Source: Gemmatimonadaceae bacterium (GTDB lineage: Bacteria > Gemmatimonadota > Gemmatimonadetes > Gemmatimonadales > Gemmatimonadaceae). Taken from it: 41,529 nt of DNA. Shown piece by piece: positions 1-41,529 of the stretch. The notes below the pieces were generated by a model. It was not told where the DNA came from. It saw nothing but the letters and a program-made list of their open reading frames with translations, and did no database searches. The stretch covers positions 1 to 41,529 of the forward strand of contig JAJAYP010000268.1 in assembly GCA_026786185.1 (NCBI GenBank), read 5' to 3'. The translations under genes were made by a program, and so were the position numbers. Positions within the stretch are counted from its first letter, which is position 1, and the number at the start of each line of letters is the position of its first letter.

Positions 1-120
1 ACCTAAAAAAACCAAATAAAAAATGGGGGGCCCGGTAATTTTTTTAAAACCCCCCGGGGGCTCCGCGTCCCCCCCCCCCAAACCCCCGGGGCCGGCGCCA
101 ACGGGGCGGGGGGCCCGTCG
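1..120. other. Probable low-quality contig-edge sequence
   Basis: Dense homopolymer runs (aaaaaa, gggggg, ttttttt, cccccggggg, a run of about 10 c) unlike anything else in the window; no coding continuity. Confidence 0.7.
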
Positions 121-176
121 TGCGTCGGTTGAAAAAGGGTGATCCGACCCGCATGATGCCCGCGCGTCAGCCCGCA

Positions 177-836
177 TCACGTCGCGTGGGCTCGCCGGAA
201 GAAATGCTTCGGCGTGGCCGATACAAATGGATCGTTGCAGACGAGAAAGCGGAGCGGCCAGTCGGCTGCCCGCGTGATGCCGATGCGGGGTGTCACGACC
301 ACGTCCTCGTCGGCAACCGGGTCTCCCGCTCGAATGATGATCGGGCCATCGCGCAACGACTCGCCACTCATGGTGCCGACGATGCCCATGGCGAGACTGA
401 GCTTGCCCGGACCATTCGTGAGATCCCGGTCGCGCATGGCCTTCGGCCGACGGCGACGCATGAGATCGAGTCCGTCCAGCGGGTGCACGGCGCGCACGAG
501 CACCGCCGCGCCGTGACCGCGCTCGCGCGTGACGGCGTTGAAGCACCAGTACATGCCGTATATCAGGTAGACGTACGCGAAGCCCGGCGGCCCGAAGAGA
601 TGCTCAGTGCGCCGAGTGAGGCCGGCGACCGCATGACATGCCGGGTCGTCGGGTCCGAGGTACGCTTCCGTCTCCACGATGCGCGCGCGGGTGGTTCCCT
701 CCGGCGTCGAACACTCCAGCACCGCACCGAGCAGATCGCGGGCGACGATGTCGGTGGCGCGATCGTAGAACCGGGCGGTGAGTGGAACGCCCGGGCGAGA
801 ACGCCGCGCGGTTCGCGCGGCGTCTCGCTGGCTCAC
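177..836 (-). CDS. DNA-3-methyladenine glycosylase (AAG/MPG family)
   Basis: Translation has family motifs: LTARFYDR..DIVARDLLGAVLE, IVETEAYLGPDDPACHA, GFAYVYLIYGMYWCFNAVT, LTNGPGKLSLAMGI. Start overlaps the stop of the upstream NYN gene (ATGA-type overlap). Confidence 0.93.
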   Translation of the reverse strand: MSQRDAARTARRSRPGVPLTARFYDRATDIVARDLLGAVLECSTPEGTTRARIVETEAYLGPDDPACHAVAGLTRRTEHLFGPPGFAYVYLIYGMYWCFNAVTRERGHGAAVLVRAVHPLDGLDLMRRRRPKAMRDRDLTNGPGKLSLAMGIVGTMSGESLRDGPIIIRAGDPVADEDVVVTPRIGITRAADWPLRFLVCNDPFVSATPKHFFRRAHAT

Positions 837-2755
837 GCGTCGGCGCGCGCCACGGTCTTCCTCGCCCGCGACTTCGACGCAGGCGACGACTTCTTCGTCG
901 CAGCCGACTTCTTCACCGCGGACTTTGCAGCCGGGGTGTCGGCACTCTTCTTCGCCGCGGGTTTGCGCCCACGCGGTTTTGCCGCAGCAGTCGAAGGCGC
1001 GTGTTCGACCGCCGCGACGCGTTCGATCGGAACGGACGTGATGAGCGTGCGTGCCGACGCTGCAGGGACGACGGCCACGTGCGACACGGACGGCGTCGCT
1101 CCCGCAGGGCCCACGACGCCGATGCTCAACAGATTGCTCATCAGGTCGGCCGGAGGCGCGCCAGGCCGGCCGACACGTCCGCGCCCGCCGGTGACGCCGC
1201 GAGGCCCCATGCCTCGCGGTGCCGCGGGCGTTGTCGATACGGGTGGCGCATTACTCACCGCCGACCTGGCCAGCTGCGCCGCCACCGACTCCGCCTCGGC
1301 GGCGCGGGCGATCTCGAAGTCATCGCCACGGCGCCGCAGATCGATGACGTCTCCGTCGTGCGCATCCTTGAGAATGCGGGGAAAGTTGCGGTCGCTGAGA
1401 CTCTCGCTGTCACGCGCGAGCAACTCGCGCGCCTTCGCGCGCACGACGCCCGCTCGCACGGTCTCGTCGCCCTGCGTGAGCGCCATGACGGAGCGTCGAA
1501 TGAGATCGAACGCTTCATCCCGAGTCAGCCGTTCGCCACTCGATCCGATCTGCTCGATCGATTCGCTGCGCTCGGTCCGATCAGCGCGCTCGATCCGATC
1601 GGCCACTTCGGGCCGTGGCGCACGATCGGGACGTCCGGTGCGCTCGCGTCCGCGCGGTGCGGGCGCCGCCACTGCGGCGACGAGCGGGACGGCCTCGGGT
1701 GCAGCAGATGCAACGTCGGGCTCAGCAACCAACTCGACATCGACCGGCACCTCCGTTCCCTCGGCGCGCGGGCGTTCATCATGTCCTCGACCGCGACCGC
1801 GCCGGCCGCGGCGGCCCCGGCCACCTTCGCGCTTGGCATCGGCGGCAGCGCTCGGACCTTCCACGCGCGCCGCCTCATCCGCCGCGGCGTTCTCGGCCGC
1901 GCGCACATCGCCCTTGGCACCGCTCGGCAGGCCGATCTCCAGCTGGCCATTCTCGAGCTTCGTTGCCGAGAGCAGTCCACGCTGCGTCGCATCCTGCACG
2001 AAGCGCGAGAACTTCGCCATGCCGAGGTCCTTCTCGTCGAAGGCGTTGTCGATCTCGACCATCACCTGCTTGAGTCGATCGGAGCGCATGACGTCGCCGT
2101 TGCGCTTCATGCGGCTGACCGCTTCGGTGACCAGCTCCCACGGATCCCACTTCTTGGCCGGTTCGTCGTCCGAATTCTTCACGAGGCCGGCGAGCGCGTT
2201 GTAGCTGTAGTATTCGTCGCAGTTCATGACGAGCAGGTCGCTCGACGACTCGCGGATGCCGACGCCGATGACGTACTTGCCGTATTCCTTGAGCTTCGTC
2301 ACCAGGCTCGCGAAGTCGCTGTCGCCGGAGAGCAGGATGTACGTGCCGATCTCGGGGCGCGTGAACACGAGCTCCATGGCGTCGACGGCAAGGCGGATGT
2401 CGGTGGCATTCTTCTTCGACGATCCGTAGGCGGGCGCCATGATCATGTCGATCGAGGACTCGGCGAGTGGCACGATGTACTGGGGATACCGTCGCCAGTC
2501 GGCATAGGCGCGCTGGACGGCGACCTTGCCCTTGATGATGTCCGAGCCGAGCAGGGTGCGAAGCTCCTTGCCGAGGTCGGAGCGGATTCCCATCGTCACA
2601 TTGTCGAAGTCGATGAGGAGGGCCGCATTCGGAGCGTGCATCGGCTGCGCGTAGCCGGCCGAGGACACGTGAGGCGCGCTGAGCGCCTGGGGGCCGCGGT
2701 GAATGAGCGCGGCGCCGGAGCGCGACGGACCATTCCGCGAAGAGCGTTGATTCAT
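833..2755 (-). CDS. NYN (LabA/PIN-like) domain protein with OST-HTH/LOTUS-like region(s) and a basic histone H1-like C-terminal tail
   Basis: NAALLIDFDNVTMG...VQRAYADWRRYP...IDMIMAPAYGSSKKNATDIRLAVDAMEL...YILLSGDSDFASLVTKLKEYGKYVIGVG is a NYN signature. It is followed by LOTUS-like WELVTEAVSRM..DVMRSDRLKQVMVEIDNAFDEKDLGMAKFSRFVQDA and ends in a K/A/P/S-rich tail (AAKPRGRKPAAKKS...). Confidence 0.88.
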   Translation of the reverse strand: MNQRSSRNGPSRSGAALIHRGPQALSAPHVSSAGYAQPMHAPNAALLIDFDNVTMGIRSDLGKELRTLLGSDIIKGKVAVQRAYADWRRYPQYIVPLAESSIDMIMAPAYGSSKKNATDIRLAVDAMELVFTRPEIGTYILLSGDSDFASLVTKLKEYGKYVIGVGIRESSSDLLVMNCDEYYSYNALAGLVKNSDDEPAKKWDPWELVTEAVSRMKRNGDVMRSDRLKQVMVEIDNAFDEKDLGMAKFSRFVQDATQRGLLSATKLENGQLEIGLPSGAKGDVRAAENAAADEAARVEGPSAAADAKREGGRGRRGRRGRGRGHDERPRAEGTEVPVDVELVAEPDVASAAPEAVPLVAAVAAPAPRGRERTGRPDRAPRPEVADRIERADRTERSESIEQIGSSGERLTRDEAFDLIRRSVMALTQGDETVRAGVVRAKARELLARDSESLSDRNFPRILKDAHDGDVIDLRRRGDDFEIARAAEAESVAAQLARSAVSNAPPVSTTPAAPRGMGPRGVTGGRGRVGRPGAPPADLMSNLLSIGVVGPAGATPSVSHVAVVPAASARTLITSVPIERVAAVEHAPSTAAAKPRGRKPAAKKSADTPAAKSAVKKSAATKKSSPASKSRARKTVARADA

Positions 2756-2786
2756 GCTGTCCCTTGCGTCATGCGACGCATGGTGT

Positions 2787-2829
2787 GAGAGCGGGCGTGC
2801 CTGCCAGGCAGTGCGGCGCCCGTGCTCTC
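2787..2829 (-). promoter_or_regulatory. Imperfect long hairpin in the 5' leader of the NYN-LOTUS gene
   Basis: Plus-strand gagag-cgggcg ... cgcccg-(tg)-ctctc, enclosing a tgcctg/caggca inner inverted repeat. Confidence 0.5.
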
Positions 2830-3071
2830 GCCGGGAGCAATCCGCCCGACCGAAGGTGGTCGGCTAGCGCGGTGCTCGATGGCGAGGCGGTTCGCGGTGC
2901 GCACGTCGACCGGCTCGCCCCACTGCGCGACGCGCAGTATTCGAGGGCGGCACCCATCACGCCGACACCGTCATTGACCAGTCACCCCTGGCGCCGCGGG
3001 CTCCATGCTCGCGCCTCCCTGAGTGGCTGGGGGCGTAATCTATGCTGGCCCAAGGGTTTGCGGAAGGGACG

Positions 3072-3494
3072 TCACATTCCCATCGCCTTGTAGATCACGC
3101 GCTTCGGGCGCTGGCCATCCCATTCTCCATAGAATACGCGTTGCCATGGACCGAGATCGAGACGTCCGTCGGTGACGGGCACGATCACCTCGTGTCCCAA
3201 GGTGAGTGACCGCAGGTGCGCCGCCGCGTTGTCTTCACCCGTTCCACTGTTGTGCCGGTAGAGCTCCGGCGTCCACGGCGCGATGCGGCCCTCGAGCCAT
3301 TCGAGGATGTCAGCCCACAGGCCGGGCTCGTGATCATTGACGAAGACGGAGGCGGAGATGTGCATGGCCGACACGAGGACCATGCCCTCGCTGATCATCG
3401 CGTGCGCCCGGCACGCCTCGACGTCGTCCGTGATGTCGATGATCGTCTGCCGATCTTTCGTATCGAACGTGCGATAGCTCGTGAAGGTGCGCAT
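3072..3494 (-). CDS. YjbQ-family protein (secondary thiamine-phosphate synthase-like / UPF0047)
   Basis: MRTFTSYRTFDTKDRQTIIDITDDV...GMVLVSAMHISASVFVNDHEPGL...YRHNSGTGEDNAAAHLRSLTLGHEVIVPVTDGRLDLGPWQRVFYGEWDGQRPKRV. Start trimmed from the 3725 ORF start to the MRTF Met (cat at 3492-3494). Confidence 0.92.
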   Translation of the reverse strand: MRTFTSYRTFDTKDRQTIIDITDDVEACRAHAMISEGMVLVSAMHISASVFVNDHEPGLWADILEWLEGRIAPWTPELYRHNSGTGEDNAAAHLRSLTLGHEVIVPVTDGRLDLGPWQRVFYGEWDGQRPKRVIYKAMGM

Positions 3495-3588
3495 GACGAT
3501 GCGTTCAAGATGAACAGGGTGGTTGATGCACGAGGTGGCCTGTATGTTATCGCGAAACCTCCCTTCCGAACGCCCGTACGGAGATGCA

Positions 3589-4830
3589 GTGAAGCAGGTC
3601 GGCTTTCGCGCCCGTCTATTTCTCATTCTGCTGGGCTTCGCCCTCATTCCCACGGTCGTGCTGGCTGTCGCGTGGGAGCTGACGGTGGTCGCTGCGCTAC
3701 CGCTGCTCGGCACCACTCCGGCCATGGAGCGGATCGCCGAGACCGGCAGGCGCGCCTCCGAGTCCGTGGAGGGCGCGCCGCTGAGTGCGGCACAGCGTGC
3801 ACTGCTGATCGACCATCAACGGGCGCTCCGCGAAGGACTGCTGCATGCGAGGCAGATGGAGTTCCTCATGACGCGGCGGGCGCCCGTGGTGGCCGCGATC
3901 GTGGCGCTGGCAGCGGCACTGCTGATGGGGTTGGTGGCATCTCGGGTGGCGGGACATCTGAGCCGGAATCTGAGCCGGCCGCTCAGTGAACTCGTGGGGT
4001 GGACGGCGATGATCAGCCGGGGCGATGCGCTACCGGACGGGCCGCCGACCAAGGGCGCGCCGGAATTCGTCATGCTGCGTAACCGGATGCGTGCGATGGC
4101 GACGGAGCTGCGGCAGGGGCGTGTCCGCGCGCTGGAGGCGGAGCGCGCTACCGCGCTGCGCGAATCGGCGCGACAGGTGGCGCACGAGCTGAAGAATCCG
4201 CTGACGCCGATCCGCTTCGCGATCGCGCGCCTGCGACGTGAGGCGCCCCATACGCTGGCCGAGACGGTCGATGTGCTCGAGATCGAATCGAAGCGTCTGG
4301 AGGAGATGGCGCGCAGCTTTGCGCAGTTCGGACGGCTGCCCGAGGGACCGCAGGCGCCGGTCGACCTCGGCGAGCTGGTGCGAGCCACGACGCGCACGGC
4401 GGTACCGGCGGAGACCCCGCTCGCCGTGCTCGTGGACAGCGACGTACCGATGGTTCCCGGGCATGTGGATGCCCTTGGACGTGCGCTGACGAACGTGCTG
4501 CTGAACGCCGTGGAGGCGAGTCCTTCCAACGCGCCGGTTCGCGTCACCGTGCGGCGCGCGACGCACGACGGCCGCGCGATGGTGGAGGTCGCGGTACACG
4601 ACAGCGGCTCCGGAATCCCGCCAGCGAGGCTGGACAGCATCTGGGAGCCATATGTGACGCACAAGGCGGGCGGCACGGGTCTCGGACTCGCGATCGTGCG
4701 GCAGACATTGATCGCGCACGAAGGCGCGGTGGCTGCGGAGAGCGCGACCGGAAACGGAACGACGATCAGACTATTTCTGCCGGTCGAGACACTGGCAATC
4801 ACGCTGGAGATGTCGGCACATGGCGATTGA
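3589..4830 (+). CDS. NtrY-like sensor histidine kinase (two TM segments, HAMP-like region, HisKA/HATPase)
   Basis: RQVAHELKNPLTPIRFAIARLRR H-box; NVLLNAVEAS N-box; DSGSGIPPA and GGTGLGLAIV G-boxes. GTG at 3589 is preceded by GGAG and preferred over ATG 3523. Confidence 0.9.
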   Translation: MKQVGFRARLFLILLGFALIPTVVLAVAWELTVVAALPLLGTTPAMERIAETGRRASESVEGAPLSAAQRALLIDHQRALREGLLHARQMEFLMTRRAPVVAAIVALAAALLMGLVASRVAGHLSRNLSRPLSELVGWTAMISRGDALPDGPPTKGAPEFVMLRNRMRAMATELRQGRVRALEAERATALRESARQVAHELKNPLTPIRFAIARLRREAPHTLAETVDVLEIESKRLEEMARSFAQFGRLPEGPQAPVDLGELVRATTRTAVPAETPLAVLVDSDVPMVPGHVDALGRALTNVLLNAVEASPSNAPVRVTVRRATHDGRAMVEVAVHDSGSGIPPARLDSIWEPYVTHKAGGTGLGLAIVRQTLIAHEGAVAAESATGNGTTIRLFLPVETLAITLEMSAHGD

Positions 4831-5092
4831 TGGCGTTCTGGTACCGATCGTGATGTTCAGCATGATTCCCGTGGTCGCGATCGGCGTCCCGATTGCGCGT
4901 GCCTATGCACGGCGGCTCGAATCCAGGCCCGTGGCGGCCATTCCCTCCGATGTCTCGGCGCGACTCGAGCGCATCGAGCAGGCGGTGGACGCCATCGCCA
5001 TCGAGATGGAGCGAGTGTCGGAGGGTCAGCGCTTCACGACGAAGCTGCTGTCCGAGCGCGCGGGGCTGCCGGCGTCGTCCGGCGGGAGCTGA
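4820..5092 (+). CDS. Small single-pass membrane protein with predicted coiled-coil, unknown function
   Basis: 90 aa; N-terminal hydrophobic segment VLVPIVMFSMIPVVAIGVPIARAY followed by a heptad-like RLERIEQAVDAIAIEMERVSEGQRF. Overlaps the 3' end of the kinase gene. Confidence 0.75.
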   Translation: MAIDGVLVPIVMFSMIPVVAIGVPIARAYARRLESRPVAAIPSDVSARLERIEQAVDAIAIEMERVSEGQRFTTKLLSERAGLPASSGGS

Positions 5093-5101
5093 CCCGACGC
5101 G

Positions 5102-6481
5102 ATGTCGAGCGTCCTGATCGTCGACGACGAGCCGAACATCCGTCGCATGGTGGGCGCACTCCTCGTGAGCGAAGGCTACGAGGTGCGTGACGCGGCAGAA
5201 GGCGCGGTGGGTCTGCAACGCATCGCCGAGAGTTGTCCGGATGTCGTGTTGCTCGACCTGATGATTCCGGGAGAGCTGGACGGATTGGCGACGCTGGCGC
5301 GGCTGCGCGAGAGCGTCCCCGACGTGCCGGTGATCATGATGAGCGGCAAGGCCGGGCTCAGCGACGCCGTGAAGGCGACGAAGCTGGGCGCCTTCAATTT
5401 CCTCGAGAAGCCGCTGTCGCCGGAGGGCGTGCTGCTCGCGCTCGCGTCGGCGCTCGAGCTTCGGCGCGTGCGACGCGAGGCTCGCGCGCTGCGCGAGGAT
5501 CTCGGGCTGGCAGGCGAGATGATCGGCCGGAGTCCGGGGATGGATCGCGTGCGCGAGATGATCTCGCGAATCGCACCGACGGACGCGCGTGTGCTGATCA
5601 CCGGAGAATCCGGCACGGGCAAGGAGCTCGTGGCGTCCGCCATCCACTTCGGCAGTGCGCGGAGGGAGCGGCCGTTCGTGCGGGTGAACTGCGCTGCCAT
5701 TCCCCGCGACCTGGTGGAGAGCGAGATGTTCGGCCACGAGAAGGGCGCGTTCACCGGCGCAACGGACCGTCGCATCGGCCGCTTCGAGCTGGCGCACACG
5801 GGCACGCTCTTCCTCGACGAAGTCGGTGACCTCGGGTCGGAGGCGCAGGCCAAGTTGCTTCGCGCCATCGAGGCGAAGGAGATCGAGCGCGTGGGCGGCG
5901 GCAAGTCCATTCGCGTGGACGTTCGCATCGTGAGTGCCACGAACCGCGATCTCACGCGTGCGGTGGTGGACGGCAACTTTCGCGACGACCTGCTCTTTCG
6001 CTTGAACGTCATTCCGCTTCAACTGCCACCACTTCGGGACCGTCCCGACGACATTCCCATACTCGTCGCGCACTTCTCCGCGCTGCACCGGGCACGCACT
6101 GGTCGACAGCCGCCGCAGTGGACGGCGGGTGCGCTGTCGCTCCTGGCGCAATACCGGTGGCCCGGCAATGTGCGTGAGTTGGCGAACATCGTGGAGCGGC
6201 TCGCCATCCTGCATGCCGGCGCCGACGTGGATGAGCGCGACGTGCGTGCGGTGCTGCCGATGGATGGCGGGGCGCGCCGCGCCGATGCGCCGCTGCCAGA
6301 CCCCTCGCTCCTCGATGAGTCGCTCACCGACACACTCGACGCGCACGAGCGGACGTTGATCGCGCGCGCGTTGTCCGCGGCGGGTGGGAACGTCGCCGAG
6401 GCCTCACGTCGGCTCAGGACCGATCGGGCGAACCTGTACCGGCGGATGCGGCGGCTCGGCATTCCCATCGGCGACGAATGA
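5102..6481 (+). CDS. Sigma-54-dependent NtrC/NtrX-family response regulator
   Basis: REC domain (LIVDDEPNIRR, VVLLDLMIPG), Walker A GESGTGKE, sigma-54-contacting GAFTGA, Walker B LFLDEVGDL, C-terminal Fis-type HTH (GGNVAEASRRLRTDRANLYRRMRRLGI). Confidence 0.95.
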   Translation: MSSVLIVDDEPNIRRMVGALLVSEGYEVRDAAEGAVGLQRIAESCPDVVLLDLMIPGELDGLATLARLRESVPDVPVIMMSGKAGLSDAVKATKLGAFNFLEKPLSPEGVLLALASALELRRVRREARALREDLGLAGEMIGRSPGMDRVREMISRIAPTDARVLITGESGTGKELVASAIHFGSARRERPFVRVNCAAIPRDLVESEMFGHEKGAFTGATDRRIGRFELAHTGTLFLDEVGDLGSEAQAKLLRAIEAKEIERVGGGKSIRVDVRIVSATNRDLTRAVVDGNFRDDLLFRLNVIPLQLPPLRDRPDDIPILVAHFSALHRARTGRQPPQWTAGALSLLAQYRWPGNVRELANIVERLAILHAGADVDERDVRAVLPMDGGARRADAPLPDPSLLDESLTDTLDAHERTLIARALSAAGGNVAEASRRLRTDRANLYRRMRRLGIPIGDE

Positions 6482-6590
6482 GCGGCAACGGCACCGGCGA
6501 CCTCCTGACGCGTCGGGGGGTATGACCGCGAATTCCTCGTGCCCGCTGCGTGAACGCCACGCGGCCCCCGAACCCCATTCCCCGCCCTTC

Positions 6591-8291
6591 ATGCGGACCT
6601 TCGCGCTCACCGCCGGACTGCTGTTCGTGCCACTGTTCGTGTCGGCGCAGGTGGATACAGCGGTGGCGGGTGCGCGCCTGCCGCACGAGGTGGCCCGCGA
6701 AGTGGCCGCCCTGTTCAACGCCACGACGACGCTGCGCGCCACTGACCGCACGGTGATTCCGGCGGGGCGCGACGTACCCGGCGATGTGGCGGTGCTGAAC
6801 GGACCGCTGATCATCGAGGGGCATGTGGCGGGTCGCGTGCTGGTGATCAATGCGGACGTGCTGCTGCGTCCGGGGGCGCGGATCGACGGAGACCTGCTCG
6901 TGGTGGGCGGCGAGGTCGAGGGGCGCGAGAATGCAACGATCGGCGGCGAACTGCGCATTTATCGTCCGGCACTTCGCTATGTCATGGAAGCCGAACGGAT
7001 GAGGGTATCGGCGGAGGAGCCACGCGCGCCGGAGGACTGGTGGCGGAGATTCGAGCGTCGGCGCCATGCCAACACGAACCGCCTCGAGATCGCAAATGCG
7101 GGCGTGTACAATCGCGTGGAAGGCCTGCCGGTCCGCGTCGGTCCGGTGCTCTACCGGGATCAGGGTTGGGGGCATCTGCGATTCGCGGCCAACGCGATCG
7201 TGCGGACGGGCAGCAGTTTCTCGTCGTCGTCGCCCGACGTGGGCCACACGGTCCTCGGCGAGCTTCGGGTGGGACGGCGATACGGCGTGACGCTCGGCGG
7301 GCGGCTGTACGACCAGATCGAGGGTGTCGAGACATGGCAGTTGAGCAACGCGGAAGTCGGGCTCGCGTCGTTCTTCTTCAATCGCGACTATCGTGATTAT
7401 TTCGGGCGACATGGCGGCCAGCTCTTCGCCGCGCTGCGCGCGACGGAGAACGCCGACCTCACCGTGTCGTACGCCGATGAACGGTGGCGATCACGCGAGG
7501 CACGCGATCCGCCAGCGCTGTTCAACAACGGGCGCGCGTGGCGCGCCAATCCGGAGCTGGATGCCGGTCGATTTCACGTAGCCAACCTCACCATGAGGGT
7601 GGATACCCGAAACGACACGTTCAACCCGTGGGCGGGATGGTATCTGCTCGCGGATTACGAGCGTGGCACCGGAGTGATCGAGCGTGCGGGCCCCGTTTCT
7701 CCCGGCGTGCGTGCCGTCCCGAGCGGGTCGACACGATATCAACGCGTCTTCCTCGATCTGCGACGGTATAATCGCATCAGTCCCAGCTCGGCGCTCAACG
7801 TGCGCGGCGTGCTGGGTGGATGGGTGAGCGGGGATCCGCTTCCTCTCGAACGGCGGCTCTCGATCGATGGACCCGGCACCGTACCGGGATTCGACTTCCG
7901 CTCGGCAGGGGACAACGACGTGGGCACCTGCGCGTCGTCGAGCGCGCCGGCCGGCCGGCCGGCGCAGTGTGAGCGGATCGCGCTGGCGCAGCTCGAATAT
8001 CGGAGCGATCTGCGCATCTCGTTCTCGGAGCGGCGCGCCGGCGAGAGGCGGACGCGGTTTCGCGTCGACGGGGCGTGGATCTTTTTCGCGGACGCGGGGC
8101 GCGGCTGGCTGGTGAATGCACCCGGTAGCCCGCTCAACATCGGGCGCCACGACTTTCCGGCGTTGTCGACGTACCGCACCGATCTCGGTGCGGGACTCGA
8201 CTTCGGTGTCGTCGGTGTCTACGCGGCGAAGGCACTGTCGGTATCGCGGGAGCCGTTGAACGTGTTCCTTCGCGTCCGTCACCGCTTCTAG
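6591..8291 (+). CDS. Outer-membrane beta-barrel protein with N-terminal bactofilin-like repeat segment
   Basis: Signal peptide MRTFALTAGLLFVPLFVSAQ; short periodic beta-helix-like segment DVAVLNGPLIIEGHVAGRVLVINADVLLRPGARIDGDLLVVGGEVEG; barrel-like C-terminal half ending in ...VFLRVRHRF. Start trimmed from 6384. Confidence 0.75.
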   Translation: MRTFALTAGLLFVPLFVSAQVDTAVAGARLPHEVAREVAALFNATTTLRATDRTVIPAGRDVPGDVAVLNGPLIIEGHVAGRVLVINADVLLRPGARIDGDLLVVGGEVEGRENATIGGELRIYRPALRYVMEAERMRVSAEEPRAPEDWWRRFERRRHANTNRLEIANAGVYNRVEGLPVRVGPVLYRDQGWGHLRFAANAIVRTGSSFSSSSPDVGHTVLGELRVGRRYGVTLGGRLYDQIEGVETWQLSNAEVGLASFFFNRDYRDYFGRHGGQLFAALRATENADLTVSYADERWRSREARDPPALFNNGRAWRANPELDAGRFHVANLTMRVDTRNDTFNPWAGWYLLADYERGTGVIERAGPVSPGVRAVPSGSTRYQRVFLDLRRYNRISPSSALNVRGVLGGWVSGDPLPLERRLSIDGPGTVPGFDFRSAGDNDVGTCASSSAPAGRPAQCERIALAQLEYRSDLRISFSERRAGERRTRFRVDGAWIFFADAGRGWLVNAPGSPLNIGRHDFPALSTYRTDLGAGLDFGVVGVYAAKALSVSREPLNVFLRVRHRF

Positions 8292-8294
8292 CGC

Positions 8295-8927
8295 GTGCGC
8301 CGTTCCGCCGTCACCGTGCTGCTGGCCCTGGGTCTTCTGGCCGGAGGCAGCAGCAGTGCGCGCGCCCAGCGACGGGTAGCGCTCGAGGTAGCCGCACCGG
8401 TGGCGATGGTTGGCGCGGCCACGGTGACGACGACGAACCTGTTCGGCGACGCGGACATGCGCGACCTGGTACGAAGCGGCTTTCCCGCGTCGTTCCGTTT
8501 CCGGCTCGAACTGTGGCGGGTCGGCGGGCTGTTCAACGATCTGGAAGGACAGCGGGATTGGGAGTTGATCGTCCAGTACGATCCGTCGGCGCAGCGCTAT
8601 CGCGTCGTCCAGCGGCAAGGCGGGAAACTCGAGGACCTCGGGAGCTTCGCCACGCTGTCGACGGCGCAGGCGATGCTGGAGCGCCCGACACGCATCCTGC
8701 TGGCGCCGCAACGCGAGGGTGCGCGCTACTACTACAACTTCGCGCTCACGATCGAGGCACTTTCGGTGAGCGACATGGACCAGCTGGAACGGTGGCTGCG
8801 CGGCGTGCGCGGAAGCACGGCGGCGTCCGCGTTCGGCAGCGGCATGCGGACGCTGATGCTTCGCATGCTGGGCGGTGAGAAACGCGTTTACGGCAAGCGA
8901 AGCGCGACCTTCAGGGCGGAACGATAG
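8295..8927 (+). CDS. DUF4390-like secreted protein
   Basis: Signal peptide; FRFRLELWRVGGLFNDLEG..DWELIVQYDPSAQRYRV...YYYNFALTIEALSVSDMDQLERWLRG resembles DUF4390 proteins found beside ntrYX-type genes. Confidence 0.65.
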   Translation: MRRSAVTVLLALGLLAGGSSSARAQRRVALEVAAPVAMVGAATVTTTNLFGDADMRDLVRSGFPASFRFRLELWRVGGLFNDLEGQRDWELIVQYDPSAQRYRVVQRQGGKLEDLGSFATLSTAQAMLERPTRILLAPQREGARYYYNFALTIEALSVSDMDQLERWLRGVRGSTAASAFGSGMRTLMLRMLGGEKRVYGKRSATFRAER

Positions 8928-8947
8928 CCGGAAAGGGACGAGGGCAG

Positions 8948-9568
8948 CTACACCGCAGCCGCCCCCGGAAGTTCCGTCGTCGCCGCCTGCGAACGATACC
9001 CGTGTCGATGCTCCAGCGCCTCGAGCTGATGGAGGATCGCATCTCCGTAAAATGTCCGGATGTAGCGCGCCTGCGTGCTGGTGAGACGACGCACCGCCCA
9101 GGAGAGGTGCACGAAGTGCGGCTCCACGGGATGCGTGAGCGGATGCATCCCGATCTCGTGCGGCAGTCGATTTCCCTTGCGCGTGTTGCAGGGCGAGCAG
9201 GCGGTGACGACGTTGGTCCAGTCGTTGGAGCCGCCGCGCGAGATGGGGATCACGTGGTCGCGTGTGAGCGCCTCACGCGGCTTGAGATCCATCGAGGCGC
9301 GGCCGCAGTACTGGCACCGATAGTGGTCGCGAGCGAACAGGAAGGTGTTCGTGACCTGTCGCCGGAATCGTCGCGGCACGTGGATGAACTTCGTGAGGCG
9401 GATGACGGCGGGTCTTGGCATGGTCAACCGCTCCGACCGCACGAGCTTGTCCTGCTCCGCCTCGACGATCTCGGCCTTGCCGTCGATCACGAGGCGGAGC
9501 GCCCGACGCATGGGGACCATGGTCAGGGGCTCGAAAGACGCGTTCAGGGCCAGACACCCCAGTATCAC
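8948..9568 (-). CDS. HNH endonuclease family protein
   Basis: CQYCGRASMDLKPREALTRDHVIPISRGGSNDWTNVVTACSPCNTRKGNR (HNH with CxxC...CxxC zinc motif). Confidence 0.9.
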   Translation of the reverse strand: MILGCLALNASFEPLTMVPMRRALRLVIDGKAEIVEAEQDKLVRSERLTMPRPAVIRLTKFIHVPRRFRRQVTNTFLFARDHYRCQYCGRASMDLKPREALTRDHVIPISRGGSNDWTNVVTACSPCNTRKGNRLPHEIGMHPLTHPVEPHFVHLSWAVRRLTSTQARYIRTFYGDAILHQLEALEHRHGYRSQAATTELPGAAAV

Positions 9569-9697
9569 AAAGCCTCCGGGACGACAGAGTCTGTGGAAGT
9601 TACGGCTGGGCTGGACGTGCTACAAGGCGCGACGTCCATGAGATCGACTCGAGGAAGCGGGAGAACGTCACGCGTGATGCGCGTCACCCACTGCGCG

Positions 9698-10462
9698 TCA
9701 GCCGTCGAAGGCGCCCGTCCGCGACCCATGTCGTTCCGGATCGTACAGCGCGTCGTCCGGAATACCGAGCCGCCGCGCCATGGCGAGCGGTTCGCTCACG
9801 TTGGCCACCTGATCGTGACGATGTCCGTCGGACCCGAGGGCGAGCCGCACGCCGGCCGCCGCCGCACGCCGCACGAGACGCTCGTGCGGCGGATAGCGCG
9901 CCGATATCTCGAAGGCGATGCCGGACTGCGTCAAGGCGGTGACGGCGCGTGCCTCCTGCTGCTCCGTCCACAGGTCGTGCGGATCGATCTGTCGCAGCGG
10001 GGGCGGCACGAGTGTGGGGTGCGCGAGAATATCGACCGGCATTTCGTTCGCCAACGCCTCGAGTGACGCGACGTGCGCCTCCATGTACGCGCCAGCGGTG
10101 AGCGAGGGCGGAAGCTCGAGCGCGAAGGCGCGGAAGAACTGGCCGTCGGCGAGGCGGATGGAGTGGAGCGAGCCGAGCCGGTGCGTGAATCGGCGCAGAG
10201 TGGAGGGAGGGATCTCGCGCCACAACGCATCGTGCCAGCAGAACTCGCCTCCGCGGAGCACGGGGTAGCGATCCAGGTCGTCGAGATAATGCTCCACGGC
10301 GACGAGCGAGTTCACGTTCGTGGGCGCGTCGCGGGACACGTGGTCCGTCACGCTCGGACGAGTGCCGAGCGACGCGGCGACAGCGACGACCTCGGCCACC
10401 GTGAGGGCACCGTCCGAGTGCGTGGAATGCGCGTGGCAGTCCGTCGGCTGCCACGCCGTCAT
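9698..10462 (-). CDS. PHP-domain metal-dependent phosphohydrolase (histidinol-phosphatase-like)
   Basis: DCHAHSTHSDGALTVAEVVAVAASLGTRPSVTDH, DILAHPTLVPPP, RLALGSDGHRHDQVA. ATGA overlap with the upstream PBP gene. Confidence 0.85.
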   Translation of the reverse strand: MTAWQPTDCHAHSTHSDGALTVAEVVAVAASLGTRPSVTDHVSRDAPTNVNSLVAVEHYLDDLDRYPVLRGGEFCWHDALWREIPPSTLRRFTHRLGSLHSIRLADGQFFRAFALELPPSLTAGAYMEAHVASLEALANEMPVDILAHPTLVPPPLRQIDPHDLWTEQQEARAVTALTQSGIAFEISARYPPHERLVRRAAAAGVRLALGSDGHRHDQVANVSEPLAMARRLGIPDDALYDPERHGSRTGAFDG

Positions 10463-12807
10463 CGGATCGGCGGCAGGGTGAACGGATTCAGTGTGTCGCG
10501 CGGGAGACCGCGCGTCGTATCGCGCCGGAACGTGGTCCGCGACGTGTCGCGAGGTGTGCGGCCGCCGCGGGTGGCACGTGGCATCGGTGTCGCGCCGGGA
10601 ACGACGATGGCGTCAGACGACAGGAGCGGATACCGGGTACCCGGATTCCCAGAATCAGACGGCTGTGTGGGCTGGGGTAGCGGAGTGTATCCGGGCGGGT
10701 ACCCGTAGGTCGTATCGACGCCGAATCCGCTCGGAATGCAGGGCTGCGTAGGATCGGTGCCGACGATGAAGAATTCCGCCACTGAACCCGAACATCCAGC
10801 GCCGGCGAGCATGCCGCTGATCGGATCGATCTGCCGGACGACGATGCCTTCCGGGCGGGGCCAATCCGGGGGCGCGGGCTTGCGACGATACACTTCATTC
10901 ATGAACGCCGTCCACGCTGGCGCGGCGAGCGCTCCGCCCTGCGCGTTGCTCTTGATCTTGCGGGGCTTGTCGAGTCCCATCCAGACGCCGGCCACGAGAT
11001 CCGAGGTGTAGCCGATGAACCACACGTCGGCGCCATCGTTCGTCGTGCCGGTCTTGCCCCCGGCCGGAATGCGGAACTGCGCACCGACCGACCCCGCCGC
11101 CGTGCCGCGCTGGACGACGTCCTTCATCATGCTCACCATGAGCCACGACTCCTCCGGCGACATCACCGACGCGCGCAGCGGGGCCGGCTCCCAGAGGACG
11201 TTGCCCCGGGAGTTCTCGACGCGGACGATCGAGGTGGGACTCGATCGCGTGCCCAGCGTGGCGAACGCGGAGTACGCGGCGATCATCTCGATGGGATACA
11301 CGTCGGCAGCGCCAATGTGGATGGAGGGATAGGGCGGGATCGGCGTGGTGAGCCCGAACTTGCGGGCCATGTCGATGACGCTCTGCTCGCCCAGCTCCAT
11401 GCCGACCTTGATGGCGACGATGTTGCGCGATTGGTAGAGGCCACGCCGCATCGGCATGGGTCCCTCGAACTTTCCGTCGTAGTTCTGCGGCGTCCAGTCG
11501 CCGCCTCCAACCTGCGGCACCGCGATCGGCGAGTCGTCCACGAGATACGACGGCGGGCGTCCATTCTGCACCGCGTCGGCGTAGACGATGGGCTTGAACG
11601 TCGATCCGGGCTGACGAAGCGCCTGGGTGGCGCGATTGAACTTGGAGTCGTCGAAATCGCGTCCGCCGACCAGGGCACGCACGGCGCCGGTGCGTGGATC
11701 CATCGCGACGAACGCGCCCTGCAGGTAGGGAGAGTTGCCCGCCGCCGGTTCGCCCACGCGGCTCGACGCCTTGGCCATGTACGCCTCGAACGTCGGATGG
11801 GTGTACGCGCCATAGCGTCCGGATTCCACCGCCTTCAGCTGGCTCTCCAGCGCGCGCTCGGCGGCCGACTGGAGATCGACGTCGAGGGTGGTGTAGACCT
11901 TGAGGCCCTGCTCGTACAGGCGCTGTCCGAATTGCTGCTCGAGCTGCAGGCGGACCCACTCCACGAAATAGGGCGCTACGTCACCCGCCTCGGAGCGCCG
12001 CGCGAGCTGCAGCGGATACGCCTTCGCGAGACTCGCATCCGCATCGCTGATCGCGCCCTGGTCGCGCATGACCTCGATGACCGTGTTGCGGCGCTGGATT
12101 GCCCGCTCCGGGGAGCGCCGGGGATTGTATCGCTCCGGCGCCTTGGGAAGGCCGGCGAGCATCGCCGCCTCGGAGACGTTGAGATCGCGCGCCGACTTGC
12201 CGAAGTAGCGCTGCGATGCGGTCTCGACGCCGAAAGACTGGTTCCCGAGCGCGATCTGGTTGAGGTAGAGCTCGAGGATCTTTTCCTTCGAGTACTTGGC
12301 CTCGATCGCACGCGCCACCTTCGCTTCCTTCAGCTTCCGGACGAGCGACTTCTCCCGGGACAGGCGTTCGGGAAAGATGTTTCGGGCGAGCTGCATCGTG
12401 ATGGTGGAGAAGCCTTCGGCGAAGCTGCGCTTCTTGATGTCAGCGTACAGCGCGCCGGGGATGCGCTTGAAGTCCACGCCCTTGTGCTCGTAGAACCGCT
12501 TGTCTTCGGTGAGGACGAAGGCGTTGCGCACCATGGGCGGTATCTGGTCGAGCTTGAGCAGGGTGCGGCGCTCGAGGCCGAGTTCGGCGATGAACCGCCC
12601 GTCAGCGGCGAAGAGCTTCGACGTCTGGCGCGGCTGATACTCGTCGAGCACGTCCACGGCAGGACAGGCGCCAGCCCGACACACCAGGGCCCAACTCGCG
12701 TACAGCAAGCCGACGCCGAACGCGACGACGAAGACCGTGGCGATGCCGAGAAAGCGGGAAAACTTCGGATGTCGGCGGCGAAAGTTCCGAGAGAACGGGA
12801 GATCCAA
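10459..12807 (-). CDS. Class A penicillin-binding protein (PBP1A-type transglycosylase/transpeptidase)
   Basis: TG51 motifs (VLTEDKRFYEHKGVDFKRIPGA..STITMQLARNIF, KEAKVARAIEAKYSKEKILELYLNQIALG) and transpeptidase motifs (RQPGSTFKPIVYADA, SRNI, GKTGTTNDGADVWFIGYT). Confidence 0.96.
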   Translation of the reverse strand: MDLPFSRNFRRRHPKFSRFLGIATVFVVAFGVGLLYASWALVCRAGACPAVDVLDEYQPRQTSKLFAADGRFIAELGLERRTLLKLDQIPPMVRNAFVLTEDKRFYEHKGVDFKRIPGALYADIKKRSFAEGFSTITMQLARNIFPERLSREKSLVRKLKEAKVARAIEAKYSKEKILELYLNQIALGNQSFGVETASQRYFGKSARDLNVSEAAMLAGLPKAPERYNPRRSPERAIQRRNTVIEVMRDQGAISDADASLAKAYPLQLARRSEAGDVAPYFVEWVRLQLEQQFGQRLYEQGLKVYTTLDVDLQSAAERALESQLKAVESGRYGAYTHPTFEAYMAKASSRVGEPAAGNSPYLQGAFVAMDPRTGAVRALVGGRDFDDSKFNRATQALRQPGSTFKPIVYADAVQNGRPPSYLVDDSPIAVPQVGGGDWTPQNYDGKFEGPMPMRRGLYQSRNIVAIKVGMELGEQSVIDMARKFGLTTPIPPYPSIHIGAADVYPIEMIAAYSAFATLGTRSSPTSIVRVENSRGNVLWEPAPLRASVMSPEESWLMVSMMKDVVQRGTAAGSVGAQFRIPAGGKTGTTNDGADVWFIGYTSDLVAGVWMGLDKPRKIKSNAQGGALAAPAWTAFMNEVYRRKPAPPDWPRPEGIVVRQIDPISGMLAGAGCSGSVAEFFIVGTDPTQPCIPSGFGVDTTYGYPPGYTPLPQPTQPSDSGNPGTRYPLLSSDAIVVPGATPMPRATRGGRTPRDTSRTTFRRDTTRGLPRDTLNPFTLPPIR

Positions 12808-12920
12808 ACGACACTCGGCTGGGGGTCGGCCCGCGCGTGGCAGTCACCACGGCGAGCCACACTGAAGGAACGTTAATGCGCGGCAGCAGCCCGCACCAAC
12901 GCCGCGGCGACGTGCGTCCG

Positions 12921-12948
12921 CTGACAATTCGACACTCGTCGCTCTAAT
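12921..12948 (+). promoter_or_regulatory. Candidate sigma-70-like promoter giving a leaderless tyrS mRNA
   Basis: CTGACA (12921-12926), 16-nt spacer, TCTAAT (12943-12948); tyrS ATG begins 9 nt after the -10. Confidence 0.5.
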
Positions 12949-12956
12949 TTTGTGCC

Positions 12957-14246
12957 ATGCAGACGACCAACGTGCTCGAAGAACTACACTGGCGTGGGCT
13001 CGTGGCCCAGCACACGGACGGCGTTCCCGGGGCGCTCGCGGCCGGACCGGTCTCCGCGTACATCGGGTTCGACCCCACCGGCAGCAGCCTCCACGTGGGG
13101 AGCCTCGTGGTGATCATGATTCTCGTGCACCTGCAGCGGCACGGGCATCGGCCGATCGCACTCGTGGGTGGCGGCACGGGAATGATCGGTGACCCGAGCG
13201 GCAAGGTGAATGAACGGCAACTGCTGTCAGACGAGCAGGTCGCGGCGAACGTGGCGTCCATCCGGGCGCAGCTCGAACGGTTCCTCAGCTTCGACGGCCC
13301 GAGCGCGGCGCGGATGCGGAACAACGGCGACTGGCTCACGACGCTGCCATTGGTGGAGTTCCTGCGAGACACGGGGAAGCACTTCACCGTGAATTACATG
13401 TTGCAGAAGGAATCGGTGAAGTCGAGGATGGAGGCGGGGATTTCCTTCACCGAATTTTCCTACATGCTCCTCCAGGCCTACGACTTTCTCGAGCTTCGCC
13501 GCCGCGATGGCGTGACGTTGCAGCTCGGGGGCAGCGAACAGTGGGGCAACATCACCGCGGGCATCGAGCTGATCCGCCGCGTCGACGGGGCCGAGGCGCA
13601 CGGCCTCACGGTACCGCTGCTGATGACGTCATCGGGCACGAAGTTCGGGAAAACCGAGGCGGGCGCGGTGTGGCTCGACGCGGCGCGCACGTCACCGTAC
13701 GCGTTCTACCAGTTCTGGCTCGGCGCCGAGGATCACGACGTCGGGCGATACCTGCGCTTCTTCACGCTGTTGACGAAGCCGGAAATCGAGGCGCTCGAGC
13801 TCGCGACATCCGCCTCGCCGGAGCAACGCGCCGGTCAGATCGCACTCGCGGGCGACGTGACGCGTCGCGTCCACGGCGAGGCCGCGCTCGCGGCTGCCGA
13901 GCAGGTGTCGACCTTCTTTTTCGGCCGGCTGGATCCGCGCGAGCTGAGTGACGACGCCTTCTCGATCCTGCGCGCCGAGGCTCCATTCGCCGAAGTCGAC
14001 GGTGCGACGCTCGTCAGCGATAGCGATGCGACGAGCTTCGATGCGTTCAAGCTGCTGACGGCGTCGGGGCTCGCCGCGTCCAACGGCGCTGCGAAACGAT
14101 TGCTCGAACAGGGAGGCGTGTCGGTGAACAAGCGCAAGATCGGCGGCTCGGAACGACTCCTTCCACGCGCTGACGTCCTGTTACGGAGCGGACACATCGT
14201 AATTGGAAAGGGCAAGCGCGACTTCGCGGTGCTGCGAGTGCGCTGA
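12957..14246 (+). CDS. tyrS: Tyrosyl-tRNA synthetase
   Basis: YIGFDPTGSSLHVGSLV (HIGH-region), GGSEQWGNITAGIEL, LLMTSSGTKFGKTEAGAVWLD (KMSKS-region equivalent), C-terminal S4-like domain. Confidence 0.96.
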   Translation: MQTTNVLEELHWRGLVAQHTDGVPGALAAGPVSAYIGFDPTGSSLHVGSLVVIMILVHLQRHGHRPIALVGGGTGMIGDPSGKVNERQLLSDEQVAANVASIRAQLERFLSFDGPSAARMRNNGDWLTTLPLVEFLRDTGKHFTVNYMLQKESVKSRMEAGISFTEFSYMLLQAYDFLELRRRDGVTLQLGGSEQWGNITAGIELIRRVDGAEAHGLTVPLLMTSSGTKFGKTEAGAVWLDAARTSPYAFYQFWLGAEDHDVGRYLRFFTLLTKPEIEALELATSASPEQRAGQIALAGDVTRRVHGEAALAAAEQVSTFFFGRLDPRELSDDAFSILRAEAPFAEVDGATLVSDSDATSFDAFKLLTASGLAASNGAAKRLLEQGGVSVNKRKIGGSERLLPRADVLLRSGHIVIGKGKRDFAVLRVR

Positions 14247-14258
14247 GCGCAGGCAGGA

Positions 14259-15437
14259 TCAGGGCGATTCGCGCAGTGCGTCAAGCGCGACCAGCACATC
14301 GTCGCGGGTGGTGTAGCAGTGAGGCGCGAGCCTGATGGTGCCTTCGCGAACGGAGTGCGCGACGCGAGCGGCGTCGAGACGATCGCTGGTTCTCCGCGGA
14401 TCCGCGGGCCTCAGCGACACGATGCCCGCGACGTGTGCACGCGGTGTGACGAGCGCGATCCCCTGCTCTGCCGCGCCATCGAGCAGTTCCGTGGTGCGCG
14501 CATGCACGTGCGCCGCAACGGCGTTCGCGCCGAGCGCATGGAGGAGCGCGAGGCTCGCTCCCATGCCGGCGAAGTCCTGGAAGGGCAGCGTGATCTGCTC
14601 GAACCGTCGGGCGTCGTCCCGCCAGGTCAGGTCGTACGAGAGCAGGCGCGAGAAGTCATCGGAACCGCGCACGCCCATCCAGCTCACGGGCTGAGGCGCG
14701 AGCTCCTGCACGAGCGACCGGCGGACGTAGGTGAAGCCGGTGCCCCAGGGTGAGAGCAACCATTTCTGTCCGCCGCACGCGAGCAGGTCGATCGGGACGC
14801 GCGACACATCGAGCGTGAGCGGACCGAGTCCCTGGATCGCGTCCACCACGAACCGGATGCCGCGCTCGCGACAGGCGGTGCCGAGCACGTCGAGATGCGC
14901 AACAGCGCCCGTCGCGAAGCCGACCCACGAGACGGCCAGCACTCGCACGTCCGGCCGATCGAGTGCGGACAGCACTGCCGGCTCATCCAGCATGCCCTCG
15001 TTGACTGGAATGCGCCACAGTGTGAACCCGCGAACGGCGGCGGCGGCCATCCATGGATATACATTGGCCGGAAACTCGAGGTCCGGTATCACGACGACGT
15101 CGCCAGGTCCGAGCGGCAGCGTCCACGCGGCGAGATTCAATCCGGCGCTCGTGTTCGTGGCGAGCGCGATCTCCGCAACGTCGGCACCGATGAGCGTGGC
15201 GAGCTGCCGGCGCACGATCGTGAGCGTCTCGAACTGTTCGTCCTGACCGAGTCGGTGGGGCGCGGCGCGCTTTCGGGTGAACACCTCCTGAGCGCGCACG
15301 GAGGATTCGGGCAACGGACCGGTGCTCGCAACGTTCAGGTAGATCGACTCACCGGTATCCATCCACGGAAATTCGTCGCGCCGGAGGCGCGTGGCGTCGA
15401 GCACGTCGGGCGACAGCGACGGAGGGACCCGCTGCAC
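14259..15437 (-). CDS. Class V aminotransferase / cysteine desulfurase-like PLP enzyme
   Basis: ATNTSAGLNLAAWTLPLGPGDVVVIPDLEFPANVYPW, FVVDAIQGLGPLTLDVSRVPIDLLACGGQKWLLSPWGTGF. GTG start at 15437, 2 nt after the upstream stop. Confidence 0.88.
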   Translation of the reverse strand: MQRVPPSLSPDVLDATRLRRDEFPWMDTGESIYLNVASTGPLPESSVRAQEVFTRKRAAPHRLGQDEQFETLTIVRRQLATLIGADVAEIALATNTSAGLNLAAWTLPLGPGDVVVIPDLEFPANVYPWMAAAAVRGFTLWRIPVNEGMLDEPAVLSALDRPDVRVLAVSWVGFATGAVAHLDVLGTACRERGIRFVVDAIQGLGPLTLDVSRVPIDLLACGGQKWLLSPWGTGFTYVRRSLVQELAPQPVSWMGVRGSDDFSRLLSYDLTWRDDARRFEQITLPFQDFAGMGASLALLHALGANAVAAHVHARTTELLDGAAEQGIALVTPRAHVAGIVSLRPADPRRTSDRLDAARVAHSVREGTIRLAPHCYTTRDDVLVALDALRESP

Positions 15438-15439
15438 GA

Positions 15440-16318
15440 TCAGGTGCGCGCGGACGGAGGGGCTTCGATCGATCCGCTCTTGGCGACGTGACGAGGGTCC
15501 AGCGCATCGCGCAGTGCATCGCCCAGCAGGTTGAAGCCGAGCACGGCGGACCCGATCGCGAGTCCGGGCGCGAGCGAGGTCCACTGCGCGTTGCGCAACT
15601 GGTTGAGATCGCGTCCGTCGGCGATCATCGAGCCCCAGCTCGGGGTGGGAGGCTGCACACCCAGCCCGAGGAAGGAGAGCGCCGATTCAGCCATGATGGC
15701 GGCAGCGACGCCAAGCGTCGCCGCGATGAGGACGGGCGCGACGACGCTGGGGAGGACGTGCCGCAGGACGATGCGGGTGTCTCGCGCGCCGAGCGCACGC
15801 GACGCATGAACGAACTCGAGCTGTCGTACCACGAGAACCTGCCCGCGAACGAGTCGCGCCATGCCTGCCCAGCCCACGATGCCGATCGTGAGGAAGACGA
15901 CGCCGAGCGAGGGCTGGAGTGCGGCAGCCATGGCGATGAGCAGCAGGAGCGTCGGAAAGGCGAGCGTGACGTCGGCGAGCCGCATGACCAGTTCGTCGAT
16001 CCAGCCGCCGTAATAGCCGGCGATCAGGCCCATCGACAATCCAATCAGCAGCGCGATGGACTGCGACACGATACCGGCCGAGAGCGAGACGCGCGCACCG
16101 TAGACGAGGCGGGCCCAGACGTCGCGGCCCTGGATGTCCGTGCCGAGCCAGTGTGTCGGCGACGGTCCCTGCAGCTGATTGACGAGGTCGATGCGCAGCG
16201 GATCGTGCAGCGAGACGAGCGGCGCCAGCACCGCCAGGAGAACGATGAGCACGATGACGCTGACTCCGAACCACGCGCGCGCATCTCCGCGCAGCGCACG
16301 CGTCACGCGCTCGTTCAT
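15440..16318 (-). CDS. ABC transporter permease, DppC/OppC type
   Basis: HWLGTDIQGRDVWARLVYGARVSLSAGIVSQSIALLIGLSMGLIAGYYGGWIDELVMRLADVTLAFPTLLLLIAMAA...ESALSFLGLGVQPPTPSWGSMIADG. Confidence 0.93.
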   Translation of the reverse strand: MNERVTRALRGDARAWFGVSVIVLIVLLAVLAPLVSLHDPLRIDLVNQLQGPSPTHWLGTDIQGRDVWARLVYGARVSLSAGIVSQSIALLIGLSMGLIAGYYGGWIDELVMRLADVTLAFPTLLLLIAMAAALQPSLGVVFLTIGIVGWAGMARLVRGQVLVVRQLEFVHASRALGARDTRIVLRHVLPSVVAPVLIAATLGVAAAIMAESALSFLGLGVQPPTPSWGSMIADGRDLNQLRNAQWTSLAPGLAIGSAVLGFNLLGDALRDALDPRHVAKSGSIEAPPSART

Positions 16319-17238
16319 GACGGGTCTCCCAGCTCGGGCGGCGTACCAGGGCGCTGATGCTTCCAGCGACGATGATGCCAGAAATATTGTTCGGGGGCGC
16401 GGCGAATCCAGCGCTCGAGCGTGGACGTGTAGTCGGCGACGATGCGATCGACGTCGGCCTCACGATCACCCGTCGGATGCACGGGGACTTCCTCGTAATA
16501 CATCACGTACTTCCCATTCGGCTGGCGCAGCGCGGTGGCGAAGACGACGGGCGCCTTCAAGCGCAGCGCGAACACCGCCGGGCCGCGCGGTGTCTTGGCG
16601 AGCCGGCCGAAGAATGGCACCCAGGTCGAAGCGAGTCCAGCCGCGCCCTGATCCACCAGCATGGCCACCGCGTGCCCCTCGCGCGTGGCTCGGGGAACGC
16701 GGCGCACGGCGTCGGCGTCGTGAATGACGGTCATCCCGATGCCATTGCGCGTGGCCGTCACGTATCGATCGAACAGCGGGTTCTCCATGCCGCGCGCCAC
16801 GGCCTCGATCGGGATGCCGCTCGCAGCGACGAACGCGCCGGCAAGCTCCCAGTTGCCGAGGTGTCCACTCACGAGCAGAACACCACGTCCCTGTGCCCTC
16901 GCACGCGCCACGACGTCGGCGCCCTCGGTGCGCTCGAACATCGCGAGTATCTGCGCACGCGAATAGGCCGGCAGCAGCGCCGCCTCGATGGTCGTTCGCC
17001 CCAGGTGCGCGTACGATGCACGCGCGACGCGCGTCACATCCGCGGCGCTGTACTCCGGGAACGCCGCACGCACCTGACGCTCGACGACGGCGCGGCGGAT
17101 GCCGAGCGGTCGATACCCGAGGGAGCCGATCCACGCCCCGATGCGTCCCGCACGGGGTAGACTGAGCCGATCGAGTGCCGTGACGGCGCCACGCAGCGCG
17201 AAATACTGGAGGTAGTGCGCAAGCCGCGCGTCCTTCAC
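16315..17238 (-). CDS. LpxL/HtrB-like lauroyl acyltransferase (lysophospholipid acyltransferase family)
   Basis: GVLLVSGHLGNWELAGAFVAASGIPIEAVARGMENPLFDRYVTATRNGIGMTVI; AMLVDQGAAGLASTWVPFFGRLAKTPRGPAVFALRLKAPVVF; EQYFWHHRRWKHQRP. Confidence 0.92.
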   Translation of the reverse strand: MKDARLAHYLQYFALRGAVTALDRLSLPRAGRIGAWIGSLGYRPLGIRRAVVERQVRAAFPEYSAADVTRVARASYAHLGRTTIEAALLPAYSRAQILAMFERTEGADVVARARAQGRGVLLVSGHLGNWELAGAFVAASGIPIEAVARGMENPLFDRYVTATRNGIGMTVIHDADAVRRVPRATREGHAVAMLVDQGAAGLASTWVPFFGRLAKTPRGPAVFALRLKAPVVFATALRQPNGKYVMYYEEVPVHPTGDREADVDRIVADYTSTLERWIRRAPEQYFWHHRRWKHQRPGTPPELGDPS

Positions 17239-18323
17239 CGCGCGGTCCAGAGCGTCCGATCGCCAGCAGCGCTCGCGGCCGCGACGTAGCCCTCGATCAT
17301 CGCCGATTCCGTGAACTCGCGGGCAACGCGAGCGCGGCCGGCCTTGCCCATGGCGAGCCGCTGGTTGTTGTCGGCGAGAAAGTTCGCGACGGTGGCGGCC
17401 GTGTCGTTCGGGTGCGCCGGTGGCAACAACACACCGGCGATGCCGTCCGGCACGTACAGCGACAGCAGCGGCGACCGCTCGGCGATCACTGGCACGCCGG
17501 CCGCCATGAAATCGAGACAGCCGAACGCACCGTCGTCGCCTTCGGCCGCTACCCAGCCGACTTCGGCCGCACCGACCACGGCCGCCATGTCGTCGCGCTC
17601 GCCCAGGAAACGCACGAGCGACGTGACACCGAGCGCCGAGGCGTGCATGTGTGTGTCGTCGTCATCGCATCCCGACCCGACGAGGGCGAGACGCAGCTCA
17701 GGATGGCGCGGCGCGAGCAGCGCCACGGTGCGGAGCGCGGTCGTGATGCGGCTCTTCGCCTTGCGATCGGCGACGCACACCATCAACTGCGTGCCCTGCT
17801 CCACGCCAAGGGTGCCGCGCGACGTCATGCGCATCTCGTCCGCCGTCTCGATGTTCACGGCGAGCGGAGCGACGAACGCCCGGTCGACAGCGCCTGCGTT
17901 GGCGCGGTCCATGTCGGTGCTGAAGAGCAGACGCGACGCTGCCATCCTGGTCGCGAGCCGCGAACCGCGGCCCGCGGACTCCGCCGCACCGGCGGCGATC
18001 CTCCTGATCACCGCGCCGCGTTCGGCCAACCGCATCGCCGAGCTGGCGACGAGTTGTTCGCGTTCCGAGTGCAGGAACACCACTTCGATGAAGCGATCCT
18101 TGAGCACCGTGCGGAGTCGCCACGCGTCACGGCTCACCGAGTCGGTGATCTGCAGCGGGACGACGTCCAGGCCCTGACTGGCGAACGCCTGCTCGGCCGT
18201 GGAGTCAGCCCGGCAGACGACCGTGACGGTCGCGCCCTTGACGGCGAGTCCCTGCGCGGCGACGGAAAAGGCGCGGGACGACCCGGACCACTCCGAAGCA
18301 GAGTGGTAGAACAGGAGACGCAT
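17235..18323 (-). CDS. Glycosyltransferase (GT4-like)
   Basis: LLFYHSASEWSGSSRAFSVAAQGLAVKGATVTVVC; VADRKAKSRITTALRTVALLAPRHPELRLALVGSG; GCLDFMAAGVPVIAERSPLLSLYVPDGIAGVLLPP. Confidence 0.85.
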   Translation of the reverse strand: MRLLFYHSASEWSGSSRAFSVAAQGLAVKGATVTVVCRADSTAEQAFASQGLDVVPLQITDSVSRDAWRLRTVLKDRFIEVVFLHSEREQLVASSAMRLAERGAVIRRIAAGAAESAGRGSRLATRMAASRLLFSTDMDRANAGAVDRAFVAPLAVNIETADEMRMTSRGTLGVEQGTQLMVCVADRKAKSRITTALRTVALLAPRHPELRLALVGSGCDDDDTHMHASALGVTSLVRFLGERDDMAAVVGAAEVGWVAAEGDDGAFGCLDFMAAGVPVIAERSPLLSLYVPDGIAGVLLPPAHPNDTAATVANFLADNNQRLAMGKAGRARVAREFTESAMIEGYVAAASAAGDRTLWTAR

Positions 18324-18324
18324 G

Positions 18325-20172
18325 TCAGCGAGCTCCGGACGCGACGGCGGACGTCAACGACGCGTCGTCCTCGCGACGCATCTGCGCCGCATGGAGCCGG
18401 TGATAGGTCCCGCGCTGCGCGAGCAATTCGGCATGCGTTCCGCGCTCGACGATCTCACCGCAGTCGAGGACGAGAATCTGGTCTGCGTGCACGACGGTAG
18501 AGAGACGGTGGGCGATGACGAAGACGGTGCGACCCGCCAGCAGGCGGTCGATCGCCTCTTGCACGAGTCGTTCCGATTCGGTGTCGAGGGCCGACGTGGC
18601 TTCGTCGAGGATGAGGATGGGCGGGTCGGTGAGGAGCGCGCGGGCGATCGCGAGACGCTGGCGCTGCCCCCCCGACAACCGCGTCCCGCGCTCCCCCAGC
18701 ACCGTATCGTAGCCTTGCGGTAGCTCCTCGATGAATGCGTGCGCATTGGCCGCGCTGGCGGCGCTCCGGACCTGGGCATCGGAGTACGTTCCCGCGTTCC
18801 CGTACGCGATGTTGTTGCGCACGGTGTCGTTGAACAGCACGGTGTCCTGACTGACGATGCCCGTGAGTCCGCGAAGCGATGGCAGGCTGATCGTCCGCGT
18901 GTCGACGCCGTCCAGGAGGATGACGCCGTTCGTCGGCTCGTAGAATCGCGGAATGAGGTCGACCAGCGTGCTCTTCCCCGCTCCGCTCGCACCGACGAGC
19001 GCCACGACGTCGCCCCGCTTCGCGCGAAACGTCACGTCCTTGAGCACCGGCTCGCCGTCGTACGCGAACGACACTCCCTGAAACAATAGCTCGTCGCGCA
19101 GCTCGGTCACGACGGCTGTCCCACGGTCGAGCTGCCGTTCGGTCGGTAAATCGAGCACCTCGAACAGCCGTTCGGCCGAGGCGAACGACTGTTGTGCGGT
19201 GGTGGGCGCCTGCGAGAGCTGCTTGAGCGGCGGCAGCAGGCGCATCACCATGATCATGAACGTCATGAGCGTCGCACTGTCCATCGCGCCCGAGCCGGAG
19301 AGAACCTCACGCGCGCCGATCCACAGGATCAGCATCGCCACCGAGGTGCCGATCATCTCGGTCATCGGTTGCGAGAGGGACGCCACCCGCGTGATGCGCA
19401 CCATACCGGACGAGTAGCGGAGGCTGGCGTCGGCGAACCGCCCATCCTCGTATGGCTCACCGCGAAACGACTTGACGAGGCGCACGCCGCTCACGACCTC
19501 CTGCAGCACGCTGGTGATCTCGCCGTAGTCGCCGCGAAGACGACGATGTCCGGTGCGCAGCTTCCGCAGCACCGGCTGCAGCGACAGCGTGAGCAGCGGG
19601 GCGATGACGAGCGCGACGAACGTCAGGCGCACGGAGTAGTTCAGGAGAATGATGATCGTGCCGACGATCTGCGCCAGGTTCTGGAGCGTCCGCGTCACCA
19701 GCTCCGTCACGAGCACCTTGGTCTGCTCGGTGTCGGCGAGGACACGCGAGATGATCTGACCGGTTTTCGTGCGCTGGAAATAGCCGAGCGGAAGGCGCTG
19801 GAGGTGCTGGAAGACTCCATCGCGCAGGTCGCGCGTGACGTATTCCTGGAGCGCGGCGCCGAGTTGCCCGCCGAGCCAGACGAAGATGTTCTTGAGCGCC
19901 ACGATCGCGATGATGGCCACCATCATCACCTCGACGGAGCCGAGGCGGTCGGCCGGATCGAGGAACGCGCCGACGAGCGACTGCTGCAGCCGCGTGATCC
20001 ACGTCGGCGATGTGCTCGGGATGAGCTGCGCTTCGCCGAACAGCGCGTTCAGGAACGGCACGAGCAGCGTGAAGGAGAACACGTCGAGCGCGGCGGCCAC
20101 GACGTTGCACGCGATCGTGCCGGCCATCCGCCACGAGTGTGGGCGCAGGTAGTGGAGCAGTCGACGGTACAC
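18325..20172 (-). CDS. MsbA-like ABC exporter (fused TMD-NBD)
   Basis: Walker A GASGAGKSTLVDLIPRFYEP, signature LSGGQRQRLAIARALL, Walker B ILILDEATSALD, H-loop AHRLSTV; N-terminal six-TM exporter fold. Confidence 0.93.
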   Translation of the reverse strand: MYRRLLHYLRPHSWRMAGTIACNVVAAALDVFSFTLLVPFLNALFGEAQLIPSTSPTWITRLQQSLVGAFLDPADRLGSVEVMMVAIIAIVALKNIFVWLGGQLGAALQEYVTRDLRDGVFQHLQRLPLGYFQRTKTGQIISRVLADTEQTKVLVTELVTRTLQNLAQIVGTIIILLNYSVRLTFVALVIAPLLTLSLQPVLRKLRTGHRRLRGDYGEITSVLQEVVSGVRLVKSFRGEPYEDGRFADASLRYSSGMVRITRVASLSQPMTEMIGTSVAMLILWIGAREVLSGSGAMDSATLMTFMIMVMRLLPPLKQLSQAPTTAQQSFASAERLFEVLDLPTERQLDRGTAVVTELRDELLFQGVSFAYDGEPVLKDVTFRAKRGDVVALVGASGAGKSTLVDLIPRFYEPTNGVILLDGVDTRTISLPSLRGLTGIVSQDTVLFNDTVRNNIAYGNAGTYSDAQVRSAASAANAHAFIEELPQGYDTVLGERGTRLSGGQRQRLAIARALLTDPPILILDEATSALDTESERLVQEAIDRLLAGRTVFVIAHRLSTVVHADQILVLDCGEIVERGTHAELLAQRGTYHRLHAAQMRREDDASLTSAVASGAR

Positions 20173-20175
20173 GCG

Positions 20176-21738
20176 TTACCGGCGAGGAGTGAGGAGTGAG
20201 ACCGGCAGGATGCACTCTTCCGGCGTCACGCCGCCATGCAGGAACGAGCCGCGATAGCGGCTCTGGTACTCGCGGAGCTTGGTCGGGTAGACGAAGAACG
20301 TATCGCCCGTCGCGAGCAGCGTGTTCACACCCATGCCGCGCTGCGGCAGCTTCAGCGTCTCCTCATTCCTGAACAGCAGCGCATGATCCGGATTTTCGGC
20401 GCGCAGGTCCTCGCCGAACTTGTAACGGAGGTTCTGGGTGGCGTCGCGGCGCGCGAACACCGTGGCGGGCGTGTGACAGTGGATCGATCCGTGATCACTG
20501 GTGATCAACACCTTCACCTTGCGCCGAGCGGCCTCCTGCAGCACGCTGAACAGCGCGGAGCGCCTGAACCACTGGAGCGTGAGCTGACGAAGCGCGATCT
20601 CGTCACGCGCCACTTCGTAGAGGATGGCGGACTCCGAGCGGCCGTGCGTGAGCAGGTCGACGAAGTTGAACACGAACGCGCTGATGCCGTCGGGAGCGAT
20701 CGCGTTCGCGAGTCGGCGCTCCAGCTCATCCGCGTCGTGCGACGACGAGATCTTGTCGTACTTCACCGGCGCCTTGTGGCCGATCTCGACGAGCTGCGCC
20801 GCGAGAAGATCGCGCTCATGGGCGTTGAGCGTCTCGTCCGCGCGCTCTCCCCACCAGTCGGGAAAGCGCGCGGCGATCTCATTGGGGAAGAGGCCGCTGA
20901 AGAGCGCATTTCTGGCGTAGGGCGTCGCCGTCGGCAGTATGCCGAAGTAATGCGTCGTCTCGATGTCGAACAACGGAGCGATCACCGGTTCGATGACCTT
21001 CCACTGGTCGAGTCGCAGGCAGTCGATCACGATGAAGACCGCCGCTCGTTCCTGCCGCAGGATGGGCATGAGGAACTCGCCGACGATGTCGATCGAGAGC
21101 GGGGGCCGGTCGCCCTCGAGGTCGGCCAGCCAGGCGGGATACGCGGTCGCCATGAACATCGCGAAGTCCCGGCGCAGCTCGGGAAAGAGTCCTCGCAGCG
21201 AATCGTGCAGCCCCATCTCGTTCGCGGTCGTGAGATCGAGGTCCCACTGGACGAGCTCGAGATAGCGGTCGATCCAGCCGCGCCAGTCCAGGTCGCGAGA
21301 CGATTCGGACTGCATGGCACGGAATCGGTCCACGAAGGCGCGCGCCACCGCCTGCTGTCGAATGCGCGGTCCGTCCAGCAGCCGCGCGACCATGGCATAG
21401 ACCTGCCTCGGCGTCACCGGCTTCACCAGGTACCCGCCGATGTCGCGACCCAGGGCCTCGGTGAGGGTCCCGTCTTCCTCGCTCTTGGTGACCATCACGA
21501 CCTGCAACGCGGGGGCGATGTCGCGCAACTCGCGAAGCGCCTCGAGCCCGCGCGTTCCGGGCATCTGCTCATCCAGGAGGACCAGGTCGAACGCACGTCT
21601 CCGCACCATCTCGGCGGCATCATCCGCGTTCGTCGCTGTCTCGACTTCGAACCCCTTGTCCCGCAGGAAGATGCGATGGGGCTCGAGCAGTTCTGCCTCG
21701 TCGTCGACCCAGAGGACGGCCTTGGCCTGGTGCGGCAT
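20176..21738 (-). CDS. PorX-like response regulator: REC domain plus PglZ/alkaline-phosphatase superfamily domain
   Basis: AVLWVDDEAELLEPHRIFLRDKGFEVETATNADDA..FDLVLLDEQMPGTRGLEAL; AAVFIVIDCLRLDQWKVIEPVI..YFGILPTATPYARNALFSGLFPNEI; VKVLITSDHGSIHCHTPATVFARRD; YPTKLREYQSRYRGSFLHGGVTPEECILPVSLL. Start trimmed to the MPHQAKAV Met. Confidence 0.9.
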   Translation of the reverse strand: MPHQAKAVLWVDDEAELLEPHRIFLRDKGFEVETATNADDAAEMVRRRAFDLVLLDEQMPGTRGLEALRELRDIAPALQVVMVTKSEEDGTLTEALGRDIGGYLVKPVTPRQVYAMVARLLDGPRIRQQAVARAFVDRFRAMQSESSRDLDWRGWIDRYLELVQWDLDLTTANEMGLHDSLRGLFPELRRDFAMFMATAYPAWLADLEGDRPPLSIDIVGEFLMPILRQERAAVFIVIDCLRLDQWKVIEPVIAPLFDIETTHYFGILPTATPYARNALFSGLFPNEIAARFPDWWGERADETLNAHERDLLAAQLVEIGHKAPVKYDKISSSHDADELERRLANAIAPDGISAFVFNFVDLLTHGRSESAILYEVARDEIALRQLTLQWFRRSALFSVLQEAARRKVKVLITSDHGSIHCHTPATVFARRDATQNLRYKFGEDLRAENPDHALLFRNEETLKLPQRGMGVNTLLATGDTFFVYPTKLREYQSRYRGSFLHGGVTPEECILPVSLLTPRR

Positions 21739-21842
21739 CTCGTAAACGTAGCACCGGTGTCCGGGCGGAGCGACGAAGCGGCGTCGTGGCGACGCGAAGC
21801 GGAGCATGCGGCGCTCACCGTACACTGTCCGCCCGCGAGACG

Positions 21843-22259
21843 ATGCGCCACATTTGCTGCGTGCCCCTCCCGCTACCGCCCTACGCGCTGTCTGCGCCCG
21901 CGTTCCCGTTTCCGCATCTGGCCGGCCTGGCGGGTCGCGCGCCGATCGGCGGCGCTCGGGAGGTGGCCCTCGCCTGCTTCGTGGCCGCGCGGCTTGCCGT
22001 GGACTGCACGGACCAACCGTCCGAGGCTGACGGGGTCGCGCGGTCGGCTCGAGCGGTTGGGGCCAAGGCCTGGCTGGGCACTCTCGCGCTACCGGTGCTC
22101 GTCCGCGGTCCGCTGCTGCGGTGTGTGGAAACCTCGTCGGACGGTCCGCCCGGCGCTGTAGGGAGAGCGGTCGCGGAGCTGGCAGTAGCGGGGGTCGCCT
22201 TCCTGGACGCTGGCTCGGTCACCGAGCTCGAGTCGCTGGCGGTTCTGCTGCGAGGGTGA
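21843..22259 (+). CDS. Hypothetical protein
   Basis: Open frame between divergent porX-like and downstream ATPase genes; no family recognised. Confidence 0.45.
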   Translation: MRHICCVPLPLPPYALSAPAFPFPHLAGLAGRAPIGGAREVALACFVAARLAVDCTDQPSEADGVARSARAVGAKAWLGTLALPVLVRGPLLRCVETSSDGPPGAVGRAVAELAVAGVAFLDAGSVTELESLAVLLRG

Positions 22260-22261
22260 GG

Positions 22262-22304
22262 CGCGACCCGGCAGAATTTTCCTTGCCCCGCTCCTTCGCC
22301 GGGT
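22262..22304. repeat. 9-bp inverted repeat with 25-nt spacer upstream of the DnaB-C-like ATPase
   Basis: CGACCCGGC (22262-22270) and GCCGGGTCG (22296-22304). Confidence 0.6.
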
Positions 22305-22317
22305 CGTATCTTTAACG

Positions 22318-23169
22318 ATGCCGCGCGGCGCCGACATCTCACCCCTGTCGCTCCTCATGGGCCGCGTCGATGCCGTAGCCGATGGGGCTCCGTCCGCCGA
22401 TACCGTCCCGTCGGGTTTTTCGAGCCTGGACAAGTTGCTCGGCGGCGGGTTCCGTCGTGGCGATCTCGTCGTTCTTGGCGGCGACGTGGGCAGCGGAAAG
22501 AGCGCGCTCGGCCTCGCGGTGGCGCTGAGGGTTGCTCAGCTCGGTCGCTCCACCCTGTTCTATTCGGGCGAAATGATGGTGGAGCGCGTGCTCGAGCGTG
22601 CGTTGGCCATCGAGGGACGGGCCCGGATCGACGACCTGCGGCGCGGCACGCTCGACGAGACCACTCGCTCAGGGGTGGGTGCTGCAGCGATTCGCCTGCG
22701 TGACGTGCTGCCCATGATCGAGCGCGTACCCATCGGCGGCGTGGGGGCGATCGCGGACGAGGTGCGCGCGATACGCGGGGTCGAGCTGATCGTGATCGAT
22801 GGGCTTGAGGCGCTGCTGCCCGGCGCTCGCACTGGCGTAGAGGAAGAAGGAGTCGCGGTGCGCGCACTGAAGCAGCTCGCGCTCGATGCGAAGGTTGCGA
22901 TCGTCCTCACGGCTCCCTTGCCGCACCTGGGCCAGCGCGACGACCGCCGGCCCCTGCTCGACGACTTCGGCGCACTCGGCGCCGTGAAGGAGCGCGCCGA
23001 CGTGGTGCTGGCGCTCTTTCGAGAGAGAATGTACGACAGCGCTCGCGGCATCGAGGGTGCGACGGAGCTGCTCGTGCGCAAAAATCGAAACGGCGGAACC
23101 GGCTACGTGGACCTGTATTTCTACGCGCAGTGGATGCGCTTCGAGGACATGCTCGACCCTGACCGATAG
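22318..23169 (+). CDS. Stand-alone DnaB C-terminal/RecA-fold ATPase
   Basis: VPSGFSSLDKLLGGGFRRGDLVVLGGDVGSGKSALGLAVALRVAQ..TLFYSGEMMVERVLERALA; Walker B VELIVIDGLEALLPG; LLVRKNRNGGTGYVDLYF resembles the DnaB C-terminus. No DnaB N-terminal domain. Confidence 0.82.
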   Translation: MPRGADISPLSLLMGRVDAVADGAPSADTVPSGFSSLDKLLGGGFRRGDLVVLGGDVGSGKSALGLAVALRVAQLGRSTLFYSGEMMVERVLERALAIEGRARIDDLRRGTLDETTRSGVGAAAIRLRDVLPMIERVPIGGVGAIADEVRAIRGVELIVIDGLEALLPGARTGVEEEGVAVRALKQLALDAKVAIVLTAPLPHLGQRDDRRPLLDDFGALGAVKERADVVLALFRERMYDSARGIEGATELLVRKNRNGGTGYVDLYFYAQWMRFEDMLDPDR

Positions 23170-23263
23170 GGGACCTGCGAGGCTCCCAACTGCCCAGGCG
23201 GAACCTATATTGAGCTGCGCACTATCCTCGACGACGATCGACATTCCCAGCGACGAGCTCCGC

Positions 23264-24013
23264 ATGGCCGGCCACAGTAAATGGAAGAACATCAAGCACT
23301 ACAAGGCGGCGACCGACGCCAAGCGTGGTGTGCTCTTCACGAAGTTGATTCGAGAGATCATGATGGCCGCCAAGCTCGGGGGCGGCGATCCATCGGCGAA
23401 CGCACGACTGCGCCTGGCGATCGACGCAGGCCGCTCGAAGTCGCTCCCCAAGGACAACATCGCGCGGGCGATCAAGAAAGGCACGGGGGACCTGGCGGGC
23501 GAGGCGATCCAGGAAGTGACGTACGAGGGATATGGGCCGGGCGGCGTGGCGCTGATCATCGACGCGATGACCGACAACCCGACCCGGACGGTGGCCGATG
23601 TGCGGCACAAGATGTCGCGCGCCGGCGGAAACCTGGGAACGCCGAATTCCGTGGCCTTCATGTTCGAGAAGAAGGGACAGCTGACCATCGACGTGGCCGT
23701 CCATGGCGACGAGGACGCCACGCTCGAGGCGGCGCTCGACGCCGGCGCCGAGGATTTCCGGCGAGAGGACGACGTGTACGTCGTGACGACCGACCCGGCA
23801 TCGTTTCACGCGGTGAAGTCGGCACTCGAGGCGAAGGGCATCGTGCCGACCGACGCGGAGCTTGCGATGGTGCCGAAGACCACGGTGCCGGTGAGTGGCC
23901 GCGAGAATGTCGAGGCGCTGTTCAAGCTCATCGACGCGCTCGAGGAGCTGGACGATGTGCAGAAGGTGTGGGCCAATTTCGACATCGACGACGCCGAACT
24001 GGCGGACCTCTAG
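23264..24013 (+). CDS. yebC: YebC/PmpR-family transcriptional regulator/translation factor
   Basis: MAGHSKWKNIKHYKAATDAKRGVLFTKLIREI...GDPSANARLRLAIDAGRSKSLPKDNIARAIKKGTG; start trimmed from 23057. Confidence 0.96.
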   Translation: MAGHSKWKNIKHYKAATDAKRGVLFTKLIREIMMAAKLGGGDPSANARLRLAIDAGRSKSLPKDNIARAIKKGTGDLAGEAIQEVTYEGYGPGGVALIIDAMTDNPTRTVADVRHKMSRAGGNLGTPNSVAFMFEKKGQLTIDVAVHGDEDATLEAALDAGAEDFRREDDVYVVTTDPASFHAVKSALEAKGIVPTDAELAMVPKTTVPVSGRENVEALFKLIDALEELDDVQKVWANFDIDDAELADL

Positions 24014-24020
24014 ACCTCTA
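24005..24020. repeat. Perfect 8-bp tandem duplication (gacctcta x2) spanning the yebC stop codon
   Basis: 24005-24012 and 24013-24020 are identical (gacctcta). Confidence 0.95.
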
Positions 24021-24034
24021 TCCAGGCGGCGCAC

Positions 24035-24604
24035 CTGCTCGTACTCGGCATCGATCCGGGCACGGCGAACACGGGCTATGGCGTCGTCCGTGGCGGCGGC
24101 GCCAGCACGCCCGTCCTCGTGGAGTGCGGCGTCATCCGCACGCGCGCCCGCGATCCCCTGCCGACACGTCTCCTCGAGATCCATGAAGGCATCATCGAAC
24201 TCATCGCGCGTCACGGACCGGACGCGCTCTCGGTGGAAGACGTGTTCTACGCGCGCAACGTGCGAACGACGGTGGTGCTGGGGCATGCACGCGGGGTCAT
24301 CCTGCTGGCGGCGGCCCAGCACGGACTCGTCGTGAACGAATACGCGCCCGCGGAGATCAAGAAGGCGGTGGTGGGCTCGGGTGGCGCGACGAAGGAGCAG
24401 GTACAATTCATGATCACGAAGCTGCTGCGACTGAAGAGTGCGCCGACGCCGTCCGACGCGGCCGACGGTGTGGCGGCTGCACTGGCGTGCCTGATGAGCG
24501 CGACGCTGCCGCGCATCGATGCGGGTGGCCGCGTGCGCGAGCCCTCGCGTCCAGCCAGTACCGCGTCTCCGTTCTCCGTTCCACCGAGCACCTTCCGCAC
24601 ATGA
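24035..24604 (+). CDS. ruvC: Crossover junction endodeoxyribonuclease RuvC, probable CTG start
   Basis: From CTG 24035: (M)LVLGIDPGTANTGYGVVRGG...LVECGVIRTR...LSVEDVFYARNVRTTVVLGHARGVILLAAAQHGL...YAPAEIKKAVVGSGGATKEQVQFMI...PSDAADGVAAALACLM. The ORF track only starts at internal ATG 24119. AGGCGG at 24024-24029 lies 5 nt upstream of CTG. Confidence 0.9.
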   Translation: MLVLGIDPGTANTGYGVVRGGGASTPVLVECGVIRTRARDPLPTRLLEIHEGIIELIARHGPDALSVEDVFYARNVRTTVVLGHARGVILLAAAQHGLVVNEYAPAEIKKAVVGSGGATKEQVQFMITKLLRLKSAPTPSDAADGVAAALACLMSATLPRIDAGGRVREPSRPASTASPFSVPPSTFRT

Positions 24605-25206
24605 TCGTCCAGGTCGCCGGCCAGTTGCTGACGAAGGAGCTCGACCGCGTCGAGATCCTCACCGACGGCGGAGTGGCCTACGAGCTGGCCTGTCCGCTCA
24701 ACGTGTACGAGGCGCTCCCGAAAACGGGGGAGCGCTGCATGCTGCACACGTACCTGGTCGTGAAGGAAGACGGCTGGCAACTGTTCGGATTCGTCACGGT
24801 GTACGAGCGGCGCGTTTTCCAGAAAGTGCTGGGCGCGAAAGGAGTGGGGCCGGCCCTGGCGCTGGGACTGTTGTCGTCGCTCACGGCGGACCGACTCGTG
24901 CGCGCCATTCGCGAGAAGGACGTGGCGACGCTGCAATCCGTACCGCGCGTGGGACGCAAGAAGGCGGAGCAGCTGATCCTCGACCTCGCCGACAAGCTGG
25001 ACCAGTTGCAGGCGTCCGGCACCGCGGCGGGCGTCGGCCGACCCGGTGCGCCCGGAACCGACGACGCGATCCGGGCGCTCGTCTCGCTCGGCTATTCCAC
25101 CGTCGATGCCGAGAAGGCGGTGCGCGGCGCGATCGACGGCGGCGCGAAGGGAATGTCGGCGCCGGAGCTGATTCGCTCTGCACTCGCGCGAATTGCAGGG
25201 CGGTGA
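24601..25206 (+). CDS. ruvA: Holliday junction branch migration protein RuvA
   Basis: MIVQVAGQLLTKELDRVEILTDGGVAYELACPLNVYEALPKTGERCMLHTYLVVKEDGWQLFGF; helix-hairpin-helix GAKGVGPALALGLLS and VPRVGRKKAEQLILDL. ATGA overlap with ruvC stop. Confidence 0.95.
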   Translation: MIVQVAGQLLTKELDRVEILTDGGVAYELACPLNVYEALPKTGERCMLHTYLVVKEDGWQLFGFVTVYERRVFQKVLGAKGVGPALALGLLSSLTADRLVRAIREKDVATLQSVPRVGRKKAEQLILDLADKLDQLQASGTAAGVGRPGAPGTDDAIRALVSLGYSTVDAEKAVRGAIDGGAKGMSAPELIRSALARIAGR

Positions 25207-25251
25207 CATTCCACGAGAGTCCTCGTTGGCTGGCACGGGTAATTCAATTTG

Positions 25252-25290
25252 GTACTCCGTACTTGGTACCAGGTACAAAGTACCAAGTAC
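25252..25290. repeat. GTAC array with exact 7-bp periodicity (six units)
   Basis: GTAC at 25252, 25259, 25266, 25273, 25280 and 25287. Confidence 0.9.
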
Positions 25291-25298
25291 CGTTTTTT
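25259..25298 (+). terminator. Possible intrinsic terminator downstream of ruvA
   Basis: 11-bp perfect inverted repeat GTACTTGGTAC (25259-25269) / GTACCAAGTAC (25280-25290), then CG and TTTTTT (25293-25298). Confidence 0.6.
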
Positions 25299-25373
25299 CG
25301 AGCTCCTTCCCACCGACCTAGCCGTCCGTCGTCCGTCGTATCAGCTTCGGACCACACCCTCAGCCTTCACCGC

Positions 25374-26531
25374 ATGCTCGCCGCCCGCCGCACGCACAGC
25401 TTCACGGAATCGGTCATCCGCGAGATGACTCGCATCGCGAACCAGCACGAAGCGGTGGACCTCGCGCAGGGGTTCCCCGACTTTCCGATGCCCGAGCCGA
25501 TGAAGGAGGCGGCCTGCGCCGCGATCCACGGCAACATCAACCAGTACGCGGTCACCTGGGGTAGCTCGGCCCTGCGCATCGCGATCGCCGAGAAGTACCG
25601 ACGATGGTACGGGATGGAGGTCGATCATGACCGCGAGGTCACGGTCACCTGTGGTGCGACGGAGGCGATGGCCGCCGTGTTCCTCGCACTGCTCGACCCG
25701 GGCGACGAGGTGATCGTGCTCGAGCCCTACTATGAGAACTACGGACCCGACGCCATCCTCGCCGGCGCGATCCCGACCTTCGTCCCTCTCGAGCGGCCGC
25801 ATTGGACCCTCGACCTGGATCGCCTGAAGAAGGCGTTCACCAAGCGGACGAAGGCGATCATCCTCAACACGCCGCACAATCCGACCGGTCGCGTGTTCAC
25901 ACGCGCCGAAATGACGGCGATCGCCGAGTTGTGCGTGCGACACGACGTCTGGGTCATCACGGACGAGATCTACGAGCACATTCGCTATGCCGGCGAGCAT
26001 CACGTCATGGCGACATGGCCCGAGATGCGGCGGCGCACGATCACCATCTCGGGCCTCTCCAAGACCTTCAGCTGCACCGGGTGGCGCCTCGGGTACGCCA
26101 TCGCGCCGGAGGCCCAGACGGCGGCGATCCGGAAGGTGCACGATTTTCTCACCGTGGGCGCCCCCGCGCCACTGCAGGCTGCGGGTGCGGTCGGCATGCA
26201 CTTCGATCCCGATTACTACAACCACCTCGCACTCGACTACCGGTCACGCCGCACCGTGCTCTGCGACGCGCTCACCGACGCGGGCTTCACCTTCACGCAA
26301 CCCGAAGGCGCGTACTATGTGCTCGCGGATTTCTCGGGACTGAGCGACATGGACGACACGAAGTTCGCGCGATGGATGTGTGAGGAGGTCGGGGTCGCCT
26401 CCGTGCCCGGCTCGAGCTTCTACCACGACAAGTCGCTGGGCCGGACGATGGTGCGCTTCGCGTTCTGCAAGAAATACGAAACGCTGAAGCGCGCGGCGGA
26501 TCGTTTGGCGACGGTGCGGGCGACCGTCTAG
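25374..26531 (+). CDS. Class I/II PLP-dependent aminotransferase (kynurenine/aspartate aminotransferase-like)
   Basis: VDLAQGFPDFPMPEPMKEAA; VTCGATEAMAAVFLALLDPGDEVIVLEPYYENY; ILNTPHNPTGRVF; ISGLSKTFSCTGWRLGYAIAP. Start trimmed from 24519. Confidence 0.95.
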   Translation: MLAARRTHSFTESVIREMTRIANQHEAVDLAQGFPDFPMPEPMKEAACAAIHGNINQYAVTWGSSALRIAIAEKYRRWYGMEVDHDREVTVTCGATEAMAAVFLALLDPGDEVIVLEPYYENYGPDAILAGAIPTFVPLERPHWTLDLDRLKKAFTKRTKAIILNTPHNPTGRVFTRAEMTAIAELCVRHDVWVITDEIYEHIRYAGEHHVMATWPEMRRRTITISGLSKTFSCTGWRLGYAIAPEAQTAAIRKVHDFLTVGAPAPLQAAGAVGMHFDPDYYNHLALDYRSRRTVLCDALTDAGFTFTQPEGAYYVLADFSGLSDMDDTKFARWMCEEVGVASVPGSSFYHDKSLGRTMVRFAFCKKYETLKRAADRLATVRATV

Positions 26532-26564
26532 CCGCACAACGAGCGGTTCGGGATCCACGATACG

Positions 26565-27815
26565 ATGCGATCGACACACCTCGCGGTGGCGGCTCTCGCC
26601 ATCTCGCTTGCGTCGGCGTGCTCGATGGTGGCGCGGCCCGCCACCGACGCCCCGGTCAGGTCACGTCCGTACGTCGTCCTGATCTCGTTCGATGGATTCC
26701 GGCACGACTATCTGGACCGGTATCGTCCACCCGCATTCGCGTCCGTCGCGACGCGCGGTATGCGCGCAACGGCGCTCATCCCCTCGTTTCCGTCCAAGAC
26801 CTTTCCCAATCACTACACGCTCGCCACCGGGCTCTCTCCGGGCCACCACGGCATCGCGGCCAATGCCTTTCACGATCCAGTGCGCCGAGCCTGGTACCGC
26901 GTCGGTGATTCGATCGCCGTGCGGGACGCACGCTGGTACGGCGGTGAACCGATCTGGGTCACTGCCGAACGCAATGGCGTGCGCAGCGCCGCCTACTTCT
27001 GGCCGGGGTCCGAGGCGGCGATCGGCGGTGTGCGACCGAGTCGGTTCGTGGCCTATGACGGCACGGTGCCGAACGCCCGGCGAGTGGACGCGGTGGCCGG
27101 TTGGCTGCGGCTCGCGCCACCCGTGCGTCCACACCTCGTACTGCTCTACTTTTCCGACGTCGACGACACGACGCACCGGCATGGCCCCGACGCGCCGAAC
27201 ACGGCAACGGCAGTTGCGTCGGTCGACCGTGCGCTCCAGCGATTGCTGGACAGCATCGCGGTATCGCCGCTGCGCGACAGCGTGAATGTCGTGCTGGTGT
27301 CGGACCACGGCATGACCGGAACGCCTGCAACGCAGGTCATCGTGGTGTCGGATCTTCTCCGTGGTGCGGGCGTGGACACGACCGGGATCCTGTTCGGCGA
27401 CAATGGTCCGGCGATGTCGCTCTGGTTCGGTGGCGACTCGGCGCGCATGCACCGGGCGAAGGCCGCGCTCACCACGCCGCATGCGGCCACCTATCTGCGT
27501 CGGGATGCACCCGCACGATGGCGACTGGGGGACAATCCGCGGATGGGTGATCTGCTGGTGGTTGGCGAATTGGGCTACACGCTCAAACGGAACGGAACGG
27601 ACCCGGACCCGTCCGCGGGCTCACATGGCTACGACCCCGCACTGCCCGACATGCGGGGAATCTTTCTCTCCGCTGGCCCGGGCGTTCGGCCTGGATCCCA
27701 CGTCCCCGCGATCGAGAACGTGCAGGTATACGCGTTCCTCGCGGCGCTGTTGCGACTGGACCAGCTCCCGGCGGTGGACGGCGCGCTCGGCGTGCTGCAA
27801 TCAGCGCTCAGGTAA
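26565..27815 (+). CDS. Ectonucleotide pyrophosphatase/phosphodiesterase (alkaline phosphatase superfamily), putative lipoprotein
   Basis: Signal/lipobox-like LASACSMVA; VVLISFDGFRHDYLDRY; IPSFPSKTFPNHYTLATGLSPGHHGIAAN; YFSDVDDTTHRHGPDA; VLVSDHGMTG; GSHGYDPALPDMRGIFLSAGPG. Confidence 0.92.
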   Translation: MRSTHLAVAALAISLASACSMVARPATDAPVRSRPYVVLISFDGFRHDYLDRYRPPAFASVATRGMRATALIPSFPSKTFPNHYTLATGLSPGHHGIAANAFHDPVRRAWYRVGDSIAVRDARWYGGEPIWVTAERNGVRSAAYFWPGSEAAIGGVRPSRFVAYDGTVPNARRVDAVAGWLRLAPPVRPHLVLLYFSDVDDTTHRHGPDAPNTATAVASVDRALQRLLDSIAVSPLRDSVNVVLVSDHGMTGTPATQVIVVSDLLRGAGVDTTGILFGDNGPAMSLWFGGDSARMHRAKAALTTPHAATYLRRDAPARWRLGDNPRMGDLLVVGELGYTLKRNGTDPDPSAGSHGYDPALPDMRGIFLSAGPGVRPGSHVPAIENVQVYAFLAALLRLDQLPAVDGALGVLQSALR

Positions 27816-27825
27816 CGCCTGCGCG

Positions 27826-28473
27826 CTACCGGCGACCCGGGTCGGAGGACCGTGCACGCAGATACGACTCCAGCGCGCGCGCGTGCGTGTCCAGCCGGTC
27901 GGCGAGCGCGCGGCGGTCCGTCCCGTCGTCGGCAACAGCGGTGCCGTCGAGCGCGTGCCTGATCGCATGCGCCGCTCGCAACATGTCCGCTACCGTCGCC
28001 GGCGTGATCTTTCGTGGGTCCGATGCGGGCAGCAGGTTATTGGCGCGCGTGATCAACTCCGGCGCATGTTGCGGATCGATCACTGTTCGCGACGACAGCG
28101 GTGTCTGCCGCTTGGACTCCGAGCTATCGCGCGCGTCGAGCTCCCGGTCGTCCGAGCCTGCGCGCGCGGTCGACGTCACGGCGTGGCTCCCGGATACATC
28201 CGATCCCGGCACCGCGTCCACGACCGGCTCGCCATGCTCGTCGAACACGTGGATGTCTCCAGTCCCTCGTCCCCAGAGCTTTTTCGCCGCGTCCGAAAAC
28301 TGCCAGAGGGATGGTGTCCCGCGGGAGTAGACTGCCGAGGACAATGCGCGCTCATCCGCCGTCCGCACGACGAAGCGTCGGTAGCCCAGTCCGCGCAGAT
28401 CCTGATGGACCTTCGGCTTGAATTCGAGCACTTCACTCGTGCCATTGCTGTGAATGGCGACGCAATGGATCAT
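27826..28473 (-). CDS. Hypothetical protein
   Basis: 215-aa ORF antisense to neighbours with plausible composition; no family recognised. Confidence 0.6.
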   Translation of the reverse strand: MIHCVAIHSNGTSEVLEFKPKVHQDLRGLGYRRFVVRTADERALSSAVYSRGTPSLWQFSDAAKKLWGRGTGDIHVFDEHGEPVVDAVPGSDVSGSHAVTSTARAGSDDRELDARDSSESKRQTPLSSRTVIDPQHAPELITRANNLLPASDPRKITPATVADMLRAAHAIRHALDGTAVADDGTDRRALADRLDTHARALESYLRARSSDPGRR

Positions 28474-28568
28474 CTGGCGGCGGGGGACGTGATGTGAATC
28501 GGTCCGTCGTGCGCGAGGGTCGATCCCGACGAGGGGAAGTATGCGGCAGCGCGCATGAAACTCTCAAC

Positions 28569-28582
28569 CCACGCGCGCGTGG
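28569..28582. promoter_or_regulatory. 14-bp perfect palindrome upstream of ruvB, possible operator
   Basis: CCACGCGCGCGTGG, followed by AT-rich TATATC...TATATT (28603-28608). Confidence 0.4.
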
Positions 28583-28653
28583 AATTCGGTATATCTTCGG
28601 CGTATATTCAGTACTCGCGGTCGGGTCCCGAGATGCTGGGAGAGTGTCACGCA

Positions 28654-29682
28654 ATGTCGCGCGCGGAAATCACCACCCCCGAAGTGCTCTCCGAGGAGTC
28701 GGTCGTCGAGCTCTCGCTGCGACCGCAGCGGCTCGAGGAATTCATCGGGCAGCAGAAGGTGAAGGACAATCTGCAGCTCGCCATCGACGCGGCGCTGGCG
28801 AGGGGAGAACCGCTCGATCACGCGATCTTCTACGGACCGCCCGGGCTGGGGAAGACGACCCTGGCCGAGCTCATCGCTCGCGAGCTTCGGGTCAACATCC
28901 GCACGACCTCCGGCCCCGCGCTCGAGAAGCCGGGCGACCTCGTGGGCACGCTGACGAACCTGCGATCGGGCGACATCCTCTTCATCGACGAGATCCATCG
29001 GCTCCGGCCCGTGATCGAGGAATTTCTCTATCCCGCGATGGAAGACTACAAGATCGACATCCGGCTCAGCGAGGGGCCGAAGGCGCAGACGATCACGATG
29101 CCGATCGAGCGCTTCACGCTCATCGGCGCGACCACGCGCTTCGGCATGCTCACGCCTCCGATGCGCGCGCGATTCGGCATCGAGCAGCGGCTCAACTACT
29201 ACTCGCCGGAAGATCTCGAGCTCATCGTTCGACGCACGGGTGACGTGCTGAAGGTGGTGATCGAGACTGCGGGGGCGAAGGAGATCGCGCGCCGGTCGCG
29301 CGGCACCCCGCGCGTGGCGAACCGGCTGTTGCGCCGCGTGCGCGACTACGCGCAGGTTCGCGCGGACGGCGTGATCACGGAAGATGTGGCGCGCGCGGCG
29401 CTGGCGATGCTCGACGTGGATCAGTTCGGACTCGACGACATGGACGGGCGCATCCTCCGCGCGATCATCGAGAAGTTCGATGGCGGCCCCGTCGGCGTCG
29501 CCACCATCAGCGCCGCGCTTGGCGAGGATGCGAGCACGCTGGAGGAGGTGTACGAGCCCTTTCTCGTACAGCAGGGCTTCCTGCAGCGCACGCCGCGCGG
29601 GCGAGTGGCGACGCCGATGGCGTACCGCCACTTCGGGTATGCTCCGCCTGCCGTTGCTGCTGAGCAGGTGGCGTTGTTCTGA
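28654..29682 (+). CDS. ruvB: Holliday junction DNA helicase RuvB
   Basis: [104 protein letters not shown]. Confidence 0.97.
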
Positions 29683-29713
29683 GTCACTGCGGTCGGGAGT
29701 TTTGCACTGCCGA

Positions 29714-29736
29714 GCTGACAGCTAGGAGTTGTCTGC
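29714..29736. repeat. Imperfect hairpin copy of GCTGACAGCT-NGG-AGCTGTCAGC family
   Basis: GCTGACAGCT AGG AGTTGTCTGC. Confidence 0.6.
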
Positions 29737-29831
29737 TGACTGAACTGGTCGTTGTTCCTGATCACTGACAGACCAATGCAGGGGGCGGCATCGTGACGAA
29801 CGGCGGCAGTTCCGCAGTTCTCACGTCTGAC

Positions 29832-29854
29832 GCTGACAGCTTGGAGCTGTCAGC
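29832..29854. repeat. Perfect 10-bp-stem hairpin GCTGACAGCT-TGG-AGCTGTCAGC
   Basis: Direct reading: 10-bp perfect arms separated by TGG. Confidence 0.85.
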
Positions 29855-29931
29855 TCGGCCGTGGACTTCAACTGGGGCACCGTGCACCGCCAGCGTCACG
29901 GGGTCGTGAGCCCGAAATGTCAAACTGATCG

Positions 29932-32506
<2,575 letters not shown>

Positions 32507-32517
32507 GCGGGGAGCGC

Positions 32518-33084
32518 GTGAGCATCCTCGACATCCGCGTGCTCGGCGACCCTCTGCTTCGGCAGGCGACCACGCCGGTGACCGGTGTGACGGACGAGTT
32601 GCGCCGGTTGATCGCGGACATGTTCGACACGATGCATCACGCGCGTGGCATCGGGCTCGCCGCGCCGCAGGTCGGTCGCACCGAACGAATCGCCATCGTC
32701 GAGGTGGACGACGAACGCCTCGTGATGATCAATCCCGAGATCGTGAAGCAGGAAGGACGCGCGAAGGCCGAGGAGGGGTGCCTCTCGATCCCCGACATCT
32801 ACGCCGACGTCGAGCGTTCGAAGTCCATGGTCGTTCGTGCCCGAGACGAACGATTCGAAGCCTACGAGATCGAGGCCACCGACCTGGTTGCGCGCTGCAT
32901 CCAGCACGAGATCGATCACCTCGACGGAAAACTGTTCGTCGACTACCTCAGCGTGCTGAAGCGCACCGCGGCGCTCGCGAAGTGGAAGCTCGAACAGGGC
33001 AAGTATCCCGGGCACATTCGCCGCGTGTCGCTCGAGACGCCCGAGGAACTGAGCGAGCACGAGCACCTGAACGAGGAGTTGTAG
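32518..33084 (+). CDS. def: Peptide deformylase
   Basis: MFDTMHHARGIGLAAPQVG; EEGCLSIPD; CIQHEIDHLDGKLFVDYLS. GTG start. Confidence 0.96.
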   Translation: MSILDIRVLGDPLLRQATTPVTGVTDELRRLIADMFDTMHHARGIGLAAPQVGRTERIAIVEVDDERLVMINPEIVKQEGRAKAEEGCLSIPDIYADVERSKSMVVRARDERFEAYEIEATDLVARCIQHEIDHLDGKLFVDYLSVLKRTAALAKWKLEQGKYPGHIRRVSLETPEELSEHEHLNEEL

Positions 33085-34038
33085 GTGCGCGTCCTGTTCT
33101 GGGGCACGCCGGATTTCGCCACGGCCGCGCTCCGGGCATTGCTCGGGGAGGGCTTCGACGTCGTGGGCGTCGTGACGCAGCCCGACAAGCCCGTCGGCCG
33201 GTCGCGATCGACGCTCGAGCCCTCGCCGGTGAAGACGGTCGCCATCGCCGAGGGGCTGCCGGTGCTGCAGCCCGACGCGCCACGAGGGGATGCGTTCATG
33301 TCCCGGATCGCCGCGCTCGCGCCGGACGTCAGCGTCGTCGTGGCGTACGGCCACATCCTCCCGCGAGCCGTCATCGACCTGCCGACGTCTGGCACGCTCA
33401 ACATTCACGCATCCCTGCTCCCGGCACTCCGCGGTGCGGCGCCCATCCAGGCCGCGATTCGCGACGGGCTGGGCGAGACGGGAGTGACCATCATGCAGAT
33501 GGTGCCGAAGCTCGACGCGGGACCGGTGCTGCTGCAGGCGCGCACGCCCGTGCTGGCCGACGAGACCGCGGGCGAGCTCGCGCTGCGGCTGAGCGAACTG
33601 GGAGCTGGCGCGATCATCGAGGCGCTCGCGTTGATGGAGCTCGGGCTCGCGAAGCCGGTGGTGCAGGACGAGCGGTCAGCCACGTACGCCGCCAAGCTGA
33701 CGCGGGAGACAGCGCAGGTGGACTGGACGCGCACGGCGCACGAGGTCGGCCAACATGTGCGCGCGTACGATCCGAAGCCCGGCGCATGGACGCGCATCAA
33801 TGGGACCGAGGTGAAGCTGTACGGCTCGCGCACCGCGCCGCGCGGCGATGCGCACGAGCCGGGTGACGTGATGGCGATCGACACCGAAGGGATGCTCGTT
33901 GCGTGCGGAGGCGGTGCCGTGCGCATCGCCGTCGTGCAGCCTGCCGGCAAACGTCGTCTCACACCACAGGCATGGGCCAACGGGCGTGGACTGACGGTGG
34001 GCGACCGATTCGACACTGGCGTCGCCACGCGAGCGTAG
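33085..34038 (+). CDS. fmt: Methionyl-tRNA formyltransferase
   Basis: VLFWGTPDFATAALRALL; TLNIHASLLPALRGAAPIQAAIRDGLGETGVTIMQMVPKLDAGPVL; QVDWTRTAHEVGQHVRAYDPKPGAWT. GTG start. Confidence 0.96.
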   Translation: MRVLFWGTPDFATAALRALLGEGFDVVGVVTQPDKPVGRSRSTLEPSPVKTVAIAEGLPVLQPDAPRGDAFMSRIAALAPDVSVVVAYGHILPRAVIDLPTSGTLNIHASLLPALRGAAPIQAAIRDGLGETGVTIMQMVPKLDAGPVLLQARTPVLADETAGELALRLSELGAGAIIEALALMELGLAKPVVQDERSATYAAKLTRETAQVDWTRTAHEVGQHVRAYDPKPGAWTRINGTEVKLYGSRTAPRGDAHEPGDVMAIDTEGMLVACGGGAVRIAVVQPAGKRRLTPQAWANGRGLTVGDRFDTGVATRA

Positions 34039-34039
34039 G

Positions 34040-34708
34040 GTGGAGATGACATCGGAGTCGGCAGGCCACCGGGATGGTGCGGTGCCACTCGTGCACGCGG
34101 TCACGACCGACGAGATCGTCCGCCGTGCGGACTTCCTCGACGTGGCCTGCGGCGTGATGGGCGCGCTTGGCCGCCGAGGTGCATTGCACCTTCGCGCGGG
34201 CCGACTACCCGGCGCGCAGCTGGAGCTTCTGGGAGAGACGCTGGCCGCGGCGCAGCAGGTCACCGGTGCGTGGCTCGTGGTGAACGACCGGGTGGACATC
34301 GCCCGCGCCGTGGGGGCACGCGGTGCGCAGCTGACGAGCCAATCGCTCACCGTCGCCGACGCGCGTCGGGCGGCGCCCGGGCTGGCGATCGGGGCAAGCG
34401 TCCACGCCGTGCCGGAGGGAGTGTCGGCGGCCGAGAGCGGAGCGGACTGGCTCGTGGCTGGCCGAGTGTTCGATGCCGACGGACGACCGGGCGCGACAGG
34501 TATCGGGATGGAGTTCGTCGAGGCGCTGGTCGCGGAGGTGCGCGTTCCGGTCGTCGCCATTGGCGGCGTGCGCCCGCAGCACTGTCGTGTCCTGCGCCTC
34601 GCCGGCGTGCACGGCGTGGCCGTGATACGCGGGATCTGGGACGCGCCGAATGCCGAACGGGCGGCGATCGAGTATCTTTCATCCTATGACGACGCCGCTG
34701 GTGCCTGA
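34040..34708 (+). CDS. ThiE/TenI-like thiamine phosphate synthase superfamily protein
   Basis: WLVVNDRVDIARAVGARGAQLTSQSLTVADAR, IGASVHAVPEGVSAAESGADWLVAGRVFDADGRPGATGIG, VPVVAIGGVRPQHCRVLRLAGVHGVAVIRGIW. Confidence 0.82.
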   Translation: MEMTSESAGHRDGAVPLVHAVTTDEIVRRADFLDVACGVMGALGRRGALHLRAGRLPGAQLELLGETLAAAQQVTGAWLVVNDRVDIARAVGARGAQLTSQSLTVADARRAAPGLAIGASVHAVPEGVSAAESGADWLVAGRVFDADGRPGATGIGMEFVEALVAEVRVPVVAIGGVRPQHCRVLRLAGVHGVAVIRGIWDAPNAERAAIEYLSSYDDAAGA

Positions 34709-34741
34709 GCGCTCGGCCTCCATGCCGACGGCCGACGGATC

Positions 34742-36133
34742 GTGCCACTGTGCGCCGCGGATGCGCCGTCGGTGACGGGGCCGGGCCGTCCCGCCGTGGA
34801 ACTGCGTGGCGGCGTGACCGACGCTCGCGCCGCGTCCGCGGAGATCTGCGCTGACCTTCGCGGTGGCGACCTGCTCGACAGCAGCTTCGAGCGTCGTACC
34901 ATTCGCCTGGATCCGCGCGACCGCCGGTGGACGCGTGAGCTGGTGTACGGCATGCTCCGGCGCAGGAACTGGCTCGACGCGGTACTCGCCGAGCGTGTCA
35001 GTGGCGGTCTCGCTCGACTCGATGCGGACGTGATCGACCTTCTACGGCTGGGAAGCTATCAGCTGCTCGCGATGGGCAGCGTGCCGGCGTACGCCGCGAT
35101 CGGACAGACGGTCGAGTCGGTGAAGCGGCGTCATGGCATCGGCGCGAGCAAGCTGGCGAACGCAGTGCTGCGACGACTGGACCGCGAACGTGAGACGCTC
35201 GCGGTCGCGGAGCCGGTCGATCGCGCGGACGCGCTGGCGCTCGAACATTCCCATCCGCGGTGGCTCGTCGCGCGATGGCTCGCACGGTGGGACGAGGCCG
35301 ACGTGCGCCGCCTCCTCGTCGCCAACAATGGCGAGGCGCCACTCGTGGCGCGGCCCTATCACGTCGTCCGCGAACAGCTCGAGGCGATGTTCGAGAGCGC
35401 CGGTGTGGAGACGGGCGACGCGCCCCTCGTTGCCGACAGCCTCGTGCTGCTGGGCGGCGTGGGATCGATGACCGAACTGGGCGCATTCAAGCAGGGGCTC
35501 TTCCACCTGCAGGATCCCGCGTCCACGCTCGTCACGCGATATGCGTGCGTGCCTTCCGGCGCGACGGTCGCCGACCTCTGTGCCGCGCCCGGTGGCAAGT
35601 CGCTCGAGCTGGCCCGCACGGCGGGGCTCGTGCTCGCCGGCGATCCCTCGAAGCATCGGCTCGCGCGCGTGCGTGAGAACATGCGGCGGCTCGACGTCGA
35701 CAACATCATCCCGTTCGTCGGCGATGCGCTTCATCCGCCACTCGCATCGCTGGATGCGGTGCTGGTGGACGTGCCGTGCACCGGCACCGGGACCTTTCGC
35801 CGTCACCCGGACGCGCGCTGGCGTCTCAAGGCGAGCGACCTGGCGGTGCTTCCGTCGCTCCAGCGGGCGATCCTGCGCTCCGGTGCGACCGTCGTGCGGC
35901 CCGGAGGACTGCTCATCTACAGCACCTGCTCGCTCGAGCTCGAGGAGAATGACGAGCAGGTCTCGACCTTCCTCGCCGAGCATCCGGATTGGTCGCTCGA
36001 GGCGCCGCCGAGCGGCGTGGTGCCGGACACCGTGCTCGATGGCCAACTGCTGCGCGTTCTCCCGCAGCGACACGCCACCGACGGCGCCTTTGCGGCGCGC
36101 TTTCGTCGGCCTCGCTCGGATGTGGCGGCATGA
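34742..36133 (+). CDS. rsmB: 16S rRNA (cytosine-967 C5)-methyltransferase RsmB
   Basis: N-terminal NusB-like domain (RDRRWTRELVYGMLRRRNWLDAVL); VADLCAAPGGKSLELA; VDVPCTGTGTFRRHPDARWR; LIYSTCSLELEENDEQV. Confidence 0.94.
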   Translation: MPLCAADAPSVTGPGRPAVELRGGVTDARAASAEICADLRGGDLLDSSFERRTIRLDPRDRRWTRELVYGMLRRRNWLDAVLAERVSGGLARLDADVIDLLRLGSYQLLAMGSVPAYAAIGQTVESVKRRHGIGASKLANAVLRRLDRERETLAVAEPVDRADALALEHSHPRWLVARWLARWDEADVRRLLVANNGEAPLVARPYHVVREQLEAMFESAGVETGDAPLVADSLVLLGGVGSMTELGAFKQGLFHLQDPASTLVTRYACVPSGATVADLCAAPGGKSLELARTAGLVLAGDPSKHRLARVRENMRRLDVDNIIPFVGDALHPPLASLDAVLVDVPCTGTGTFRRHPDARWRLKASDLAVLPSLQRAILRSGATVVRPGGLLIYSTCSLELEENDEQVSTFLAEHPDWSLEAPPSGVVPDTVLDGQLLRVLPQRHATDGAFAARFRRPRSDVAA

Positions 36134-36870
36134 GCTGGCGTTCGACCGTGCGCACCTCACTCGTCTATCTCGTCAGCATCTTCGCGGGCTTCGCGCTCGC
36201 GTGGCTGATCGTCGCTTTCGTCGTGTTTCCCACCGGCGTTGTGCCGCGCGACGTGAAGGTGCCCAACGTGACCGGCCTCATGTTCGACGAGGCGGAGCAA
36301 CGACTCGCCGAAGCGGGCTTCAAGGCCCAGCGGGGCGAGCAGCGGTACGACAATTCGGCGCCGAAGCTCACGGTGCTCGAGCAGGTGCCCGCGCCGGGCA
36401 CGCGCGAAGGGATCGGCAATCCGGTGACCCTCGTGCTGAGCGGAGGCCAACGGATCGTCACGGTGCCGACGGTCACGGGCATGACGCGCATCGAGGCGCA
36501 GGTGCGCCTGGAGCAGGACGGATTCGAGATCGGCGAAGTTGGAGAGGCCAACAGCTCGTCCGCGCGCGGCAGCGTGGTGGGAACTCGCCCCGCCGCTGGC
36601 GCGCAGGTGAGCGTACCGAGCACGATCACGCTGATTCTCAGTCGCGGCGCGGAAGCGACGGCTACCCAGATGCCGAGCCTGATGGGCCGCGACATCAGCG
36701 GCGCACGGATGGTGCTCTCGCAGCTCGGCGTGCGCGACGTGATGGTGACGCCGGACCCGATGGCGACGGGTCCTGCCGGCACGGTCGTGGGACAATCGCC
36801 GGTGCCCGGCGCGACGATCCTCCCCGGAGCCACGGTGCAGTTGCGCGTCGCGGGTGTGACGACGCCGTGA
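36130..36870 (+). CDS. Membrane-anchored PASTA-domain protein (about three PASTA repeats, no kinase or PBP domain)
   Basis: TM LVYLVSIFAGFALAWLIVAFVVF; PASTA repeats VKVPNVTGLMFDEAEQRLAEAGFK.., VTVPTVTGMTRIEAQVRLEQDGFEIGEV.., TQMPSLMGRDISGARMVLSQLGV... Start overlaps the rsmB stop. Confidence 0.9.
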   Translation: MSWRSTVRTSLVYLVSIFAGFALAWLIVAFVVFPTGVVPRDVKVPNVTGLMFDEAEQRLAEAGFKAQRGEQRYDNSAPKLTVLEQVPAPGTREGIGNPVTLVLSGGQRIVTVPTVTGMTRIEAQVRLEQDGFEIGEVGEANSSSARGSVVGTRPAAGAQVSVPSTITLILSRGAEATATQMPSLMGRDISGARMVLSQLGVRDVMVTPDPMATGPAGTVVGQSPVPGATILPGATVQLRVAGVTTP

Positions 36871-37535
36871 GGACGGCTCGCCTCGCGCCGTCCATCCTCA
36901 GCGCCGACTTCTCGCGGCTGGGAGCCGACGTGGCCATGCTCGAGTCGGCGGGTGCGGACTGCATTCACGTCGACGTGATGGATGGGCGCTTCGTGCCCAA
37001 CCTCACCTTCGGTGCGAAGGTGATCGAGACGGTGCGCCGGTGTACCGCGCTCCCACTCGATGTGCACCTGATGGTCGTCGAGCCCGAGCGCTACTTCGAC
37101 GATTTCGTGGCGGCCGGTGCGACGGGGCTCACCATCCATGTCGAGGCCGCGCCGCACCTGCATCGCCAGCTCGCGCGGATCCGTGAGCTGGGCGCGCTCG
37201 CGGGTGTCGCGGTCAATCCCGCGACGCCGCTGTCGACGGTGGACGATGTGCTCGAGCAGCTCGATCTCCTGCTGGTGATGTCCGTGAATCCCGGGTTCGG
37301 CGGCCAGCAGTTCATCGAGCGGTCGATCGCCAAGGTTGCGCTCGCCCGTCGACGGCTGGACGAGGCAGGTAGCCGCGCCGCGCTCGAGGTGGATGGCGGG
37401 ATCAACCGGACCACAATTGGCGAGTGCTGGCGCGCGGGCGCAGATACTTTCGTGGCCGGCGCTGCCGTGTTCGGCGCGCCGGACCCGCGCGCCGAGCTGG
37501 CGGCGCTGCGAGCACAGTGCGCGATTCACGCGTGA
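36867..37535 (+). CDS. rpe: Ribulose-phosphate 3-epimerase
   Basis: LAPSILSADFSRLGADVAMLESAGADCIHVDVMDGRFVPNLTFG; LDVHLMVVEPERY; MSVNPGFGGQQFIE; EVDGGINRTT. GTG start overlaps the PASTA gene stop. Confidence 0.96.
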   Translation: MRTARLAPSILSADFSRLGADVAMLESAGADCIHVDVMDGRFVPNLTFGAKVIETVRRCTALPLDVHLMVVEPERYFDDFVAAGATGLTIHVEAAPHLHRQLARIRELGALAGVAVNPATPLSTVDDVLEQLDLLLVMSVNPGFGGQQFIERSIAKVALARRRLDEAGSRAALEVDGGINRTTIGECWRAGADTFVAGAAVFGAPDPRAELAALRAQCAIHA

Positions 37536-37545
37536 GGAGGGGAGC

Positions 37546-38103
37546 GTGACGGCTCGCCAGCAATGGACGATCGTGCTCGGCATCGTGGCGCTGCTCGCCG
37601 TGCTGCTCGCGGCGGCGACACACTTTCTCGGCGACGAGCTGTTTCCCGTGTCCGTCGGCTCGGCCGCGCCGCCGATGGAGGCGACCACGCTCGACGGCGC
37701 GCCACGCGCGAAGACGCTGCGCGACTACGAGGGCAAGGTGGTGCTGCTCAACGTGTGGGCTACCTGGTGCGAGCCCTGCAAGGTCGAGATGCCGAGCATC
37801 GAACGGCTGCATCGTGAGTTCGGACCCCGCGGTCTCGCCGTGGTGGCCGTGAGCGTGGACGACGCCGGCATGGAGAAGCGCATCACGACCTTCGCGAGGG
37901 AGCTCGGCATCACCTTCGAGGTATTGCACGACCCCACGCGGACGACATCCCGCAACTATCAGATCACGGGTTACCCGGAAACGTTCATCATCGGTCGCGA
38001 GGGGACGATCCGGAAGAAGGTGATCGGTGCGGCCGACTGGAGCTCCGCGGCGAACCGCGCGCTGATCCGCGAACTGCTCGGACCCGTCACGGCATCGCGC
38101 TGA
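37546..38103 (+). CDS. TlpA/ResA-like membrane-anchored thioredoxin-fold protein
   Basis: N-terminal TM; GKVVLLNVWATWCEPCKVEMPSIERLHREFGPRGLAVVAVSVDD; GYPETFIIGREGTI. GTG start at 37546. Confidence 0.92.
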   Translation: MTARQQWTIVLGIVALLAVLLAAATHFLGDELFPVSVGSAAPPMEATTLDGAPRAKTLRDYEGKVVLLNVWATWCEPCKVEMPSIERLHREFGPRGLAVVAVSVDDAGMEKRITTFARELGITFEVLHDPTRTTSRNYQITGYPETFIIGREGTIRKKVIGAADWSSAANRALIRELLGPVTASR

Positions 38104-38127
38104 GCGCACGATGACGCGCGCCGCGCC

Positions 38128-39165
38128 GTGACGCGCATCCTCGGTATCGAGACATCCTGCGACGAGACCTCGGCCGCCGTGTTGTCGGGACACGGTGACC
38201 GTGCCTCGCTCGAGTCGCTCGTGATCCTCTCCCAGGACGTCCACCGCATCTTCGGCGGCGTGGTTCCCGAAATCGCGTCGAGGCATCATCTCACGGCGAT
38301 CGTGCCTGTCGTTCGTCAGGCGCTCGCCTACGCATCGGCGACACTGGACGACATCGACGCGGTGGCCGTGACGCACGGGCCTGGGCTCGTCGGCGCACTC
38401 CTGGTGGGGGTGAGCTTCGCGAAGGCACTCGCCTTCGGACGTTCGGTGCCGTGCCTGGGCATCCATCACATGGAAGGCCATCTGTTCGCCACCGCGCTCG
38501 AGCATGCCGACGCGGTGCCTCCCTTCATCGCGTTGCTCGTCTCGGGCGGGCATACCCTGATCGTCGATGTCGAACGCTGGGGAGAGTACCGCCTGCTCGG
38601 CGGCACGCGAGACGACGCGGCGGGTGAGGCATTCGACAAGGTGGCGAAGTTGCTCGGCCTTCCCTACCCTGGTGGGCCCCACGTGGAGCGGCTCGCGCGG
38701 GATGGCGATCCGGCCCGCTTCCGCTTCTCGCGCCCGATGCTGCGTCGCAACCAGCAGCCCGGCGACGAGGATTTCTACGACGTCTCGTTCAGCGGTCTCA
38801 AGACGGCGGTGCTACACGCCGTACGCGCCGGCTCGGCCGACGACGCGCCGCACATCGCGCGGGGTTTTCATGACGCGCGCGTCGAGACACTGGTCGAGAA
38901 GACGGCCCGCGCCGTGCAACAGTTCAAGCGCACGCGGGTGGTGCTCGGCGGTGGTGTCGCCGGTAATCGTACGCTTGCCGAGGCGATGCGTCACCGCGTG
39001 CGTCGACTCGGGGCGGACGTGTATGCGCCGAGCCCGCGGCTCGCGACGGACAACGCGGCGATGATCGCGCGTGCGGGGCTGTTCCACTTCGATCGCGGCG
39101 ATCGCGCGGCGCTCGACCTCAACGCATTCGCGGCGCTTCCTCTTCCCGGGCTCGTGACCGCATGA
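38128..39165 (+). CDS. tsaD: tRNA N6-threonylcarbamoyladenosine synthase TsaD
   Basis: ILGIETSCDETSAAVLSG; VVPEIASRHHL; VTHGPGLVGALLVGVSFAKALA; GIHHMEGHLFA; GGGVAGNRTLAEAM; TDNAAMIA. Confidence 0.97.
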   Translation: MTRILGIETSCDETSAAVLSGHGDRASLESLVILSQDVHRIFGGVVPEIASRHHLTAIVPVVRQALAYASATLDDIDAVAVTHGPGLVGALLVGVSFAKALAFGRSVPCLGIHHMEGHLFATALEHADAVPPFIALLVSGGHTLIVDVERWGEYRLLGGTRDDAAGEAFDKVAKLLGLPYPGGPHVERLARDGDPARFRFSRPMLRRNQQPGDEDFYDVSFSGLKTAVLHAVRAGSADDAPHIARGFHDARVETLVEKTARAVQQFKRTRVVLGGGVAGNRTLAEAMRHRVRRLGADVYAPSPRLATDNAAMIARAGLFHFDRGDRAALDLNAFAALPLPGLVTA

Positions 39166-40019
39166 TGCTGTTGCCGCATCCGATCGTTCATCACCCGTTC
39201 GCCTACGAATTCGGCCCGCTCCAGTTCACCGGATTCGGGATCGCGATCCTGATGTGCTTCGTCGTCGCGCAGTCGGTCGCGCAGCGGGAGCTCGTGCGAC
39301 GAGGCCATGATCCCGCGCCCATCTCCGACATGATCTTCGCCGCCCTGATCGGGGGCCTTCTCGGGGCGAAGCTCTACTACGTCGTCGTGCTAGGCCACTG
39401 GGATTCCATCTTCGACCGTGGCGGATTCGTCTATTGGGGAGGGTTCCTCGGCGGTGCGCTCTCGGTGATCGCGGTCGTGCTCCACAAGCGCGCCGGTGTC
39501 ATGCGCATGTCCGACGTCTCGGCAGCGCCGCTGGCGGCGGCGTACGCGGTGGGCCGCACAGGTTGCTGGGCGGTGGGCGACGACTACGGCAGACCATGGA
39601 ACGGCTTCCTCGCCGTCGCATTTCCGGAAGGGGCGCCGCCGAGCACGGCGGGCGTGATGGCGCGGGACTTCGGCATCGCGGTGCCGGCCGGCGCAACCGC
39701 GAGCACGGTATTGTCGGTGCTTCCCACGCAGCTGCTCGAAGTGGCCATGGGTTTCGGCGCATTTCTCATCCTCTGGCGGCTGCGCGACCATGCGCACGCC
39801 GAGGGCTGGCTCTTCGGGGTGTACTGCGTGCTGATGGGGCTCGAGCGGTTCCTGATCGAGTTCCTGCGCGCGAAGGATGACCGATTCGTCGCGGGTCTGA
39901 CCTATGCGCAGCTGATCGCGGTGGGCTTCATGCTCATCGGCGTGGCGATCATGATGTACACGCGAACGGTCGGACCCGGGAAGCCAGGCATTCGCGCCGT
40001 GCTGGCCCCGGCCGGCTGA
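39162..40019 (+). CDS. lgt: Prolipoprotein diacylglyceryl transferase
   Basis: IYWGGFLGG-like VYWGGFLGGALSVI; APLAAAYAVGRTGCWAVGDDYGRPW; LPTQLLEVAMGF; LMGLERFLIEFLRAKDD. ATGA overlap with tsaD. Confidence 0.94.
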   Translation: MMLLPHPIVHHPFAYEFGPLQFTGFGIAILMCFVVAQSVAQRELVRRGHDPAPISDMIFAALIGGLLGAKLYYVVVLGHWDSIFDRGGFVYWGGFLGGALSVIAVVLHKRAGVMRMSDVSAAPLAAAYAVGRTGCWAVGDDYGRPWNGFLAVAFPEGAPPSTAGVMARDFGIAVPAGATASTVLSVLPTQLLEVAMGFGAFLILWRLRDHAHAEGWLFGVYCVLMGLERFLIEFLRAKDDRFVAGLTYAQLIAVGFMLIGVAIMMYTRTVGPGKPGIRAVLAPAG

Positions 40020-40037
40020 ACTCCCGCGTGTCGCTCG

Positions 40038-40059
40038 CCGGCGGTGCGTGCACCGCCGG
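40038..40059. terminator. Candidate bidirectional hairpin between convergent lgt and FTR1 genes
   Basis: CCGGCGGTG-CGTG-CACCGCCGG perfect 9-bp stem; no T-tract. Confidence 0.5.
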
Positions 40060-40064
40060 AAGCG

Positions 40065-41492
40065 TCAGCCTCTCGCCGCTTCCCGGTCCATCGCGTCTTC
40101 CAGCGCTGCGAGCCGGACTCGCAACATCTCGTTCTCCGCCCGCATCTCGGCAAGTTCGGCCGACGTGATCACCGGCGCCGTCACGACTTCCGGTGTCATC
40201 ACCGTCGGGAGCGACACCGACCGCTTGGGCCAGAATGTCTTGAGCACGGCAAAGGCGAACAGCAGCAGGAGCGCGAACTGCGACAGCACGCCCTGCCAGC
40301 TCGGATACAGGCCGAGTGCGTCGACGTGGGGAAAGCCGCGGATGGCCGAGAGGGGAATGATGTTCCCTTCCTGCAGCTCACGAATGCCCTTCCCCATGAA
40401 GACGAACGCCATGTAGTAGAGCAGCACGCTCGTCACGGAGAAGAATGGACGGAGCGGGATGCGCATCCCGAAGCGATAGAACAGGGTGAAGATTACCGCG
40501 AGCGCCGCCGCTCCCGCCGCGATGCCGAGCGAGATGGGCAGTACGACCTGCGGCCCCTCGTTGAACAGCGCCTGATAGAACAGCGCCGTCTCGGCGCCTT
40601 CGCGGTAGACCGCGAGAAACGCGACGAAGGTAAGCGCCCGGCCCCCACCCTGATCGAGCGCCGTGCTCACCTTTTCCTTGATGAATTGCTGCCACTTGGC
40701 CGCCTCCACCTTGGAGATCAGCCAGTAGCTGACCGAGAAGAGCACCACCACGGCCAGCAGCAGCGTCGTGCCCTCGATGAACTCGCGGCTGGCCGGCGCT
40801 GCCGCCAGCAGCGTCTTGAGAACGACCGCCGTCACGGCACTCGCCACCACGGCCAGTGCGACGCCTGTCCAGATGCTGCGCAGCCGCTCGCGATGCCCGG
40901 TCTTGATGAGGAACGCGACGATCGCACCGATGACGAGGATGGCCTCGAACCCTTCCCGGATGATGATGAGGAACGACTGCCAGAACGCTTCGGCGCCGCT
41001 GCCGGTGGGCGCGGTGAGCGCGACCACCTGCGGCAGCGTCGCTTCGATGGCGTCGCGCACGTTCTCGGCGCCACGCACGTCATTCGACCGGACCGCCGCC
41101 TTGAATTCGGCGAACTGGCGCTCCATGGAGGACACGAGACCGGGGTTCTTCGCGCGCGCCGTGCGCTCGAGCGGCTCGAACGCGATGTATGCATCGAACG
41201 CCTTGTCTCCCGCGTCGCTGGGCCGGCCGCTTTTCGCCGCGCTGAGCGACTGCTCGAGCTGGGCGATCACATTGCGCGCGGCAGCCTGGGCGCTCATGCT
41301 GTCGCTCGACTGCGCGAACGACGCACCATTCCGGTCGCGCATCGGCAGCGTGCGGAGGTACGCGACGATGCTCGCCGCCTGCGAGTCGGAGAGGTCACGC
41401 GCTGCCCGCATCGCGGTGCCCCGCCTGCCTTCGCGCCCCACCAGCGCGCCATGCTCGTCGCGGTGGTCCCCCAGCCACGCCCCGGGGGCCAT
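40065..41492 (-). CDS. Cytochrome c/FTR1-family iron permease, 5' end incomplete or disrupted at the window edge
   Basis: IIIREGFEAILVIGAIVAF and FLAVYREGAETALFYQ (two REGxE motifs of FTR1); N-terminal LSDSQAASIVAYLRTLP resembles the last helix of a cytochrome c domain. No heme CxxCH remains; an in-frame TAA (41493-41495) precedes the ATG. Confidence 0.82.
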   Translation of the reverse strand: MAPGAWLGDHRDEHGALVGREGRRGTAMRAARDLSDSQAASIVAYLRTLPMRDRNGASFAQSSDSMSAQAAARNVIAQLEQSLSAAKSGRPSDAGDKAFDAYIAFEPLERTARAKNPGLVSSMERQFAEFKAAVRSNDVRGAENVRDAIEATLPQVVALTAPTGSGAEAFWQSFLIIIREGFEAILVIGAIVAFLIKTGHRERLRSIWTGVALAVVASAVTAVVLKTLLAAAPASREFIEGTTLLLAVVVLFSVSYWLISKVEAAKWQQFIKEKVSTALDQGGGRALTFVAFLAVYREGAETALFYQALFNEGPQVVLPISLGIAAGAAALAVIFTLFYRFGMRIPLRPFFSVTSVLLYYMAFVFMGKGIRELQEGNIIPLSAIRGFPHVDALGLYPSWQGVLSQFALLLLFAFAVLKTFWPKRSVSLPTVMTPEVVTAPVITSAELAEMRAENEMLRVRLAALEDAMDREAARG

Positions 41493-41529
41493 TTACGGCG
41501 GCGGCTTGGTGTGTGTCCGAGCCACTGTG

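Follow-up and report, generated by a model that had tools for sequence, protein, structure and literature searches.

Judged from the alignment of its orthologues, the unusual feature of the ruvC gene in an uncultured, soil-type Gemmatimonadaceae bacterium is that a canonical start codon is missing at the very column where those orthologues carry one. This column is instead occupied by a CTG, and ruvC probably (with a probability of roughly 0.7) initiates at this codon, which would have replaced an ancestral GTG at the same position. The gene is located on a stretch of 41,529 nucleotides (hereafter the window) that derives from contig C268 of a draft MAG (labelled G000; 3.5 Mb in 327 contigs, 92% complete). 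Profile matches placed the genes in the order yebC-ruvC-ruvA, as expected for a RuvC locus, with 21 nt separating the yebC stop codon from the ruvC CTG and with ruvA following next (Table 1).

Table 1. Coordinates of the features at the yebC-ruvC-ruvA locus, numbered from the first nucleotide of the window.
Feature	Position	Strand	Basis or remark
yebC (YebC/PmpR family)	23264..24013	+	NCBIfam NF001030, E 3.4e-100, full length; stop TAG at 24011-24013
AGGCGG, Shine-Dalgarno-like	24024..24029	+	Read in the sequence; 5 nt 5′ of the CTG
CTG, putative ruvC start codon	24035..24037	+	Same column as the orthologue GTG/ATG
ruvC, Holliday junction resolvase	24035..24604	+	189 codons plus TGA; PF02075 and solved-structure matches
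GAT, Asp of GIDPG (E. coli RuvC D7)	24053..24055	+	phmmer alignment to 1hjr
GTG, first canonical in-frame codon of ruvC	24119..24121	+	Probable automatic-annotation start; too far downstream
ruvA	24601..25206	+	TIGR00084, E 2.9e-50; ATG overlaps the ruvC stop (ATGA)

Direct reading of the window bore out the claim of a first-pass annotation that no standard start is present between the yebC TAG and the GIDPG motif of RuvC. Immediately after the TAG, the ruvC frame reads ACC TCT ATC CAG GCG GCG CAC CTG CTC GTA CTC GGC ATC GAT, and it remains devoid of ATG, GTG and TTG codons until the GTG at 24,119, a codon that the same annotation had mistaken for an ATG. Its further observations that AGGCGG lies 5 nt before the CTG, and that only a TAG separates yebC and ruvC within a common frame, were likewise found in the sequence. 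A run of eight start-free codons is by itself not rare, however, as its chance estimated from the base composition of the region (67% G+C) is ca. 0.73.

As had also been proposed, the N-terminus of RuvC is encoded upstream of 24,119: the alignment with the Pfam RuvC model begins at nucleotide 24,041 with the first model position (E-value of 2.8e-48). The full RuvC protein covers positions 1–146 of PF02075 (E-value of 2.1e-48) and matches the solved structures 6lw3, 1hjr and 4ep4 from query residue 2 onwards (via phmmer), with its acidic GID, SVE and DAAD motifs aligning with 1hjr and its RuvC domain being complete. In contrast, a protein begun at 24,119 enters PF02075 only at model position 27 and drops below one NCBIfam cut-off. 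Such a start would cost 28 codons, including the one for the Asp of GIDPG, a residue with an established role in catalysis.

The placement of the start at the CTG position in the first-pass annotation agreed with the orthologues, as all eight same-genus relatives holding ruvC carry either GTG (seven) or ATG (one) at exactly this column. More broadly, GTG, ATG or TTG was present at the column in 71 out of 89 distinct orthologues (from Gemmatimonadota, Thermoleophilia and others), and the window was the only one among these 89 without a canonical start, the other exceptions having one elsewhere before the motif. A pattern search further revealed CTG at the start column in four of the 179 family genomes, i.e., G000, G012 and G128 (sister species from one other genus), and G168 (from yet another genus). 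The G012 locus had been left out of the 89 orthologues by a script filter and was read separately. Neither G012 nor G128 contains a canonical start anywhere from the preceding in-frame stop to GIDPG, while the sole canonical candidate in G168 is an ATG located 26 codons upstream, inside yebC and out of the yebC frame. The non-canonical codon is common to one pair of related species and recurs in a third genus, as opposed to the GTG or ATG of the eight relatives in the genus of G000. For this comparison, upstream stretches were listed for ca. 164 family genomes, 75 of which (suspicious ones included) were parsed, and the start codon was read at fetched loci only, with elsewhere only its first base. 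CTG was found at the column in four of the five genomes without a near canonical start versus none of the ca. 38 in which such a start lies upstream (4e-5 in a Fisher test, with relatedness ignored). Since the CTG sits on the start column of the orthologues and recurs in other genera, initiation at this codon appears to be the best reading of the locus.

In the RuvC tree, G000 was positioned beside G003 (which has GTG) and G168 among relatives with GTG or ATG, while G012 and G128 were joined with a support of 100/99. Because the tree scatters G000, G168 and the G012/G128 pair, the CTG start of ruvC probably arose separately about three times. Over the 20 codons that follow the CTG, G012 and G128 showed 12 synonymous and three non-synonymous differences, and a comparison of 23 codons between G000 and G003 yielded seven synonymous differences and one non-synonymous difference. 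This mostly synonymous change in both pairs suggests that the N-terminal segment is being kept as protein, and among the present data the purifying selection within the CTG-bearing pair argues most strongly for a translation start at the CTG or upstream of it. Since its nearest relative G003 has GTG, the change in G000 is recent, and the G000 branch by itself provides a weak test of selection.

The CTG could also stem from a sequencing or assembly error in the G000 MAG, in which case the true codon would be GTG and the gene an ordinary one. Although this would fit with a draft assembly in 327 contigs and with nearest relatives that all have GTG or ATG at the column, the same codon is found at the same column in three other assemblies from two other genera, and the ruvC frame is otherwise intact. 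Moreover, a nearby CGC-to-CAC change just before the codon (with respect to relatives such as G005) resembles ordinary divergence. Given the recurrence of CTG in other genera, such an error is unlikely, and less probable than had been feared in the first-pass annotation.

It is more unlikely still that ruvC lost its start in G000 and now yields little or no protein, with its decay just beginning. While E. coli initiates very weakly at CUG (PMC11497404), and the change is limited to one species within its genus, the ORF is intact with both its catalytic residues and its ruvA overlap retained, and G012 and G128 mainly display synonymous change in the N-terminal segment even though both have CTG. 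Use of a different non-canonical start, for instance the ATC at 24,020 (which would add five residues), has a precedent in the ATC/ATT starts of infC (PMC5472188), but is very unlikely here as this ATC is not preceded by a Shine-Dalgarno-like sequence and, as opposed to the CTG column, is not common to G012, G128 and G168.

Finally, readthrough of the yebC TAG into a YebC-RuvC fusion that supplies RuvC, which had initially been offered next to CTG initiation, is extremely improbable: although a lone TAG is all that divides the common frame of yebC and ruvC, and although the same frame relation exists in G012 and G128, the two frames differ in the sister G003 as well as in G168 and G026, two in-frame TGA codons separate both genes in G128, and no tRNA with a CTA anticodon was present among the tRNAs read (30 of the 39 candidate loci). 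A common yebC/ruvC frame is in fact expected by ascertainment, because an in-frame stop hides upstream starts. As neither the frame relation nor the stop is conserved among the relatives and the spacing varies as well, readthrough was rejected as a general route, so that from the initial interpretation only CTG initiation was retained.

According to the favored CTG initiation, the ordinary ribosome would start at the CUG with fMet-tRNA, likely aided by the AGGCGG upstream and probably also by ribosomes that have just finished yebC and so arrive at the ruvC start. The product would be a normal RuvC (M-L-V-L-G-I-D-P-G...) with Met as first residue, and we infer both this coupling to yebC and an expression level lower than that from GTG. 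CUG has been reported to make up 0.024% of bacterial start codons and to support ca. 0.86% of the AUG expression level in E. coli, versus 58% for GUG (PMC11497404). Since CUG is so weak in E. coli, initiation at the ruvC CUG could be very poor.

The missing start appeared to be specific to ruvC in G000. Where close relatives of a window gene agree on a canonical start column, the window also has a canonical codon there, with ruvC as the exception, and a stricter automatic survey yielded ruvC as the sole convincing missing start in G000. The same survey of G012 and G003 produced no convincing case. A genome-wide spread of CTG starts was therefore rejected, and an ATC hit that the survey returned in another G000 gene was internal, with canonical codons nearby. 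The survey also returned a possible GTC in G034 (L219, G034:C12:20000-20552), close to the end of the retrieved sequence, at a column where seven of nine relatives are canonical.

As to the surroundings of the codon, the duplex between AGGCGG and the anti-Shine-Dalgarno sequence (–5.8 kcal/mol) equals that of G005 and G008, which are same-genus users of GTG, and RNA structure at the ruvC start was weaker than in shuffled sequences (z of 1.2). The G000 initiator tRNA displays the C1-A72 mismatch and three G-C pairs, and a relaxed initiator tRNA was rejected as a cause since this tRNA is normal. Initiation factor gene infC (IF3, PF00707) was not found in a whole-assembly search of G000, most likely because of an assembly gap. 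IF3 is present in G012, G128, G168, G026 and most same-genus relatives, and its loss was rejected as a common cause because the other CTG-start genomes have it.

Other arrangements of the ruvC start were encountered as well. In G026 (L155, G026:C21:35442-36300), from another genus of the family, ruvC is without a canonical start over 41 codons and has CAC at the column. Its near-cognate codons are a CTG 10 codons before GVDPG, which comes just past the yebC TGA and has GAGGGGG upstream, or an ACG right after the column. Three further genera of this family (g22, g24 and g5) have the ruvC start shifted upstream, to a GTG that coincides with the yebC stop or immediately precedes it (frequently as GTGA), while various codons now occupy the former start column, which points to a frequent turnover of the ruvC start in Gemmatimonadaceae. 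A conserved CTG start outside the family was considered and rejected: in seven genomes of genus g79 (L208–L214), which belongs to a different family of the class, the CTG at the column is accompanied by a GTG that is conserved 11 codons ahead of GVDPG, and in G292 by an ATG 8 codons ahead of GIDPG, so that with a canonical upstream start present the CTG there is probably an internal Leu codon. Additionally, CAMCUD010000019.1 (L084), titled as a Bifidobacterium breve MAG, encodes a RuvC that is 49% identical to the Gemmatimonadaceae one and is possibly mislabelled.

Canonical ruvC genes of Gemmatimonadaceae share the yebC-ruvC-ruvA order, the start column and the protein with G000, but differ by having GTG, ATG or occasionally TTG at the column, or an upstream GTG that overlaps the yebC stop. 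Starts outside ATG, GTG and TTG that are wrongly placed by annotation are already known from infC (encoding IF3), which starts at ATT/ATC (AUU/AUC), and from Streptomyces sigR, with a conserved and IF3-repressed GTC (GUC) start that is present in 32 of 34 Streptomyces (PMC5472188). These genes use other codons, and their IF3-dependent regulation was shown by experiment. Different species have kept the sigR codon, while the CTG of ruvC occurs sporadically and is conserved in a single pair of species. The proposed ruvC start also resembles E. coli CUG complexes in which the CAU anticodon of fMet-tRNA sits on CUG with a first-position mismatch, although these were laboratory complexes with a variant initiator tRNA (PMC11497404), as opposed to the normal three G-C pairs in G000. 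A literature search for a CTG start of ruvC returned nothing relevant, and the ruvC example appears to be new to us.

For annotation, gene callers restricted to ATG, GTG and TTG would cut off the catalytic Asp, causing RuvC to be mis-scored as truncated or defective. The recurrence at one gene in one family moreover lifts the ruvC CTG somewhat above the ordinary. It is conceivable, though rather doubtful, that Gemmatimonadaceae ruvC repeatedly gains CUG because a low and IF3-sensitive level of RuvC is favored, with the start codon acting as a throttle on Holliday junction resolution that arose about three times and was kept in one genus. If true, this throttle would be invisible to gene callers. 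About three origins at one gene among 179 family genomes suggest either that very little initiation is enough for ruvC, or that these bacteria use CUG more efficiently than E. coli does.
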